Below are positions 1 to 63,960 of a stretch of 63,960 nt of DNA, in pieces; positions within the stretch are counted from its first letter, which is position 1; the number at the start of each line of letters is the position of its first letter. The stretch is from Pseudomonadota bacterium (GTDB taxonomy: Bacteria; Pseudomonadota; Gammaproteobacteria; Acidiferrobacterales; UBA6901). Location: the NCBI GenBank assembly GCA_021785795.1, contig JAJYEK010000006.1:1-63960 (forward strand). The letters are read 5' to 3'. The position numbers and the translations under genes are program-made. The notes beneath the pieces are model-generated. The model saw only the letters and a program-made list of their open reading frames with translations, searched no databases and was not told the origin of the DNA.

Positions 1-1049
1 GCATGGGCAACATCCACACCGATGAGGTGGATCCGATCGCCGAGGCTGAGGTCTATCTCGCCTATGGACGGGACGAGCAGGCAGAAGAGATCCTGAAGGA
101 GGCGGTCGTCAAGGATCCGCAGCGTCAGGAGCTCAAACAGAAGCTGCTCGAAATCTACCTGCAGCGCAATGACATCGTCGCTTTTGAAACGCTTGCCGAG
201 GAGCTGTACGCGCAGATCGAAGGGAAGGGCGGTCGCGTCTGGGAAAAGGTGGAAGAAATGGGCCGCAAGATCAGCCCCAACAATCCCATGTTCCGAGGCG
301 GCGATGCGCCGGGGCGCGAGCCGGTTGCCGCGACCGGAGAAATGGAGACGCTCAGGGGCGTGGGCGAAGATACTGGCCCGTTTGTTCCGCTTGCCTCAGG
401 TTCCGCGCCCGAAGCCGAAGCGCAGCCGGAACCGGTGGTCGAAGCGGCCCCCGAAATGGGCGGAATCGATTTCATCCCGGAACCGGCGGTTGCGGACAGT
501 CATCCGGCCACTGCCGACACCGCATCGGTACCTGCGCCAGAGCCAGCCGACGGAATCAGCTTCGATCTGGACCTTTCGACAATGGCGGCCGCCAGTGCGC
601 CGGCATCCGATGCCAGCGAACCGCCGACTGTTGCCCCGGTTTCGCACGCTGACGACGGTTTCGGGCTCGATTTCACGCTCGACGACGCGCCGACCGTCGG
701 CGATGTAGGCGAGATCAAGCTCGATACGCCGACACTTTCGGATAACGAGCCGACGCTTGATTTCGGGGCCACGGCCCTGGAGGCCGAGGTACCGCACGCG
801 GACGAGGGCATGGCGTTTCTGGCCGATGCGGTCGCGGATGCGCCGGCGCTTGAGTTCGAGAGTGCGGCCGAAAGCGATGTCGACGGGCAGTCCCACTGGG
901 ACGAAACCACGACCAAGCTGGACCTTGCCAAGGCCTACATCGACATGGGCGATTCCGAGGGTGCGCGCAGCATCCTCGATGAGGTCATGGCGGAAGGAAA
1001 CGAGAGCCAGAAGAACCAGGCGCGCGAACTCGCTGCCCAGATCGCTTGA
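1..1049 (+). CDS. fimV: FimV/HubP-family protein, C-terminal part (cut by window edge)
   Basis: This is the last 348 residues of a FimV-type polar hub protein; the gene is open to the left edge, so the first ATG at 3 is internal. A TPR-like stretch near residues 13-60 (pairs such as EAEVYLAYGR and AEEILKEAV) is followed by about 200 residues of acidic, Ala/Pro/Glu-rich low-complexity linker. A conserved C-terminal helical module ends the protein (TKLDLAKAYIDMGD near residue 303, then ARSILDEVMAEG). FimV proteins are inner-membrane, peptidoglycan-binding proteins that organise type IV pili and polar functions; the LysM and membrane parts would lie outside the window. The identity rests on the C-terminal module. 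Confidence 0.85.
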   Translation, partial: MGNIHTDEVDPIAEAEVYLAYGRDEQAEEILKEAVVKDPQRQELKQKLLEIYLQRNDIVAFETLAEELYAQIEGKGGRVWEKVEEMGRKISPNNPMFRGGDAPGREPVAATGEMETLRGVGEDTGPFVPLASGSAPEAEAQPEPVVEAAPEMGGIDFIPEPAVADSHPATADTASVPAPEPADGISFDLDLSTMAAASAPASDASEPPTVAPVSHADDGFGLDFTLDDAPTVGDVGEIKLDTPTLSDNEPTLDFGATALEAEVPHADEGMAFLADAVADAPALEFESAAESDVDGQSHWDETTTKLDLAKAYIDMGDSEGARSILDEVMAEGNESQKNQARELAAQIA

Positions 1050-1120
1050 TTACCATGCGGGTTGGTGCGGCAGCCGGCGCGCTTGTGCGGCCCGGCTATC
1101 GCGCCTTTAAGTCCGACCGC

Positions 1121-1657
1121 TCACCGGCCAGATGCGGCGCCGTGATCGCTTGGCGCCAGCGGGCGCTCCCAGGTGACAAAGCAGTAGTTGAACGGATTAT
1201 CGGCGTCCGCCAGGTGCTGTTCGCGCGCGGTCTCGATCCACGCCTGCGTATCAAATTCCGGAAACAGGGTATCACCCGCCACTTGCGCGTCGATTAGGGT
1301 CGCGTACAGGCGGTCCGCCAGCGCCAGCGTCTGGGCGTAGAGCGTGGCGCCGCCGATTACGAAGATTTCCGGATCTGTGGCGGCTACCCGCAATGCTTCC
1401 TCCACTGACCCCACCACGGCGCAGCCCGGCGCACGGTAGTCCGCTTGGCGGGTGATGACTATGTTGTCGCGTCCGGGCAATGGACGCCCCAGCGACTCGT
1501 AGTTTCTGCGGCCCATGATCACATGGTGACCGAGGGTGAGGCGCCGGAAATACCGCAGGTCCGCGGGCAGACGCCAGGGAAGGGCGTTGTTGGCGCCGAT
1601 GACGCGGTTGCTGGCCATGGCCCAGACCAGAGAAATGCGTGACCGTGTGGAGTTCAT
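1121..1657 (-). CDS. folA: Dihydrofolate reductase
   Basis: FolA reduces dihydrofolate to tetrahydrofolate with NADPH in the cytosol. The 178-residue protein has the N-terminal Rossmann-like start ([20 protein letters not shown]), the LPADLRYF segment that carries the folate-binding acidic residue, the NADPH loop [16 protein letters not shown], and the [13 protein letters not shown] motif. It is somewhat longer than the usual 160 residues because of a short N-terminal extension and a C-terminal tail. Its ATG overlaps the stop codon of thyA (ATGA), so the two are probably translationally coupled. This is functionally sensible because ThyA produces the dihydrofolate that FolA recycles. Confidence 0.96.
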
Positions 1658-2448
1658 ACCGCGACCGTCGCCCGGATCGCCGGGTGAGGGTCGTAGTTGA
1701 GCAACTCGAAATCCTCGTAGCGAAATTCAAAAAGCGAACGGACCGCCGGGTTGAGGCCCATCACCGGCAGCGGCCGCGGTACGCGCGAGAGCTGCTGCCT
1801 GGCCTGCTCCAGGTGGTTGCGGTAGAGGTGGGCGTCGCCGAGCGTATGGATGAATTCACCGGGCGCCAAACCGCTCACCTGGGCGATCATGAGCGTGAGC
1901 AGTGCGTAGGACGCGATATTGAAGGGTACCCCCAGGAATATGTCAGCGCTGCGCTGATAGAGCTGACAGGAGAGTTTCCCTTCGGACACGTAAAACTGGA
2001 AGAGCGTATGGCAGGGAGGCAGGGCCATGCGGTCGATGTCGGCGACGTTCCAGGCGCTTACGATCAGTCTGCGCGAATCCGGGTTCTCGCGGAGTTCGCG
2101 CAGGATCCAGGCGATCTGGTCGATGTGGCGACCGTCCGGGGCAGGCCAGGAACGCCACTGATGCCCGTAAACCGGCCCGAGATCACCCTGCGTGTCGGCC
2201 CACTCGTCCCAGATGGTGACGCCGTTCGCACGCAGATAGCGCACGTTCGTGTCGCCGCTCAGGAACCACAGCAGCTCGTGGATGACGGACTTGAGGTGGA
2301 CCTTCTTGGTGGTGAGCAGGGGAAATCCGGCGCCGAGGTCGAACCGCATCTGGTAGCCGAAGATGCTGAGGGTGCCGGTACCGGTTCGGTCGCCCTTCGC
2401 GTGTCCGTGGGCCAGCACCTGCGACATCAGATCGAGGTATTGTTGCAT
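1654..2448 (-). CDS. thyA: Thymidylate synthase
   Basis: ThyA methylates dUMP to dTMP using methylenetetrahydrofolate and releases dihydrofolate. The protein is 264 residues, exactly the length of the E. coli enzyme. It shows the start [15 protein letters not shown], the phosphate-binding RTGTGT segment, the catalytic cysteine in [12 protein letters not shown] near residue 146, and the [18 protein letters not shown] dUMP-binding block. It is the first gene of a two-gene unit read leftwards with folA. No FAD-type ThyX is seen in the window. Confidence 0.98.
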
Positions 2449-2685
2449 GCGCGTATTGTCCCACGAATTCCGCAGAGGATGTAGGGCGACGCCAAGCCGC
2501 TGTGCGGCGAGCGACTGCCGTTATCATCGCGACCGCTACCGGATGCTGCGGGCGCAGTGGGCCGTTCGTCGGCCCGATTGCCCATTTAGGGGGATTTCAA
2601 GACCTGCCCGCCAGAGGGCGGGATAAAATCAAGGGAAACAACGGGTGGTTCGACCACCATGGGCAAGGTGCCGGGGGTAGCTGTC

Positions 2686-3309
2686 ATGGACAAATATTTC
2701 TTCATGCGCCGCGTGCTGGAGCTTCTGCATCAGCCGGGGTTCCTAAACAGGCTTGCGGCGATTACGCTGCGCGCAATTGCCGGTTTCGTTGTGCTCCTGA
2801 GCCTGGTGACGTTTTTCAAGGTTGGCAAGGTCATTTTCGGGTTGCCCCCGAGCGGGATTCTGGGAGGGGTGCTCTTTCTGGTTTCCTATATCCTGGCGAT
2901 TTACGCCGTGGTGCACACACTGATCATCCGGGCGCGTGAGGCGACCAAGATCGTCGGCTCCGAGTTCAGCACCTTCCCGCTGGTGGCGGTGCTGCTCAAG
3001 ACTTTCGGCGAGGTGTTTGCGGCGTTCGTGAGCCTGGCTGCGCTGGGCGGGGGCATGTACGTCTGGTTCACTGGAAAGAGTGTGGCGACCATCCTTGATC
3101 CGATGCAGCGCCTGATGCCCGTATTCGGCGACGCCACATTTCTCGGCGGGATGCAGTTCATCATCGGCGGCGTCCTCTCCGCCCTGGTCGTCTTGATCGT
3201 CAGTTACGCGCTCTCGGAAGTGGTGACTCTCCTGTCAGAGGCGAAGCGGCGTCTGCGGGAGACTGAGCGCGTTACCGAACACAGTTTCAAGTTCCGGTCC
3301 GGAACCTGA
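2686..3309 (+). CDS. Integral membrane protein of unknown function
   Basis: I do not recognise this protein. From the ATG at 2686 it is 207 residues with about four hydrophobic segments: near AIAGFVVLLSLVTFF, ILGGVLFLVSYILAIYAVV, VFAAFVSLAALGGGMYVWF and IIGGVLSALVVLIVSYALS. It has a charged C-terminal tail (EAKRRLRETERV). The start at 2686 is preferred over 2659 because a GGGGGT purine tract lies about 8 bases upstream and the protein then opens with a normal short cytoplasmic segment. It stands alone between thyA and the DUF302 pair. A small transporter accessory or uncharacterised membrane family member are both possible. Confidence 0.7.
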   Translation: MDKYFFMRRVLELLHQPGFLNRLAAITLRAIAGFVVLLSLVTFFKVGKVIFGLPPSGILGGVLFLVSYILAIYAVVHTLIIRAREATKIVGSEFSTFPLVAVLLKTFGEVFAAFVSLAALGGGMYVWFTGKSVATILDPMQRLMPVFGDATFLGGMQFIIGGVLSALVVLIVSYALSEVVTLLSEAKRRLRETERVTEHSFKFRSGT

Positions 3310-3415
3310 CCTTTCCGGCTGCGACCCGCCGCGCGCCGGGAGGGGATGCTGCGGCGCAGGCAGCCGTCTGCCCGCCTCGGAAGTCCTCTCGCTCCGGTTC
3401 CGTCCCGCCGTACCG

Positions 3416-3877
3416 CTATTGGCCGCTGTGCCGAACCGCCTTGAATATGGCCCGTATATCCCGCGACCAGGCCGCAAAATGCGGCTGCAGGGCGGGTTGT
3501 GGGAAGAAGGTCGCGATCTTTGCGGGGTCAGCCGCCAGGATGAGGCTGTGTCCGCGCTCGGAAAAAATCACGATCTGCAGTGGCAGGTAGGCTGCGAGCT
3601 GGGGATCCAACGCAGGCAGGGCGCGCATTTCCGCAGGCTTGCCGAAAAACACCACCTCGTAAGCGGCAGTGGTGTAGCCGTTCGCCCTGAGACCGGCGTC
3701 GACGCGCTGCACCCGGGAGATTGTGTAGCCGTGGCTCACGATGCTGTCCTGCAGCTGTGTCATCGCCTCCGGAAACGGAAGGTCGACGCGGGCCAGCAGC
3801 AGGCCGCCGGCCCGCGCCGCGGATATTGACAGCGCGGCCAGCAGCAGCGCGGCGAAGATTGCGCGGTAGCGGCGCAT
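3416..3877 (-). CDS. Secreted DUF302-domain protein
   Basis: A 153-residue protein with a signal peptide (MRRYRAIFAALLLAALSISA, cleavage near ARA-GG) followed by a single DUF302 fold. DUF302 features seen are the DLPFPEAMTQLQDSIVSHGY start and a C-terminal ADPAKIATFFPQP-like segment. The start at 3877 is chosen because it gives a clean signal peptide and sits directly after the upstream stop codon, with GAGGAGG of the upstream gene end as ribosome site. It is co-transcribed with the cytochrome c-DUF302 fusion immediately upstream. The domain has been linked to sulfur and metal redox contexts, but its function is unknown. Confidence 0.78.
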   Translation of the reverse strand: MRRYRAIFAALLLAALSISAARAGGLLLARVDLPFPEAMTQLQDSIVSHGYTISRVQRVDAGLRANGYTTAAYEVVFFGKPAEMRALPALDPQLAAYLPLQIVIFSERGHSLILAADPAKIATFFPQPALQPHFAAWSRDIRAIFKAVRHSGQ

Positions 3878-3879
3878 TT

Positions 3880-4941
3880 TCAGAAGGTCGCCTCCTCGAT
3901 GATGTCTCGGTACCTGTGGTACATCCGGTCGCACAGCCGGTTGAGTGCGGTGTCATTGAATAGCGCGCTCAATCGCTTCGGGTTGACCGCCATGACGAGG
4001 ACCTTGCCGTGGTGTCTCAGCACGGTTACGCGGCAGGGCAGGAACAAGCCTACCCGCGGATCGACCTGCAGCGCCGTGTTGAGAAAGCCGAAGTCGCAGG
4101 AATAGACGATGACCTGCTGCTTGTTTTCCTTTCCCGCCGGCACGAAGCCCTGGTCCAGATACTGAACCCGGATCAGGCGCATGTTTGCGGCTTCAACCGC
4201 CTCCTTGAGCCGGGCGACCGTGGCCGCCACACCGTCCGGCGACACGCCGACGATGTCCGGCCCCCCGCTGGGTGCCGGTGTCGCAACCGGCGCCTGGTCC
4301 TGGAGACCGCGGATATAGGCGACGAGGTCATCGACATCCTGTCCGCTCAGCCCCTCTTGCCGGGAGGAGGGCATCGGTGTTCCCGCGCGCCCGCGCACGA
4401 GAGCCGTGCGGATGATGCGGTCGGAGGCGGAAGCAAGAAAACCGGAGTTGTCGAGCGCCGGCGCCATGATCGGCTGGCTGCGCGGCCGCGACAGGGTGAC
4501 TCCGGTGCCGGCAGCCCCGGCCCCGCCAGCGCCGTGGCATGCGGCGCAGTGCCTGGCGAAAAGGGCAGCCCCGCGTGCGGCGTTGCCGGGTATCCCGGCG
4601 GCCACCAGCGTTACCGGCCGATGGTCGGACCAGCGGCCAATATAATGCACCAGCATGTTGACTTGCGCTTCCCGCAGCTGCGGAAATGCGGGCATGACAC
4701 GTCCCGGCCGGCCACGTCGTATCGTCTGGCGCAGGTAGGCATTGTCGACGCCCGCCTGGAACGACGGCAGGGAGAGAGGCAGTCCAATGCCGCCACGGCC
4801 CCGCTCGCCGTGGCACGCAGCGCAATCGCGGTCGTACAGCCGGGCGCCGCCGGCCGCCGGTCGCGCCGCGGCAATCCACGGCCACAGTGCGGACATGATT
4901 AGGGCGAGGAGACCGTAAATTTTCGCTCGGCGGTTGGCCAT
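3880..4941 (-). CDS. Di-heme cytochrome c fused to a DUF302 domain
   Basis: A 353-residue exported protein. It has an N-terminal signal/anchor segment (residues 8-26) and two cytochrome c domains with CAACH heme motifs at residues 40-44 and 132-136. Likely methionine axial ligands lie at M83 (RVMPAF) and M190 (GTPMPS). After a Pro/Ala linker, residues from about 232 form a DUF302 domain ending in YRDIIEEATF. The layout predicts a periplasmic electron carrier whose partner or cargo is handled by the DUF302 part. The next gene, 2 bases away, is a free-standing DUF302 protein, so the pair probably works together. The substrate cannot be read from sequence. Confidence 0.85.
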   Translation of the reverse strand: MANRRAKIYGLLALIMSALWPWIAAARPAAGGARLYDRDCAACHGERGRGGIGLPLSLPSFQAGVDNAYLRQTIRRGRPGRVMPAFPQLREAQVNMLVHYIGRWSDHRPVTLVAAGIPGNAARGAALFARHCAACHGAGGAGAAGTGVTLSRPRSQPIMAPALDNSGFLASASDRIIRTALVRGRAGTPMPSSRQEGLSGQDVDDLVAYIRGLQDQAPVATPAPSGGPDIVGVSPDGVAATVARLKEAVEAANMRLIRVQYLDQGFVPAGKENKQQVIVYSCDFGFLNTALQVDPRVGLFLPCRVTVLRHHGKVLVMAVNPKRLSALFNDTALNRLCDRMYHRYRDIIEEATF

Positions 4942-5021
4942 CTATTTTTCCATTGGATTTATGGATAGGCTAACGCCACGCCCAACAGTGTCACATACAC
5001 CGAGGAAGCTTGTACAGCGCC

Positions 5022-5483
5022 GTGATCATGAAGCTTTATGTCAGACAGAGCGGTCAGCACGGTAAGGGGGCGTTCGCATCCGAACCCATCGCTGCAGGCG
5101 ATCCCATCATCGTTTTCACCGGACCCCTGCTGCATCGCTCCGAGGTCGACTTCGACAATTATCACCTGCAGATCGGAGAGTCTCTGTACCTCGGTCCGTC
5201 CGGAGGGGCAGATGACTACATCAATCATTCCTGTCGGCCCAACTCAGGATTCCACGGCGGTCTCACCTTGTTTGCGCTGCGCGACATCGCGGCGGACGAA
5301 GAAGTCACCTGGGACTACAGCACCGCCATCGACGAAGAGGATTTCACGGGGTTTCCCTGCACTTGCGGCGCGCCCGACTGTCGCAGGACGGTGCGGTCTT
5401 TCCGCCACCTGCCCGCGGCGGTGCAAGACCGGTTGCGACCGCTGCTGCTCTCCTATCTGGGCGGGCGCTATTTCCCCGACTGA
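5022..5483 (+). CDS. SET-domain protein (lysine methyltransferase fold)
   Basis: A small protein of about 153 residues made almost entirely of a SET domain. It shows the N-terminal GKGAFASEPIAAGDPI strand pair, the signature NHSCRPNSGF, the pseudoknot partner EEVTWDYST, and a post-SET cysteine cluster CTCGAPDCR that could bind zinc. SET proteins use S-adenosylmethionine to methylate lysines; bacterial members are sparse and their targets are mostly unknown. A GAGGAAG ribosome site at 5002-5008 best fits the GTG at 5022, although TTG at 5010 and ATG at 5028 are possible. It is divergent from the cytochrome/DUF302 unit. Confidence 0.85.
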   Translation: MIMKLYVRQSGQHGKGAFASEPIAAGDPIIVFTGPLLHRSEVDFDNYHLQIGESLYLGPSGGADDYINHSCRPNSGFHGGLTLFALRDIAADEEVTWDYSTAIDEEDFTGFPCTCGAPDCRRTVRSFRHLPAAVQDRLRPLLLSYLGGRYFPD

Positions 5484-5793
5484 ACCGGTGTATCGATCCG
5501 CGCGACGTGCATGGCGGCAAGCCAGAGGACGCGCGCCGGCGCGTCTGCGTCGGGGATGGGGCAGGGGTCTTCGGGCAGGTTGCCCTGATGGGCAAACCGC
5601 AAAATTGTACCACGAAATGTAGGATAAGCAGCGAATCGCGCACGCGAAATATTTCTACGCCAATTTGCCAGGGCTGCTAGGCAGTATGTGCGATCCATGT
5701 ATAATCGGCGCCGGCTAACTGCCTCGCATACCTTAACTTGTTGCGATATAGCGATTTCTGAATTGTGACTACAATTTCTTTGGGAGAACCCTC
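5484..5793. other. 310-base gap without a gene
   Basis: No coding frame is convincing here. A TATAAT -10-like hexamer lies at 5700-5705 without a good -35, and the last 100 bases are notably A+T-rich compared with the genes around them. The ribosome site GGGAG before the lipoprotein gene is at about 5781. The gap probably holds the promoter of the small lipoprotein. Confidence 0.4.
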
Positions 5794-6048
5794 ATGAAAA
5801 AGTTGCTGGTTTTGTTTGCTATCGCGTTCGCGGTCGCCGCATGCCAGAAGAAGGCGCCCGAGGCTCCGGCTTCGGAACCTGCTGCTCCGGCGACCCAGAC
5901 TGCTCCGGCCATGCCTACGCCGGCCACCAGTGCCATGCCCGCTCCGGCCACAAGCGCCGCTCCGGCTAATGGCGGCACCTCGACTGCACCGAGTGGCAAC
6001 GATAACGGTCAGGCTCCGGCAAACAACGGTTCCGATAGCGCCAAGTAA
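5794..6048 (+). CDS. Small Ala/Pro-rich lipoprotein
   Basis: An 84-residue protein with a typical lipoprotein signal (MKKLLVLFAIAFAVAAC, cysteine at residue 17). The mature part is almost only Ala, Pro, Thr and Ser with imperfect repeats such as PAMPTPATSAMPAPATSAAP. It resembles small entericidin-like or spacer-type outer-membrane lipoproteins, but I see no specific family. A GGGAG ribosome site lies 8 bases upstream. It is convergent with folD. Confidence 0.72.
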   Translation: MKKLLVLFAIAFAVAACQKKAPEAPASEPAAPATQTAPAMPTPATSAMPAPATSAAPANGGTSTAPSGNDNGQAPANNGSDSAK

Positions 6049-6124
6049 CGGAAGCAGACTGTAGAGAATCGACTGCGAAGTCGCCGGATAGCCAGACGGC
6101 TTGGTGTCATCAGGTTACGGCAGC

Positions 6125-6994
6125 TCAGCCGGCAGTACCCTGGCTGGACGGTTGTTCGGCGGCTTCCAGTGTATTCAGCAACAGCGTGGCGACCGTCATC
6201 GGTCCCACCCCGCCAGGGACTGGTGTAATCCATCCTGCGCGTTCCCGCGCGGCCTCGAATTCCACGTCTCCCACCAGACTGCCGTCGGCCCTGCGGTTAA
6301 TGCCGACGTCGATGACGATCGTGCCCGGCTTGATCCAGGTTCCCTTAATAAGGTGCGGCTTGCCGACCGCCACAACCAGAATGTCGGCGCCCGCGACGTG
6401 TTCGGGCAGGTCGCGCGTGAATCGGTGACAGATGGTAACGGTGCATCCGGCCAGCAGCAGCTCCAGGGCCATCGGGCGCCCAACGAGGTTGGATGCACCG
6501 ACTATGACCGCGTGCTGTCCGCGGACCGCGACACCGGTGCTCGCCAGCAGGGTCATCACGCCGCGTGGCGTGCACGGACGCAGTACCGGCATCCGCAGCG
6601 CCAGTCTCCCGATGTTATAGGGATGAAATCCGTCGACATCCTTGTTGGGAAGGATGCGCTCGATAACGGTTTCAGGGTCGATATGGGCCGGGAGCGGCAG
6701 CTGTACCAGGATTCCGTCCACGCGCGCGTCGCGATTGAGATCGTCTATGAGTTCCAGCAGTCCGGTCTGCGATGTGGATGCGGGAAGGTTGTGGGAAAAG
6801 GAGAGGATTCCGGCATCGGCACACGCTCTGCGCTTGCTGCGGACGTAGACCTGCGATGCCGGATCTTCGCCGACCAAGATCACTGCCAGTCCCGGTGCCC
6901 GGCCGCCGTCGGCGGTCCGCCGGATAACCTGCTGCCTGATTTCCGCCTGGAGGGAGGCGGCGATCGCCTTGCCGTCGATGATGTTTGCGCCCAT
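6125..6994 (-). CDS. folD: Methylenetetrahydrofolate dehydrogenase/cyclohydrolase
   Basis: FolD interconverts 5,10-methylene-, methenyl- and 10-formyl-tetrahydrofolate in the cytosol. From MGANIIDGK the protein is 289 residues, the usual length. It shows the catalytic segment [13 protein letters not shown], the PLPAHIDPE and [13 protein letters not shown] blocks, [11 protein letters not shown], the NADP-binding [11 protein letters not shown], and the C-terminal [13 protein letters not shown]. The open frame continues upstream across the antisense of tRNA-Pro, but that part is not coding. It joins folA, thyA and purU as a fourth one-carbon gene in the window, although they are not in one operon. 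Confidence 0.97.
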
Positions 6995-7134
6995 GCTGTG
7001 CCCGGCTCCGCGCCCCCTGGGAAAGGGGCGCATCATCGCACGAGCTCCAGTGGGGCGCCAAGTCTCGGAGTCGTGGCCCCGCGAGCGGGTGTTTGGCGGC
7101 ACGTGTCGCCGTGTTCGCTGCGTGTGTGCTGCCA

Positions 7135-7163
7135 TTGACCGAGGTGGTGGCAGCGCGTATATT
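7135..7163 (+). promoter_or_regulatory. Sigma-70 promoter of the tRNA cluster
   Basis: TTGACC at 7135-7140 and TATATT at 7158-7163 are separated by exactly 17 bases. A GC-rich stretch (GCGCCC) follows the -10, as is common at stringently controlled stable-RNA promoters. It lies 117 bases before tRNA-Pro and reads towards the five tRNA genes. Confidence 0.75.
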
Positions 7164-7279
7164 TTGCGCCCTTGCGCGGCACCGGCTTGCTTTCGGGTAT
7201 GGGGTTTGGGGCCCGCACCGAGGGTGGCCCGGGTGCGGTGGGGGTCGCGTGATGCTTTCCGAGCCGGACCGCGTGTCGT

Positions 7280-7356
<77 letters not shown>

Positions 7357-7446
7357 TTTATACTTTAAAGTGGTATGTTGTAAGCCGACAGGGGCCGCGG
7401 GATTGCGGGGGTTGAGCGTGTGACGCCCGTTGCTTTGACCGGGCAC

Positions 7447-7523
7447 GCGCCCGTAGCTCAACCGGATAGAGCACCAGCCTTCTAAGCTGGGGGTTACAGG
7501 TTCGATTCCTGTCGGGCGCGCCA
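7447..7523 (+). tRNA. tRNA-Arg (anticodon TCT)
   Basis: A 77-base cloverleaf. GCGCCCG pairs with CGGGCGC, and the anticodon stem CCAGC/GCTGG encloses CTTCTAA, giving TCT. CCA is encoded. Confidence 0.97.
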
Positions 7524-7609
7524 TTTCTGTCCGGCTGGAACCGGTCAGGAAGGCGCAAAAAGAGGGGCGGGTGAGACGCCGGAACCCCTGTCTTGACCAA
7601 AGATTTACG

Positions 7610-7686
7610 GTGAGCGTAGCTCAGCTGGTCAGAGTCCCGGATTGTGATTCCGGTTGTCGTGGGTTCGAATCCCATCGCTCACCCCA
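7610..7686 (+). tRNA. tRNA-His (anticodon GTG)
   Basis: GTGAGCG pairs with CGCTCAC, and the anticodon stem CCGGA/TCCGG encloses TTGTGAT. A G at 7609 can serve as the extra G-1 opposite C73, the hallmark of tRNA-His. CCA is encoded. Confidence 0.97.
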
Positions 7687-7711
7687 GTTTCGCCGATGTC
7701 AGGCAGTTTGC

Positions 7712-7787
7712 GGGCCGTTAGCTCAGTTGGTAGAGCTGGAGACTCTTAATCTCTAGGTCGTAGGTTCAAGTCCTACACGGCCCACCA
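7712..7787 (+). tRNA. tRNA-Lys (anticodon CTT)
   Basis: GGGCCGT pairs with ACGGCCC, and the anticodon loop CTCTTAA gives CTT. CCA is encoded. A CTT-decoding tRNA-Lys in addition to the usual TTT form is normal in high-GC genomes. Confidence 0.96.
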
Positions 7788-7794
7788 TCCCGCC

Positions 7795-7821
7795 AGGCTC
7801 GGTGTCGCGAACACCGAGCCT
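7795..7821 (+). other. Strong hairpin between tRNA-Lys and tRNA-Leu
   Basis: AGGCTCGGTGT (7795-7805) pairs perfectly with ACACCGAGCCT (7811-7821) around a CGCGA loop. Only a weak CTTCTC follows, so it is not a clear terminator. It may be a processing or attenuation element inside the tRNA transcript. Confidence 0.55.
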
Positions 7822-7903
7822 CTTCTCAACGTCCTCCCGCGCGCAGCCGTTTCCGGCGCCGGGACAGGGGAGGCGGCCCGAACGGGTTGGCGCCTCCCGG
7901 CAT

Positions 7904-7988
7904 GCGAATGTGGCGGAACTGGTAGACGCGCTGGATTTAGGTTCCAGTGGGGCAACCCGTGGGAGTTCGAGTCTCCCCATTCGCACCA
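7904..7988 (+). tRNA. tRNA-Leu (anticodon TAG)
   Basis: An 85-base tRNA with a long variable arm (GTGGGGCAACCCGT region). GCGAATG pairs with CATTCGC, and the anticodon loop TTTAGGT gives TAG. CCA is encoded. It closes the cluster just ahead of tig. Confidence 0.97.
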
Positions 7989-8107
7989 CCCCTTTGTCGG
8001 CGATTCCGCCGTCCTTGGCCTCCCGCCTGCTACACGGTATGATGCAATTGATACGGCCTGATACGGTCATGGCCGGCCAAATGGTGTTTCCTGAATAGGG
8101 TTTCTTG

Positions 8108-9433
8108 ATGCAAGTATCTGTTGAAGCCACCGGCGGGTTGGGTCGGAGGATGACTGTCGCGCTCCCCGCAGAACGGCTCGAAAGTGAAGTGTCGGCTCGC
8201 CTGCAGCGCATTTTGAGAACGTCCCGTTTGCCGGGTTTCCGTCCCGGTAAAGCGCCTATGAAGCTCGTGGAGGCGCATTATGCGGGCAAGGTCATGGAGG
8301 AAGTTGCCGGGGACCTGATTCAGTCGAGTTTCTACGAGGCCGTTGTCGGACAGGGCCTCAAGCCGGCCGGCGGGCCGACCGTGGAATCGCGCCTGATCGA
8401 GCGCGGCCAGGCACTGCAGTACACGGTGGTGTTCGAGGTATACCCCGAGGTGCGCAAGCTGGACATTGCCGGCTTGCGGGTTGAGCGGCCGGCAAGCAGC
8501 ATTGCTGAAGAAGATATCGACCAGACGATTGAATCGCTGCGCAAGCAGCGCGTGACCTGGGCCGCCGTTCAGCGTGCTGCCCGCAACGGCGACCGCCTGG
8601 TGATCGACTTCGAGGGACGCAAGGGCGGCGTACCGTTTGAAGGCGGGCACGCCAGCGGTTTCCGTCTGATCCTGGGCGACCGGACCCTGGTGGATGGTTT
8701 CGAGGCGGGCCTCGTCGGAGCGATGCCCGGCGAAACCCGCAAGGTGGCGGTGCAGTTCCCGGCAGATTACCGCGACGCCTCGCTGGCCGGACAGGAAGTG
8801 GATTTCGAAGTGCGCGTCGGCACGATTGAAGAGCCTGTGCTGCCCGCCGTCGACGCCGAGTTTGCGCGCGGGTTCGGAGTCCAGGACGGGAGCGTGGATA
8901 CGTTGCGGGCAGAGGTGCGGGCAAGCCTCGAGCGTGAGCTGCGGGACCAGGTTCGGGTACGGGTCCGTGATCAGGTATTCGATCTGCTGCTGCAGCAGAA
9001 TGACTTGCCGGTCCCGAGCGCCCTGGAGCAGGCCGAAGTCGACCGGCTGATGGCCCTCGCCGCGGACAATCTTGAGGCGCAGGGCATTTCCCGGAGTCGT
9101 GTCCCGCAGGACCGTGCGCGCTACGCCGACGAGGCCCGGCGCCGGGTGGCGCTTGGCCTTATTCTGGCGGAGATCGTCAAGTCGCGCGGGCTGGTGGCTG
9201 ATCCCTCGCAGGTGCGGGCGCGGGTCGAGCATCTGGCCAGCAGCTACGAATCGCCGCAGGAATTCATCGAGTGGCATTACGCAGAACCGGATCGTCTTTC
9301 GCAGATCGAATCCCTGGTTTTGGAGGAGCAGGTCGTTGCCGTCCTGCTGGAAACCGCCGACGTCGCCGACAGTCCGGTGACGTTTGGAGAGCTGTTGGGG
9401 CGCAAGAGTGTCGGTCAGCGCGACGGCGAGTAG
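8108..9433 (+). CDS. tig: Trigger factor (ribosome-associated chaperone)
   Basis: Tig binds the ribosome exit tunnel and shields nascent chains. The 441-residue protein has the ribosome-binding signature LPGFRPGKAP at about residues 40-50. A central FKBP-like domain (GDRLVIDFEGRKGG, DGFEAGLVGAMPGE) and a helical C-terminal chaperone domain with the AEVDRLM arm follow. A TTG directly precedes the ATG; the ATG start gives the family-typical MQVSVEATGGLGRR. It heads the conserved order tig-clpP-clpX-lon. Confidence 0.97.
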   Translation: MQVSVEATGGLGRRMTVALPAERLESEVSARLQRILRTSRLPGFRPGKAPMKLVEAHYAGKVMEEVAGDLIQSSFYEAVVGQGLKPAGGPTVESRLIERGQALQYTVVFEVYPEVRKLDIAGLRVERPASSIAEEDIDQTIESLRKQRVTWAAVQRAARNGDRLVIDFEGRKGGVPFEGGHASGFRLILGDRTLVDGFEAGLVGAMPGETRKVAVQFPADYRDASLAGQEVDFEVRVGTIEEPVLPAVDAEFARGFGVQDGSVDTLRAEVRASLERELRDQVRVRVRDQVFDLLLQQNDLPVPSALEQAEVDRLMALAADNLEAQGISRSRVPQDRARYADEARRRVALGLILAEIVKSRGLVADPSQVRARVEHLASSYESPQEFIEWHYAEPDRLSQIESLVLEEQVVAVLLETADVADSPVTFGELLGRKSVGQRDGE

Positions 9434-9454
9434 AGGTTTGAGTTGGAGACAGGC

Positions 9455-10090
9455 ATGAGCATGAACGAATTTAACCGTAACCCGGGCGCGCTGGAGACTC
9501 GCGGGCTGGGGCTGGTTCCGATGGTGATCGAGTCTACCGGCCGCGGCGAGCGTGCATACGACATCTATTCACGCATGCTCAAGGAGCGCCTCGTGTTTCT
9601 CGTCGGGCCGATTGAGGATCACATGGCGAATCTGGTCGTGGCCCAACTGCTTTTCCTGGAATCGGAAAATCCCGACAAGGACATTCACCTGTACATCAAC
9701 TCGCCTGGCGGGGCAGTCAATGCCGGCCTGGCGATCTACGATACGATGCAGTTTATCAAGCCCGATGTCAGCACGGTCTGCATCGGCCAGGCGGCCAGCA
9801 TGGGCGCGCTGCTGCTGGCCGGCGGGGCAAAAGGCAAGCGGTTCTGCCTGCCCCACGCGCGCATGATGATTCACCAGCCTCTGGGCGGATTTCAAGGACA
9901 GGCTACCGACATAGACATCCATGCTCGCGAAATCCTGCGGGTGCGGGAGCGCCTCAATCACATTCTGGCCGGTCATACCGGGCAAAATCTTGCGAAGATT
10001 GAGCAGGATACCGAGCGCGACAACTTCATGGACGGCTCGGAGGCGATGGCTTACGGCCTGATCGATTCGGTGATCGAAAAGCGCGCCTGA
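9455..10090 (+). CDS. clpP: ATP-dependent Clp protease proteolytic subunit
   Basis: ClpP forms the tetradecameric serine protease chamber used by ClpX. The catalytic triad is visible: Ser in [14 protein letters not shown], His in [11 protein letters not shown] and Asp in TERDNFMDG. The ATG at 9455 is preferred (211 residues) because GGAG at 9445-9448 is correctly spaced; the upstream TTG at 9443 would give only four extra residues. It lies 21 bases behind tig and 110 bases ahead of the clpX start. Confidence 0.97.
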
Positions 10091-10200
10091 ACGAGTTATG
10101 CTATATAGAAGATAAGGACAAAAACAGGCGGTGAGGCTTGCAATTGGCGGTGTGAGCATGCATTTTGTGGGTAACCCTCCAGGGCTATAGCGAGGCTGAG

Positions 10201-11502
<1,302 letters not shown>

Positions 11503-11504
11503 TC

Positions 11505-11543
11505 AAGCCTGGCAGGCCGGCGCCCGCCGGTGTGCCAGGCTTT
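11505..11543 (+). terminator. Rho-independent terminator after clpX
   Basis: AAGCCTGGCA (11505-11514) pairs with TGCCAGGCTT (11533-11542) around a GC-rich loop. TTT and a further T5 run follow at 11541-11555. It separates the clp genes from lon. Confidence 0.75.
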
Positions 11544-11577
11544 CCCGCTGTTTTTACAGTGGTTTTCCGGTGCGGCT

Positions 11578-11603
11578 ATTGAAATCGCGTGCGAATGTCC
11601 CCA
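11578..11603 (+). promoter_or_regulatory. Heat-shock (sigma-32-like) promoter of lon
   Basis: ATTGAAA at 11578-11584 and CCCCA at 11599-11603 are separated by 14 bases. This matches the sigma-32 pattern CTTGAAA-N11..16-CCCCAT with few deviations. It lies about 130 bases before the lon start. Confidence 0.6.
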
Positions 11604-11731
11604 GACTATCCCAATTACAGTTGCCGGACAGGACCGCCAAGCCTGACAGCGAGCGAGGAGCGGTGGGTCCGGCATGATCGTGCACTGGCCGGCGCGCCTG
11701 AATCGCCAGAACTGAGGTATTTCGTTTATAT

Positions 11732-14161
11732 ATGACGCAGGAAATCAAACTCCAGGCCGCCGGTGGTTCGGCGATCACACTCCCGGTGCTTCCGTTACGG
11801 GACGTGGTAGTGTTCCCATACATGGTCATCCCGCTCTTTGTCGGCCGCAAGAAGTCGATCAAGGCGCTCGAGCAGGCCATGGAATCCGGCAAGCAGATCA
11901 TGCTTGCCGCGCAGAAAAGCGCTTCGGATGACGATCCGGCCCCGGAGCAGATCCACGAGATAGGCACTATCGCCAGCATTCTGCAGCTGCTCAAGCTGCC
12001 GGATGGCACCGTCAAGGTGCTGGTCGAGGGCGAACAGCGCGCCAAGGTCCAGGAGTTCGTCGAGACCACGGAGTTCTTTTCGGCGCAGGTGGTGATGCTC
12101 ACCTCGGAGACGGTGGAGGACAAGGAAGGCGAGGCGCTCATGCGTTCGGTGCTCGCCGAGTTCGACCAGTACGTCAAGCTCAACATGAAGATCCCGCCGG
12201 AACTGCTTACCTCTCTCGCGGGAATCGACGATCCGGGGCGTCTGGCCGATGCCATCGCCGCACACCTCAGTTTGAAAATCGAGGAGAAGCAGCAGATCCT
12301 CGAGATGCAGGGTGTGCGCGAGCGTCTGGAACACATTCTCGGCGTCATGGAGACGGAGATCGACCTCCTTCAAGTAGAAAAGCGCATCCGCGGCCGGGTC
12401 AAGCGCCAGATGGAAAAGAGCCAGCGCGAGTACTATTTGAACGAACAGATGAAGGCGATCCAGAAGGAGCTCGGCGAGCTCGAGGAGGCGCCCAACGAGG
12501 CTGAGGAGTTGGCCCAGAAGATCGAGAAGGCCGGCATGCCTAAGGAGGCCCGCGAGAAGGCGCAGGCCGAACTCAACAAGCTGAAAATGATGTCGCCCAT
12601 GGCGGCAGAAGCCACCGTGGTGCGGAACTATATCGACTGGCTGCTCAATGTGCCCTGGAAAAAGCGCACCAAGATCCGCAAAGACCTGGCGGCCGCCGAG
12701 AAGATACTCGAGGCGGATCATTATGGTCTCGAGAAAGTCAAAGAACGGATTCTCGAGTATCTGGCCGTTCAGCAGCGCGTCAACAAGCTGAAGGGTCCGA
12801 TCCTGTGCCTGGTGGGTCCTCCGGGAGTAGGCAAGACCTCGCTCGGCCATTCGCTGGCGCGCGCAACCAACCGCAAGTTCGTGCGCATGTCGCTCGGCGG
12901 CGTGCGTGACGAGGCCGAAATACGCGGCCACCGCAGGACCTATATCGGGTCGCTGCCCGGCAAGATCGTCCAGAACATGGCCAAGGTAAAGGTGCGCAAT
13001 CCGCTGTTCATGCTCGATGAGGTGGACAAGATGTCGATGGATTTCCGCGGCGATCCATCTTCCGCGCTGCTGGAGGTTCTCGACCCGGAGCAGAACCACG
13101 CTTTCGGCGACCATTATCTCGAGGTGGATTACGATTTGTCCGATGTCATGTTCGTCGCCACCGCCAACAGCCTGAACATTCCGGCTCCGCTGCTTGATCG
13201 CATGGAGGTCATCCGCCTCTCGGGCTATACCGAGGACGAGAAGGTCAATATTGCGATGCGTTATCTCGTTTCCAAGCAGCGCAAGAATAACGGCCTGAAG
13301 GAATCGGAGATCTCAATTTCCGACAGCGCGGTACGGGATATCGTGCGTTACTACACGCGCGAGGCGGGCGTGCGCAGCCTCGAGCGCGAGATTTCCAAGA
13401 TTTTCCGGAAGGTGGCCAAGGAATTGCTGCTGGGGAAGAAACGCACCAAGGTCACGGTGACCGCCAAGAACCTGGAGAAGTACCTGGGGGTACGGCGCTA
13501 CCGCTACGGTGTGGCCGAGCAGACCAATCAGGTCGGACAAGTCACTGGACTGGCGTGGACCGAGGTCGGCGGGGAGTTGCTGACCGTCGAGAGCATTATC
13601 GTTCCCGGCAAGGGCAGGCTTACGATCACCGGCAAACTCGGCGATGTGATGCAGGAGTCGATTCAGGCGGCCATGAGCGTGGTGCGCAGCCGTGCGGCGG
13701 CGCTCGGCATTCCGGTGGACTTCTACCAGAAGCACGATTTCCACGTCCATGTGCCCGAAGGTGCCACGCCGAAGGACGGACCGAGCGCGGGTATCGCGAT
13801 GTGCACCGCGATGGTGTCGGCCCTCACGCGCATCCCGGTACGGGCGGACGTTGCCATGACCGGAGAGATCACGTTGCGCGGAGAGGTGCTGCCGATCGGG
13901 GGGCTCAAGGAGAAGCTGCTTGCCGCGCATCGTGGCGGCATCAAGATCGTGGTGATCCCGGAGGAAAACCGCAAGGATCTGGCAGATATTCCGAAGAATG
14001 TTCGGGAAGGCCTCGATATCCGTCCGTATCGCTGGATTGATCAGGTGCTCGAGACGGCGCTGGAGCGGCCGCCAGAACCTCTCAAGGAGCCGGAGGCGAG
14101 CCCACCGTCGGAAGCTGGCGACGACAAATCGGAAGCGGCCAAGGCTGTGACGACGCACTGA
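11732..14161 (+). CDS. lon: ATP-dependent Lon protease
   Basis: Lon degrades misfolded and regulatory proteins. The 809-residue protein has the N-terminal LON substrate domain ([20 protein letters not shown]) and a coiled helical middle. The AAA+ module follows, with Walker [11 protein letters not shown] and Walker [12 protein letters not shown]. The C-terminal serine protease domain carries the catalytic Ser in [10 protein letters not shown] and the Lys in [14 protein letters not shown]. The length is typical. A sigma-32-like promoter upstream and the clpX/hupB neighbours fit the canonical heat-shock locus. Confidence 0.98.
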
Positions 14162-14456
14162 TGCACGTCGGCACCGTTGCGCCGACGCGCTGCAATTCTC
14201 CCGCGCGCCCTGGCGGGAGGATAGCGCGGCGGTTTTCGTTGTGTTATTGTGAATCGCGCCGAAAATTAAGGGCGGACATGCGTGGCCGGGGGAATGGAAC
14301 CCACCGTGACAGATCCGTTCGTGACGCTGACAATTCCTCCGGCACAGAATGCGCGGTGGACGCGTCGGGGCGTTGGTGCCGGTGGTCGGTGTGGCGGCGG
14401 CAGATGCGCCGGCAGCGTACCATGACATCTGGTGCATTCATCTAGGGGAAAGGAAA

Positions 14457-14729
14457 ATGAATAAAGCCGAACTGGTCGACAAAATCATCGAAGCAACGGA
14501 TCTGAACAAGGCTTCGGCATCGCGGGCAGTGGACGCGGTGTTCGATTCGATCTCGAGCGCCTTGAAGGGCGGTGATCAGGTCACGATTGTCGGGTTTGGA
14601 ACCTTTTCGGTGAGCAGCCGCGCCGAGCGTACCGGACGGAATCCGCAAACCGGTGAATCCATCAGGATTCCCGCTTCGAAGAACCCCAAGTTCAAGGCTG
14701 GTAAAGGCCTGAAGGATGCCGTAAACTAG
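14457..14729 (+). CDS. hupB: DNA-binding protein HU-beta
   Basis: HU is a nucleoid protein that bends DNA. It is 90 residues, starts [10 protein letters not shown], and carries the HU signature [20 protein letters not shown] and C-terminal [20 protein letters not shown] directly upstream of 14457 supports this start; the open frame extends about 36 codons further but without conservation. It lies in its standard place behind lon. Confidence 0.97.
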
Positions 14730-14738
14730 CGCACCTTT

Positions 14739-14814
14739 GGGTGCTTAGCTCAGCTGGTAGAGCGTCGCCCTTACAAGGCGAATGTCGGGGGTTCGAACCC
14801 CTCAGCACCCACCA
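14739..14814 (+). tRNA. tRNA-Val (anticodon TAC)
   Basis: GGGTGCT pairs with AGCACCC, and the anticodon loop CTTACAA gives TAC. CCA is encoded. It begins nine bases after the hupB stop codon, so it may be cut from the same transcript. Confidence 0.97.
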
Positions 14815-14837
14815 CGTTGTAGCGGAACAAAAGACCT

Positions 14838-14914
14838 GGAGTGGTAGTTCAGTTGGTTAGAATACCGGCCTGTCACGCCGGGGGTCGCGGGTTCGAGTCC
14901 CGTCCACTCCGCCA
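14838..14914 (+). tRNA. tRNA-Asp (anticodon GTC)
   Basis: GGAGTGG pairs with CCACTCC, and the anticodon stem CCGGC/GCCGG encloses CTGTCAC. CCA is encoded. A terminator follows. Confidence 0.97.
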
Positions 14915-14921
14915 GTGGCTC

Positions 14922-14950
14922 AAAGGGCGAGTGGTGGCACTCGCCCTTTT
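14922..14950 (+). terminator. Rho-independent terminator after tRNA-Asp
   Basis: AAAGGGCGAGTG (14922-14933) pairs with CACTCGCCCTTT (14938-14949) around GTGG, followed by TTTTCC. This perfect 12-bp stem ends the hupB/tRNA transcript. Confidence 0.85.
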
Positions 14951-15039
14951 CCTTGTCGGCAGCTTTGATACCCGCACACAGGTCGGAGCGGGGCGTGCAG
15001 CGCAGAAGCGCGTACGCGCATCAACAGGATCCTGACAAC

Positions 15040-16956
15040 ATGCTTACGGCCATCCACGAAAAGACCCAGGGCTGGATTACGGGGATCATCCTCGGCCTGC
15101 TCACGATACCGTTTGCGCTGTGGGGCGTCAGTTCGTACTTCGAGTACACCGGTACGACCAACGTCGCGACTGTGGATGGAAAGGACATCAGCGTTGCGGT
15201 CTACCGCAGCGCTCTGGAGCGCCAGCAGGCAATACTCGAGCAGGCGATGGGCCGGGAGTTCGACCCGCGTGTCATCGAATCCACGAAATTCAAGGAGCAG
15301 GTGCTCAACAGCCTCATCGACCGCATGCTGCTCGATCGCGCGGCGGCGTCACAGGGTTACCGCATCAGCAATACCGATCTCGCCGAATATATACGGCACG
15401 CTTCGCAGTTCCGCAGCGGCGGCAGATTCGATCCCCGGCTCTACAGCCGCTTCGTGGAGAACAGCGGATACGGAGTCCAGCAGTTTGAGGCGCGCGTGCG
15501 GGAGGAGCGGATACGCCAGCAGATGGAATCGGGGCTCGTCGCCGGCACGATTATCACCGACGGCGATCTGGCAAACCTGGTCAGGCTGATGGGTGAGAAG
15601 CGGGTAGCGTCTTATGCCGTGCTCAAGCCGCAACGGTTCATGGCGCAGGCGACGGTCACTCCCGCGCAGATCAAGGCCTACTACGCTGCCCATCTGGGCC
15701 GGTACAAAACCCCGGAGGAGGTCCGCGTACAGTACGTTGAGCTCTCTGCTGCCAACCTGGCGAAGACCCTCAAGCCTACCGAACAGCAGTTGCGGCAGTC
15801 CTATGAAAACAACATTGCCCGCTACACTACCCCTGAACAGAGGCGCGCCAGTCATATCCTCATAGCACTTCCTCCGAATGCCTCGCCGCAGGCTGCGCGC
15901 AAGGCCCTGGCCGAGGCGCAAAGTATCCGCACGCGTCTCCTGCACGGCGCCAATTTCGGCAAATTGGCGAGGGAATATTCGGCGGATACCGTGTCCGCTG
16001 CCAAGGGCGGGGATCTCGGGTTCGTTACGCCCGGTTCGCTCGAAAAGAGCTTCGTCACGGCGCTGTTCAGCCTCAAGAAGCCCGGGGATATCAGCGAGCC
16101 GGTGCGCACCAGTTTCGGCTACCACATCATCGAGCTGACCGCGATCCGGCCGGCAGAGACCGTTCCCTTTGCCAAGGCGCGGGCCCGGGTCGCGGCCGAC
16201 TGGCGCGAGCGCCACGCGATCGACCAGTATTACAGCGAGTCCGAGCGGTTCCGCAACCTGATATTCGAGCAGTCCGACAGCCTGGCTCCGGCGGCGAAAG
16301 CCTTCGGGCTCACGGTCGAGGAGAGCGGCTGGTTTTCGCGCTCGGGTGGCGCGGGCATTGCGGCCAATCCGAAAGTCGTGGCAGCGGCGTTTGATCCGGA
16401 CGTGCTTTCCCAGGGACATAACAGTCACGGCATCAGGCTCGGGTCCCATATGCTGCTTGCGATCCGCGATGTCGGCCATCGGCCGGCCTCTATCCGACCG
16501 CTGGTGGCGGTAAGCGACCAGATCCGGCAAAGCCTGCTGATGAAGGCGGCGCTGGTCCGGGCCAGGCAGGAGGAGGCTAAGGCGCTCCAGTCCCTGAACC
16601 AGGGCGCGTCCCTGGCGGCGGTCGCGAATCGCGACGGACTCCAGGTCATCGGTCCGGTCACGGTCACGCGCAGTACGGCGGGAGATCTGCCCCCGGCCCT
16701 CGTCGAGGCGCTGTTCGGCGCCGGCAAGCCGGCCGGCACCCGCCCCGTGTATGGCGGGGCCGATCTGGGGGATGGAGGTTACGCCGTGTTCGCAGTCAGC
16801 AAGGTGGAACCAGGCAGCATGGCCACGGCGACGAAAGCACTCAAGGACAGGGCGGCCGGCATGCTGGCCCAGCGCCGCGGCAGCGACTACATCGCCGACT
16901 ATCTGAACGGCCTGCGGCAGAAGGCGAAAATCAAGATCTACCGCAAGCGCCTCTAG
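15040..16956 (+). CDS. ppiD: Periplasmic folding chaperone / peptidyl-prolyl isomerase PpiD
   Basis: A 638-residue membrane-anchored SurA/PpiD-type protein. It has one N-terminal transmembrane helix (WITGIILGLLTIPFALWGV, residues 11-29), a SurA_N-like helical domain, a parvulin domain (RRASHILIALP to FGYHIIELT, about residues 265-370), and a second helical C-terminal region. PpiD sits at the SecYEG exit and assists outer-membrane protein folding. The ATG at 15040 with AGGA upstream is used instead of the longer open frame that begins inside the preceding terminator. fabI is convergent behind it, as in many gammaproteobacteria. Confidence 0.93.
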   Translation: MLTAIHEKTQGWITGIILGLLTIPFALWGVSSYFEYTGTTNVATVDGKDISVAVYRSALERQQAILEQAMGREFDPRVIESTKFKEQVLNSLIDRMLLDRAAASQGYRISNTDLAEYIRHASQFRSGGRFDPRLYSRFVENSGYGVQQFEARVREERIRQQMESGLVAGTIITDGDLANLVRLMGEKRVASYAVLKPQRFMAQATVTPAQIKAYYAAHLGRYKTPEEVRVQYVELSAANLAKTLKPTEQQLRQSYENNIARYTTPEQRRASHILIALPPNASPQAARKALAEAQSIRTRLLHGANFGKLAREYSADTVSAAKGGDLGFVTPGSLEKSFVTALFSLKKPGDISEPVRTSFGYHIIELTAIRPAETVPFAKARARVAADWRERHAIDQYYSESERFRNLIFEQSDSLAPAAKAFGLTVEESGWFSRSGGAGIAANPKVVAAAFDPDVLSQGHNSHGIRLGSHMLLAIRDVGHRPASIRPLVAVSDQIRQSLLMKAALVRARQEEAKALQSLNQGASLAAVANRDGLQVIGPVTVTRSTAGDLPPALVEALFGAGKPAGTRPVYGGADLGDGGYAVFAVSKVEPGSMATATKALKDRAAGMLAQRRGSDYIADYLNGLRQKAKIKIYRKRL

Positions 16957-16982
16957 CGTCCAGGCCAGGGTACTGCGAGGGG

Positions 16983-17771
16983 TCAGGCAAAGGCGTGGCC
17001 GAAGCCAACCGTATTGAACCCGGCATCCACATAAGTGATTTCGCCGGTGATGCCGGAGGCCAGGTCGGAGCACAGGAACGCCGCAGCATTGCCCACCTCC
17101 TCGATGGTCACCCCGCGTCCGAGCGGCGTCGATTTCTCGTAGTATTCCTGCATTTTCCTGAAATCGCTGATTCCGGCGGCGGCCAGGGTGCGGATTGGTC
17201 CGGCGGATATGCCGTTTACCCGGATACCCTCCGGACCGAGCGATTGCGCGAGGTAGCGCACGTTGGCCTCGAGGCTTGCCTTGGCCAGCCCCATGACATT
17301 GTAATGGGGGATGGAACGCACCGCGCCGATATAGGACAGGGTGAGCAGGGCGCCTGCCCGTCCGGCCATCAAGGGACGTCCGGCCTTGGCCAGGGCGGCG
17401 AAGCTGTAGGAGCTGATCTCGTGCGCGGTGAGGAACCCGGAGCGGGTCACGGCGTCTATGTAGGAGCCGCTCAGTTCTTCGCGCGGGGCGTAAGCAACCG
17501 AATGCACGATGATATCCATGCGATCCCAGTGCCGGGCGAGGCCGTTGAAGACTTCCTGGATCTGCGCGTCGCTGCCGACGTCGCAGGGCAGGACAATCGA
17601 GGATGTGGTTTCATCGGCGAGTTTCTGGACCCGTGACAGGAGCTTCTCGTTCTGGTACGTATACGCGAGCTCGGCGCCTTCCCGATGCATGGCCTTGGCT
17701 ATGCCGCTCGCAATGGAGCGTTCGCTTGCGACGCCGACAATCAGCGCCCGTTTTCCGGCGAGGAATCCCAT
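16983..17771 (-). CDS. fabI: Enoyl-ACP reductase (NADH)
   Basis: FabI performs the last reduction in each fatty-acid elongation cycle. The 262-residue protein is a short-chain dehydrogenase-like fold with the FabI cofactor loop [16 protein letters not shown]. It has the atypical catalytic pair Tyr-x6-Lys in YNVMGLAK, and ends [10 protein letters not shown]. The length matches E. coli FabI (262). The ABC importer operon is divergent, 261 bases away. Confidence 0.96.
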
Positions 17772-18032
17772 GGCGAATTACCCGTATCAATCACTGTATG
17801 GAGTACGGCCGACAACGGTTCTGCGACCATCGCCGGACGAGACGAAGGCGCTACACTACCGGAATTCGGCGCAGGCTGGAAGGGACGGGCCCGGGGACGC
17901 AGAACGGGCGGCGGAGGTTCGCGGAATCGGGCGACGGAGTTTCTTTCGTCTGTCGCGCTGCGGTGTCTGCAGGCCCCGGCGGTTGCGGCCCGACCAGCCG
18001 GTCTGCCACGGTCCCCGGATCGCCGCCACGGC

Positions 18033-20225
18033 ATGAGTAAGGCGACGGGGCGATTGCGGCGGGTTGCAGGCTTGCTGGGGCTGTTCGTGCTCCTGCTCGC
18101 GCGGGCACAGCCGCTGTGGGCGCAGTGGAACGACCCCTATCCGGAGCGGGATAGCGGCAAGAACATCCTATATGCTGCGTTCACAGAGCGCCCCAAGCGT
18201 CTCGATCCGGCCCAGGCTTACAATGCTGACGAGTACGCGATCATCGGACAGATCTACGAGCCGCCATTTGAGTACCAGTATCTGCTGCGACCCTATACCC
18301 TGGTGCCGCTGACGGCGCGGTCGATTCCCCGGCCGGTCTATCTCGACCGCCTGGGCCGACGCCTGCCAGCGGATGCGCCCACCAGTCGGATCGCCTATAG
18401 CGTCTACACCATACACCTCCGTTCTGGCATCATGTATCAGCCGTCTCCCTGTTTTGCGCGCGATGCCTCCGGCCGGCACCTGTACCAGTCGCTGACACCA
18501 GCCCAGCTGCGGGGCATCAGGACCATAGCGGGATTCCGGCACACCGGCACCCGTGAGCTGGTGGCGGCCGATTACGTGTACGAAATCAAGCGTCTCGCCA
18601 GTCCCTGGGTGCAGTCTCCGCTGTTCAGCGTGCTTCGCCACTACATCGTCGGATTCAACCGGTTCGCCCGCACTGTCGGGCATCTGCGTGCAACCCTGCC
18701 CAAAGTGGACGGCAAGCCGCCGTATATCGATCTGGCGCGCATTCCGATGGCCGGCGTGAAGGTGCTCGGGCGCTACACCTACAGTATCGAGATACGCGGC
18801 AAGTACCCGCAGTTCCTCTACTGGATGGCGATGCCGTTCTTTGCCCCCATGCCGCCTGAAGCCGACCGCTTTTTCTCGCAGCCCGGCATGGCGAAGCGGG
18901 ATCTGACGCTCGACTGGTACGCAGTGGGCACCGGACCCTACATGCTGACCGTCAACAATCCAGCGCGCGAAATGATCCTGGAACGCAATCCCAACTACCA
19001 CCCGGATTTCTATCCGCGACGGGGCGAGCCGTCGGACGCCAAGGACGGATTGCTGAAGGACGCAGGCAAGCGCCTGCCGTTTATCAAGCGAATTGTGTTC
19101 ATCCGGGAACGGGAGGACATACCGTACTGGGACAAGTTCCTGCAGGGCTATTACGACGAGTCCGGAGTGAGCGCCGAGAGCTTCAACCAGGTGGTGCAAT
19201 TTTCGGCTGCCGGCCAGGCGCGACTCAGCCCCTCGATGCACGCCAAGGGCATCCGCCTCGCTACCGGCACGGCGCCCTCGATATACTACTACGGTTTCAA
19301 CATGCTCGACCCGGTCGTGGGGGGCTATTCGCGGCGCAGCCGCCTGCTGCGTCGCGCGATCTCGATCGCAATCAACACCAGCCAGTACATCTCGATTTTC
19401 CGAAACGGCCGGGGCATCCCGGCGCAGAGCCCCCTGCCTCCCGGGATATTCGGCTACCAGTCGGGCTGCGCTGGACGCGATCCATACGTGTACGACTGTG
19501 TCGACGGCCGCATCCATCGCAAGCCGATCGCCGTGGCGCGCCGGCTCCTGGCCGAGGCCGGGTATCCGGACGGTCGCGACGAACGTACCGGCAAGCCGTT
19601 GCTGCTGTATTACGATACGCCCGAGGCCGGACCGGAGGCCAAGGCCCACCTCGACTGGATGCGCAAGCAGTTCCGCAAGCTCAATATCCAGCTCGTGGTC
19701 CGTTCGACGGACTACAACCGGTTCCAGCAGAAGATGCGCCGCGGCGAAGAGCAGATTTTCGCCTGGGGATGGAATGCCGACTATCCCGACCCGGAGGATT
19801 TCCTGTTTCTGCTCTATGGCCCCGACAGCGAAGTCGCGAACAACGGTGAAAATGCCGCCAACTACGATAACCCCCGGTTCAATCGCCTGTACAACGAGAT
19901 GCGGAACATGGATAACGGTCCGGCACGCGAAGCTATAATCAAACGCATGATCAGGCTGGTCCAGCGCGATGCTCCGTGGGTATGGGGTTACTACCCAGTG
20001 AGTTACCTGCTTCACCAGGCCTGGGTTTACAACGTCAAACCCAACTACATGGCGACCAACAGCATGAAGTACCTGCGTCTGGACCCGGCGCTGCGCGCGC
20101 ACGACCGCCGGGCCTGGAACAAGCCTGTGGTCTGGCCGCTGTGGGTCATCGTGGCGCTGCTGGCGGCTTTCCTGCTGCCCGCGGTCCTGGTCTACCGGCA
20201 GAAGGAGCGCAGGTCCCCGTTGTGA
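18033..20225 (+). CDS. Peptide ABC transporter substrate-binding protein with C-terminal membrane anchor
   Basis: A 730-residue family-5 (oligopeptide-type) binding protein. It has an N-terminal signal peptide (residues 12-32, ending AQPLWA), the family opening NILYAAFTERPKRLDPAQAY, the middle motif NPAREMILERNPNYHPD, and a late block (FAWGWNADYPDPEDFLFLL). Unusually, the C-terminus carries a hydrophobic helix (PLWVIVALLAAFLLPAVLV) followed by a basic tail, so the mature protein is probably tethered to the inner membrane. Its stop overlaps the GTG start of the first permease. Gene order SBP-permease-permease-fused ATPase resembles yejABEF. The ATG at 18033 gives the clean signal sequence. Confidence 0.88.
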   Translation: MSKATGRLRRVAGLLGLFVLLLARAQPLWAQWNDPYPERDSGKNILYAAFTERPKRLDPAQAYNADEYAIIGQIYEPPFEYQYLLRPYTLVPLTARSIPRPVYLDRLGRRLPADAPTSRIAYSVYTIHLRSGIMYQPSPCFARDASGRHLYQSLTPAQLRGIRTIAGFRHTGTRELVAADYVYEIKRLASPWVQSPLFSVLRHYIVGFNRFARTVGHLRATLPKVDGKPPYIDLARIPMAGVKVLGRYTYSIEIRGKYPQFLYWMAMPFFAPMPPEADRFFSQPGMAKRDLTLDWYAVGTGPYMLTVNNPAREMILERNPNYHPDFYPRRGEPSDAKDGLLKDAGKRLPFIKRIVFIREREDIPYWDKFLQGYYDESGVSAESFNQVVQFSAAGQARLSPSMHAKGIRLATGTAPSIYYYGFNMLDPVVGGYSRRSRLLRRAISIAINTSQYISIFRNGRGIPAQSPLPPGIFGYQSGCAGRDPYVYDCVDGRIHRKPIAVARRLLAEAGYPDGRDERTGKPLLLYYDTPEAGPEAKAHLDWMRKQFRKLNIQLVVRSTDYNRFQQKMRRGEEQIFAWGWNADYPDPEDFLFLLYGPDSEVANNGENAANYDNPRFNRLYNEMRNMDNGPAREAIIKRMIRLVQRDAPWVWGYYPVSYLLHQAWVYNVKPNYMATNSMKYLRLDPALRAHDRRAWNKPVVWPLWVIVALLAAFLLPAVLVYRQKERRSPL

Positions 20226-21199
20226 TCAGCTATATCATCCGGCGATTGCTGTACGCGATACCGATTCTCATCGGCGTGAACGTGCTGACGTTCGTGCTTT
20301 TTTTCTTCGTGAACACCCCGAATGACATGGCGCGTGTCCATCTCGGCGTCAAGCGCGTGACGCCGCAGGCCATCAAGGAATGGAAGATCGAGCATGGCTA
20401 CGACGACCCGCTGTTCTATAACGCCAGCGCGCCGGGCATAGACAAGCTCACGCGGACGATTTTTTTTCAGCACTCAGTGAAGCTGTTCGTGTTCGACTTC
20501 GGCCGTTCCGACAGCGGGCACGACATCGGCTACGATATCCGCCAGCGCATGTGGCCGAGCCTGGCGATCGCATTGCCAACCTTCGTGGTAGGGCTGGCGG
20601 TCTATATCTCGGTGGCGCTCATGACGGTGTTTTTCCGCGGAACCTACCTCGACATCAGCGGGGTGATGCTGGCAGTCGTCATGATGTCCATATCGATGCT
20701 GTTCTACGTCATCGGCGGGCAGTATCTGTTCAGCAAGGTCCTGCGGCTGGTGCCGATATCCGGCTATGATACGGGCCTGTCGGCGTTCAAGTTCGTACTC
20801 CTTCCGGTCGTGGTGGGCATCATCAGCGGTGTCGGGTCCGCAGTGCGCCTGTACCGGACCTTCTTTCTCGAGGAAGCGCCCCGGGACTACGTGCGTACCG
20901 CCCGCGCCAAGGGTCTTTCGGAGATCCGGGTGCTTTTCCGGCACGTGCTCAAGAACGCGATGATCCCGATACTTACGGGGGTGGTGGTGGTGATACCGAC
21001 GCTGTTCATCGGCAGTCTCATCATGGAATCGTTTTTCGGAATTCCCGGCCTCGGCGCCTATATGATCGATGCCATACGGTCGCAGGACTTCGGAATCGTG
21101 CATGCCATGGTCTTTCTCGGCTCGGTGCTGTACATCGTCGGACTGATACTGACCGACCTGAGCTATACCCTCGTCGATCCCCGCGTGCGGCTGGAATGA
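20222..21199 (+). CDS. Peptide ABC transporter permease (YejB/DppB-like)
   Basis: A 325-residue inner-membrane permease starting at GTG 20222, which overlaps the upstream stop codon (GTGA). It starts with ISYIIRRLLYAIPILIGVNV, the DppB-type N-terminus, has about six transmembrane helices, and shows the EAA cytoplasmic loop (EEAPRDYVRTARAKG, then VLFRHVLKNAMIPI) that docks with the ATPase. It ends DPRVRLE, a normal family ending. It is the second gene of a four-gene importer operon. Confidence 0.93.
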   Translation: MISYIIRRLLYAIPILIGVNVLTFVLFFFVNTPNDMARVHLGVKRVTPQAIKEWKIEHGYDDPLFYNASAPGIDKLTRTIFFQHSVKLFVFDFGRSDSGHDIGYDIRQRMWPSLAIALPTFVVGLAVYISVALMTVFFRGTYLDISGVMLAVVMMSISMLFYVIGGQYLFSKVLRLVPISGYDTGLSAFKFVLLPVVVGIISGVGSAVRLYRTFFLEEAPRDYVRTARAKGLSEIRVLFRHVLKNAMIPILTGVVVVIPTLFIGSLIMESFFGIPGLGAYMIDAIRSQDFGIVHAMVFLGSVLYIVGLILTDLSYTLVDPRVRLE

Positions 21200-21265
21200 G
21201 ATGCGCGGCCGGAGTTCGTCGATGATCCCGATGGTGCGCCCGGGCGACGGAGGGAGGCCCTAACC

Positions 21266-22675
21266 ATGGCGTTCAAGTTCGTCGTCCTGCCGACCGATGC
21301 GCTCATGTATCTGCTGCTCGTCGTTGCGGTCATCTACGGCATTTATGCCGCGCGGCACGAGCACCTGCGTGGGCCCTGGCGGCAGGTGCGACGCAGTCCT
21401 GTCGCCATGGCGGCGCTCGTGGTGTTGGCGGCCTACATCGTAACCGGTCTCCTCGATTCCATCCATTTCCGGGTGCGGCTGGATGTTCCCCGCGCGGCAG
21501 GCCACCGCGCCATCTACGCGCCGCAGGTGCGCAGCGTCCTCGACGTGCTGTGCGGACCGTTGCGCGACCATGTGGAACAGACCTACTCGGCCCCCTTTGC
21601 GTTGCGTTCCTTCACGCCGCAGACCGTGCGGCTGCCCGACGGCCGGCACGTCCAGGAGTATCCGCGGCTGCGATACGGGGGCGCGGGAATCCGGACTTCC
21701 GCGGACCGGGCGCGCGACATCGCGGCGCGCTGCCTGCGGGCGACAGGCGAGACCCTTGCGGTCTGGGCGATCGTCGTCTGCGCCGTGGTGTACTGGCGCG
21801 TGCGACGTCCCGGGGAATCCGCGCGCGCCGCGCTTGCACGCCTGGTGCGGGGCGAGACTGACACGCCCTGGCGCACCATCCTGGTGACGCTCGCGGCCGT
21901 GATTCTGCTGGTTGCCGCGATCGTGAACCTCGGCGGGGAATACCACATCCTCGGAACCGACCAGGTCGGCGAGGATGTGCTGTACGAGGCGATCAAGAGC
22001 ATTCGCACCGGCCTGGTGATCGGTACCCTGTCGACGCTGGTGATGCTGCCGTTCGCCCTGGCGATGGGCGTCATGGCGGGCTATTTCGGCGGCTGGGTCG
22101 ATGACGTCATCCAGTACCTGTACACGACGCTCAACTCGATCCCCAGCGTGCTGCTGATCGTTGCTGCGATTCTCAGCCTGGAAGTGTACATGGCCAATCA
22201 CGCCGCCGCGTTCGACGACATCGCACAGCGCCAGGACATACGGCTGCTGGCCTTGTGCATCGTCCTCGGAGTGACCAGCTGGACGGGGCTGTGCCGGCTT
22301 CTGCGGGGGGAGGCTATGAAGCTGCGCAACATGGACTATATCCAGGCCGCCACGGCCCTGGGAGTGCGGTCCCGCAGCATCATGAGCCGGCATATCCTGC
22401 CCAATGTCATGCACATCGTCCTGATCAACGTGGTGCTTGATTTCAGCGGTCTGGTGCTGGCCGAGGCGATACTGTCTTATATCGGGGTCGGCGTGGATCC
22501 CAGCATGAACAGCTGGGGAAACATGATCAACGGGGCGAGGCTGGAGATGGCCCGCGACCCTCTGGTGTGGTGGTCGCTCACCGCCGCGTTCCTGTTCATG
22601 GTCACGCTGGTGCTGGCGGCCAATCTCTTTGCCGATGCGGTGCGTGACGCGTTCGATCCGCGCATGAGGAAATGA
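21266..22675 (+). CDS. Peptide ABC transporter permease (YejE/DppC-like, enlarged)
   Basis: A 469-residue permease. The C-terminal part from about residue 230 is a standard DppC module with the EAA loop ([19 protein letters not shown], then [10 protein letters not shown]) and ending [15 protein letters not shown]. The N-terminal part is longer than usual. It has a first helix ([12 protein letters not shown]), a second ([16 protein letters not shown]), about 110 residues of probable periplasmic domain (residues 70-180), then another helix near 180. Enlarged N-terminal domains occur in YejE-type permeases. A GGAGG site lies at 21250-21254, upstream of the ATG. Confidence 0.9.
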
Positions 22676-22712
22676 TGCGCCCGGCCAGCCCCGCAGACGG
22701 TTTATACCGGCG

Positions 22713-24734
22713 ATGCTGAAGATCGAAGGTCTCAAGGTCTGGTTCGACACGACCGCCGGCACAGTGCGCGCCGTCGACGGCGTATCGCTGGAAATCGGGC
22801 AGGGAGAGGCCGTGGCGTTGCTGGGCGAATCGGGAAGCGGAAAGTCGGTGGCGGCCCTGGCGCTGCTGCATCTTCTGCCGCAGCCTGCCGGCCGCATCGT
22901 TGCGGGCCGGGTCCTGCTCGGGGATCGCGACTTGCTGCGGACGCCGGAACGCGAGATGCGGACGGTCCGGGGCCGGCGTATCGCGATGATCTTCCAGGAA
23001 CCGCAGACCTCACTCAATCCGGTGATGACCGTGGGCCGGCAGATCAGCGAGATCCTTCCGGCGTCCTGGACGCGACGCAAGCGGCGCGAGCGGGTCCTGC
23101 GCTGGCTCGAAGCCGTGGGGATCAGCGACCCGGCACGCCGTTACCGGGAGTATCCGCATCAGCTGTCGGGTGGCATGAAGCAGCGTGCCATGATCGCCAT
23201 GGCGCTTGCAGCCGAGCCGGAGCTCCTGGTGGCCGACGAGCCGACCACCGCCCTGGATGTGACCATCCAGGCCCAGGTCCTTGATCTCCTGAAGGATACG
23301 CAGCGGCGCACCGGCATGTCCCTGCTGTTCATCACCCACGACCTGGCGGTCGCCTACCAGGTTGCGGACCGCATCGCGGTGATGTATGCGGGTGAAATCG
23401 TGGAGCTGGCATCCAGGGCGGCGTTCTTCTCCGGCGCGCGCCACCCGTATGCCCAGAAGCTGTTCCGGGCGGTGCCCGGCCGTGGCAAACGGGGCGAGAT
23501 GCTGGAGGTCATCCCCGGCGGAGTGCCGCCGCTGACCCAGGAATTCCGTGGCTGCCGGTTCGCCGACCGCTGTGACCGCGCCTGGGCACTATGCCGGACG
23601 GTAGCGCCGGCCTGGCGGGTCGATGATTCCGGGCATGGCGTGCGTTGCCACCTGTACGGCGCGGAGCCCGGCGGGCACGCGCCGGCCGCCGTCCCGCCCC
23701 GGCCGTCCGCGCACGCACCGGACAACGGAGCTGTACGGCCCCTTCTGGAAGTCCGGGATCTGGCCGTTCATTTCCCGATCCACAGCGGTGTATTGCGGCG
23801 GGTCGTCGGACACGTGCGGGCGGTGGACGGTGTGTCGCTGTCGATCGGGGCCGGCCGCACCTTGGCGCTGGTCGGGGAATCCGGCTGCGGCAAGACGACC
23901 GTCGGCAAGGCGATTCTGCAGCTGATCGCGCCGACCGGCGGTGCAGTGCAGTTCGAGGGCGCACGCCTGGATCGCATGACCCGCGCGCTCTTGCGGCCGG
24001 TGCGCCGCCACCTGCAGGTCATTTTCCAGGACCCCTATGCGTCGCTCGATCCGCGGATGCAGATCAAAGAGATCCTGGAGGAGGGACTGCGCGCGCAAGG
24101 CATCGAGACCACCGTAGCCGGACGGCGCAGTCGCGTGCTCAGGCTGCTAGAACAGGTCGGTCTCGGCCCCGAAGCGCTTGACCGCTATCCGCACGAGTTT
24201 TCCGGTGGGCAGCGGCAGCGGATCTGCATTGCGCGCGCCCTGTCGGTGGACCCGCGCCTGGTCATCTGTGATGAGCCGACCAGCGCGCTCGACGTTTCGG
24301 TGCAGGCGCAGATCCTGAACCTGCTGCGGCGCCTGCAACAGGAACTGTCCCTGAGCTACCTGTTTATCACGCACAACCTTGGAGTGGTCGAGTACCTGGC
24401 TCACGAGGTGGCGGTGATGTATCTCGGGCGCCTGATCGAGGCCGGCCCGGTGAATGAGGTGCTCGACCGGCCGGGACATCCGTATACCCGGGCGCTGCTT
24501 GCCGCAGTGCCGATGATCGCCAGCGATAGCGCGCAGGAGCTGCCAGCAAAGCCGTCCCCGAGCCTGGCGCAGGGAGAGGCGCCGTCGCCGGTCAATCCAC
24601 CGGCGGGATGCCACTACCACCCGCGTTGTCCGCAGGCGATGCCCCAGTGCCGTGTCGAATATCCCGGAGTAAGCCGGATCAGCGCCACGCACTGGGTTCG
24701 GTGCCATCTCTACCCGGCGGGTGCCCGGCCCTGA
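22713..24734 (+). CDS. Fused dual ATPase of the peptide ABC transporter (YejF-like)
   Basis: A 673-residue protein containing two complete nucleotide-binding domains, so it supplies both ATPase sites of the importer. Domain 1 has Walker A GESGSGKS, signature LSGGMKQR and Walker [10 protein letters not shown]. Domain 2 has [16 protein letters not shown] and LVICDEPTS. Each is followed by the oligopeptide-ABC C-terminal region with cysteines that may bind an Fe-S cluster ([14 protein letters not shown] and [14 protein letters not shown]). It is the last gene of the operon and faces mltD. Confidence 0.95.
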
Positions 24735-24827
24735 ATCGTTCAGGCCAGATGGCGGAATGACGGGAAGGCTGCGGCCAAGGGGCGGCGGACGCGACCGGGC
24801 GCAGAGCGACCTCGCGGACGTACAGCG

Positions 24828-26411
24828 CTAGCCGCGCCCGGAAGGAGTGACGTGAGCCAGCGCCGCGGCCGGCGCAGAGCGCACCCAGATTCTCAGTCGC
24901 TGGCCCAGGTGCAGGACGTCGCTGGCATCCATCAGGTTCCAGCGCCGCAACTGGCGGACGTAGACGTTGTACCGGCGCGCAATGCTCCAGAGGGTCTCTC
25001 CGGCCCGGACCCGGTGAACCACGCGTACCACCCGACCGCGCCACAGCGGGTGGTAGGGGTGCACCGGACGGTAGCGACGATATACAGCGCGGTAGACACG
25101 CGGCTGGCGCCAGCTCTCGTTGCGTGCGAGCCGGTCCATGGGTACCGGAATCAGCAGGCTCTGGCCGACCCGCAGGAAACTGCTGCGCAGATCGTTGGAA
25201 GCCATGATCGCGGAAATGCTGATCCGGTAGCGGTGGGCGATTGCAAAGAGCGTGTCGCCGGGGTGCACAACGTGATGCCACCAGCGCATGCGCTCGGATG
25301 GCGGAAGCTTCCGCAGTCCGCGCAGTACGGCTTCCTTCTTGGCTGCAGGTACCAGCAAATCCTTGGCCCCATGCGGGCCGGTAACCCAGTGCACATAGGC
25401 CGGATTGATGCGGTAGAGCTTCTGGACCGGAATATCGGTGAGCTTGGCGACGACGCTGAGATCCACCTGGGTGTGGGTCTTGATGCGCGCGAAATAGGGA
25501 CGATTCGGAATCGGAGGGAAGGTCAGGCCGAATTTTGCCGGGTCAGCCACGATATACGCCATGGCCATCAGCTTGGGCACGTAGTTCTCGGTTTCTATCG
25601 GGAGGCGCAGGTCCGAGTAGTCGGTCGGCAGACCATGCCGCCGGTTGTAGTCGATCGCGTACTGGACTTCTCCTTCGCCGCAATTGTAGGCCGCGAGAGC
25701 CAGCTGCCAATTCCCGTTAAAATCGTTCTTGAGCTTTTCGAGGTAGTCGAGCGCCGCATCCGTCGATGCAACCACGTCGCTGCGACCGTCGTACCACCAG
25801 TCGGTCTTGAGACCGTAGCGGCGGCCGGTCGAGGCCATGAACTGCCATAAGCCGACTGCGCGGGCCCGGGAGTACGCATGGGGTTGGTAGGCGCTTTCGA
25901 TTGCCGGCAGCAGGGCAATTTCGGTGGGCATCCCCCGTTTCTGAACTTCCTGCACGATGTAGTACAGGTACAGGCGCGCTCGCTTGAGCATGTTCTGCAT
26001 GTAGACCGGATTGTCCGCGAACCATTGTTCCTGCCGCGTGACCCGCGGTCCTTGGAGCGGTGGCAGGGCAAAGCCCGCGCGCACCCGCTGCCAGAGGTTG
26101 CTATAGCTCTGGGGTGAGGGCTTGGGTGGGGGCGCCGGTGTCGCAGCGGCCGCCACGTCAGCCGGAACGGCAGCGCTGGCCGTGGCCGCCGTGGCAACGG
26201 AATGGGTGCCTTTCTGGCCCGCAGTCGCCGACGCGCTCGCAACACTACCTGGGCCCTGAGGGCCGGTCGCGGCGGGTGTGGCAAACGCAGTGCTGTGATG
26301 AGGGAGAGAAGCGCATCCCGCCATCGCAGTGAGGGTGGCGAGGATGCCTAGTGTTGCAAGGAATTTCCGCAGGGCCTCATTATTGCTATTAGCTCGGTCC
26401 ATGTCAGTCAA
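24828..26411 (-). CDS. mltD: Membrane-bound lytic murein transglycosylase D
   Basis: MltD is an outer-membrane lipoprotein that cleaves peptidoglycan glycan strands. The 527-residue protein has a lipobox (TLTAMAGC) near residue 33 and an Ala/Pro-rich spacer. The SLT catalytic domain contains the catalytic Glu in PAIESAYQPHAYS and the LWQFMASTGRRYGL motif. Two LysM repeats close it (from HVVHPGDTLFAIAHRYRI and from HRVRAGETLWSIARRYNV), with one or two further basic segments between. mltD next to gloB is a conserved gammaproteobacterial pairing. Confidence 0.96.
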   Translation of the reverse strand: MTDMDRANSNNEALRKFLATLGILATLTAMAGCASLPHHSTAFATPAATGPQGPGSVASASATAGQKGTHSVATAATASAAVPADVAAAATPAPPPKPSPQSYSNLWQRVRAGFALPPLQGPRVTRQEQWFADNPVYMQNMLKRARLYLYYIVQEVQKRGMPTEIALLPAIESAYQPHAYSRARAVGLWQFMASTGRRYGLKTDWWYDGRSDVVASTDAALDYLEKLKNDFNGNWQLALAAYNCGEGEVQYAIDYNRRHGLPTDYSDLRLPIETENYVPKLMAMAYIVADPAKFGLTFPPIPNRPYFARIKTHTQVDLSVVAKLTDIPVQKLYRINPAYVHWVTGPHGAKDLLVPAAKKEAVLRGLRKLPPSERMRWWHHVVHPGDTLFAIAHRYRISISAIMASNDLRSSFLRVGQSLLIPVPMDRLARNESWRQPRVYRAVYRRYRPVHPYHPLWRGRVVRVVHRVRAGETLWSIARRYNVYVRQLRRWNLMDASDVLHLGQRLRIWVRSAPAAALAHVTPSGRG

Positions 26412-26474
26412 TAGTAGGGCGTGACTCAGGATGCGTCAACCCTCAGATCTGCAATCGAACCGGAGTCGGACCGC

Positions 26475-27248
26475 TTATCCCTTGAAGCCATCCTTCCATC
26501 GGCGCAATGCGGCGAATACCTCACAGTCGGATGCGAGCCTGCGCTGTGCAAACGCCTCGACGGAGGCGCGAACCCGGGGTTGGTCGCTGCGCAGAAACGG
26601 ATTGACGGACCTCTCCCGTGCGATGGTGGAGGGCAGGCTGGGGCGGTCGTGCCGACGCAGTGCGATGACTGCGTCGCGGTACTGGCGCGCCTCGGCATTG
26701 TCAGGATCCACCGCAAGTGCGAAACGCAGGTTCGCCTCGGTGTATTCGTGCGCGCAGAACACCCGCGTGTCCGGGGGCAGTGCTGCGAGGCGCTGCAGCG
26801 AGCGGAACATCTGCCCGGCCGTACCTTCGAACAGCCGGCCGCAACCTGCCGAAAACAGTGTATCGCCGCAGAACAGCATTCCGGCGCCGTGGTAGGCAAT
26901 ATGTCCGGCCGTATGGCCCGGAATGTCGATGACCTGCAGCTGCAGCCCCAGGGGTGCCAGGGACACCACATCGCCCTCGCTGACCGGGTGTGTTACCCCA
27001 GGTATGTTTTCGCGGGCCGGCCCATACACCGGTACCGGGGTGTCGGCCACGAGTTCGTCCACGCCGCCTATGTGATCCCCGTGGTGGTGGGTGCACAGGA
27101 TTGCTGCGGGTGTCAGGCCCAGACGCGCCAGCACCGCGCGCACCGGTGCCGCGTCTCCGGGGTCGACGATCGCCGCGTTGCCGGTGTCGCTGCAGATCAG
27201 CCAGATGTAGTTGTCCTCGAAGGCGGGGACGTGTAAAACAGCGGTCAT
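26475..27248 (-). CDS. gloB: Hydroxyacylglutathione hydrolase (glyoxalase II)
   Basis: GloB hydrolyses S-lactoylglutathione to lactate and glutathione, completing methylglyoxal detoxification. The 257-residue metallo-beta-lactamase fold shows the metal motif CTHHHGDHIGG, further ligands in IPGHTAGHI and GDTLFSAGCGR, and the C-terminal glutathione-binding domain with FCAHEYTEANLRFAL. The true start MTAVLHVPAFEDNYIW at 27248 is family-typical; the longer open frame overlaps the divergent methyltransferase. Confidence 0.96.
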   Translation of the reverse strand: MTAVLHVPAFEDNYIWLICSDTGNAAIVDPGDAAPVRAVLARLGLTPAAILCTHHHGDHIGGVDELVADTPVPVYGPARENIPGVTHPVSEGDVVSLAPLGLQLQVIDIPGHTAGHIAYHGAGMLFCGDTLFSAGCGRLFEGTAGQMFRSLQRLAALPPDTRVFCAHEYTEANLRFALAVDPDNAEARQYRDAVIALRRHDRPSLPSTIARERSVNPFLRSDQPRVRASVEAFAQRRLASDCEVFAALRRWKDGFKG

Positions 27249-27298
27249 GAAAACAGTGTGGAATCCGGCGGCGGTTGCGTCAACCCAAGGGCGATGCG

Positions 27299-28108
27299 AT
27301 GAATTCCTGTGACCGCGGCCTGGATTTGCGGCGACGGCTGTGTGGCTGGTTTGGCGAGCCGCTGGGGCGGTCCCTGCAGGCGATCGAGAGCCATCGTCTG
27401 CGGGAAGTGTGGCCCCGCTTGTACGGAACGACGGCGCTGCAGCTGGGATGTATCGGATCGATGGATCTTCTGGACTGCTGCATGGCGCCGACACGCATTA
27501 TTTTCGACTTGCCCGAGACGGCTGCTGTTCGGGCCCCCACCATGGTTGCCGGTGTGCCCGAGGCGCTGCCGTTCGATGCGCGCAGCATCGATCTGGTGCT
27601 GCTTCCTCATACCCTGGAGTTCTGTGCCGATCCGCACCAGGTACTGAGGGAAGTCGAGCGCGTGCTCACGCCCGAGGGCTACGCCGTCATCCTCGGGTTC
27701 AATCCGTTCAGTTTGTGGGGGGTCTGGCGGCTGTTTGCCCGCCGCGGCGAGCGCATTCCCTGGTGCGGTCGGTTTCTGCAGCTGCCGCGCATCAAGGACT
27801 GGCTCAAGTTGCTCGACCTGGAGCTGACGCGGGGGCGCATGCTGTATTACCGGCCGCCGTTGCGCAACCAGGCAATCATGGACCGGCTCTATTTTCTCGA
27901 CAAGATCGGAGACCGCTGGTGGCCGATGGCCGGAGCGGTGTACTTGCTGGTGGCGCGCAAGCGGGTGGCCGGCATGATTCCGCTGCGGCCAGCGTGGCGG
28001 AAGCGGTCGTCGATTGCCGACGCCGTGGCGCGCCCGTTGGGGCGGGGCAAGCGCCACCTGCCGGCCGGTAGGGTGGCGCGTGCGGGCATTGCGGGTGGTC
28101 GTGAATAA
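27299..28108 (+). CDS. SAM-dependent methyltransferase (YafS-like)
   Basis: A 269-residue class I methyltransferase-like protein. The SAM-binding motif I is weak ([14 protein letters not shown]), but the downstream core is clear: [20 protein letters not shown], then [19 protein letters not shown]. It sits between gloB and rnhA exactly as yafS does in E. coli, so I assign it to that family; its substrate is unknown. The ATG at 27299 has AAGG 8 bases upstream, and an upstream TTG at 27275 is less likely. Its end overlaps the rnhA start by 8 bases. Confidence 0.85.
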
Positions 28109-28556
28109 AGTGATCATCCACACCGACGGCGCCTGCCGCGGCAACCCCGGGCCGGGGGGTTGGGGCGCGATTCTCGGCTACGGTGATCACGAGAAGGAAC
28201 TGCGCGGCGCAGAGCGGACCACCACCAATAACCGCATGGAGCTGATGGCGGCCATCCAGGCGCTGGAAGCGCTCAAGCGGTCCTGTGAAGTGACGCTGAC
28301 GACCGATTCGCAATACCTGCGTAAGGGGATCACCGAGTGGCTGGCTGCCTGGAAGCGTCGCGGATGGAAGACAGCGGACCGGAAGCCCGTGAAGAACCAG
28401 GATCTATGGGAGCGCCTCGAGGCGGCGTCCCACAGGCACACTGTCCACTGGAAATGGATCAAGGGCCACAGCGGACATTCGCAGAACGAGCGTGCCGACC
28501 AGCTGGCCAACCTGGCAATCGATGAAATGCTCGGCGCCGACCGCGGAGATCCGTGA
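28101..28556 (+). CDS. rnhA: Ribonuclease HI
   Basis: RNase HI degrades RNA in RNA-DNA hybrids. It is 151 residues with the catalytic carboxylates in place: [11 protein letters not shown] (first Asp), [12 protein letters not shown] (Glu), [11 protein letters not shown] (Asp) and NERADQLAN (last Asp). The basic handle [15 protein letters not shown] is present. It starts with GTG at 28101, overlapping the end of the methyltransferase by 8 bases, which suggests translational coupling. Confidence 0.96.
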
Positions 28557-28683
28557 TGAGGGTCACGCGCGGGACGCTGCCGGGCAATGCCTGTGGCGTT
28601 GGTCCCGTATCACGGTCTGGAATGCGGGACGCACGTGGTGTGTCACCGTCTGCAGGGTCCGTCCAGCTTGAGGAGCGAGAGTG

Positions 28684-29412
28684 ATGCGACAGATCGTGCT
28701 CGATACCGAAACAACCGGCCTCGAACCGGCCCAAGGCCACCGCATCATTGAAATCGGCGCCGTGGAGATCGTCAACCGGCGTCTGAGCGGAAACCGCTTC
28801 CACCAGTACCTGAATCCCGACCGCGAAATCGAGGCTGGAGCAATCGCAGTGCATGGGATCACCAACGAGATGCTGGCCGACAAACCGCGATTCCCCGACA
28901 TCGCCCGCGACCTCCTTGCCTTTGTCCGGGGCTGCGAGCTGATCATCCACAATGCTCCGTTCGATGTAGGGTTCATCAATAACGAGCTGGTTCTGATGCA
29001 GGCGGAGGAAGCGCGCATCGAGGATCTCTGCCAGGTGCTCGACACGCTGCGATTGGCGCGCAGTCGCCACCCTGGCCAGAAGAACGACCTTGATTCGCTG
29101 TGCAAGCGCTATCACATTGATAATTTGCAGCGTACGCTGCACGGAGCGCTGCTCGACGCCGAAATCCTGGCTGACGTCTACCTCGCCATGACCGGCGGCC
29201 AGACCGCCCTGTTTCAGGATGCGGGTCAGCCGTTGCCCGCAGGCGCAGTCGGCGCCGGACCCATTTCCGTCGACCGTGATCGCACGCCTCTGCCGGTCGT
29301 CCGGGCAAGTGCCGGGGAGCTCGCCGCGCATGTCGCGTGGATGGATGAGATCGACCGCAAGAGCGGCGGCAAGTGCATCTGGAAGAAGATCGAGATTCCC
29401 GGCGGGAGATGA
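28684..29412 (+). CDS. dnaQ: DNA polymerase III epsilon subunit (proofreading exonuclease)
   Basis: DnaQ is the 3'-5' exonuclease of the replicase. The 242-residue protein shows ExoI LDTETTGLEP, ExoII IIHNAPFDVGFINNEL and ExoIII HGALLDAEILADVYL. A C-terminal tail for polymerase binding includes a clamp-like QTALFQD segment. GAGGAGCGAGA precedes the GTG/ATG pair at 28681/28684. The rnhA-dnaQ pair is conserved, but here they point the same way instead of being divergent as in E. coli. Confidence 0.95.
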   Translation: MRQIVLDTETTGLEPAQGHRIIEIGAVEIVNRRLSGNRFHQYLNPDREIEAGAIAVHGITNEMLADKPRFPDIARDLLAFVRGCELIIHNAPFDVGFINNELVLMQAEEARIEDLCQVLDTLRLARSRHPGQKNDLDSLCKRYHIDNLQRTLHGALLDAEILADVYLAMTGGQTALFQDAGQPLPAGAVGAGPISVDRDRTPLPVVRASAGELAAHVAWMDEIDRKSGGKCIWKKIEIPGGR

Positions 29413-29575
29413 CGATGGTGCGGTCCGGGGCCGGCGGCATCCTGATCCGCATTGCCGTCGGGAGTCCGGTTGCCGCGGTGCCGGCATCTGCACGTTGCGG
29501 CCGAGCCGTTTCCGACAATACCATATGGTCCCGACCCGCCGTCAGCAGACCGGCCAGAGTTCAAGAGGAAATCCA

Positions 29576-31117
29576 GTGACCAGAGATGCCGTGCCCAGCA
29601 AGCCCGCGAAGCGGGCGAATGCCATTTCGCCTACGCGCAGCGAGGACTATGCGGAGTGGTATCAGCAGGTGATCAAGGAGGCGGACCTCGCCGAGAATTC
29701 CCCGGTCCGCGGCTGCATGGTGATCCGTCCCTGGGGCTACGGGCTATGGGAGAACATACAGCAGGGCCTGGACCGCATGTTCAAGGACACCGGCCACCAG
29801 AACGCCTACTTCCCGCTGTTCATCCCGCTGTCCTTTTTCGAGAAGGAAGCCGAACACGTGGAGGGCTTCGCTAAAGAATGCGCCGTGGTGACGCACCGGC
29901 GGCTGGAAGCCAGGCCCGGAGGCGGCCTCGTGCCGGCAGCCGAGCTCGAGGAGCCGCTCGTTGTCCGGCCCACCAGCGAAACGATCATCGGGGCAAGCTT
30001 CGCCAAATGGATCCGCAGCTACCGCGATCTGCCGGTACTCATCAATCAGTGGGCAAACGTGGTGCGCTGGGAAATGCGCACGCGGCTGTTCCTGCGAACC
30101 ACCGAGTTTCTGTGGCAGGAAGGCCATACCGCGCATGCGACCGCAGAAGAGGCGCGCGCCGAGACGATGCGCATGCTGGACATCTATGAGCGCTTTGCCC
30201 AGGAATACATGGCAATACCGGTTATCAAAGGAGAGAAGTGCTCTTGGGAGCGCTTTCCGGGCGCGGTCAACACCTATTCCATCGAGGCGATGATGCAGGA
30301 TCGGCGCGCGTTGCAGGCCGGCACGTCTCACTTTCTCGGACAGAATTTCGCGCGGGCGTCTGCCATCCGATTCCAGACCAAGGAGGGTGCGGAGGATTAC
30401 GCCTGGACCACCTCTTGGGGCGTGTCCACCCGCCTCATCGGGGCGCTCATCATGAGTCATAGCGACGATGACGGTCTGGTGTTGCCCCCGCGGCTTGCGC
30501 CACGGCACGTGGTGATGCTGCCGATCTACCGCAACGACGCCGATCGCGAGCGGGTGCTCGAGTACTGTCGCAGCCTCGCGACAGAGCTGCGTGACCGGCC
30601 ATATGGGGACGGCCGGCTGCAGGTAGATATCGACGATCGTGATATTCGCGGTGGAGAGAAGACCTGGCACCACGTCAAGCGCGGGGTTCCGTTACGCCTG
30701 GAGATCGGGCCGCGCGACCTTGATGCCGGGGTCGTGTCGGTATCGCGGCGCGACCGGCATGCGGGCGAACGCATCGCGATGCCGCGGGCGGAGTTCGTGG
30801 CGCGCGCCGGCGGGATGCTCGAGGAGATGCAGCGTGGCCTGTTCGAGCGCGCGCTCGCATTCCGCGATGGCAACACGCGCGAGATCGTCGATCGCAGCGT
30901 CTTCGAGGAATGGTTCCGATCGGGGGAAGATGAAAGACAGGCGCAGGGCGGATTCGCCCTCTGCCCCTTCGCCGACGATCCCGCCATAGTCGATGCCCTT
31001 GCCCCGCTCAAGGTGACGGTGCGCTGTCTGCCACTCGATCAGCAGCCGCGTCCAGCGAAATGCCTGTTCAGCGGACAGGCTACGGACCGCTGGGCAATCT
31101 TCGCAAAGGCCTACTAG
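29576..31117 (+). CDS. proS: Prolyl-tRNA synthetase, archaeal/eukaryotic type
   Basis: ProS charges tRNA-Pro. The 513-residue protein lacks the large editing insertion of ordinary proteobacterial ProRS (about 570 residues). Instead it has the archaeal/eukaryotic organisation: N-terminal SEDYAEWYQQVIKEADLAE, motif 2 region RTTEFLWQEGHTAHAT, the motif 3 segment GALIMSHSDDDGLVLPPR, an anticodon-binding domain, and a C-terminal extension ending FAKAY with terminal tyrosine. The GTG at 29576 has an AGAGGAAA site. Lack of the editing insertion implies alanine mischarging must be cleared by another protein. Confidence 0.93.
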   Translation: MTRDAVPSKPAKRANAISPTRSEDYAEWYQQVIKEADLAENSPVRGCMVIRPWGYGLWENIQQGLDRMFKDTGHQNAYFPLFIPLSFFEKEAEHVEGFAKECAVVTHRRLEARPGGGLVPAAELEEPLVVRPTSETIIGASFAKWIRSYRDLPVLINQWANVVRWEMRTRLFLRTTEFLWQEGHTAHATAEEARAETMRMLDIYERFAQEYMAIPVIKGEKCSWERFPGAVNTYSIEAMMQDRRALQAGTSHFLGQNFARASAIRFQTKEGAEDYAWTTSWGVSTRLIGALIMSHSDDDGLVLPPRLAPRHVVMLPIYRNDADRERVLEYCRSLATELRDRPYGDGRLQVDIDDRDIRGGEKTWHHVKRGVPLRLEIGPRDLDAGVVSVSRRDRHAGERIAMPRAEFVARAGGMLEEMQRGLFERALAFRDGNTREIVDRSVFEEWFRSGEDERQAQGGFALCPFADDPAIVDALAPLKVTVRCLPLDQQPRPAKCLFSGQATDRWAIFAKAY

Positions 31118-31653
31118 GCCTTGCGGTCCGGCCGGTCCCCGCCGGCAGGAAGACGAATTCCGGATTCCGGCACGCCCGGGATCGGCACCTCTTCTTGAAA
31201 GCCGGACCCGCGCGGGCCAGCGATGCTCGGATCGGGTCCGGTTGCCTTTCGCCGACACGGCGGACCCAGGCATCCTCGCCTGTAGCGCTATTCCCCTCGA
31301 CTTTCTTCCTGCCGTTTCGCGGATCTTCTGGCTCGTCCGGGGGCCGATAAGCTCATAAACTCAGCATGGCGGACGGATTGCGGGATTCCGGATCGTCCGG
31401 CGGCAGCGGCAGGATTCAACGTGCCGACCTCGGCGGTCTTGATTCCGGGCTAGTTCTCCAGAACGACAGCGCCTTGTTCCAACAGTACTTTTATTTGCCG
31501 AGCGGGCGGAATTCGTCAATTTTTTGAAAACCCGTCTTTTCCATGGTGTAGTTAATCCCAGTTTTCCCGCCCCCGCGGTTGCTCTAGCCGGAACCGGCGC
31601 CTGGAACGGTGCATCCGGTTTCGGCTGCATATACATCATCATGAGGAGGAGAC
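31118..31653. other. 536-base gap without a gene
   Basis: No reliable coding frame. It opens with a short palindrome behind proS (AGGCCTACTAGGCCT type, no T run). It becomes more A+T-rich from about 31480, where a promoter for the acyltransferase gene would be expected. A GAGGAGG ribosome site lies just before 31654. I found no sigma-54 match here. Confidence 0.4.
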
Positions 31654-32412
31654 ATGGCACGGAACCGCATCCCGACTATCCCTTCAGGTGTTGTCATCCG
31701 GCTTGCGAAGAATGGGCCTGAAACGGAAGCTGCCAATCGCCTGGTTTACCAGAATTACGTCGAGGACGGTTTCTGGGAACCGGATGAGGCGCAACTCAAG
31801 ACCAACCGGCATCTGCACTCGCCCCACCGGGTGGCTTGGATCGCCGTCCGCGGCGGGGAGGTGCTCGGTACGCTGAGCATTATCCGCGACAATCCCCAGG
31901 GCCTGCCTTCGGATGCGGCCCAGCCGGTGCTGATGGACCGGTTGCGGACCGCCGGCGAAACACTGGCGGAGGTGTCCTGCCTCGCGACCCAGCGATCGCG
32001 CGCGGCACCGCAGATCGTCCTGTGGCTGATGGCCTGGGGGATGCAGTATTGTTTCTATCATGAGGGGCTCGACCGCCTGGTGGCTTCTTGCAAGCCCCAG
32101 CACGCCAACTTCTACGAGTCGGTACTATGTTTCAGCAAGCTGAGCGCCCCAATCTATTATGAGTATTCTCACGCGGTGGGCTATCTGATCAGCCTCCAGT
32201 TGCTTGAGGCACACCAGCTTCTGGCGGCCCGGTATCCGGTCGATCCGGTAAGCGGAACGAGCCTGTACCGGTTCCTGCTCGTCGATTCTCATCCGGCGCT
32301 CCAGTTTCCTGCGATGCCTGCCCCGCAGCGTAACCGGGGCGTCGAGCGCCCGGCCCTGGGCGGGGCGCACCGGGATCCAGAGCCGGCTGCCGCCCAGATC
32401 TGCGTGGCGTAA
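31654..32412 (+). CDS. FeeM-like N-acyltransferase, exosortase-system type
   Basis: A 252-residue GNAT-fold protein resembling N-acyl amino acid synthases (FeeM) and the acyltransferases that accompany PEP-CTERM/exosortase loci. Visible features are RLVYQNYVEDGFWE, HRVAWIAVRGGEVLGTLSII (core beta strands), ETLAEVSCLA, and the late WGMQYCFYHEGLDRLVAS and HANFYESVLCF segments typical of these enzymes. The family transfers long acyl chains from acyl-ACP to amines. A strong GAGGAGG site precedes the ATG. It is followed by an intrinsic terminator and then by the membrane regulator. Confidence 0.75.
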   Translation: MARNRIPTIPSGVVIRLAKNGPETEAANRLVYQNYVEDGFWEPDEAQLKTNRHLHSPHRVAWIAVRGGEVLGTLSIIRDNPQGLPSDAAQPVLMDRLRTAGETLAEVSCLATQRSRAAPQIVLWLMAWGMQYCFYHEGLDRLVASCKPQHANFYESVLCFSKLSAPIYYEYSHAVGYLISLQLLEAHQLLAARYPVDPVSGTSLYRFLLVDSHPALQFPAMPAPQRNRGVERPALGGAHRDPEPAAAQICVA

Positions 32413-32476
32413 GGGCGGACGCGGCAAGGTACCGGAATCCTGTGATATACTTTGGTGTGATACGTCACGGAAGAAT

Positions 32477-32516
32477 GACATGACGGAACGGTGCGGACCG
32501 TCATGTCCTGTTTTTT
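32477..32516 (+). terminator. Intrinsic terminator or attenuator ahead of the membrane regulator
   Basis: GACATGACGG (32477-32486) pairs perfectly with CCGTCATGTC (32498-32507), and CTGTTTTTT follows at 32508-32516. It ends transcription from the acyltransferase gene, yet it lies only about 14 bases before the start codon of the next gene and abuts its AGGAGG ribosome site. Regulated read-through is therefore possible. Confidence 0.75.
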
Positions 32517-32529
32517 ATCAGGAGGAGCC

Positions 32530-34059
32530 ATGACCTATGATGCGATCCCGTCACTGGTTGCGCTGGTTTTCAAAGCCGTTCTTCTGGCTTTTGCGTCACG
32601 TTTTCCCGCCCGGAACGCAGTCACGCGCCTTTACCTGGCCCTTCTGGTCCTGCTGTCGTTCCAAAACGTGGTCGAGTTCGTTGGGTTCACGCACTTCGCG
32701 CGCTATGGTCTGGATGACACCATCGTGCGGCTGGGGTACGCCTATTTCGCAATCGGCATCGCTTTTTTTGCGCTGATTCTCCACCTGTCGCTGCGCCTGA
32801 GCATCGACTGCGACGGGCCGTTGAAGTCGTTCCTGCCCTGGCTCTATCTGCCAGTTCTGCCGTTGGAATACCTGCTGCTTTTCACGCACCGGCTGGTCGC
32901 CGGATTCCGGCTTTTCGAGGGTTACACCGTGTTGCGCATCGCCGGGCCTCTGTATTTCCTGTTCGAAGCCTATGTGCCGCTCTATCTGGTCGCCACGGTC
33001 GTTTACCTGGTGTATGGTGCCCGCAATTCTCGTCAGTCGGCCATGCGGCGTACGCGCAACCGCCTGTGGCTGCTCGCGCTGTCGCCGTTCGTGCTGATCA
33101 ACCTGTACCTTGTCATAGCCAACCATTTCGGGCTGGCAAAGATCTCTTCGACGGTGTATCTGCCGCTGGCCATCACTTTTTTCCTTATTGTCACGGCTTA
33201 CGCAACGCATCAGTTCCGGCTTTTCGACATCGAATTCTTCATTCCCTGGTCGAAACTGCGCGGACGGAAGACGGCGTTCTACGCGCGCATCCAAGCTATG
33301 ATCCGGGAGCTCGCCGGGCTGAAGTCCGTGAAGGAGGCGATCGCTCGCCTCGCCGACACGCTCGGCTGTCCGGTGGTGCTGGTCGGCGCGCACAAGGGCG
33401 TACTGGCGATGTCGGCGCCATCGGCGGCATCCGGATTCCCCGAGAGTGCGCTGCAGCCGCTGAAGCACATCGTTGTCGCGGACGAAGTCGCTGAACGCCA
33501 CCCCTCGTTGTACGAGGCTATGCGCCAGCACAATGTTGCGGCGATCGTGCCATTCCACGCTGCAAGCGAAAGTGCGGCCGGCTGGCTTCTGCTGGGCGAT
33601 CCGTTCAGCAGGCAGGTATATACCGCCAGGGACTTCCGGATCGTCGAGCAGCTGTTCGACCGTCTCGCCGACAGCATGCTGGATCATTTCGTGGACCTGC
33701 GCCGGCAACTCGTCGAGACGCGGCGGGAAAGCCGTGCCCTGGGGCAAAGGCTGGTTGAGCTCGAACGCGAGATCACGAGTCTGCGCCGGGAGAATCAGGG
33801 TCTGCGCGACGTACGTCAACGCTGGGCCGTGTCGCACGCACAGGAACTGGCCGCCGCCGAACAGCGTCCGGAGTCTGAGGTTCCGGTCCCGGGCGAGCGG
33901 ACGCTGGATGACGTGCTCTCCGACGTCGAGGCGCGGCTTATCGAGCAGGCGCTGCGGCAGTGCGGAGGCAACAAGTCCGAAGCTGCCCGAATGCTCGGAC
34001 TGCGGCCGAATACGCTGCACTACAAGCTGCAGCGTCACGGGCTGATGCGCGACAAATAG
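32530..34059 (+). CDS. Seven-helix membrane protein with GAF-like domain and Fis-type DNA-binding tail
   Basis: A 509-residue protein with an unusual layout. Residues 1-230 hold seven hydrophobic helices (for example LYLALLVLLSFQNVVEF, YFAIGIAFFALILHLSL, PLAITFFLIVTAYATHQF), like the sensory N-terminus of PrsK-type PEP-CTERM histidine kinases. Residues about 250-395 look like a GAF domain, and 400-445 form a coiled coil (LVELEREITSLRRENQGL). The last 40 residues are a Fis/NtrC-type helix-turn-helix (GGNKSEAARMLGLRPNTLHY). I see no kinase H-box, no ATPase domain and no sigma-54 AAA+ module. It would be a membrane-tethered DNA-binding regulator. The ATG at 32530 follows a clear AGGAGG. Confidence 0.8.
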   Translation: MTYDAIPSLVALVFKAVLLAFASRFPARNAVTRLYLALLVLLSFQNVVEFVGFTHFARYGLDDTIVRLGYAYFAIGIAFFALILHLSLRLSIDCDGPLKSFLPWLYLPVLPLEYLLLFTHRLVAGFRLFEGYTVLRIAGPLYFLFEAYVPLYLVATVVYLVYGARNSRQSAMRRTRNRLWLLALSPFVLINLYLVIANHFGLAKISSTVYLPLAITFFLIVTAYATHQFRLFDIEFFIPWSKLRGRKTAFYARIQAMIRELAGLKSVKEAIARLADTLGCPVVLVGAHKGVLAMSAPSAASGFPESALQPLKHIVVADEVAERHPSLYEAMRQHNVAAIVPFHAASESAAGWLLLGDPFSRQVYTARDFRIVEQLFDRLADSMLDHFVDLRRQLVETRRESRALGQRLVELEREITSLRRENQGLRDVRQRWAVSHAQELAAAEQRPESEVPVPGERTLDDVLSDVEARLIEQALRQCGGNKSEAARMLGLRPNTLHYKLQRHGLMRDK

Positions 34060-34223
34060 GGAATGAGCCGTGCCGCCCTGCGGCGTTTCTGCGGTGACGT
34101 GATACGGCTCCCAGCCGCCCTCAGGGCCTGGCATTTGGATCCGACGGCGCTCAGGGTCTTCGGACTGACCTGTCCGGGACGGGACCCCGGGTTTCCAGGA
34201 GAAGACGGATGAGCCCGAACGCT

Positions 34224-34249
34224 TCTATCGGCGATCCAAGGCCGATAGA
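34224..34249. promoter_or_regulatory. Inverted repeat, candidate activator site
   Basis: TCTATCGGC (34224-34232) and GCCGATAGA (34241-34249) are perfect inverted copies 8 bases apart. The centre lies about 100 bases upstream of the sigma-54 -24 element, a standard distance for an enhancer-binding protein. No T run follows, so it is unlikely to be a terminator. Confidence 0.6.
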
Positions 34250-34334
34250 GCCCCGTTATCCTGCCCTGTATCCCCCCGCATATTTTTAGATAGTTTCCAA
34301 AAATGTGCCCGATTATGCCGGCTCCGGCCATTTA

Positions 34335-34350
34335 TGGCACGACTCTTGCT
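34335..34350 (+). promoter_or_regulatory. Sigma-54 promoter (-24/-12)
   Basis: TGGCACGACTCTTGCT matches the consensus TGGCACR-N4-TTGCW at every defined position: GG at -24 and GC at -12. It points at the PEP-CTERM-type gene 214 bases downstream. PEP-CTERM genes in exosortase bacteria are often under sigma-54 and PrsR control. Confidence 0.85.
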
Positions 34351-34488
34351 TCGTGTCTTGCAGGGTACCGTTGCCGGAATGAGCGGGGCACGGACCCCGG
34401 CCATTGGCGGCGCCGGCGCCCGGAAAGCGATTGAGGCAAGGTGTGCGGCCGGGCCGCTTGCGGCGAGAGTCTCGCCCTGCTGTCCCGA

Positions 34489-34522
34489 ACCCGCTTAAGT
34501 GCGGGTCGCGAACGGTGACCCG
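34489..34522 (+). promoter_or_regulatory. Two overlapping, mutually exclusive leader hairpins
   Basis: ACCCGC (34489-34494) can pair with GCGGGT (34501-34506). CGGGTC (34502-34507) can alternatively pair with GACCCG (34517-34522). The two helices share the same bases, so only one can form at a time. They lie between the sigma-54 promoter and the ribosome site. No known riboswitch consensus is seen. Confidence 0.35.
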
Positions 34523-34563
34523 GCGGTGTCTGTGCGATGGCGAATGTGGAAGGGAGAAAACGA

Positions 34564-35298
34564 ATGTCGTTACGATTGTCCATGAAGTCCGTCAAGTCCA
34601 GAACGAATGGCAGGAGCGGCTTTTTGTGGATGCCGCTGCTCGTCCCGATCCTGGGCGGCGCCCTGTTGATGCAGGTACCAACTGATGCCTTCGCAAGTAC
34701 CGTCACCTTCAACTTCGGTGCGTTGATCTCGGGGCCTAAGTCCCCCGCAGGCGCGCTGCCATGGATGCAGGCCACGTTCGTCGATAATGGCAGCGGTGGT
34801 GGCGTGACCCTGACCTTGATGGCCTACGGCCTGACTGGGAGCGAGAACCTCAGCGCGGTGGACTTTAATATCGATCCGGTCCTCGAGCGTCAGTTGCGGC
34901 GTCTGCGCTTCGCCTACGCCGGAGGCACTGGAACCGCCGCAAGGCCAAGTGCTAGCAAGAACCGGTTCAAGGTCCCGGGCGATGGTAGCTACGACATCCG
35001 GTTCGTTTTCCCGAAAAATGGCGGCTTCAACGCCGGTGATAGCGTCAGCTATCGCATCACGGGAATCACCGGCCTGACCGCGGCCTCCTTCAACTTCCCG
35101 AGCCTGTGTACGACCGGATGCGGTACGGGCAGCAACTACGCTGCAGCCCAGGTCCAGAACATCCCGGGCAGCACCACCGCCAGCGCCTGGATCGGAAGCA
35201 AGGTGGGTGTTGTCCCGATCCCCGCCGCAGGCTGGCTGTTCGGGTGGGGATTCCTCGGTCTGATCGGTATTGCGCGGCGTCGGCGTCGTCCGCTCTAG
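34564..35298 (+). CDS. Secreted protein with PEP-CTERM-type (VPxPAA) sorting signal
   Basis: A 244-residue exported protein. The N-terminus carries a basic stretch and a hydrophobic signal (MPLLVPILGGALLMQV, cleavage near DAFA-ST). The mature part is a beta-rich domain of unknown function with two cysteines (CTTGC). The C-terminus is the exosortase target variant VPIPAAGWLFGWGF, then LGLIGIARRRRR: motif, helix and basic tail. Exosortase would remove this tail and surface-attach the protein. A perfect sigma-54 promoter lies upstream. GGAAGGGAG selects the ATG at 34564 over that at 34537. No exosortase gene is in the window. Confidence 0.85.
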   Translation: MSLRLSMKSVKSRTNGRSGFLWMPLLVPILGGALLMQVPTDAFASTVTFNFGALISGPKSPAGALPWMQATFVDNGSGGGVTLTLMAYGLTGSENLSAVDFNIDPVLERQLRRLRFAYAGGTGTAARPSASKNRFKVPGDGSYDIRFVFPKNGGFNAGDSVSYRITGITGLTAASFNFPSLCTTGCGTGSNYAAAQVQNIPGSTTASAWIGSKVGVVPIPAAGWLFGWGFLGLIGIARRRRRPL

Positions 35299-35581
35299 CC
35301 GCGACTCGCAGACCCGTCAATCCTGGGCAGATCTTCAGATCCCACAGCAGCGAACCGCAAGGCCGGACCGAAGGCCGGGTGGTGCACTGATTCAGATTGC
35401 CATGCACCTAGCCCGGTCGGTCTGCGTGATCTCTGCGCCCGACGCACAAGGCAAAGTCCCGCCGCACCAGACCGGAACCGCACCGGCGCGACAAGCCGGT
35501 CGGCGGGCGGGTGCGGGCAGGCCGACGAACATCATCCGGTCCGTGCTGGCGCTCCGCCCGGCGGTCGCAGGATCGTTGTCC

Positions 35582-36250
35582 CTAGAAGCGGTAGCCGATC
35601 CCCAGCTGGATGACCGGCCACCACTTGTATGAGGCGGCATCACTGGCCACTGTGGCGGCGGCCTGCTGCACGTCGGCTTGCAGTGCCGGATTGCCGGCGG
35701 CGCCCGTCGCCGAAAGCGACACCTTGGGGGAGCCCTGATAGATGGCCCCGACGTCTAGCAGCAGGGTTAATCGGCCGTTGTGCAGGGAATTCCCAAACCC
35801 GATGCCAAGATAGGGGCTCACCGAGTTGAAGTCCATCGTGCCGGTGAGGCTGCCGACCTGGGTAGCGCTGTAAGTGTTGCCGTTGATCGTGTAGGTGCCG
35901 CCGGCATTTGGGACCGCGGTGAGGTCCACTTTGTTGCCGTTGTAGAGCAGTCCGCCGCTCAGACGGAACACGCCGTGAAACGGATACCAGTCGAGCAGTG
36001 CGCCGGCAGACCGAAGCCGCAGATTCCCGTCGTAATCGATGCTGTCGTAGGTCTTGCTGTGGTTGTAGTCCAGCGTGTTGAACAGGATACGCCCCTCGAG
36101 GGTGTGGTTCTCCAGCGGGAACGTGAGGCCGAGGCCGTAGCCGAGCGTGCCCACATGGGCGTCGACGGCCGGAGCAGCGTGGACCGCAAAGGCAGTGAGA
36201 GACAGACCCAGAAACGCAACCGCGCGCGCCGACTTCCTGTTCCAATGCAT
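35582..36250 (-). CDS. Outer-membrane beta-barrel protein
   Basis: A 222-residue protein with a signal peptide (VAFLGLSLTAFAVHAA) and alternating beta-strand pattern. Segments such as GTLGYGLGLTFPL, SVSPYLGIGFGNSL and LTLLLDVGAIYQGSP are present, and the end VIQLGIGYRF carries the C-terminal phenylalanine recognised by the Bam machinery. It resembles OmpW/porin-like small barrels, and no function can be assigned. GGGGAGAAA upstream of 36250 supports this start; the longer open frame is not needed. It converges with the PEP-CTERM gene and diverges from purU. Confidence 0.8.
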   Translation of the reverse strand: MHWNRKSARAVAFLGLSLTAFAVHAAPAVDAHVGTLGYGLGLTFPLENHTLEGRILFNTLDYNHSKTYDSIDYDGNLRLRSAGALLDWYPFHGVFRLSGGLLYNGNKVDLTAVPNAGGTYTINGNTYSATQVGSLTGTMDFNSVSPYLGIGFGNSLHNGRLTLLLDVGAIYQGSPKVSLSATGAAGNPALQADVQQAAATVASDAASYKWWPVIQLGIGYRF

Positions 36251-36658
36251 GATACGATTTCTCCCCATTGATCTGTTGCCGTGCCGGGAGCCGCGAATCC
36301 CGGAATCGTGTGCGATGCCATACTTGAGTTTAGTAGTGCGGTGCGCGTATGCAACCCGACGGCGTCGGATTGGCGCTGTGACGCCAGTCAGCCTGCGGGC
36401 ATACCGGGCATCGCTGTTTTGGGTGCAGAATGGATCGTCGCGTGCCGGCGACTCCGGTTTGGAAGCGCGGGCGCGGCGAGTCGTAGGCCTTGACGATTGC
36501 GCTGTTTCCCGCAACGCTTGAGGAGAGACCGTGAAGGGGATTCGAATGGCCGACAGTCGTACCGGCAGTCGCGGCATGGTCGGTGCAATTACCGGCGGGG
36601 CAGGTCCGGAGACCGCGCGTTATAACACTCCGAGCCTGGGGGTCCGGGTGCGCCCGCA
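36251..36658. other. 408-base divergent gap between the barrel gene and purU
   Basis: No gene is seen. A possible promoter reading right is TTGAGT (36324-36329) and TATGCA (36348-36353) with an 18-base spacer, though it lies 300 bases before purU. The leftward promoter of the barrel gene must also lie here, but I cannot pick it out with confidence. Confidence 0.35.
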
Positions 36659-37510
36659 GTGAAGACCGCCGTGCTTCTGCTGTCCTGTCCCGACCGCATG
36701 GGTCTGGTGGCGGCCATCGCCAATTTTCTTCTCGCGCACGAGGCCAATATCCTGCACGCCGATCAGCACCAGGACGGAGAACTTGGTCTATTTCTCATGC
36801 GCGTGGAGTGGGATCTGGACGGCTTCTCGCTGCCACTGTCCGACTTCCCGGGGCAGTTTGCGGCGATCGCAGAAAAGTACAGGATGGTCTGGCGGCTTGC
36901 GGAATCCGCACACAGGCCGCGCATGGCGATTTTCACATCGCGGTTTGACCACTGTCTGGCGGATCTTCTTTACCGTTATCAGGATGGTGAACTGCGCTGC
37001 GACATTCCCGTCATCATCAGCAACCACGACCACGGACGCCGTCTGGCCGACCCCTACGGGGTGCCCTTTGAGCATGTCGAGGTGAGCCGGGACAACAAAC
37101 GCGATGCGGAGCAGCGGCAGCTTGCCTTGCTGCGTGACCGCGGCGTTGATTTTATCGTGCTTGCCCGCTACATGCAGGTGCTGTCTGCGGATTTCACCGC
37201 GCAATTTCCGCACCGGATCATCAATATTCACCACTCCTTCCTGCCCGCCTTTCATGGCGCCAGGCCCTATCACCGCGCATTCGAGCGTGGCGTGAAGCTG
37301 ATCGGCGCCACATCGCACTACGTGACCGACGTTCTCGACGAGGGCCCCATAATCGAGCAAGATGTGGTGCGCATCTCCCACCGAGATACCCTGGAAGACC
37401 TCATTCGCAAAGGCGCGGATCTTGAGAAAATCGTGCTTTCGCGCGCGGTGCGATGGCATCTGGAAAATCGTGTGCTGGTGTACGCAAACAAGACCGTGGT
37501 GTTCGACTGA
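36659..37510 (+). CDS. purU: Formyltetrahydrofolate deformylase
   Basis: PurU hydrolyses 10-formyl-tetrahydrofolate to formate and tetrahydrofolate, balancing one-carbon pools. The 283-residue protein has an N-terminal ACT-like domain (LLLSCPDRMGLVAAIANFL). The formyltransferase-like catalytic domain follows, with VIISNHDHGRRLADPYGVPF, the catalytic Asn-His-Asp set in INIHHSFLPAFHGARPYHRA, and GATSHYVTDVLDEGPIIEQD. It starts with GTG at 36659; the ribosome site is weak. Confidence 0.96.
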   Translation: MKTAVLLLSCPDRMGLVAAIANFLLAHEANILHADQHQDGELGLFLMRVEWDLDGFSLPLSDFPGQFAAIAEKYRMVWRLAESAHRPRMAIFTSRFDHCLADLLYRYQDGELRCDIPVIISNHDHGRRLADPYGVPFEHVEVSRDNKRDAEQRQLALLRDRGVDFIVLARYMQVLSADFTAQFPHRIINIHHSFLPAFHGARPYHRAFERGVKLIGATSHYVTDVLDEGPIIEQDVVRISHRDTLEDLIRKGADLEKIVLSRAVRWHLENRVLVYANKTVVFD

Positions 37511-37874
37511 TCCTGGCTGGGCTGGCGCGGCGTCGATGTCGTGCCGACTGCCTGCGCCGTTCGATAGCACAGCCCGTGGGTTGCGGCCGGCGGGCCGGAT
37601 GCCTTGGCCTGTGCTGCACGGCGGATCACGCTGCAACAGTACTGTCTGGTGCGCACGCAGGGAACGGCCGGCAAGGCGCCGCCGGCCGTGATGACGCCTG
37701 TCAGCTTTCGGGCCGCTGCGAAGTGTGTTCAGATTCGGCAGGTCAACGATACCCCGCCTTCGGGCCCCGATCCTTTATTCTTATTCCGGGGCAGATTCCC
37801 ACCAAGTCCGGCTGGCATGGAAGGGGAGGTCACGGGTAACATGGCCGCATCGGCAATATTTAGGAGAGAGCGCC
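37511..37874. other. 364-base gap without a gene
   Basis: No coding frame stands out. A GC-rich hairpin GGCCGGC/GCCGGCC lies near 37669-37690 without a T run. The ribosome site TAGGAGAGAG for the next gene is at 37861-37870. Confidence 0.35.
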
Positions 37875-38447
37875 ATGGCGCGAGCCAGAAGGCAGTATTG
37901 GTCCCCGGATCTGCCCGTACCGGCCGTGAGAACGGGCGCCGGAATCCGTCCGGTGTCCGGGGTGGTATTTGCGTGCATTCTGGCGGCGGCCGTCAGCCTG
38001 CCGGTGCAGGCCCAGGATGGCGACGCGGGTTCCCTACGTCAGCAGGTTCAGGTCTTGACGCAGCGGGTGGAGAGGCTCGAAGCCGAGGTTCATGCATTGC
38101 AGCACGCGCAGCCGGCCGCTGCCGCGCAGGCAGCGCCGGCCGTGAAGGCGGCACCAGCCGGGCAGGAAGCGCCGGCCGTGAAAGCGGCACCAGCCGGGCA
38201 GGAAGCGCCGACGGTCTACCAGAGCTTGGGCGCCGAAGCCGAGCTGCGACACGCTTGGCATCAGCTCAAACGGGGCATGCCGGCATCTGAAGTGAGGAAA
38301 CTTCTCGGTCCGCCGAGTGGCCAATTCCGTACGGGAAACATAACCGTCTGGTATTACCATTACACCGGTCTCGGCAGTGGTTCGGTCACCATCTCCCTGG
38401 ACAACAAGCTCAGCGACTGGCAGCCGCCATCACGCGGACTGTTCTAG
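37875..38447 (+). CDS. Secreted coiled-coil protein with BamE/SmpA-like C-terminal domain
   Basis: A 190-residue protein. It has a basic N-terminus, a hydrophobic signal (VVFACILAAAVSLPVQA), then a short coiled coil (LRQQVQVLTQRVERLEAEVH). An Ala/Pro linker contains a 12-residue unit (APAVKAAPAGQE) repeated twice. The C-terminal domain of about 65 residues has the SmpA/OmlA pattern (AWHQLKRGMPASEVRKLLG, then VWYYHYTG and VTISLDNKLSDW). These domains act in envelope protein assembly and as small recognition folds. The exact role is unknown. A strong hairpin follows the gene. Confidence 0.75.
   Translation: MARARRQYWSPDLPVPAVRTGAGIRPVSGVVFACILAAAVSLPVQAQDGDAGSLRQQVQVLTQRVERLEAEVHALQHAQPAAAAQAAPAVKAAPAGQEAPAVKAAPAGQEAPTVYQSLGAEAELRHAWHQLKRGMPASEVRKLLGPPSGQFRTGNITVWYYHYTGLGSGSVTISLDNKLSDWQPPSRGLF
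38135..38206 (+). repeat. Tandem 36-bp repeat, two copies
   Basis: Copies at 38135-38170 and 38171-38206 differ by one base (GTGAAGGCG versus GTGAAAGCG). They encode the duplicated 12-residue linker unit of the BamE-like protein, a likely recent slippage duplication. Confidence 0.9.
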
Positions 38448-38455
38448 AATGGTGG

Positions 38456-38482
38456 GCGGGGTTCGCGGTACGCGAACCCCGC
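38456..38482 (+). terminator. Long perfect hairpin after the BamE-like gene
   Basis: GCGGGGTTCGCG (38456-38467) and CGCGAACCCCGC (38471-38482) form a 12-bp stem around GTA, nine bases after the stop codon. There is no T run, so it may work with Rho or stabilise the mRNA end. Confidence 0.55.
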
Positions 38483-38650
38483 GTTCAGCCGGCGGACCTT
38501 GGAGCGGGTGGCGCGCCGGACTACCGCAGGTCTGTGCCTGCGGCCGGGCGATGCGCCCTGCGGGAACCCTGCCGGACGACCGCATGCGAGCGCGATTCAA
38601 GGTCGCAGCAAACCATGTTTCCGTCCGGTGCATAGGTCAGATGTCCGGTT

Positions 38651-39061
38651 TCAGCGTCCTGACTTGAGCAGATCGCGGATGTCGGTCAGCAGCAGTTCCT
38701 CGCGCGAGGGCTGGGGCGGTGCAGCCGCCTCCTGCTTGTGCAGCTTGCTGAGCACTTTCACCACGCCAAAAACAGCGGCAGAGACGATAATAAAGTCGAT
38801 CACGGAGTTGATGAACAAGCCGTAATTGATGGTTGGCGCACCGGCGAGCTTCGCCGCTGCCAGGGTTGGGTAGTGCTTGCTGCTGAGGCTGATAAACAGA
38901 CTGCTGAAATCGACGTTGCCCATGAGCATGCCGAGCGGGGGCATCATAACGTCAGACACCAGAGAACTGACAATCTTGCCGAAGGCCCCGCCAATGATGA
39001 TACCTACCGCAAGATCCACCACGTTCCCGCGCATGATGAATTTTTTGAATTCGTCCAACAT
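38651..39061 (-). CDS. mscL: Large-conductance mechanosensitive channel
   Basis: MscL is a pentameric inner-membrane pore that opens under osmotic down-shock. The 136-residue protein shows the canonical start [22 protein letters not shown]1 ([16 protein letters not shown]), the [10 protein letters not shown] loop, TM2 ([22 protein letters not shown]) and a cytoplasmic bundle ending [10 protein letters not shown]. The start at 39061 is family-typical; the upstream frame is not conserved. Confidence 0.97.
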
Positions 39062-39815
39062 GAGTCCTCTCCCAGTTGATTGAATAACGCATTGGCGCCA
39101 GAATGAATGCCCTGCCCAGGGTGAATTGAGTCCGGCCGGACCGTGCCCGGACAGCGCGAAATGATCATGCACTGAGTGAAAATCGGTTGCAACCGCACGT
39201 CCTGGTGACGACGTGCCTCGAGCGACGGTGTCCGGCAGGAAGTCCGTTGATTCGAGGCAGGTCCGGAATTGGGCGGACGACTGAACTGCCAGGCACGCCG
39301 TTGCAGCGACAGCATTCGGGGTTGTCGTCTACAATGTAGACGAATTGCAAGCGTAGCCGCGGCGTGGGAACCCTGATCGGGCAGGCAGTTGCGCACGAAT
39401 GAGAGTACGCGGACAGGTGAGTCTGCGCTTCGACAATTTTAGCGTTCCCAAAAGGCAATAAGAAGAAGTCGGGCAACATGTGCATTTCAAATCGATCACC
39501 GACTGGCGGCTTGACAGAAGCTTCGCCTGCCGGCGTGGCCTTTTTTCTGCATTTACCCTCAAGTCACCGTTTCTCCGCCGGATCGCAAACCGCTATGGGT
39601 GTTTGGCTGGATGTCCAATCCCATAATGTGACTGTTGGACAAGGAGCTTGCGGCGTCCCGCCTGCCTTGACGATGGGGAATGCCGGCGCAGACCAAACAT
39701 CCTCTCGCCTGGGTTCGGTCGACGGTGTGTCCAGGGTGGCGATCGCGATCCGGCTTTCGCAGTCTGTTGGCGCAGCCGGGCAAGCGGAAGAAGGACAGGT
39801 ATCGGAACTGCCGCA
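39062..39815. other. 754-base gap between mscL and the cyclase gene
   Basis: No convincing gene. It holds a perfect 9-1-9 palindrome (39325-39343) and, near 39520-39550, a CGCC/GGCG stem followed by a T6 run (GTGGCCTTTTTTC), which may be a terminator. Upstream of the cyclase gene I see only a weak AGGA-type ribosome site. Confidence 0.4.
39325..39343. promoter_or_regulatory. Perfect palindrome, candidate operator
   Basis: TCGTCTACA (39325-39333), A, TGTAGACGA (39335-39343): a perfect 9-1-9 palindrome. The TACA-TGTA core resembles operators of BlaI/CopY-type or other winged-helix repressors. It lies in the long divergent gap between mscL and the cyclase gene, 264 and 473 bases from them, so its target is unclear. 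Confidence 0.5.
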
Positions 39816-40772
39816 ATGATGCAGAAATGGCAGAAAACCAGGGAGAGGTCAGATATTTACCGTGCGATTTTCGATAATTCCCTGGTCGGCATAGCGCTTG
39901 TGCGACAGAGACGCTTCATCCGCGTCAACCGCAAGATGGCCGAAATTTTCGGCTACGGTTCTCCGGAGGACATGCGCGGACAGCTGAGCCGGATCTGCTA
40001 TGTATCCGACGCATTTTTTGACGAAATCGGCCGGGATGCGTATTCCACCCTTGATGAGGGGAAAGAGTTCAAGACGGAATTCATTGGCAAGCGCCGCGAC
40101 GGCTCGGAATTCTGGTGCATGCTGACCGGCAAATCCGTGGTTCCCGGGGAAGCGATGAGCGTGGATTCGGTCTGGATCTTCCAGGATGTCGACGAAAACA
40201 GAAGGTATCAGGCCCAGCTGGAATCGGTTGCGTTCTTCGACCCGCTGACCGGGCTGCCCAATCGCCGGATACTGCAAGACCAAATAGAAAAGGCTGTAGC
40301 GAAGAGCTGCCGCAGCAGACAGATTGTCGCGGTCTGTTTTGTCGATTTGGACGATTTCAAGCCCATCAATGACAGCTATGGTCACGTCGCCGGTGATTTG
40401 GTTCTGAAATGCGTTGCCGAGAGGATCTCGTCGATGCTGAGAAAAGACGACATGTTGAGCCGGCTAGGCGGAGATGAATTCGTTTTGCTGCTCGATGATC
40501 TTGTCCGGATCGCGGACATTCATGAAGTGCTTGCCAAGGTGGATTATTCGATCAGGAAGCCGATACTCATTGGTCCCGGAAGATCAGTAGTGATCGGCGC
40601 GAGCATCGGTGTATCCCTGTTTTTGGGAGGGCCAGCCGAAACTAGTCCGGAGATCCTGATTAAGAATGCAGACCGGGCCATGTATAGAAATAAATCCCTC
40701 AAGGCGACCGGGCGGGAACGTTCATGGACCATTTATGATGAGTGCGTCGTTACCCAGAGCAATTCGGCATAG
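39816..40772 (+). CDS. PAS-GGDEF diguanylate cyclase
   Basis: A 318-residue soluble protein that should make cyclic di-GMP from two GTP. Residues about 15-120 form a PAS domain (FDNSLVGIALVRQRRFIRVN, then IFGYGSPEDM). The GGDEF domain follows, with DPLTGLPNRR, DLDDFKPINDSYGH and the active-site motif LGGDEF. An RxxD inhibitory site (RKDD) ends five residues before GGDEF, so feedback inhibition by product is expected. No transmembrane helix or EAL domain is present. ATG codons at 39816 and 39819 are both possible starts. Confidence 0.93.
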   Translation: MMQKWQKTRERSDIYRAIFDNSLVGIALVRQRRFIRVNRKMAEIFGYGSPEDMRGQLSRICYVSDAFFDEIGRDAYSTLDEGKEFKTEFIGKRRDGSEFWCMLTGKSVVPGEAMSVDSVWIFQDVDENRRYQAQLESVAFFDPLTGLPNRRILQDQIEKAVAKSCRSRQIVAVCFVDLDDFKPINDSYGHVAGDLVLKCVAERISSMLRKDDMLSRLGGDEFVLLLDDLVRIADIHEVLAKVDYSIRKPILIGPGRSVVIGASIGVSLFLGGPAETSPEILIKNADRAMYRNKSLKATGRERSWTIYDECVVTQSNSA

Positions 40773-41421
40773 CCTCTTCAGTCCCGATCAGCCCAGACAG
40801 AAGTGTTAAGGAATTTATCGATTTTATAAAGAACTTGTCTGAAGTTGGCTGAAAAGATCCAGAGATAGCGTAGAGCATGCAGCGATCGCTGTTGGCCAAT
40901 AACGGCCTCGTCGCCGCCTCGTCCTTGGCTTTTCTTCACCAGGCCAGGTCGGCAAGTCTGATCTCAACGATGCCCGCGAGAACCGGGTCAACACAGCAAT
41001 CCCAATGGGTGGCCCTATTACGGTTTGAAAGTGTGACCAATCAGCGGGCGACTCTAGGCATTTGTGGCATTATTCGGGGCAACTTGTCACAGGTGATGAA
41101 AGAAAATGCCCGAAAAGACCGTATTTAATACCGAATTCCACCGCTAAGTACTGCAAAATATCGATAGCTATGCGTTCGGTTAGTTCACATTCCGATTCCA
41201 TTTCGGCCGTTTCGCCCGCAGTGCAGACCCACCGGTTGCGCCGGGGTTCATAAACCCGGCTAGGCTGCTGTCCCCGCTCGCGGTGCCGGTGTGGTCGTTG
41301 CCGCTGTTCCCGACCCACGCGTGGGCAGAGGGAACGTTTACTGTCACCGGCGATTTCTCCGATGCCGGTTATGACTATGTAAAATTATCAGACGCTGCGG
41401 AGCAGTACACTCTAAGTAGAG
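40773..41421. other. 649-base gap without a recognised gene
   Basis: More A+T-rich than its surroundings. Short open frames exist but resemble no family I know. An open frame without a start codon (about 41172-41447, plus strand) reads like a signal peptide followed by TFTVTGDFSDAG, and could be a decayed exported protein. I cannot support a gene here. Confidence 0.3.
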
Positions 41422-42405
41422 TCAGTTCGCAAATATGTCCCGAATGACATAGTCGTTCGTAATGCCATAGTGGCGAGCGTATTTCTGCTGGCGGCCCGCC
41501 TTTGGTAAACCGTAGATCGCCTCGACAGTCCGCAGAACGTTGACCTGCGTAACTCCCCTGCCCTCGGAGTAATTGCCGTGCCGGATATGCGCGCCTGCTA
41601 TGACTGTCGGTATCCTGTTCCTGATACTGCGGTTACTGCTGGCCGGATCGGTCAGACCATGGAAACCCGACCGGTCTTCGTTTTCGTCCCAGGTCACGAT
41701 CAGGAGACTGTCATGGGTTCTCGCCCACTGATAGTACGGTCCAATGTTGCGCTTTAGCCAGTTGTCTCCCTGCTTGACACGGCGCCAGGGAACTCCGCTG
41801 TGCATGTCATCGTAGAGGTTCGGAATGACGATGCTGACGGTCGGCAGTCTACTGAAGTGTTTCGGGAATTTCCTGAACGGAAGGTTGACAGACGTTGCCT
41901 CGGTTTTTCCGTTCGGAATATTGGCAAAACTGATCCATGGGACGTGCTTTCTAGCGTAGGCTTGCGCTCGGCCGACACGATCGCCGATCGACGGCAGGCT
42001 CTCAGCATATCCCTTAAATGTATATCCTGCCCTGATCAGCTCCTCGCCAAGATTGGCGTCCGTGAATGGATAGTCCGGGTTATTGCGCCGAGTCGGAATC
42101 ACATCACGGTATCCGACATGCTGGTTGCTTCCCGAGAAAATCCAGAAGTAATTGCCCTCGCTGTCATGCTCCTCGGAAAACATTCGTGTCAGGTCCGCCC
42201 CCTGCCTGAGCAAAACCTTGTTTAGGTATGGGGCATCCCGGCTTCCAATAATGTCGGAATAGTATTTGTTCTCCTCGATGACGATCACCACATGCGCGTA
42301 TCTAGGGAGAGATGTCGGGCGTGGCGGCGGTGTCGCGCCCGATTGTCCTGCTGCAAACCCGAACAACAGCGATGCACTCAGGGCAATGGTGAAGAACCTG
42401 TTCAT
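41422..42405 (-). CDS. Exported phosphoesterase (acid phosphatase/phospholipase C-like fold)
   Basis: A 327-residue protein with a signal peptide (IALSASLLFGFAAGQSGA) and the features of the PF04185 phosphoesterase family. These include the metal-binding start HVVIVIEENKYYSDIIGS, HDSEGNYFWIFSGSNQHVGY, VIPNLYDDMHSG, and the late metal motif LLIVTWDENEDRSG. Members hydrolyse phosphate mono- or diesters in the periplasm or outside the cell. It lies 107 bases downstream of an ATP-grasp-like gene in the same direction; a link is not obvious. Confidence 0.82.
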   Translation of the reverse strand: MNRFFTIALSASLLFGFAAGQSGATPPPRPTSLPRYAHVVIVIEENKYYSDIIGSRDAPYLNKVLLRQGADLTRMFSEEHDSEGNYFWIFSGSNQHVGYRDVIPTRRNNPDYPFTDANLGEELIRAGYTFKGYAESLPSIGDRVGRAQAYARKHVPWISFANIPNGKTEATSVNLPFRKFPKHFSRLPTVSIVIPNLYDDMHSGVPWRRVKQGDNWLKRNIGPYYQWARTHDSLLIVTWDENEDRSGFHGLTDPASSNRSIRNRIPTVIAGAHIRHGNYSEGRGVTQVNVLRTVEAIYGLPKAGRQQKYARHYGITNDYVIRDIFAN

Positions 42406-42512
42406 CTAGGGATCCGTTAAGCGGGGATAGTTCAGCCGTATCTTGCTCTATTGACGAAATCGCGCCAACCCTGCCGTGTTCCGGCGCAACGTGCAGGACA
42501 TAATGCCCCGTT

Positions 42513-43589
42513 TCAGCTTTCCACCCGCAGCCGGGCAACAACAGCGTCCGCCAGATACGGCACCACCGATTCTGGAAAAGGGGCGACGCTGCTGACGTTG
42601 ATTTCACATAAAACGAAGGTATCTTCGCCGTGTTTGTCTTTTGGTCCAAGCAGGAAATCGCAGTCCCACAGAATCGGCAGGTTTCCGGTTCCGATATCGA
42701 GCACCCGTTGCAGTGCAGGAACCCATTCCCGCTCCATGCGCATCTTGAGCTTCTGGAACTCCGGCAGGGTGGGCGGATGATAGAGACGAGGGCTGGGCTG
42801 CGGCGGTGCGGCATCCATGGCTGCGCCATAAGTCATCGGGACAAGCGCATTGACCTCCTGATGGCCAAATCCGGTCACCTGGTCGTGAACCAAATAGCAC
42901 CGAACCATCCCCTCAGGGAGGCGCTCCTGATAGGCCTGATCGATCATGTGTCCGCCTGCCGTGAAGTACGGCTCGCATCGCGCAAAAAACTCGCCCAAAG
43001 ACAGCTCTTCATCCTGGCATCCTTTCCTGGCGTGACGGACCCGGACGCGGGTTTCGGTCATCGCCGACGGTGCTTGGACACGAGTATGGTTCCGGGCAAG
43101 TTCGATTTTCCAGACGCCGTTCCCACCGTTACCGCGGTATTGTTTAAGCACGCGGGCCTGCCCTGAGGCCAGCTGCACCGGCAGCGCCTGACGCAACTGG
43201 TCGATCGACTGGTAGAGCTGCGTATCACATCCCCAGCCCAGATGTTGGGTATGATAAAGCACGTCCTTCGTGCCGATCTTCTGGATGATGTCGGGATGCG
43301 CGCTGACAAAAATTCCGGCTGCGGCGACCTCCCGCAGCATGGCATCCAGCATGGACCGTCCCTGGCCCTCCTGAAGCGGATTGATCCATACCAGAACGGC
43401 ATCCATGTCCATCATCTGCCGCCCGACCTCATCGCAAAATGCATCATTGTACACAGCCGGTTCCGCACGAATACCGCGCTCCGCCAGCGCGTGAAAAATC
43501 AGCGAAAGCCGGTTGTTGTCAGGCGTTGCCTCCTGCCTGGCCTGCATATCTCCTGGATAAAGGATCGCAACACGTTCACCGTGCGTCAT
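42513..43589 (-). CDS. ATP-grasp-like protein, Cj0069 family
   Basis: A 358-residue cytoplasmic protein that I recall as matching the Cj0069-type family. It has VAILYPGDMQARQEATPDNN at the start, AVLVWINPLQEGQGRSMLDA, and VSAHPDIIQKIGTKDVLYHT. A probable ATP-grasp lysine lies in ARVLKQYRGNGGNGVWKI, and a late acidic metal site in LPILWDCDFLLGP, then VLCEINVSSVAPFP. ATP-grasp enzymes join a carboxylate to an amine or thiol; the substrate here is unknown. The start MTHGERVAIL at 43589 is plausible. Confidence 0.7.
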   Translation of the reverse strand: MTHGERVAILYPGDMQARQEATPDNNRLSLIFHALAERGIRAEPAVYNDAFCDEVGRQMMDMDAVLVWINPLQEGQGRSMLDAMLREVAAAGIFVSAHPDIIQKIGTKDVLYHTQHLGWGCDTQLYQSIDQLRQALPVQLASGQARVLKQYRGNGGNGVWKIELARNHTRVQAPSAMTETRVRVRHARKGCQDEELSLGEFFARCEPYFTAGGHMIDQAYQERLPEGMVRCYLVHDQVTGFGHQEVNALVPMTYGAAMDAAPPQPSPRLYHPPTLPEFQKLKMRMEREWVPALQRVLDIGTGNLPILWDCDFLLGPKDKHGEDTFVLCEINVSSVAPFPESVVPYLADAVVARLRVES

Positions 43590-43810
43590 CAGGTTTGCTC
43601 CTGAGTTCTAGGTACCTTCCGAACACTCGGGACAGCGGCAAACAGATTGCACTGCCGGATACTGGCCAACATGACAAGGTACCGGGAACAGGTGTCTACA
43701 ATATGACAAGTCAGCTGCGGCTGCCTGCGCCAGAGCGCACCAGGATTACATCACGATCACAGCATGGGGCAGGGAGATGGAGCTAGATAAAATGGTAGGT
43801 TGTTGATTTA

Positions 43811-43857
43811 ATGGTGGGCGATGCAAGGTTCGAACTTGCGACCCCTGCCGTGTGAAG
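43811..43857 (-). repeat. Left attachment repeat (partial tRNA-Val copy)
   Basis: Identical over 47 bases to 47417-47463, covering the CCA end, the T arm and part of the anticodon arm of tRNA-Val(CAC) on the minus strand. Pairing partners for the 5' half are absent, so it is not a functional tRNA. Confidence 0.92.
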
Positions 43858-43921
43858 TCTAACGGTCCCCTCCCGGGTCCCAAAAATCAACGAGATACGC
43901 GCTCAGGCTCCGCGCGTCGTT

Positions 43922-44014
43922 GACTCAGGAAGACAGAAGGGGACAGGAACGGACTGGGATACGTCACGTTTTGGTCACGCTGGTGAGCGCCACATCCAGG
44001 CGTTGCCACCGTAG
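43922..44014 (+). pseudogene. Tyrosine integrase C-terminal tail (remnant)
   Basis: In the frame through 43955 the translation runs DSGRQKGTGTDWDTSRFGHAG and then stops in a proline pair. The SRFGHAG string also ends the better preserved integrase remnant at the other end of the island (SRFGHAGG). This makes it a probable relic of a related integrase. The catalytic part is absent. Confidence 0.45.
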
Positions 44015-44373
44015 ACTCATCCGACTGAGCTTTGCCGCAAGTGGTGGTCACTGCCGTCATGCCCACGTCCGCTGGATTCTATCCGGCGGGCTTTGTTTTT
44101 CCTTCAGCACGGTGCGTGCTTGGCGCAGACCGACGTCGAAACCCGGCTGGCGGCTTTAGCGACGCGTGCCGCTGACCAAAAGTCGCGGCGCAACCGGGTC
44201 CGCAAGACGCTGCCTTCGGCAGCGGCTGGAGCAACGCCCGCGGAGCGGAAGCGGAAATGACGGGAGTGCTGGCCGGCTGGAAGAAGTATCTAGGGCGATA
44301 GCCCGGCGATGCTGGGCGAATCTCCACGCTTCATCGGTTATCGGTGCTGGTTCTGAAAGACGCAATCAATTTT

Positions 44374-44385
44374 CTGCCGTGTGAA
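44374..44385. other. Third partial attachment core
   Basis: CTGCCGTGTGAA is identical to the anticodon-arm part of both 47-bp repeats and has the same orientation. Integrases of this type often exchange strands in the anticodon loop, so this may mark an older, nested insertion boundary. At 12 bases, chance is possible. Confidence 0.4.
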
Positions 44386-44466
44386 AAGTGGTTCGGGATG
44401 GAGGATGTAATTGTGGGGGGCCACCTGAACCGAATGCCTGGCTGGCACGGAGGACGGATAGAAAGG

Positions 44467-44505
44467 TTTACACATATAAATAACTGGTGGTATTTTTATC
44501 CACCA
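44467..44505 (+). promoter_or_regulatory. Promoter and operator of the first abiEi
   Basis: TTTACA (44467-44472) and TATTTT (44491-44496) have an 18-base spacer. TGGTGG (44485-44490) and CCACCA (44500-44505) form an inverted repeat that brackets the -10 and touches the start codon. AbiEi antitoxins are known to bind inverted repeats in their own promoter. Confidence 0.55.
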
Positions 44506-45113
44506 TGGATCACGCTCAGACGTGGCGAAAAGCCGAGGCGGTTTTCAAGAAACATGGGGGGATGCTGCGCACTTCCCGTGCGATTGCGCTTGGGGTCCAT
44601 CCGCGCACCCTCTACGGGCTCCGCGATGCCGGCTGTATCCAGCAGGTAACGCGAGGTCTATACAGGCTGGCGGAACTGCCAGGACTGGGCAACCCCGATC
44701 TGGCCGCCGTGGCATCCCGTATTCCGCATGGCGTCGTATGCCTGATTTCAGCCCTGGCGTTCCATGGCATGACGACCCAGATTCCGCACCAGGTCGATGT
44801 GGCTGTACCACGGGGTACAAAACAGCCCAGGCTCGACTTCCCCCCGATCCGAATCGTTCGCCTGTCGGACCAACTCTACAAGGCCGGCATCGAAACCCGC
44901 ACCCTAGATGGCGTAGGGGTGCGCGTATATAGCGCAGCCAAGACTGTGGCCGACTGCTTCCGCTTTCGGAACCGCATTGGCATTGATGTAGCCGTCGAAG
45001 CGCTCAAGCTGTTCCATTCACGCAAGAAGGGGTCGATGCGCGAGCTGCTCAATTACGCGCGCCTATGTCGTGTCGAGCGAGTCATGATGCCCTATATCGA
45101 GGCACTCCAGTGA
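44505..45113 (+). CDS. abiEi: AbiEi antitoxin (type IV toxin-antitoxin)
   Basis: A 202-residue protein. The N-terminal winged-helix domain (AEAVFKKHGGMLRTSRAIAL, then GVHPRTLYGLRDAG and VTRGLYRLAE) would bind the operator at its own start. The C-terminal AbiEi domain contains GVVCLISALAFHGMT, the RIVRLS block and VYSAAKTVADCFRFRN. In AbiE systems this protein represses the operon and counters the nucleotidyltransferase toxin AbiEii. The ATG at 44505 has no Shine-Dalgarno and lies 8 bases from the -10, so the mRNA may be leaderless. The next gene starts inside its stop codon (GTGA). Confidence 0.88.
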   Translation: MDHAQTWRKAEAVFKKHGGMLRTSRAIALGVHPRTLYGLRDAGCIQQVTRGLYRLAELPGLGNPDLAAVASRIPHGVVCLISALAFHGMTTQIPHQVDVAVPRGTKQPRLDFPPIRIVRLSDQLYKAGIETRTLDGVGVRVYSAAKTVADCFRFRNRIGIDVAVEALKLFHSRKKGSMRELLNYARLCRVERVMMPYIEALQ

Positions 45114-45667
45114 CCCGCCGGCCGCTGGTGAACATTGCACAATCAGTGCACCAGCGGCTGCTTACGCAGGCCAAGGCAACCGGCCGGCCGTTTAACGAGC
45201 TGCTGCAGCACTATGCGATTGAGCGTTTTCTCTACCGGCTTGGCCAGTCCAAACATGCCGAGAAGCTGCTTCTGAAGGGCGCGCTGCTGCTGCGTGTCTG
45301 GCAGATCCCCATGGCGCGGCCGACCATGGACATCGACGTGCTGGGGCGGACCGCCGGTACGCCGGAAGCTCTTACTGCCATTCTCCGGGAGTGCATGACG
45401 CTCGACGTCGAAGACGACGGCATGCGCTTCGACCCGGACAGCATTACGACCGAAGCCATCACGCTCGATGCCGATTATCGGGATTGGCGTATTCGCTTTC
45501 AGGGCCTGCTTGGCAACGCGCGCGTGACCATGCAAGTTGATGTCGGTATCGGCGATGTTGTCTACCCGGCGCCGATCTGGATTGACTACCCGGTCCTGCT
45601 GGATCAACCGGCGCCGCACCTGCTTGCCTACACCCCGGAGAACTCAATAGCCGAAAAGAGCTGTTAA
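45110..45667 (+). pseudogene. abiEii: AbiEii nucleotidyltransferase toxin, C-terminally truncated
   Basis: The N-terminal 185 residues of an AbiEii toxin. It has KGALLLRVW, the catalytic-type RPTMDIDVLG (Asp-x-Asp at residues 74 and 76), and then the family segment LLAYTPENSIAEK. It stops two residues after AEK (AEKSC, stop), whereas full proteins are about 300 residues and continue with further conserved lysine and KD motifs. The toxin is therefore probably inactive. GTG at 45110 overlaps the abiEi stop. A deletion between this point and the following abiEi copy would explain the structure. Confidence 0.8.
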
Positions 45668-45693
45668 ATTAGGCTCAGAATCAACTTTTCCGC

Positions 45694-45723
45694 TTGAAGT
45701 CGAGTTTGTTTCTACGCTAGATT
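45694..45723 (+). promoter_or_regulatory. Promoter of the second abiEi-like gene
   Basis: TTGAAG (45694-45699) and TAGATT (45718-45723) are separated by 18 bases. The ATG at 45731 lies 8 bases after the -10 and no ribosome site is visible, again suggesting a leaderless transcript. Confidence 0.5.
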
Positions 45724-45730
45724 AACAAGT

Positions 45731-46528
45731 ATGGCTAGTGAACCCCGCAGCAAATTAAACCGTCTGCTTACAGCATGGCCCCAGGCCACTGTTGCGGTAT
45801 CGCGCTGGCTGGAGGCCCAGGGGGGCTACCAGCAACTGGTGCACGAGTATGAGAAAAGCGGCTGGATACAGCGCATCGGTCAGGGTGCCTACGTGCGGGC
45901 CGGCGACACTGTCGAGTGGACCGGCGGCCTGCTTGCCCTCCAGGAGCAAATGAAGCTGCCCGTCCATGTAGGGGCCAAAACGGCGCTGCAGTTGCAGGGT
46001 TACGCCCATTTGCTGCCACTAGGCAAGGGCGGGACCGTCTTGCTGTTCGGCGCCCCCGGCACCCGGCTGCCCACCTGGTTCCGACAAGATGACTGGGGGC
46101 TGGAGCTTCGTTATAGCACTACAAAGCTGTTCGCCGATGATCCGGACGCAGGCCTTACCAAGAAGGAATTGGCAACCTATGCCATCACGGTTTCGGCGCC
46201 CGAGCGCGCCATCATGGAAGTGCTGTATCTCGTGCCCGCGGAGGAATCCTTTGAAGAGGCTGGTCTGCTCATGGAGGGGCTGATTACCTTGCGGCCGCGC
46301 CTGGTTCAATCGCTGTTGGAACAATGCCGATCTGTAAAGGTCAAGCGGCTGTTTATGTTCCTCGCGGAAGCCTGCAACCATGCCTGGGTCAAGAAACTGG
46401 ACCTGTCCAAGGTGGACTTCGGCAAAGGCAAACGCATGATCGTCAAAGGCGGACGGTTTGACGCCAAATACAACATCACCGTCCCCGTTATGGGTTTTGA
46501 ATGGAAAAAAATGGTGAACACTGCATGA
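45731..46528 (+). CDS. Second AbiEi-family antitoxin, without its own toxin
   Basis: A 265-residue protein of the larger AbiEi subtype. It has an N-terminal winged helix (LNRLLTAWPQATVAVSRWLE, HEYEKSGWIQRIGQGAYVRA), GGLLALQEQMKLPVHVGAKT, then the AbiEi core (ELATYAITVSAPERAIMEVL) and the C-terminal KRMIVKGGRFDAKYNITVP. Such proteins are usually followed by a nucleotidyltransferase toxin; here the next genes are MntA and HepT. Either its partner was lost, or it now acts only as a DNA-binding repressor. The stop codon lies inside an 11+11 inverted repeat. Confidence 0.82.
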   Translation: MASEPRSKLNRLLTAWPQATVAVSRWLEAQGGYQQLVHEYEKSGWIQRIGQGAYVRAGDTVEWTGGLLALQEQMKLPVHVGAKTALQLQGYAHLLPLGKGGTVLLFGAPGTRLPTWFRQDDWGLELRYSTTKLFADDPDAGLTKKELATYAITVSAPERAIMEVLYLVPAEESFEEAGLLMEGLITLRPRLVQSLLEQCRSVKVKRLFMFLAEACNHAWVKKLDLSKVDFGKGKRMIVKGGRFDAKYNITVPVMGFEWKKMVNTA

Positions 46529-46546
46529 AAGGCAAGCCTTTCATGC
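46523..46546. promoter_or_regulatory. 11-bp inverted repeat ahead of mntA-hepT
   Basis: GCATGAAAGGC (46523-46533) and GCCTTTCATGC (46536-46546) are perfect inverted copies two bases apart. They overlap the stop codon of the abiEi-like gene and lie 23 bases before mntA. It could be an operator or a terminator; only a TTTT follows. Confidence 0.55.
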
Positions 46547-46568
46547 GAGCTTTTGACTGGAGGAGACA

Positions 46569-46859
46569 ATGCACCGTTCACGTGCCCTTGAGCTGCTGAC
46601 ACAAAGCAAACCGATACTGGCGGCCCGCTACGGGGTCACACAGCTTGCCCTGTTCGGCTCCACCGCGCGTGATACCGCACGGAGCAACAGCGATATCGAC
46701 ATTCTGGTTGCCTTTGACGGACCGGCCACATCGGAACGGTACTTCGGTGTCCAGTTCTATCTCGAAGACCTTTTCGGTTCCCCGGTCGATTTGGTAACGG
46801 AAAAAGCCCTGCGAGAGGAACTGCGTCCATTCATCGAAAAGGAGGCGGTTCATGTCTGA
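46569..46859 (+). CDS. mntA: MntA-type minimal nucleotidyltransferase antitoxin
   Basis: A 96-residue minimal nucleotidyltransferase. The active-site pattern GS-x10-D-x-D is intact (G30-S31, D42, D44 within LFGSTARDTARSNSDIDILV). MntA neutralises the HEPN toxin HepT by adding AMP to a tyrosine in its RX4HXY motif. A GGAGGAGA ribosome site lies directly upstream. Its end overlaps hepT by 8 bases, ensuring coupled production. Confidence 0.92.
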   Translation: MHRSRALELLTQSKPILAARYGVTQLALFGSTARDTARSNSDIDILVAFDGPATSERYFGVQFYLEDLFGSPVDLVTEKALREELRPFIEKEAVHV

Positions 46860-47211
46860 CTCGGCGCAGCGTGAATGGCGGTTTTATATTGACGACATGA
46901 TCGACTTCGCCAAGAAAGTCATCACCTATACTGACGGCCTTGACCAGGCGCGTTTTATTTCCAGCGGATTGAACTACGATGCCACCGTGCGTAACCTGGA
47001 ACTGATCGGCGAGGCGGCAACCCATGTGCCGGAAGCAATGCGAGCAATCAATCCGCAGGTTCCATGGCGGCTCGTCATCGCCACCCGCAACCGGCTGATC
47101 CACGGCTATCTCGGTATCGACGACGACACCCTGTGGAGCATCATCAGAGACGATATTCCCGCTCTTCTGTCTGCATTGCAGACACTTAAATCAACCTTGA
47201 ATGAGCAGTAA
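46852..47211 (+). CDS. hepT: HepT HEPN-family RNase toxin
   Basis: A 119-residue all-helical HEPN protein. The RNase motif RX4HXY is complete (R79, H84, Y86 in TRNRLIHGY), and the conserved RNLELIGEAATHVPE helix is present. It should dimerise and cut RNA when unmodified; MntA would modify Tyr86. It is the only pair in the island that looks fully functional. The gene ends right where an integrase remnant begins. Confidence 0.92.
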   Translation: MSDSAQREWRFYIDDMIDFAKKVITYTDGLDQARFISSGLNYDATVRNLELIGEAATHVPEAMRAINPQVPWRLVIATRNRLIHGYLGIDDDTLWSIIRDDIPALLSALQTLKSTLNEQ

Positions 47212-47213
47212 GG

Positions 47214-47393
47214 AGTTCCGTCACCATGACGGAGCGCTATGCGCACCTCGCGCCGGAGAACGTTCGCGCAGCGGTGCAGCGTCTGGATGGGTTGAGTACT
47301 CACGGCCCGGAGGGGGTTGTCTGCAACGCCGAGTCACGATTTGGTCACGCTGGTGGAATGCTTTCGCGGCAGGAGGGACGCGAAACTCGGTAA
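47214..47393 (+). pseudogene. Tyrosine integrase C-terminal fragment
   Basis: The translation through 47226 reads SSVTMTERYAHLAPENVRA, the unmistakable end of a phage-type tyrosine recombinase including the nucleophile Tyr (codon 47238-47240). About 40 residues then run to a stop, ending SRFGHAGGMLSRQEGRETR. Everything upstream of it has been replaced by hepT. It lies next to the right attachment repeat, as expected for the integrase of this island. Confidence 0.8.
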
Positions 47394-47416
47394 GTCTTTG
47401 AAGTAAATGTGAAAAC

Positions 47417-47463
47417 ATGGTGGGCGATGCAAGGTTCGAACTTGCGACCCCTGCCGTGTGAAG
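47417..47463 (-). repeat. Right attachment repeat (part of intact tRNA-Val)
   Basis: Identical to 43811-43857 over 47 bases and forming the 3' part of the intact tRNA-Val(CAC). It marks the island-chromosome junction. Confidence 0.92.
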
Positions 47464-47492
47464 GCAGTGCTCTACCGCTGAGCTAATCGCCC
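47418..47492 (-). tRNA. tRNA-Val (anticodon CAC)
   Basis: On the minus strand, GGGCGAT pairs with ATCGCCC, and the anticodon stem CTGCC/GGCAG encloses TTCACAC, giving CAC. CCA is encoded. It is the integration target of the island to its left and lies divergent to gltX. Confidence 0.95.
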
Positions 47493-47514
47493 ATCTCTGG
47501 AAAGCTGTTACGGC

Positions 47515-47546
47515 CGACGACGCTTCCGGAACCGGAAGCGTCGTCG
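47515..47546. other. 15-bp perfect hairpin between tRNA-Val and gltX
   Basis: CGACGACGCTTCCGG (47515-47529) pairs fully with CCGGAAGCGTCGTCG (47532-47546) around AA. It is adjacent to a TATAAT on the minus strand (47548-47553). No T run exists on either side, so it may be a bidirectional structure or a protein site. Confidence 0.55.
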
Positions 47547-47737
47547 CATTATAGAATGGTTGGTGTATCTGCGCTATCCCTCTGGTACCGCATTTCCATG
47601 ACTCTGCGCGTTAAAATGTTCCAGCCGGTCCGATTGTCGGGTGGTCCGGAAACATGGGGAGGAGCCGGGCTGCGCGGCTGATTTTCTGATCGGTTTTCTT
47701 TAACATACGCTATCCTCCAATCCCTGATGGCCAGTCG

Positions 47738-49147
47738 ATGACGATCCGCACCCGTTTTGCGCCGAGCCCAACCGGTTACTTGCATGTGGGTGGCGCCCGT
47801 ACCGCGCTATTTTCGTGGCTGTATGCCCGCAAACACGGCGGCGAGTTTATCCTCAGGATCGAGGACACCGATCTTGAGCGGTCCACGGCGGAGTCGGTCA
47901 ATGCGATCCTGGAAGGAATGACGTGGCTCGGGTTGGAATACGACGAAGGGCCGTTTTTCCAGACCCACAGATTCGACCGATATCGGGAAGTAATGCAGCA
48001 GCTGCTGGAGGAGGGCAAGGCCTATCATTGCTACTGCTCGAAAGAGCGCCTAGATGCGTTACGTGCCGAGCAGTTAGCGCGAAAGGAAAAGCCCCGTTAT
48101 GACGGACGCTGCCGTCATTGGGGGGCTGAACCTCCGCCGGGAGTTAAGCCGGTAGTGCGCTTCAAAAATCCGGTCGATGGAGCGGTAGTCGTCGAGGACA
48201 TGATTCACGGGCGGGTGGTTTTCCAGAGTTCTGAACTTGACGACCTCATCATTGCCAGATCCGATGGCAGTCCGACATATAATTTCACGGTGGTTGTTGA
48301 TGACATGGATATGCGCGTGACCCACGTCATTCGTGGCGACGATCATCTGAACAACACTCCTCGTCAGATCAATATGTTGACGGCGCTCGGGGCTACCCCG
48401 CCCGTTTATGCCCATGTGCCCATGATCCTAGGCCATGACGGCAGCCGCCTGTCAAAACGCCATGGCGCGGTCAGTGTGATGCAGTATCGGGAGGATGGCT
48501 TTCTGCCAGAAGCATTGCTCAACTATCTTGTGCGTCTGGGATGGTCGTGCGGCGACAAAGAAATTTTTTCGGTTGAAGAGATGATTGAGCTGTTCGATGT
48601 AAACGATGTGCATAGCTCCGCGGCCGCCTTCAACCCTGAGAAGCTGCTCTGGCTGAACCAGCACTACATAAAGTCCAGCGATCCGGAGCATATCGCCCAT
48701 CACCTGAGCTGGCATCTGGGCCGCCTGGGAATCGACCCGACATCGGGACCGGATCTGTGTGACGTCATAAGAGTGCAGCAGGAGCGCTCGAAAACCCTGG
48801 TGGAGATGGCTGCCAACAGCGTGTTCTTCTACAAGGAGTTCGGGGAATACGATGAGAAGGCGGCAGCCAGGCATCTCAAGGCGGATAGTCTGCCTGCCCT
48901 ACAGGAACTGCGCGATGCTCTGTCGGTCCTCGTCGAGTGGTCGCCAGCGACCATACATGACGCGGTGCGCCAAGTGGCGGAAGCGCGTGCCCTCAGTCTC
49001 GGAAAGCTTGCGCAGCCTTTGCGCGTGATCGTCACCGGGCGGGACGTGTCTCCGCCGATCGATCAGACTCTGGCGTTGCTGGGCCGGGAACGGGCCCTTC
49101 GGCGCCTGGACCACGGTCTGCAATATCTTCGCGATCGTCTGCCATGA
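47738..49147 (+). CDS. gltX: Glutamyl-tRNA synthetase
   Basis: GltX charges tRNA-Glu. The 469-residue class I enzyme has the HIGH-type motif in SPTGYLHVGGARTALF, the KMSKS-type motif in DGSRLSKRHGAVSV, and the CYCSKERLDALRAEQ zinc-region segment. A C-terminal helical anticodon-binding domain follows. It starts at ATG 47738 (MTIRTRFAPSPTG). tRNA genes flank it on both sides, as is common for gltX. Confidence 0.97.
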   Translation: MTIRTRFAPSPTGYLHVGGARTALFSWLYARKHGGEFILRIEDTDLERSTAESVNAILEGMTWLGLEYDEGPFFQTHRFDRYREVMQQLLEEGKAYHCYCSKERLDALRAEQLARKEKPRYDGRCRHWGAEPPPGVKPVVRFKNPVDGAVVVEDMIHGRVVFQSSELDDLIIARSDGSPTYNFTVVVDDMDMRVTHVIRGDDHLNNTPRQINMLTALGATPPVYAHVPMILGHDGSRLSKRHGAVSVMQYREDGFLPEALLNYLVRLGWSCGDKEIFSVEEMIELFDVNDVHSSAAAFNPEKLLWLNQHYIKSSDPEHIAHHLSWHLGRLGIDPTSGPDLCDVIRVQQERSKTLVEMAANSVFFYKEFGEYDEKAAARHLKADSLPALQELRDALSVLVEWSPATIHDAVRQVAEARALSLGKLAQPLRVIVTGRDVSPPIDQTLALLGRERALRRLDHGLQYLRDRLP

Positions 49148-49542
49148 ACGCCGGTTCCCTCCACGATCCAGGGCCGGTCCGAGGATCAAGGGCTGACCGT
49201 GACAGCTGCAGGCGGTCGTCTGTCTGATGTACCGGATCTGGCGTTTCGGGAGTATCGTGCGCCGGAGCGCTTGCGTGCAGCGTTGGCCGGGTGGGTGCCC
49301 GGATCTTTGCCGTCTTGAAGGCTCTCTGCCGGAGACAGGGCCGGTTCCGGTGGGGCGGATGACCTTCTGGCCGGCGGGCGCGCAAGCTGTCGGGCATATT
49401 GGCGTAAACCGGGGTTTTAAGGTTTGAGCGAGGCGCAGGCAGCGGCGTGGGACAAGCTTCGGCCGGTGTGGATCCCGACAGAAATGCCCAAAATGCGGCT
49501 TGACCCCGCGCGCCGCAGCACGTTAAAGTACCGCTCCTTTCG
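49148..49542. other. 395-base gap between gltX and tRNA-Ala
   Basis: No gene is recognised. The last 45 bases carry the tRNA-Ala promoter. The remainder is GC-rich and featureless to my reading. Confidence 0.35.
49500..49529 (+). promoter_or_regulatory. Promoter of tRNA-Ala
   Basis: TTGACC (49500-49505) and TAAAGT (49524-49529) with an 18-base spacer, 14 bases before the tRNA start. Confidence 0.65.
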
Positions 49543-49618
49543 GGGGCCATAGCTCAGCTGGGAGAGCGCCTGCATGGCATGCAGGAGGTCGGCGGTTCGA
49601 TCCCGCCTGGCTCCACCA
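49543..49618 (+). tRNA. tRNA-Ala (anticodon GGC)
   Basis: GGGGCCA pairs with TGGCTCC (one G-T pair), and the anticodon stem CCTGC/GCAGG encloses ATGGCAT. CCA is encoded. Confidence 0.96.
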
Positions 49619-49790
49619 TCCCCTTTAATCCTTTATTGCGGCAAGACCGGACGCGGTGGGCGGTGTCACGTTGCCAACTCGGCACGTATTTGCCTGTGCG
49701 GTGATTTGAACCTGGAATTAACCAATACCCGAAGACTTGGGGATAAGCTTCACATGGCACGCATCGCCGGCTGGTTTCGTCACGGCAGCT

Positions 49791-52700
49791 TCAACCGGGG
49801 GTCAATGACGAGCGCTGCAGTCGGGATTTGCGGCCTTTCCGTTCCAAGGCCAAATAAATAATGGGTGTCGTATACAGGGTCAGGGCCTGGGAGACGATCA
49901 GGCCGCCGATGACGGATACCCCCAGCGGCTGCCGCAGATGGTGTCCAGTGCCCACCGCAAGGGCAAGGGGCAGTGCGCCCAGGATGGCAGCGAGGGTGGT
50001 CATCATGATGGGACGGAATCGCTCCAGGCAGGCGGTTCTGATCGCTTGCTCGGGATTCAGGCCGAGTTTCCGCTCGGCTTCCAGTGCAAAATCAACCAGC
50101 ATGATGCCGTTTTTCTTGACGATGCCCATCAGCAGAAAAATGCCTATCACCCCGATTACCGAAAGCGGTATGCCCGTGACCAGCAGCGCAAGCAGGGCTC
50201 CGACGCCGGCGGAGGGCAGGGTCGAGAGTATCGTAAGCGGCTGGGTAAGGCTCTCATAGAGAACCCCTAGCACGATATAGATTGCAATCAGTGCCGCCAG
50301 GATTAGAAGTGGTTCGGCTTTCAGGGATTCCAGAAAATATCGGGCATTGCTCGAGAATGTGATGCGCACTCCGGCCGGCAGCTCCATGGACGCCACCGCA
50401 TTTTTGATCTGTGTTACCGCCTGACCGAGCGCCACGCCGGGCGCGAGATTGAAGCTGATCGACCCGGCCGGAGACTGTCCATCATGACGCACCGAAAGGG
50501 GTGCGGAACTACGAACGAAGTGTGCCACTGATCGCAGAGGAACAGGGCCGGCGCTGCCCGGCACAAAAATCCGGTCCAGCTGGTTCGGGGACATCTGCAG
50601 GGCTGTGCCGACCTTGAGTATTACTTCGTACTGGTTCTGGTCTTCGTAGATGCGTGAAATTTGGCGTTGCGAGTAGGCATTGTTGAGTGCGGAATCGATT
50701 GCGGACACCGTCACGCCGAGGCGGGACGCTGTCGCGCGATCGATATCAACGGTAATCTGAGGTGCGCTCTGATCCAGGTCGGAGGAGACGTCGGCGATCG
50801 ACTTGAGCTGGCGCAGCCGCGTCTCGATTCTGGGGACCACTTTCTCGAGGTCGTCGATGGACGGGTCGAGAACCGTGAACTGATACTCTCCGTTTCCCGC
50901 ACGACCGCCCACGAAAATGTCTTGAGCCGCCTGCAGGTAGGTCTCGATGCCGGGAATATGTGCTAGTTTCGGCCGCAGGCGCGCGATTACCTGCTGGGCC
51001 GAAACACTGCGCTCGCTTCGCGGCTTGAGCTCAACAAACATCTTCCCGCGGTTAGCCGTAGAAAATCCGTTGACCACGCCGACGCTTGAGCTCACGTTCG
51101 CGATCGCAGGATCATGCAGAAGCACGGATACCACATCTCTCTGCAGCAGCTTCATGGAGTCGAAGGATATGCCGGGACTCGCGATGGTGTTTCCGATGAT
51201 CAGTCCAGTGTCTTCCTCTGGCAGGAAGCTCTTGGGTATTCGCACGTAGAGCACCACGGTCATCACCACCGTCAGCAGCATCACACCGAGCATGAGTCTG
51301 CGGTGGGCAAGCGCCCAGTCCAGGCTCCGGGCGTAGCCATCTATGGTTTTCCGATACGCAACGTCAAACAGTTGTGCAATGCGGGAGCGGCGCTGCGTCG
51401 CGTCGTGTCTCTTCATGAAATGTGCGCAGATCATGGGAGTGACGGTAAGCGACACAAGCGCCGAAACCGCAATCGCCACTGTCAGAGTAACGGCAAACTC
51501 GTGGAATAATCTGCCGACCAGGCCAGGCATCAGCGTAAGCGGAACGAAGACTGCGATCAGCGACAGGGTAATGGACATCACGGTAAATCCAATCTGTTTG
51601 GCCCCGCTGATCGCGGCTTCTATCGGAGGCGCACCGCGTTCGATCTGGGTAACGATATTCTCGATCATTACGATCGCGTCATCGACCACAAACCCTACCG
51701 AAATGGTCAGTGCCAGCAGGGAAAAATTGTCCAGGGAAAAGCCGAGCGCCCACATGGCGGCGAGGGAGCCCGCGATGGACAGAGGCAGCGTGATGGCGGC
51801 GGCAACGGTGGGAGCGCCGCGCTGCATGAACATTAGAACGACCGCCAGCACCAGGACCAGGGTAATGGCCATCGTCAATTCCATATCTGCAATGCTTGCC
51901 CGGATGGTGGTGGTCCTGTCTGTCAGGATGGTGAGATTCACGTCGTGCGGCAGCCAGCGCCGGATATCCGGAAGCAGTTTCTTGATGTGATCCACCGTTG
52001 CAATGACATTGGCTTCCGGTGTCTTGGTGACCGTGATGAGCACTGCCGGCGTTGTGTCCTGCCAGGCCGCGAGCTGGGCATTACTGGTTCCGTCGACTAC
52101 GGATGCGACGTTGGCCAGGCGCACGAGCGAGGGTCCAGAGGCTTTCAGGATGACATTGCGGTATTGGGCTGCCGTGTGGAGTTGTCCGTTGATTGCGAGG
52201 AAATCGGCGCTGTGTGGGCCGTCCAGCTCCCCGAGGGGCATGAGGTCGTTGGCATCCCGGACTGCCGAGTAGACATCCTCGGCGGTCAGTCCCGCGCGTG
52301 CCAGTGCGCCTGGCCGTGTTCTAATTCGGACCGCCGGAGATTGTGCGCCGTCGAGCTGCACCTGGGCGACCCCGGAGATCTGCGAGAGATGCTGAACGAG
52401 AATCGTGTCGGCGGCCGAGAAGAGGGAACCCATGGTCTGGGTTGGCGAGGTGAGCGCCATGGTCAATATCGGTCGTGATGCCGGATTGAACTCCCGGTAA
52501 AACGGCCGGCTCGGCAGGTCGGAAGGAAGATCCGGAAGCGCGTTATTTATGGCTGCTTGCACGTCGTAGGCCGCGCCGATGGTGTTTCGGTCGACCGAGA
52601 ACAGGATGATGATGGAGCTCGCGCCGGTCGAGTTTATCGAAAAAAGCTGTGAGATGCCGGGAATGTGGCCCAGGGTGCGCTCGAGCGGTGCCGCGACCGT

Positions 52701-52883
52701 ACTGGCCATGGTGGCTGGTGCGGCCCCCGGTTCGCTGGCGAAGACCACGAAGGCCGGCATTGGAATGCTGGGAACTGCTGCGACCGGCAACAGCCGGTAG
52801 GCAAGAATCCCGGCCAGCATCAACCCGATCGCAAGCAGCGCGGTCCCGATCGGGCGGCGTATAAAGGGGGTCGAGAAACCCAT
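49791..52883 (-). CDS. mdtC: RND efflux pump subunit, MdtC/MuxC-like
   Basis: A 1030-residue inner-membrane proton-drug antiporter. It starts PFIRRPIGTALLAIGLMLAG, has twelve predicted transmembrane helices and two large periplasmic loops. The proton-relay double Asp is in transmembrane helix 4 (VGFVVDDAIVMIEN). It is the last gene of a four-gene operon and follows a second RND gene by 3 bases. Paired RND subunits form the heterotrimeric MdtBC/MuxBC type pump. The MdtC label is by position and general similarity only. Confidence 0.88.
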   Translation of the reverse strand: MGFSTPFIRRPIGTALLAIGLMLAGILAYRLLPVAAVPSIPMPAFVVFASEPGAAPATMASTVAAPLERTLGHIPGISQLFSINSTGASSIIILFSVDRNTIGAAYDVQAAINNALPDLPSDLPSRPFYREFNPASRPILTMALTSPTQTMGSLFSAADTILVQHLSQISGVAQVQLDGAQSPAVRIRTRPGALARAGLTAEDVYSAVRDANDLMPLGELDGPHSADFLAINGQLHTAAQYRNVILKASGPSLVRLANVASVVDGTSNAQLAAWQDTTPAVLITVTKTPEANVIATVDHIKKLLPDIRRWLPHDVNLTILTDRTTTIRASIADMELTMAITLVLVLAVVLMFMQRGAPTVAAAITLPLSIAGSLAAMWALGFSLDNFSLLALTISVGFVVDDAIVMIENIVTQIERGAPPIEAAISGAKQIGFTVMSITLSLIAVFVPLTLMPGLVGRLFHEFAVTLTVAIAVSALVSLTVTPMICAHFMKRHDATQRRSRIAQLFDVAYRKTIDGYARSLDWALAHRRLMLGVMLLTVVMTVVLYVRIPKSFLPEEDTGLIIGNTIASPGISFDSMKLLQRDVVSVLLHDPAIANVSSSVGVVNGFSTANRGKMFVELKPRSERSVSAQQVIARLRPKLAHIPGIETYLQAAQDIFVGGRAGNGEYQFTVLDPSIDDLEKVVPRIETRLRQLKSIADVSSDLDQSAPQITVDIDRATASRLGVTVSAIDSALNNAYSQRQISRIYEDQNQYEVILKVGTALQMSPNQLDRIFVPGSAGPVPLRSVAHFVRSSAPLSVRHDGQSPAGSISFNLAPGVALGQAVTQIKNAVASMELPAGVRITFSSNARYFLESLKAEPLLILAALIAIYIVLGVLYESLTQPLTILSTLPSAGVGALLALLVTGIPLSVIGVIGIFLLMGIVKKNGIMLVDFALEAERKLGLNPEQAIRTACLERFRPIMMTTLAAILGALPLALAVGTGHHLRQPLGVSVIGGLIVSQALTLYTTPIIYLALERKGRKSRLQRSSLTPG

Positions 52884-52886
52884 CGG

Positions 52887-55800
52887 CTATTCCGTCTGAA
52901 CAGCGGCAGGGAGCGTACGCGGCCGGAATTTGTCGAGTGCGAGGTAGATGACCGGCGTCGTGAACAGGGTCAGCAGCTGGCTGAGCAGCAGCCCCCCGAT
53001 GATGGTAATGCCGAGCGGTACCCGCAGTTCCGAACCGGCGCCGCGCTCCAGAACGAGCGGAACCGCGCCGAACAGGGCTGCCATGGTAGTCATCATGATG
53101 GGGCGGAACCTGAGTAAGGAGGCTTCCATGATCGCATCTTCCGGGCTGAGACCGCGCGTGCGTTCGGCCTCGATCGCGAAGTCCACCATGATGATGCCGT
53201 TTTTCTTGACAATGCCCATGAGCAGAACAATGCCTACCAGCGCTACGATCGTGAACTGCGTTCCTGTGAGGATGAGGGCAAGCAGCGCGCCGATTCCGGC
53301 CGAAGGCAGTGTCGAAAGGATCGTCACCGGGTGGATCGTGCTTTCGTACAGCACCCCGAGGACGATATAGATCACTACCAGGGTGGCAACGATCAGCCAC
53401 GGATTGGAGGCCAGTGCGGACTCGAACTGGGCGGCAGCCCCGGAAAAGGTTCCGGAAATGGCAGAGGGCATGTGGAGCTGACGCTCGGTTGCGTGCATGG
53501 CATTTTCTGCCTGATCAAGGGACACGCCTGGCGCGAGATTGAAGCTGATCGTGACCGACGGAAACTGGTTTTCGCGCGTGATCGCCAGCGGCGCATATCT
53601 CTGCCTGATCGAGGCGACCTCATACAGCGGAATCTGCGCATTGTTGGTTCCGGGCACGTAGATTCCCGCGAGATCTGAGGGTGAGGTGGCGGCGGCGTGG
53701 TCGACGCCCATTACAACGCGGTATTGGCCGTTCTGGGCGTAGATGGTCGATATCTGTCTTTGACCGTAGGCGTCGTACAGCACATTTTCGATCGCGAGCA
53801 TGTTGACGCCCAGGCGCTCTGCCGCGGCACGATCGACGTCAATATAGGTCTCGTATCCGCGATTTTCCTCGTCGCTCGCGACATCCCTCAGTTCCGGAAG
53901 CGCCCTCAACCTTTGAGTGAGCTGCGAAGACCAGGAGGCAAGCTGCGCTGAGTCGGTGTCGACGAGCGTGTACTGGTATTGCGTCGCGGAAACCCGCGAA
54001 GACAGCGTGATATCCTGCACCGGCTGCATGTACAGGGATAGCCCCGGGATCGACTGCAACGCCTGTTGCAACTGCGCCATGACGACACTCAGTGGGGGGC
54101 GCGATCCGATTGGCTTGAGGGTGATTGTCAGGTGGCCGGTGTTGGGCGTCGGATTGGTTATCCCTGGGCCCAGCAGGGAGGTTACACCTGCCACCGCCTT
54201 GTTCCGGCGGATGATCGTTACCGCTTGGTCTTCGAGGCGGGCAAGGGCGGAAAGAGATATCCCTCCGCGGCTCTGCGTAACGGCAATGATCTGGCCAGTG
54301 TCTTCCTGGGGCAGTAGCCCCTTCGGAATCACGATGTAGAGCGCTACCGTTCCGACGACGGTTGCAGCGAACAGCCACAGAACCAGGTCCCGGTGGGCAA
54401 GCGTTTTCCGGAGTGCGCGGCCATAGGCATCCCGCACTCGGGAGATGCCATGCTCGATCGCAGCAGACAGCCGTCCGGTCTGCGTCTCGCTGACCGGTTT
54501 GAGCAGGCGTCCGCACATCATGGGAGTCAGGGTGAGAGAGACGACGGCGGAGATGACGACCGCGACCGAGAGCGTCACGGAGAACTCGCCAAACAGGCGG
54601 CCCACCACCCCTGGCATGAACAGCAGCGGGATGAAGACCGCAAGCAGCGAAACGGTTAGCGATATGATGGTGAACCCGATCTGCTGGGCCCCGCTGTAGG
54701 CGGCCGCCAACGGTGGCATTCCGTCCTCAATGAACCGGACAATGTTTTCGATCATCACGATGGCGTCGTCCACGACGAATCCAGAGGCCACGGTGAGCGC
54801 CATAAGCGACAGGTTATCGAGGCTGAAGTTCAGCGCGTGCATGACCGCAAAGGCGGCAACCAGGGACAGCGGCAAGGTAACTGCCGGGATGATGGTTGCA
54901 CGCAGTGTCGGCAGAAACAGGAAAATCACCAGAATGACGAGAACCGCCGATGTCAACAGCGTGATCTGCACGTCCTTTACCGATGCCCGGATGGTCTGGG
55001 TACGGTCGGCGACCACACGCGCACGGATTCCGGTTGGCAGCGACTTAGTCAGTTCCGGCAGCGCGGACTTTATTTCAGCGACGGTCTTGACGATATTGGC
55101 GCCGGGTTCGCGCTGGATGTCGAGGATTACCGCAGGCACGCCGTTGTAGGTCGCCTCGGCCGCGTCATTTTCAAGCCCGTCGCTGACGCTGCCGACATCG
55201 GTGAGGCGCACCGGAGCGCCGGCATGGTAGGCAATGATCACGTGCCGGTAGGACTTCGCATCCGGCAATTGATCGTTGGCGGCGAGCAGGAACGATTGTG
55301 TTGTCCCGTCGAATTCCCCTTTGGCTCCGTTCTGGTTGGCGTTGACGATCGCGTTGCGCACATCTTCCAGAGACAATCCGTAAGCAGCCAGGCGTGTCGG
55401 GTCCACCGTCACCCGGACTGCCGGCTTCAGACCACCTTCCACGGTCACTTTGCCCACGCCGCTGATCTGGCTGAGCTTGGGTTCGATCAGAGTCCCAACA
55501 GCGCTGGCCACTTCGAACAGCGGGAGCGTGCGGGAGGTCAGCGCCAGCGTCAGAATCGGGGCATCCGCCGGGTTTACCTTCGTATAGACCGGGGGGTAAG
55601 GGAGGTTGAGCGGCAGCGTGGCAGCGGCAGCATTAATTGCCGCCTGCACATCTTGGGCCGCGGAATCGATGGACTTGGAGAGCTCAAAGCGCAGCGTAAT
55701 GGCGCTGGTGCCGGTGGAGCTGATGGAGCTCATGGCGTCGAGCCCGGAGATCTCGCCGAACTGCCGCTCGAGCGGTGCGGTAATGAGCTTCGATATGGTA

Positions 55801-55970
55801 TCTGGGCTCGCACCGGGAAGCTTGGTCGTGACCAGTATCGTTGGAAAATCCACGCTCGGCAGGGAAGCAACCGGCAGCGACCGGTAGCCGAGCACGCCGA
55901 TTAGAAATAGGGCGATCGCGAGCAACGAGGTCGCAATCGGCTTCTCGATGAACGGTTTCGATATGTTCAT
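52887..55970 (-). CDS. mdtB: RND efflux pump subunit, MdtB/MuxB-like
   Basis: A 1027-residue RND protein (start PFIEKPIATSLLAIALFLIG). It has the double Asp motif ASGFVVDDAIVMIEN, the HAE1-type segments IVKKNGIIMVDFAIEAER and LRFRPIMMTTMAALFG, and a basic C-terminus. It lies 20 bases behind the membrane fusion protein and 3 bases ahead of the second RND gene, so both are made together. Substrates of such pumps in other bacteria include beta-lactams, novobiocin and bile-type compounds; here they are unknown. Confidence 0.9.
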   Translation of the reverse strand: MNISKPFIEKPIATSLLAIALFLIGVLGYRSLPVASLPSVDFPTILVTTKLPGASPDTISKLITAPLERQFGEISGLDAMSSISSTGTSAITLRFELSKSIDSAAQDVQAAINAAAATLPLNLPYPPVYTKVNPADAPILTLALTSRTLPLFEVASAVGTLIEPKLSQISGVGKVTVEGGLKPAVRVTVDPTRLAAYGLSLEDVRNAIVNANQNGAKGEFDGTTQSFLLAANDQLPDAKSYRHVIIAYHAGAPVRLTDVGSVSDGLENDAAEATYNGVPAVILDIQREPGANIVKTVAEIKSALPELTKSLPTGIRARVVADRTQTIRASVKDVQITLLTSAVLVILVIFLFLPTLRATIIPAVTLPLSLVAAFAVMHALNFSLDNLSLMALTVASGFVVDDAIVMIENIVRFIEDGMPPLAAAYSGAQQIGFTIISLTVSLLAVFIPLLFMPGVVGRLFGEFSVTLSVAVVISAVVSLTLTPMMCGRLLKPVSETQTGRLSAAIEHGISRVRDAYGRALRKTLAHRDLVLWLFAATVVGTVALYIVIPKGLLPQEDTGQIIAVTQSRGGISLSALARLEDQAVTIIRRNKAVAGVTSLLGPGITNPTPNTGHLTITLKPIGSRPPLSVVMAQLQQALQSIPGLSLYMQPVQDITLSSRVSATQYQYTLVDTDSAQLASWSSQLTQRLRALPELRDVASDEENRGYETYIDVDRAAAERLGVNMLAIENVLYDAYGQRQISTIYAQNGQYRVVMGVDHAAATSPSDLAGIYVPGTNNAQIPLYEVASIRQRYAPLAITRENQFPSVTISFNLAPGVSLDQAENAMHATERQLHMPSAISGTFSGAAAQFESALASNPWLIVATLVVIYIVLGVLYESTIHPVTILSTLPSAGIGALLALILTGTQFTIVALVGIVLLMGIVKKNGIIMVDFAIEAERTRGLSPEDAIMEASLLRFRPIMMTTMAALFGAVPLVLERGAGSELRVPLGITIIGGLLLSQLLTLFTTPVIYLALDKFRPRTLPAAVQTE

Positions 55971-55990
55971 GTGAAGTGCGACCGATGCAC

Positions 55991-57235
55991 CTAGCTCCGC
56001 CGGTAGTGCATGGCAGGCGCACCCGGTTTGCGATCAGCTGGATGCTTTGTTCCCGGACCGGGTGACGCCGCGATGTGGATCGCAGATCCGTTGCGCAAGC
56101 GCGATCCGCCTTCCGTCACGACGCGCTCTCCGGGAGCCAGTCCCGCATCAATCACAGCGATATCTTGGTTGCTGTAGCCGACATGAACCGGGCGCACGAT
56201 GACGTGCGGTCCTTCGGGTGCGGTGGGCTTGCCTTTGGAAGCGGCCGCCGAAGCAGTTCTGGCCGCAGGGGGCGCAACCACCAGATACACGAATGAACCG
56301 TCGGGGCCCTGGCGGACCGCGACCGCCGGTACGGTGACGACATTCTGGTCGATCCGTGCCATGAGCTTGATGTCTACGAAGGCGCCCGGCCAAAGCGCAA
56401 ATGCCGGGTTGGCAAAGCGCGCCCGCATGGTCAGCGTGCCGGTGCTGGAATTCACCTGATTGTCCAGGACCGTGAGCACCCCATGGTCGATTGGTGCATC
56501 GTGGCTGTTGACGGCGATCACATCAGGAGTACCGTCTCTGATGGATTGTTGCACGGCCGGAAGGTCCTGCTGTGGCAGGCTGAAGGAGACGTATATCGGC
56601 TGCAGCGTATTGATCACGACAATGCCCGTGCTGAGGCTGGGTGTAACGATGTTACCGGCGTTGACCTGCAGGATGCCGGTGCGTCCGCTGATTGGCGCGA
56701 TGATGCGTGTATAGCTGAGGTTGGTTTGGGCCGTTTCCACTGCCGCCTTGTCCTGCTTGACCAGCGCGGCATCTTCGGCAACTGTTGCCGCCTGATCCGA
56801 GACCTGCTGGGCAGAGGCATATTTTTGCGCGATCAGCATCTGGTACCGCTTGAGATTCACCCGTGCCTCAGCCAGAGCGGCTTCGTCCTGAGCCTGCTTC
56901 GCCAGCGCCTGATCGAGCGCAGCACGGTACGGTCGAGGATCGATCTCGGCCAGCAGCTGCCCTTTCCGCACATCCTGCCCCTCGTGAAAATCGACCGAAA
57001 TCAGCGGGCCGCTCACCATCGGCTGTACGATTACGGTGCGGTAAGCCTGTACGGTTCCAAGCGCATCAAGATAGATGGGAACGTTTTTCCGGACGGCCGT
57101 GGCGATGTTGACCGGAATCGGCGGTTCTTTGCGGAACAGCGTGCCCGTATTCCGATGGCGAAACAGCCGGTAGCCGATCAGGATGACACCCAGCGCGATG
57201 ACGATGATGATGACGGAGCGTCTCATTGACGACAC
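55991..57235 (-). CDS. mdtA: RND periplasmic adaptor (membrane fusion) protein, MdtA-like
   Basis: A 414-residue adaptor linking the RND pump to the outer-membrane channel. It has an N-terminal anchor (VIIIVIALGVILIGYRLF), the biotinyl-lipoyl halves (TVQAYRTVIVQPMVSGPL and YTRIIAPISGRTGIL) around a coiled-coil hairpin, and a beta-barrel domain (FARPAFALWPGAFVDI-type region, here FANPAFALWPGAFVDI). The GTG at 57235 is preferred because AGGAGGT, embedded in the end of the upstream gene, lies 8 bases away. Confidence 0.9.
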   Translation of the reverse strand: MSSMRRSVIIIVIALGVILIGYRLFRHRNTGTLFRKEPPIPVNIATAVRKNVPIYLDALGTVQAYRTVIVQPMVSGPLISVDFHEGQDVRKGQLLAEIDPRPYRAALDQALAKQAQDEAALAEARVNLKRYQMLIAQKYASAQQVSDQAATVAEDAALVKQDKAAVETAQTNLSYTRIIAPISGRTGILQVNAGNIVTPSLSTGIVVINTLQPIYVSFSLPQQDLPAVQQSIRDGTPDVIAVNSHDAPIDHGVLTVLDNQVNSSTGTLTMRARFANPAFALWPGAFVDIKLMARIDQNVVTVPAVAVRQGPDGSFVYLVVAPPAARTASAAASKGKPTAPEGPHVIVRPVHVGYSNQDIAVIDAGLAPGERVVTEGGSRLRNGSAIHIAASPGPGTKHPADRKPGAPAMHYRRS

Positions 57236-57240
57236 GTGAT

Positions 57241-58812
57241 TTAACCTCCTACCAGCAGGGAACGGGCCGGGGCATGCCAGCCGCCGCCCAGCGCCTCGTA
57301 GAGATTGACAGCTGCCAGGAAACGCGCGAGGCGCGCCTGCTCGAGGGCATTCTGGTCGCCCAGCAGTGTCTGCTGTGCCGTCAGTACCGATCCGATCGAC
57401 ACTGTGCCGGCGTTGAGCTGTGCCTCCACGGCGTCCAGCGCAATAGCCGCACGCTGTACCGCGATTCCCTCCTCGCGCTCCTGTTGCGTCGCAAAATGAA
57501 GCGCCGTCAGGGCCGTTTCTACGTCGCTGAAGGCTTTGACCACCGTCTGTTCGTAGACAGCCACGTCTTGTCGGTAAGTTGCGCGGCTCACCGCGAGCTG
57601 CCCGGAAAGGGCACCGCCCTCGAAAAGCGGCTGGACGAGCCCGGCTGTTGCGCTGAGCAGTTCGGACCCGGGCCTGAAGAGTAAGTTGAGTTGCGTGCTC
57701 TGCCAGCCGCCTGACCCCGTAAGGCTGATGGACGGAAAGTAGGCCGCGATCGCGCTGCGAATATTGGCGTTGGCGGCGATCAGCGTGGCCTGTGCCTGAG
57801 CGACATCGGGTCGCCGGTTCAGCAGCGCCGACGGCAGACCCGGCATGAGCTGCGGGACATGCAGGGTGTCGAGCGAAGCGGGCAACAGTTTCAGCATCTC
57901 AGGCGGTTTCCCGACCAGGATGCCGAGAGCGATTTCCTGCTGGCGCAATTGCGACCGCAGGTTGGGAATGGTTGCCCGTTCTCCGGCAACGAGGGCCGCC
58001 TGCTGGGCGACGGTTCCTGCATCGACTACCCCGGCGCGCAGTTCCGCCCTCAGTTGTGCGAGCAGACCCTCGGCCGCTGCAAGATTCCGCTGCGCGATGG
58101 ACAGTCCGTCGCGGTCAGCGAGGATCTGGAACCAGGTTGTGGCGACGGCGCTTACCGCCGTCAGCGCAACGGTATCGCGGTTGAAGCGCGACGCAGCCGC
58201 ATTGGCTACGGCGGCGCGCAGGGCGTCGCGGTTCTTGCCCCAGAAATCGAGTTCGTAGGAAACCTGGAGCGATGCGGCAAACTGGTGGGTGTTGATGTAT
58301 TGGCTGTTTCCTCCGGGCACTGCCGATACAGAGACACCATTGCCGAAGTGCTGGTCGGTTGCGTTGACGTTAGCGCCAAGCGACGGCAGCAGCGGAGCGC
58401 CGGCGACCTCGGCCTCGGCATTGGCTGCCTGAAGCTGGGCCACGGCAATGCGAATGCTGAAATTATGTGCCTCTGCTTCCGTGATCAGCTGGTCCAGGTC
58501 AGGCGACCCGAACTGCCGCCACCAGTCCCTGCTTGGCCACGTCGGCGGGGCGTTCTCCGGAACCGCAGCAAAACGGGCTGGCACGGCGGTCTGCGGCAGC
58601 GTGAACCTTGGCCCGACAGCGCATGCGGAAAGCAGCACGAAGAGCAAAATTGCCCAAACGGCGCGACCCGACGGTGGTTGTCGTGGATCCAGCGGCGGGC
58701 ATGCGGCGGTAACAGAGTCTCCCGCCGCCTGGGCAGGGCGCCCGGGCACGGGGCCACCGCCACTATGCCCCAGTGCCTGAAGGAAGGTCCGTACGCAATG
58801 CATTATCGGCAC
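57241..58812 (-). CDS. Outer-membrane efflux channel lipoprotein, NodT/OpmB type
   Basis: A TolC-like channel of up to 523 residues. After a long basic N-terminus comes a hydrophobic segment ending in a lipobox (LFVLLSAC), then AVGPRFTLPQTAVP. Two coiled TolC repeats follow, with the motifs VSYELDFWGKNRDAL, LNRRPDVAQAQATLIAANAN and GALSGQLAVSRATYRQ. It is the first gene of the operon; in Pseudomonas muxABC-opmB the channel is last, so the order is changed here. The true start is uncertain: GTG 58812 or ATG 58803. Confidence 0.88.
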   Translation of the reverse strand: MPIMHCVRTFLQALGHSGGGPVPGRPAQAAGDSVTAACPPLDPRQPPSGRAVWAILLFVLLSACAVGPRFTLPQTAVPARFAAVPENAPPTWPSRDWWRQFGSPDLDQLITEAEAHNFSIRIAVAQLQAANAEAEVAGAPLLPSLGANVNATDQHFGNGVSVSAVPGGNSQYINTHQFAASLQVSYELDFWGKNRDALRAAVANAAASRFNRDTVALTAVSAVATTWFQILADRDGLSIAQRNLAAAEGLLAQLRAELRAGVVDAGTVAQQAALVAGERATIPNLRSQLRQQEIALGILVGKPPEMLKLLPASLDTLHVPQLMPGLPSALLNRRPDVAQAQATLIAANANIRSAIAAYFPSISLTGSGGWQSTQLNLLFRPGSELLSATAGLVQPLFEGGALSGQLAVSRATYRQDVAVYEQTVVKAFSDVETALTALHFATQQEREEGIAVQRAAIALDAVEAQLNAGTVSIGSVLTAQQTLLGDQNALEQARLARFLAAVNLYEALGGGWHAPARSLLVGG

Positions 58813-59202
58813 TCTACCGGCAGAAGGGCCGTTGCCGGAACCTGAAAAGTGTGACGAATCGTTACGGAGCTGGATGGGGTATTTTCAGCGGACACCGGCC
58901 GTATTCTTCGAAATAGGGGAATTGTCACAGTTTGTCATAAAACGCCGCTCTCGGTGTGGCCTGCGGTACGTCTAGCATAAGCGCAGTCGACAGGTTCAGA
59001 GCTCACCGCTAGGATACAATTATGAACCATCCTGCTTCTGCCGCGAAGAGGCGGCAGTCCCGTCTCGCAGCATTCCGGCAGAATGGGGTGCCGCATAATT
59101 ATTCCTTTTTCGGCAGTGCGACATGAGCCGCGATCAGGTCCGATCAAGAGCCGCGGAAATTTGCGGTGTTAGGCGCCTGGCGCGAAGCGTTGATCCGTAG
59201 TT
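58813..59202. other. 390-base divergent region between efflux operon and two-component system
   Basis: Contains a TTGTCA direct repeat (58922-58937), a CTGCCGC/GCGGCAG hairpin (59038-59057), and A+T-rich patches. No gene is seen. Both divergent promoters should lie here. Confidence 0.5.
58922..58937. promoter_or_regulatory. 10-bp-spaced direct repeat, candidate response-regulator site
   Basis: TTGTCA at 58922-58927 recurs at 58932-58937, exactly one helical turn apart. Tandem half-sites with this spacing are typical of OmpR-family regulators. It lies 110 bases upstream of the efflux channel gene. Confidence 0.5.
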
Positions 59203-59913
59203 ATGGCGTCGATCAAAGTCCTCGTGGTGGAAGATGACTCTCGCCTGCGAAGCATGCTAAGGCGCTATCTGCGCGAACATGAGATGGAAGTTGGCGATGC
59301 GGCGGACGGTGATCACATGCAGCGACTGCTACTGCGGGAGCGATTCGACTGCATCGTTCTTGATCTGATGCTTCCGGGTCGCGACGGGCTTGCGCTGTGC
59401 CGTGCGCTGCGTGTTGAAGGCAACCAGATTCCCGTCATCATGCTGACTGCAAAAGGCGCACTGACCGACAAGATCACCGGACTCGAAAGCGGTGCCGACG
59501 ACTACTTGGCGAAGCCGTTCGAGCCGGCCGAGCTGGTGGCGCGCATTCGGGCCGTGGTGCGAAGGCTGAATGTTCAAGCGCAGTTGGCCGCCGATTCGGG
59601 TCCGATGCAGGTGCGGCTCGGGGATCTCTTGTTCGATCCTGTGGCGCGGCGCCTCATGCGCGGCGATTCGGTGATTTCCCTCGGGGATCGCGAATATGCA
59701 CTGCTCAGCTGTTTCATTTCGCACCCGCGAAAGCCGCTGTCCCGCGAACATCTGGCGGTGGCCGCGCTCGGCGACCGAGGCCGGGCTGCGCTGCGCAGCA
59801 TTGATGTCTATGTGCATCGGCTCAGGCGCAGCATTGAGTCCGATCCGCGACATCCGCGCTATATTCAGCGCGTTTGGGGGATTGGATATGTGTTCATTCC
59901 GGATCCGTCCTGA
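59203..59913 (+). CDS. OmpR-family response regulator
   Basis: A 236-residue regulator. Its receiver domain has acidic residues (VVEDDSRLR), the phosphorylated Asp in CIVLDLMLPGRDGL, and the conserved Lys in DYLAKPFEP. The C-terminal winged helix has SIDVYVHRLRRSIESDP and YIQRVWGIGYVF. The kinase gene follows within 11 bases. Its position opposite the mdt-like operon suggests it controls that pump. Confidence 0.94.
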   Translation: MASIKVLVVEDDSRLRSMLRRYLREHEMEVGDAADGDHMQRLLLRERFDCIVLDLMLPGRDGLALCRALRVEGNQIPVIMLTAKGALTDKITGLESGADDYLAKPFEPAELVARIRAVVRRLNVQAQLAADSGPMQVRLGDLLFDPVARRLMRGDSVISLGDREYALLSCFISHPRKPLSREHLAVAALGDRGRAALRSIDVYVHRLRRSIESDPRHPRYIQRVWGIGYVFIPDPS

Positions 59914-59923
59914 CGAGGTGGCG

Positions 59924-61201
59924 ATGCGTTTGCCGGATACCTTATTCGGGCGGTTGGTGATCGTGATCGCCCTGGTCATAGCGGCCAATCAGCTGGCCTT
60001 GTATCTGTTCGTCCGGCATACGCTCGGAACAGCGCGTGCGCAGCGGATGGGAGAGCTTTTTGCGGGACAGATCGAGCTGGTGCGCGAGCTTCACGGCCGT
60101 ACCGGATCCGCGGGCGCCGCTGGCGGTACGCTTGCCCTGGTCGCCGGGGTGGTTGCCGGCGCGCCGCCGCCGCCCGGCAGTGAGCTCGCGCAGGCGGAGA
60201 AGACACTACAAGCGCGACTGGGGCCGCACGCTTCCTTGCGCCTAGGCGGAAACGACCGGTTGTGGCTGGTGTGGGAGGGGAAACACCCCTTCAGCCTGTC
60301 CTTGCCCCCGTATTCCTGGCGTACTGCCAAGCTGCTGTTTCTGTATTGGAAATTTATCACAATTGCCCTGCTTGCTTTTATTGGTGCGCTGGTAGCTCTG
60401 CGGCAGATAAATCGTCCGTTGTCGCGCCTCGTTGCCGCGATGGAGGAACGTGGATCGCATGGTTTACCGGTGACGGCGCCGCCGGCGGGGCCGCGCGAGA
60501 TACAGCGGCTCATTCAGCACTACAACAGGATGCTGGTCGACCTGCGTGCCCTGCTGGACGAGCGGGACCTGGTTCTGGTCGGCATTTCGCATGACCTGCG
60601 TACGCCCTTGACGCGCCTGCGTCTCGGTTGCGAGTTTCTGCCTGATTCGGCACAAAGCGCGCGCGAGGAGCTGATCCGGGACATCCAGGCGCTCGACGAA
60701 ATTCTGGACCAGTTCATCGCATTTTCACGGCGGGGTCAGGGCGAGGACTGGGTGCTCTGCCAGCTCAATGACATCGTGAAGGAGGCCGTAGAGCGATTTT
60801 CAAGGCGGCCAGTGGGTCTGCGGGTGATCTGCGTGTGCGCCCCTTTGCCTGAGGTTCTGATCCAACCGCTCGGAATGCGTCGTCTACTCGACAACCTTAT
60901 TGACAATGCACGTCGTTATGCGCCGGGCGAAATCACGGTGCGGACGGGCATGTCTGGCGAAATGATTGAGCTGACTGTCGAGGATCTGGGTCCCGGGATT
61001 CCGGAGTCACTTCGGCCGCAGCTCGGCCGGCCGTTTGCAGGCGTCAGTCAGGGGGTATCAGGCACCGGACTCGGAATTGCCATTGTATGGGCCATTGCCC
61101 GGGCGCATGATGGAGAAGTGCTATTTGAGAATCGTCCAGATGCCGGTTTGCGGGTTGTCCTGAGGTTCCCGAAGAACCATGATCGACCGCTCGCGGTGTA
61201 A
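59924..61201 (+). CDS. EnvZ-like sensor histidine kinase
   Basis: A 425-residue inner-membrane kinase. Helix 1 is LVIVIALVIAANQLALYLF. A periplasmic sensor of about 130 residues is rich in Gly/Ala/Pro (VAGAPPPPGSE). Helix 2 is FITIALLAFIGALVAL, followed by HAMP, the H-box VGISHDLRTPLTRLRLG, the N-box LLDNLIDNARRYAP, G1 DLGPGIPE and G2 GTGLGIAIV. GAGG at 59915-59918 supports the ATG at 59924. It would phosphorylate the preceding response regulator. Confidence 0.93.
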   Translation: MRLPDTLFGRLVIVIALVIAANQLALYLFVRHTLGTARAQRMGELFAGQIELVRELHGRTGSAGAAGGTLALVAGVVAGAPPPPGSELAQAEKTLQARLGPHASLRLGGNDRLWLVWEGKHPFSLSLPPYSWRTAKLLFLYWKFITIALLAFIGALVALRQINRPLSRLVAAMEERGSHGLPVTAPPAGPREIQRLIQHYNRMLVDLRALLDERDLVLVGISHDLRTPLTRLRLGCEFLPDSAQSAREELIRDIQALDEILDQFIAFSRRGQGEDWVLCQLNDIVKEAVERFSRRPVGLRVICVCAPLPEVLIQPLGMRRLLDNLIDNARRYAPGEITVRTGMSGEMIELTVEDLGPGIPESLRPQLGRPFAGVSQGVSGTGLGIAIVWAIARAHDGEVLFENRPDAGLRVVLRFPKNHDRPLAV

Positions 61202-61223
61202 ATGGTGCTTCTGGACCTGCGTT

Positions 61224-61447
61224 CTAGGGCAGGCACTTCGACTTCCGCTCCGATCCAAAGGCGGGAGATGGTACGGTGCTCATCTCGGCATCCGGTTGGA
61301 AGGAGTCGCTTTGGAGGGTTGCTGCTGCTGGCGGCGCTACTGCACCGCTCACTGCACAGGCTAACCGGGTGTGTGTCCAGCCTTTGTCGTATTGATGGCG
61401 CCGACCACGTCGGCGTATTGTTCGAAACCGTATTCGGCGCAAAGGCC
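61224..61447 (-). pseudogene. Degenerate C-terminus of TnpB (IS200/IS605 OrfB)
   Basis: One minus-strand frame reads GLCAEYGFEQYADVVGAINT, then TKAGHT, matching the end of the TnpB zinc finger (C-x2-C-G followed by ADVVGAIN). The second finger cysteine is a tyrosine. A frameshift near 61370 moves to a frame reading TRLACAVSGAVAPPAAAT, the usual TnpB tail. Only the last quarter survives, and the guide-RNA region and right end seem to be lost into the kinase gene end. TnpB proteins are RNA-guided nucleases of insertion sequences. Confidence 0.7.
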
Positions 61448-61523
61448 TAAGGAGGATAAATAGCTCAAAGAGATGCGGAAACGGCTTTTCAGGCTGCCGA
61501 AAGCTGAAGAAGCACGGCTGTCC

Positions 61524-61552
61524 TTGATTTTGCGGGTGCGGGCACGTAGAGT
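61524..61552 (+). promoter_or_regulatory. Promoter of tRNA-Glu
   Basis: TTGATT (61524-61529) and TAGAGT (61547-61552) with a 17-base spacer and a GC-rich stretch after the -10, 43 bases before the tRNA. Confidence 0.65.
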
Positions 61553-61595
61553 ACCGCCGCCTCGTGGCTCCGTTGGCCACCTCGGTCCAGCTGCT

Positions 61596-61671
61596 GTCCC
61601 CATCGTCTAGAGGCCTAGGACATCGCCCTTTCACGGCGGTAACACCGGTTCGAATCCGGTTGGGGACGCCA
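61596..61671 (+). tRNA. tRNA-Glu (anticodon TTC)
   Basis: GTCCCCA pairs with TGGGGAC, and the anticodon loop CTTTCAC gives TTC. CCA is encoded. An integrase gene reading away from its 3' end starts 117 bases later, so this tRNA is the attachment site of an integrative element. Confidence 0.97.
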
Positions 61672-61788
61672 ATAAAAACAACAAGTTATATACGAACCAC
61701 ACCAACCGACCCCGCATATGGGGGAATCTTGGGGGAATCCGAACCAGTTTTGTGGTAGTCTGCCACCTCGCCCACGGGAGGCAGAACC

Positions 61789-62841
61789 ATGGCGTATATC
61801 GAGCCGCGACGCGGACCTGGAGGCCACCGGGTCTGGAGAGCTCAGGTTCGGCGACGGGGATACCGGCCGCAGTCCTGCACATTCGACACCAAGGCGCAGG
61901 CCGAGGCTTGGGCCGCAACCATCGAATCCGAAATTGCCCGCGGTGTTTTCATCGACCGTTCCCAGTCCGATGCCACTACCCTGTTGGATTTGCTGATTCA
62001 GTACGAGCAGGAAGTGACACCGTCGAAGCGTGGCGAAGCACAGTAAACATCACGAATTGCGGTGTTAAAAAAACAGCCACTGGCCCGGTTGTGCCTTCCA
62101 GCGATCACCGGGAAGGCAATGGCGCAACACAAGGCGGAACGGCTCAAGCAGGTGTCCCCGGCGACGTTCAACCGCGAACTGAATGTGCTCTCGCACGTGT
62201 TCACGGTTGCACGGAAAGAGTGGCATATGCATTTGCCTTGGGGAAATCCGGTTCAGCTGGTCCGCCGGCCGAAGGCCGACGACAAACGGGAAAGACGGCT
62301 TAGTTCCGAAGAGGAGCGATGGTTGCTCGAGGCTGCCGATGCCGACCAGGGCGAACCCATTGGCGCAATCATCCGGTTCGCGATGGAAACCGGAATGCGG
62401 CGCAAAGAGATTGCTGCGATGCGGTGGGAACATTTCCATAAGGATACCTGCACGCTTGATGTGCCGGAGACCAAGACCGTTCCGCGCCGAGTGCCATTGT
62501 CGTCCAAGGCGATCGCGGCGATCGATGGGCTGGCGGTGCGTCGCATCGACGGACTGGTGTGGGGGGTGCATCCCGCGAGCATTTCCCGTGCGTTTGACAG
62601 AGCGCTGTCCCGCGCTCGTATTGCGTATCTCGCGGAATGCAAGAAGGCTCGGAAGAAACCGGATGACTCGCTACTCAAGGATCTGCGCTTCCACGATCTT
62701 CGCCACGAGGCGACCAGTCGCCTCTTCGAGCTCGGTTTCAATCCGATGGAGGTTGCGGCGATCACCGGGCACAAAACCCTCCAGATGCTCAAACGCTACA
62801 CGCATCTGCGGGCGGAGGACCTGGCGAAGCGGTTGGGGTAG
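61789..62841 (+). pseudogene. Tyrosine recombinase/integrase interrupted by one in-frame stop
   Basis: The frame is continuous from 61789 to 62841 except for TAA at 62044-62046. Before it: the N-terminal arm domain (YIEPRRGPGGHRVWRAQVRR, FDTKAQAEAWA, TPSKRGEAQ). After it: TSRIAVLKKQPLARL and the full catalytic core with Arg in ETGMRRKEIAAMRW, HDLRHEATSRL, the second His in TGHKTLQMLKRY, and the Tyr nucleophile in RYTHLRAED. Related integrases have Glu where the stop is, so one G-to-T change (GAA to TAA) would explain it. Reinitiation at GTG 62062 could give the core alone. Confidence 0.85.
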
Positions 62842-63123
62842 CGCCTGGGTCTCTTAACTGAAGAGGTCTGTCTGGCCTATTGCTTTCCGTGGGCGGCCGC
62901 CGGCGTGGCGGGGGGGGCGGCGAGCAACTGCGCTGCAAATTCGATTTCGCGCGCGTGCTCCTTGCCCCTGATAGTTTAAGTTGAGGGTCCGTGATGATGA
63001 ATAAAAAATTCCATGCCTTTCTGTTTGCCGCCATGGGTTCCGTCGGCATGCCGTTGTCCGCATAGGTACCTGTTCACCACACTGAATGACTAGACGGCGA
63101 AATGCACTGGAGAGTTCCGGGGA
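62842..63123. other. Accessory gap with an orphan signal peptide
   Basis: Apart from the 23-codon signal peptide described separately, I see no gene. It has a G8-rich GC tract near 62910-62920. Confidence 0.35.
62994..63065 (+). pseudogene. Orphan signal peptide (23 codons)
   Basis: ATG at 62994 opens a frame with two Lys after a short start, a hydrophobic core (FHAFLFAAMGSVGM) and PLSA, an A-x-A-like cleavage end, then an immediate TAG. It looks like the secretion signal of an exported protein whose body is gone. A GAGGG stretch lies upstream. Confidence 0.35.
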
Positions 63124-63633
63124 ATGGCGCTAATTCTTCCAAAGCGTGGCAGTGAAATCCTTTTGCGCGATGTTCGGCCTGAGGACGCCGTTCCATTCGC
63201 AGACATGGAGTATGACATCGACGTGAAGAAGTACGTCGGTGGGCCACCCAAGAAAGACCGCGCTGATTGGATTCGCGCATTCTCGCCGAGCGTTATTGCT
63301 GGTTGTGCGGTTGAGGCGTTGGCGGCACATGTGTTTGCGGGCCATGCCGCTGTTGAGCACACTGAGGACACTCATATACCCGGTCAAGCCGAAATACGAA
63401 TCGTGATCGCAAGGGAGTTTTGGGGACGACACTTCGGGAGAGAGGCATTGCAACTGCTCATTCCGGCCGCGTTTGAAGAAATGAGGATCGATTCGCTACG
63501 CGCCACCATTCACCCCGAGAATTGTGCCAGCATTACCCTTTTCGAGTCATTGGGTTTTCAGTATCGCCGCAAGAAAGATGGGGACTCGGCGCATTGGCAG
63601 TACGGACATTTGATATACGAGCTTGCCAGCTGA
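63124..63633 (+). CDS. GNAT-family N-acetyltransferase (RimJ/RimL type)
   Basis: A 169-residue acetyltransferase. It has the start SEILLRDVRPEDAVPFADME, the acetyl-CoA region IVIAREFWGRHFGREALQLL, and the RimJ-like end SLRATIHPENCASITLFESL then GFQYRRKK. It transfers an acetyl group from acetyl-CoA to an amine, and the substrate is unknown. It is cargo of the tRNA-Glu element. Confidence 0.85.
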   Translation: MALILPKRGSEILLRDVRPEDAVPFADMEYDIDVKKYVGGPPKKDRADWIRAFSPSVIAGCAVEALAAHVFAGHAAVEHTEDTHIPGQAEIRIVIAREFWGRHFGREALQLLIPAAFEEMRIDSLRATIHPENCASITLFESLGFQYRRKKDGDSAHWQYGHLIYELAS

Positions 63634-63694
63634 GTGTGTGTGGTAGGGTTTTTTGCAACAATGAGGGGCGGAATCGCCCCCTTTGCGCGTGGGG

Positions 63695-63922
63695 TTAACG
63701 CCCGGATTTCCGCGCCGCGTCATCGCGCATCTTGCGGGCGATCTGGCGGATCTCTTGCTCTTTACCTGCCGGTATCCACACCCCGGTATGCACCCAACCT
63801 TTTGCTTTTCGCGCTTTAGTTAACCTAGCTTGCATCTCTGAGTGAGTCAGCGCCCTTCGCCCGAGCGGAGGGCGCCCCCGCCTTGGGCGCCCCCCTTTTT
63901 CAGTTTTGGGCCTGGCAGCCAC
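63695..63922 (-). CDS. Small basic protein, AT-hook-like N-terminus
   Basis: A 75-residue protein starting at GTG 63922, very rich in Arg and Lys, with an AT-hook-like GRPRRGRPPLGRR. A conserved-looking part follows: KARKAKGWVHTGVWIPAGKE, then IRQIARKMRDDA. Similar short proteins with a VWVPA-type core recur in proteobacterial islands, but I know no function. An internal ATG start (MQARLTKARK) is possible, which would avoid the palindromic GC block. Confidence 0.5.
   Translation of the reverse strand: MAARPKTEKGGRPRRGRPPLGRRALTHSEMQARLTKARKAKGWVHTGVWIPAGKEQEIRQIARKMRDDAARKSGR
63870..63900 (+). terminator. GC-rich stem with T run
   Basis: GGGCGCCC occurs at 63870-63877 and 63885-63892 (self-complementary copies that can pair), followed by CCC and TTTTT. 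It could terminate rightward transcripts, although it lies within the opposite-strand small gene. Confidence 0.4.
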
Positions 63923-63960
63923 CGGTTACGCCGCCGCAATGGCGGTGGTCGCGATCTCCG

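What the first reader, a model, noticed from the sequence alone, without database searches (positions are those of the whole stretch)
32530..34059. Membrane-tethered Fis-type regulator without kinase or AAA+ domain
Seven helices like PrsK-type sensors, a GAF-like domain and a coiled coil lead directly to a Fis/NtrC helix-turn-helix. This would be a one-component, membrane-bound DNA-binding protein that merges the input of a PEP-CTERM sensor kinase with the output end of an enhancer-binding protein. It sits about 170 bases from an inverted repeat and 280 bases from a sigma-54 promoter. I know of no described system with this layout.
Basis: partly seen in the sequence, partly recalled or inferred. 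Interest (0 to 1): 0.72.

Follow-up and report, generated by a model that had tools for sequence, protein, structure and literature searches.

The report
Seven-helix membrane gene regulator, acyl-enzyme partner
The gene encodes a protein predicted to sit in the cell membrane with seven helices, shaped much like the receptors of animal cells, and to carry a DNA-binding tail; many of its relatives in mostly uncultured bacteria sit beside a gene for a fatty-acyl enzyme, often with the same short DNA site in front of it, which points to an undescribed way of sensing a fatty signal and answering directly at the DNA.

Summary
It belongs to a family (291 homologues). Long relatives carry a dead AAA+-like insert (Walker-A Lys lost in 54 of 54, no GAFTGA), lost on the tree about ten or more times; short relatives are 7TM-HTH only. 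Two models resemble GPCRs. Conserved instead is an acyl-enzyme gene upstream: FeeM-type acyltransferase in the window and four relatives, an OleA/FabH-like ketoacyl synthase (KASIII) in 9 of 20 other long-form and 8 of 11 short-form genes. A dyad, TCAA-N4-TTGA, lies before it (5 of 5 FeeM, 7 of 9 KASIII of long forms; best of all dyads tested). Best reading: a membrane-embedded one-component regulator that controls, and probably senses the product of, its neighbouring acyl enzyme. DNA binding, ligand and sign are inferred. A new variant of the transmembrane transcription regulators.

The parts
31514..31531 (+). Candidate operator CGTCAATTTTTTGAAAAC upstream of the acyltransferase gene; dyad TCAA-N4-TTGA at 31516-31527
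   Evidence: Identical in G001, G003, G004 and with 2 mismatches in G002, one copy per genome at up to 2 mismatches; only copy in the window at up to 3 mismatches, 0.04 expected; same dyad in front of ketoacyl-synthase genes of distant relatives. Binding not tested.
31654..32412 (+). FeeM-type N-acyltransferase gene (252 aa), conserved upstream partner
   Evidence: PF21926 E 2.5e-32; PDB 2g0b FeeM E 4.6e-8; directly upstream of the regulator in the window and in L001-L004
32413..32529 (+). Intergenic leader of the regulator; conserved blocks (TATAAT-like, CGTCACGGAAG, CATGAyGG...TCATG, ribosome site)
   Evidence: Alignment of five loci; function not tested
32530..34059 (+). Membrane-bound one-component regulator, 509 aa
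32536..33210 (+). Residues 3-227: seven-helix membrane domain, GPCR-like fold, strand pair 123-138 between helices 4 and 5
33253..33615 (+). Residues 242-362: GAF-like domain
   Evidence: AF2 model; Foldseek best hits CodY GAF, E 0.002-0.011; no Pfam GAF match
33625..33858 (+). Residues 366-443: long helix, probably a coiled coil; long relatives carry the dead AAA+-like insert between this helix and the HTH
   Evidence: AF2 model; alignment A1
33904..34035 (+). Residues 459-502: Fis-type helix-turn-helix
   Evidence: HTH_8 E 4.6e-17 at 463-502; helices in the model

Best explanation
The protein belongs to an undescribed family of membrane-embedded one-component transcription regulators. A GPCR-like seven-helix domain in the inner membrane (N-terminus out, C-terminus in) senses a hydrophobic acyl compound, most likely the product or substrate of the enzyme encoded next to it (FeeM-type N-acyltransferase here, OleA/FabH-like ketoacyl synthase in relatives). 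The signal passes through the GAF-like domain and a coiled coil, which would make it a dimer, to a Fis-type HTH that binds a TCAA-N4-TTGA dyad in front of the enzyme gene and sets its expression, closing a feedback loop without phosphorylation or ATP. Shown by computation: architecture, fold resemblance of the models, conserved gene pairing, shared dyad, dead or missing AAA+. Inferred: that this HTH binds this dyad, that the 7TM binds an acyl ligand, dimerisation, and the direction of control. The dyad overlaps a possible -35 element (TTGAAA, 17 bases, TGTAGT; my reading, not listed by the promoter scan), which would fit repression.
For: Family: 291 homologues; 17 of 57 genomes of the order have a full-length member. 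Pairing: FeeM gene directly upstream in 5 of 5 close members; KASIII gene directly upstream, same strand, in 9 of 20 other long-form genes and in 8 of 11 short-form genes. Co-occurrence: the special KASIII (301-524 bits, against at most 183 for other matches) is in 9 of 17 regulator-bearing and 0 of 40 other genomes of the order, p 2.7e-6; leaving out the four genomes that gave rows to the profile, 5 of 13 against 0 of 40, p 4.5e-4. Co-loss: in G001 the KASIII at the ancestral locus is in fragments and no regulator is beside it. Operator: of all 4-base dyads with gaps 0-12, TCAA-N4-TTGA is first, in 7 of 9 KASIII and 5 of 5 FeeM upstream regions; in 57 genomes both exact copies of ATTCAAAATTTTGAAT lie upstream of KASIII, and 7 of 43 copies with up to 2 mismatches lie upstream of KASIII or the regulator (about 0.004 expected by a rough estimate). 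KASIII Cys, His and Asn invariant in 10 of 10. GPCR-like fold in two models from separate alignments.
Against: 9 of 20 other long-form genes show neither enzyme beside them (one, L043, has only about 500 bases visible upstream); of 11 short forms 2 have none and 1 has it only on the other strand. 8 of 17 regulator-bearing genomes of the order have no special KASIII. The strict dyad is missing upstream of KASIII in L011 and L012 (degenerate copies there), is weak and 297 bases away in L044, and is not seen before most short-form enzyme genes. 36 of the 43 genome copies of the site are not upstream of these genes. No ligand, binding or expression data exist. Foldseek gave no match at E<=1e-3, so the GPCR resemblance rests on VIA-align of predicted models. 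Neighbouring chromosome genes are also partly conserved (hemH, thiD, thiE, hemL types by my reading), so some linkage could be plain synteny.
Confidence: 0.6

Rival explanations
1. It regulates its neighbouring acyl enzyme through the dyad, but senses the state of the membrane (fluidity, acyl composition, envelope stress) and not a specific product: a lipid-homeostasis regulator.
For: Partner enzymes act on acyl chains; beta-oxidation genes (fadE, fadA, fadJ types, read by eye) lie near three long-form loci (L007-L009); the sensor is nearly all membrane helices with short loops.
Against: FeeM and KASIII are unrelated enzymes, and a swap of the enzyme beside the same receptor fits a signal synthase better; polar residues inside the helices are conserved (K15, N46, E49, H85 at 90% or more).
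Confidence: 0.25
2. One reading: a fusion of a PEP-CTERM sensor (PrsK) with the output of an enhancer-binding protein, acting at the sigma-54 promoter and inverted repeat at 34225-34350.
For: A sigma-54-like site and a gene with weak PEP/VPLPA-CTERM-type matches (all under their cut-offs) follow the regulator in the window; long relatives keep AAA+ remnants; true PrsK occurs in three of the four closest genomes, G001, G003, G004.
Against: No profile similarity to PrsK; PrsK does not clearly track the regulator (5 of 17 with, 4 of 40 without, p 0.11); the PEP-CTERM-like gene is not found in L001-L005; no AAA+ here, and a dead one in 54 of 54 long relatives. The PrsK/PrsR pair of these genomes could serve such a promoter (inference).
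Confidence: 0.05
3. The regulator and enzyme only share a neighbourhood; the protein has other, distant targets and the dyad belongs to another regulator.
For: Nearly half of the other long-form genes lack the enzyme next door; 36 of 43 copies of the site lie elsewhere, among them copies with 2 mismatches upstream of flagellin in G004 and of a minor-pilin cluster and a Fur-like gene in G005.
Against: One-way co-occurrence of the special KASIII with the regulator, co-loss in G001, and the dyad shared between FeeM- and KASIII-linked loci.
Confidence: 0.08
4. A decaying remnant of an enhancer-binding protein with no regulatory role.
For: Repeated loss of the AAA+-like part; six of seven suspect relatives scanned have no HTH_8 match (P0087, P0101, P0104, P0109, P0114, P0057) and P0047 has a weak one, 23.7 bits.
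Against: HTH_8 in 72 of 75 members and a strongly conserved sensor core; 81-86% identity over the full length to three other genomes.
Confidence: 0.02

Closest known systems
Transmembrane transcription regulators (ToxR, TcpP, CadC and others; PMC10269533, part 1 of section 4, section 5 and found passages read)
   Same: DNA-binding domain plus at least one membrane segment in one polypeptide, the two features by which that survey mined them; it reports members with up to 22 membrane segments
   Different: The survey finds about 56% single-pass; here seven helices, a GAF-like relay and a C-terminal Fis HTH. The term Fis as a domain did not occur in its main text; its supplementary domain tables were not seen
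NtrC/PrsR-type enhancer-binding proteins
   Same: C-terminal Fis HTH; long relatives keep an AAA+-like remnant before it
   Different: No AAA+ in this protein; Walker A Lys, Walker B Glu and GAFTGA gone in all 54 long relatives examined, so no sigma-54 activation by the known mechanism
HisKA_7TM sensor kinases (Pfam PF16927)
   Same: The 7TM domain matches PF16927 in 45 of 75 members at E<=1e-3
   Different: No HisKA or HATPase match; output is a DNA-binding domain
PrsK of the PEP-CTERM system (PMC1569441, section 7 and found passages read)
   Same: Multi-helix membrane sensor; both occur in 5 of 57 genomes of the order
   Different: No detectable profile similarity; PrsK is a kinase
LuxI/LuxR-type acyl signalling and FeeM N-acyl amino acid synthase
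   Same: Acyl-product enzyme gene beside the gene of the likely receptor-regulator; FeeM family over the Pfam cut-off (likeness of FeeM to LuxI is recalled)
   Different: Receptor is a predicted membrane protein of another fold; in many relatives the enzyme is a ketoacyl synthase
GPCRs
   Same: Seven-helix fold, strand pair between helices 4 and 5 (as in the second outer loop of many class A receptors, recalled), predicted N-out/C-in
   Different: No sequence relation shown, no G protein; resemblance of predicted models only

Membership tests
Transmembrane transcription regulator (one-component) | DNA-binding domain in the protein | tested here: met
   HTH_8 E 4.6e-17; 72 of 75 homologues
Transmembrane transcription regulator (one-component) | At least one membrane segment | tested here: met
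   Seven membrane-length helices in the model; HisKA_7TM in 45 of 75 homologues; prediction, not experiment
Transmembrane transcription regulator (one-component) | Acts on transcription from the membrane | not testable with these tools
   Needs a reporter or binding assay
Sigma-54 enhancer-binding protein | AAA+ domain with Walker A and GAFTGA | tested here: not met
   No AAA+ family in the window protein; 0 of 54 long relatives have the Walker A Lys or GAFTGA
Sigma-54 enhancer-binding protein | Fis-type HTH at the C-terminus | tested here: met
PrsK (TIGR02916) | Match to TIGR02916 and kinase domains | tested here: not met
   No TIGR02916 hit listed at E<=1; hhalign with four PrsK prob 0.5
HisKA_7TM sensor domain (PF16927) | Match over the gathering score (28.6 bits) | tested here: inconclusive
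   Window protein itself not listed; relative P0006 30.6 bits; 45 of 75 members at E<=1e-3
GAF domain | GAF fold or Pfam GAF match | tested here: inconclusive
   Foldseek to CodY GAF, probability 1.00, E 0.002-0.011; no Pfam GAF
GPCR superfamily | Seven-helix GPCR fold | tested here: met
GPCR superfamily | Sequence homology to GPCRs or G-protein coupling | tested here: not met
   No GPCR family among Pfam matches at E<=1 and no PDB sequence hit in the 7TM part at E<=0.01; coupling not testable
FeeM N-acyl amino acid synthase (neighbour gene) | PF21926 over the cut-off | tested here: met
   112.3 bits against 27
Ketoacyl synthase III / OleA-like (neighbour in relatives) | Cys-His-Asn catalytic residues | tested here: met
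   C125, H268, N298 invariant in 10 of 10; ACP_syn_III domains in 3 of 3 scanned; which residues are catalytic is recalled

The most novel reading that the evidence does not exclude
A prokaryotic receptor with a GPCR-like fold that is itself the transcription factor, paired with the synthase of its own acyl ligand: a further type of lipid signalling or quorum sensing beside LuxI/LuxR and two-component sensing, in which the synthase has been exchanged (ketoacyl synthase for FeeM-type acyltransferase) while receptor and operator stayed.
Probability: 0.3. Interest if true: 0.9.

Novelty: new variant of a known kind. Interest (0 to 1): 0.72.

Why it matters
If true, bacteria have a lipid-signal circuit with one protein from membrane receptor to DNA, built on a GPCR-like seven-helix domain, and a natural series (dead AAA+ insert, repeated loss, minimal 7TM-HTH) that shows how an ATP-driven activator could become a simple one-component regulator. 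The partner enzyme and a named operator make it directly testable, and short forms occur in a named species, Arenicella xantha.

Tried and rejected
PrsK kinship of the sensor: tested by profile comparison, nothing. Sigma-54/inverted-repeat target: the segment with the promoter is not found beside the regulator in L001-L005, and the motif-1 end TTTACA that PMC1569441 describes upstream of PEP-CTERM genes is not in 34060-34334 on either strand. FabH-type genes in general as partner: rejected, since 55 of 57 genomes have a match and only the high-scoring group tracks the regulator. A regulon beyond the operon: eight further sites or loci looked at; candidates near flagellin (G004) and minor pilins/Fur (G005) are not above what chance could give, and two of the 1-mismatch copies (both G055) lie inside called genes. 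The promoter scan did not list the putative FeeM promoter. Literature: nothing on this family seen; these were word searches of open-licence PMC papers, judged by title and start of abstract, and one search returned no paper at all. In the VIA-align lists no microbial rhodopsin is among the 50 rows shown; this does not exclude one.

Choices that shaped counts. Only 120 of 291 homologues were listed and used, and that search scored only the 7994 candidates sharing most words. The tree has 143 sequences (those 120, which include the window protein, plus 23 from loci), on 384 columns of the 7TM-GAF part, rooted on L014; several nodes are weak. The loss count is 14 with irreversible loss, 11 changes by Fitch parsimony, 10 as lower bound after collapsing nodes under 0.9, against 22 if the insert were gained. 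Nine proteins under 500 aa were counted with the insert-less form, among them five without an HTH match and L044, whose frame is interrupted. The 10 enhancer-binding proteins compared with the long forms were picked from 26 loci because they hold P-loop and GAFTGA, so their 10 of 10 is by construction. The KASIII profile A4 was built from regulator neighbours, four of them from genomes of the order (G005, G006, G008, G010). The pattern ATTCAAAATTTTGAAT was drawn from L007 and L041 (G006, G045) after looking at upstream regions, among them those of G004, G008, G010, G043 and G057; sites in G005, G001 and G042 had not been looked at then, the one in G010 not noticed. L006 was left out of the dyad test because its KASIII starts at the contig end. 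The class searches scored at most 2 or 6 candidates per genome, so copies can be missed. The dyad in L001 is 135 bases from the gene; the -305 printed comes from its short upstream stretch. Completeness of the 57 genomes is not told.

Full report
What is there. The ORF 32530-34059 encodes 509 residues. Its end is a Fis-type helix-turn-helix (HTH_8, E 4.6e-17, residues 463-502); nothing in Pfam or NCBIfam at E<=1 points to a kinase or AAA+ part. An AlphaFold2 model from 75 sequences has mean pLDDT 86: seven membrane-length helical segments in residues 3-227, a strand pair at 123-138 between helices 4 and 5, a GAF-like domain 242-362, a single helix 366-443 and the HTH. K+R counts of the loops (with five residues of flank) are 3, 2, 4 and 7 on the side predicted inside and 0, 2, 3 and 1 outside, a modest bias that places the HTH in the cytoplasm.

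A family, not a curiosity. The protein search gave 291 homologues, 120 listed. Those fall in length groups: 507-576 aa like the window (form A), 834-872 aa (form B) and five of 451-468 aa. Form B has, between coiled coil and HTH, about 330 residues of which the later part scores as AAA+ (Sigma54_activ_2 between 6.8e-7 and 0.021 in four of the six form-B proteins scanned, AAA_lid_14 in five); the first part looks REC-like to me, without a profile match. The AAA+-like part is dead: 54 of 54 form-B proteins lack the Walker A lysine, 0 of 54 keep the Walker B glutamate and 0 of 54 contain GAFTGA. On a tree of 143 sequences, rooted on the Arenicellales protein L014, A and B are mixed: 11 changes by parsimony, 14 losses if loss is irreversible, 22 gains if the insert were gained, 10 losses as lower bound with weak nodes collapsed; shuffled labels need at least 37. 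So the window protein most likely descends from an ancestor with a dead AAA+-like part, which was lost many times.

Short forms. A class-wide search (369 genomes, drawn from a larger group) found proteins of 301-310 aa that are just the seven-helix domain plus an HTH; HTH_8 is over its cut-off in two of three scanned and below it in L048 (15.5 bits against 22). Their 7TM is homologous to that of the window (hhalign prob 99.9, E 2e-36). Full-length short forms were found in 5 of 369 genomes (11 copies). One, L048, is identical to a protein of Arenicella xantha (P0121).

Conserved neighbours. In the window and in L001-L004 the gene directly upstream is a FeeM-type acyltransferase (PF21926 112 bits; PDB FeeM 2g0b E 4.6e-8). 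Its close family is small: 19 proteins in the large database; the longest-contig lengths of three (30735, 90711, 11987) equal those of regulators P0005, P0006 and P0011, which suggests shared contigs. In the order of G003, PF21926 is in 5 of 57 genomes, four of them beside the regulator; the fifth (G007) is a weaker match on another contig. In 20 other long-form genes, the gene directly upstream on the same strand is a ketoacyl synthase III-like enzyme in 9 (L006, L007, L009, L011, L012, L040, L041, L044, L046, the last read in two frames near a contig end); two further regulators lie on the other side of it in L041 and L046; 9 have neither (L008, L010, L013, L037, L038, L039, L042, L043, L045). 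In L014, from another order, it lies upstream on the opposite strand. In short forms it is directly upstream in 8 of 11, on the opposite strand in L091, and not seen in L089 and L092. The enzyme keeps Cys, His and Asn (10 of 10); its best PDB hits are a group named 3-oxoacyl-ACP synthase III (3row and others; that these are Xanthomonas OleA is recalled), then FabH.

Co-occurrence and co-loss. In 57 genomes of the order, 17 have a full-length regulator. The special KASIII group (301-524 bits) occurs in 9 of the 17 and 0 of the other 40 (p 2.7e-6); without the four genomes that supplied rows to the profile it is 5 of 13 against 0 of 40 (p 4.5e-4). Other matches, taken as ordinary FabH, score at most 183 bits and are found in nearly all genomes. 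G004 has both pairs: FeeM with form A, KASIII with form B. G001, which has FeeM with form A, still holds the KASIII locus between the same neighbours, but the KASIII is in two fragments and no regulator is beside it. Enzyme and regulator seem to have decayed together.

A shared operator. Aligned upstream regions of the five FeeM genes show one strongly conserved block, in the window 31514-31531 and onward, with one copy per genome. Its dyad TCAA-N4-TTGA also stands before KASIII genes. Of all 256 four-base dyads with gaps 0-12, it ranks first upstream of the enzymes of long-form loci: 7 of 9 KASIII and 5 of 5 FeeM; the next two (5 and 4) are shifted readings of the same site, then at most 3. 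In 433 kb of 25 family loci it occurs 21 times against 4.5 expected, 16 between called genes. In the 57 genomes ATTCAAAATTTTGAAT with up to 2 mismatches occurs 43 times (the backward control pattern 9); both exact copies lie upstream of KASIII (G045, G006), as do copies in G005, G010, G004 and before the decayed KASIII of G001, all at 118-152 bases from the start of the KASIII match; one in G042 lies about 430 bases before the regulator. Seven of 43 against about 0.004 expected by a rough estimate; four of the seven were not used when the pattern was drawn (p about 2e-11). The other 36 copies are unexplained or chance, among them three 1-mismatch copies in genomes without the regulator (G046, G055 twice). 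Short-form loci mostly do not share the dyad.

Mechanism. The likeliest reading is a feedback regulator in the membrane: the seven-helix domain senses an acyl compound tied to the neighbouring enzyme, and the HTH controls that enzyme's promoter. Conserved polar residues inside the helices (K15, N46, E49, H85 at 90% or more) could hold a polar head group; this is inference. Two unrelated acyl enzymes beside the same receptor, with the same dyad, suggest that the receptor's input is a compound of the acyl class and not a protein contact. Whether it represses or activates is open.

PrsK-type sensor: no similarity found. Sigma-54: promoter and repeat belong to a segment with a gene that has weak PEP/VPLPA-CTERM-type matches and a further gene on the other strand without a Pfam match; tblastn finds neither protein in L001-L005, and in L002, L003 and L005 purU follows the regulator. 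Three of the four closest genomes have a true PrsK, whose partner PrsR could serve such a promoter (PMC1569441, section 7; PMC9850573, passages read).

Known or new. One-component membrane regulators are a known, large class (PMC10269533, part 1 of section 4 and section 5). I saw no paper on a 7TM-Fis family, on its dead-AAA+ form or on the enzyme pairing (searches; open-licence PMC, titles and abstract starts). I therefore call it a new variant of a known kind, with a bolder reading (new lipid-signal circuit on a GPCR-like receptor) at probability 0.3.

Noticed in passing
window 34225-35298 and 35582-36577: Inverted repeat, strong sigma-54-like site (TGGCACGACTCTTGCT) and a gene for a short protein with weak PEP/VPLPA-CTERM-type matches, then a gene on the other strand that reads like an outer-membrane barrel (my reading; no Pfam match); tblastn finds neither protein in L001-L005, so the segment was inserted here or lost there.
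   Followed up: partly
L038 8853-11603 (-): A 916-aa open frame in which a periplasmic binding protein (Peripla_BP_6 E 3.9e-50) runs without a stop into a family member: a possible natural fusion with an extra ligand-binding domain, or an assembly error.
   Followed up: no
L041 8918-13462 and L046 8798-12369: Two different family members flank one ketoacyl synthase gene (paralogue - KASIII - regulator), which suggests paired or heteromeric receptors.
   Followed up: partly
P0101, P0104, P0109, P0114 (451-454 aa) and P0087: Relatives with the 7TM match but no HTH_8 match, four of them one clade: possible anti-regulators or partners.
   Followed up: partly
L130 site 4007 and L132 site 3984: Operator-like sites with 2 mismatches 338 bases upstream of a minor-pilin-like cluster (and 107 upstream of a Fur-like gene) in G005 and 194 bases upstream of a flagellin-like gene in G004; in short-form loci L048 and L049 a FimT/GspH-like gene (my reading) lies beside the KASIII. 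A surface-appendage regulon is possible.
   Followed up: partly
window 32413-32529: Conserved leader of the regulator gene with a CATGA...TCATG inverted repeat, longer in the window (ACATGACGG...CCGTCATGT): possible leader hairpin or second binding site.
   Followed up: no
L007, L008, L009 upstream flank; L006, L007, L009, L011, L012 downstream: Genes that read as fadE, fadA and fadJ types lie upstream on the other strand in three loci, and a small uncharacterised protein (fam6; one member scanned, no Pfam or NCBIfam match) lies just downstream of the regulator in five.
   Followed up: no
L001 2746-4591: IS200-like and ISL3-type transposase genes directly downstream of the regulator in a close relative.
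   Followed up: no
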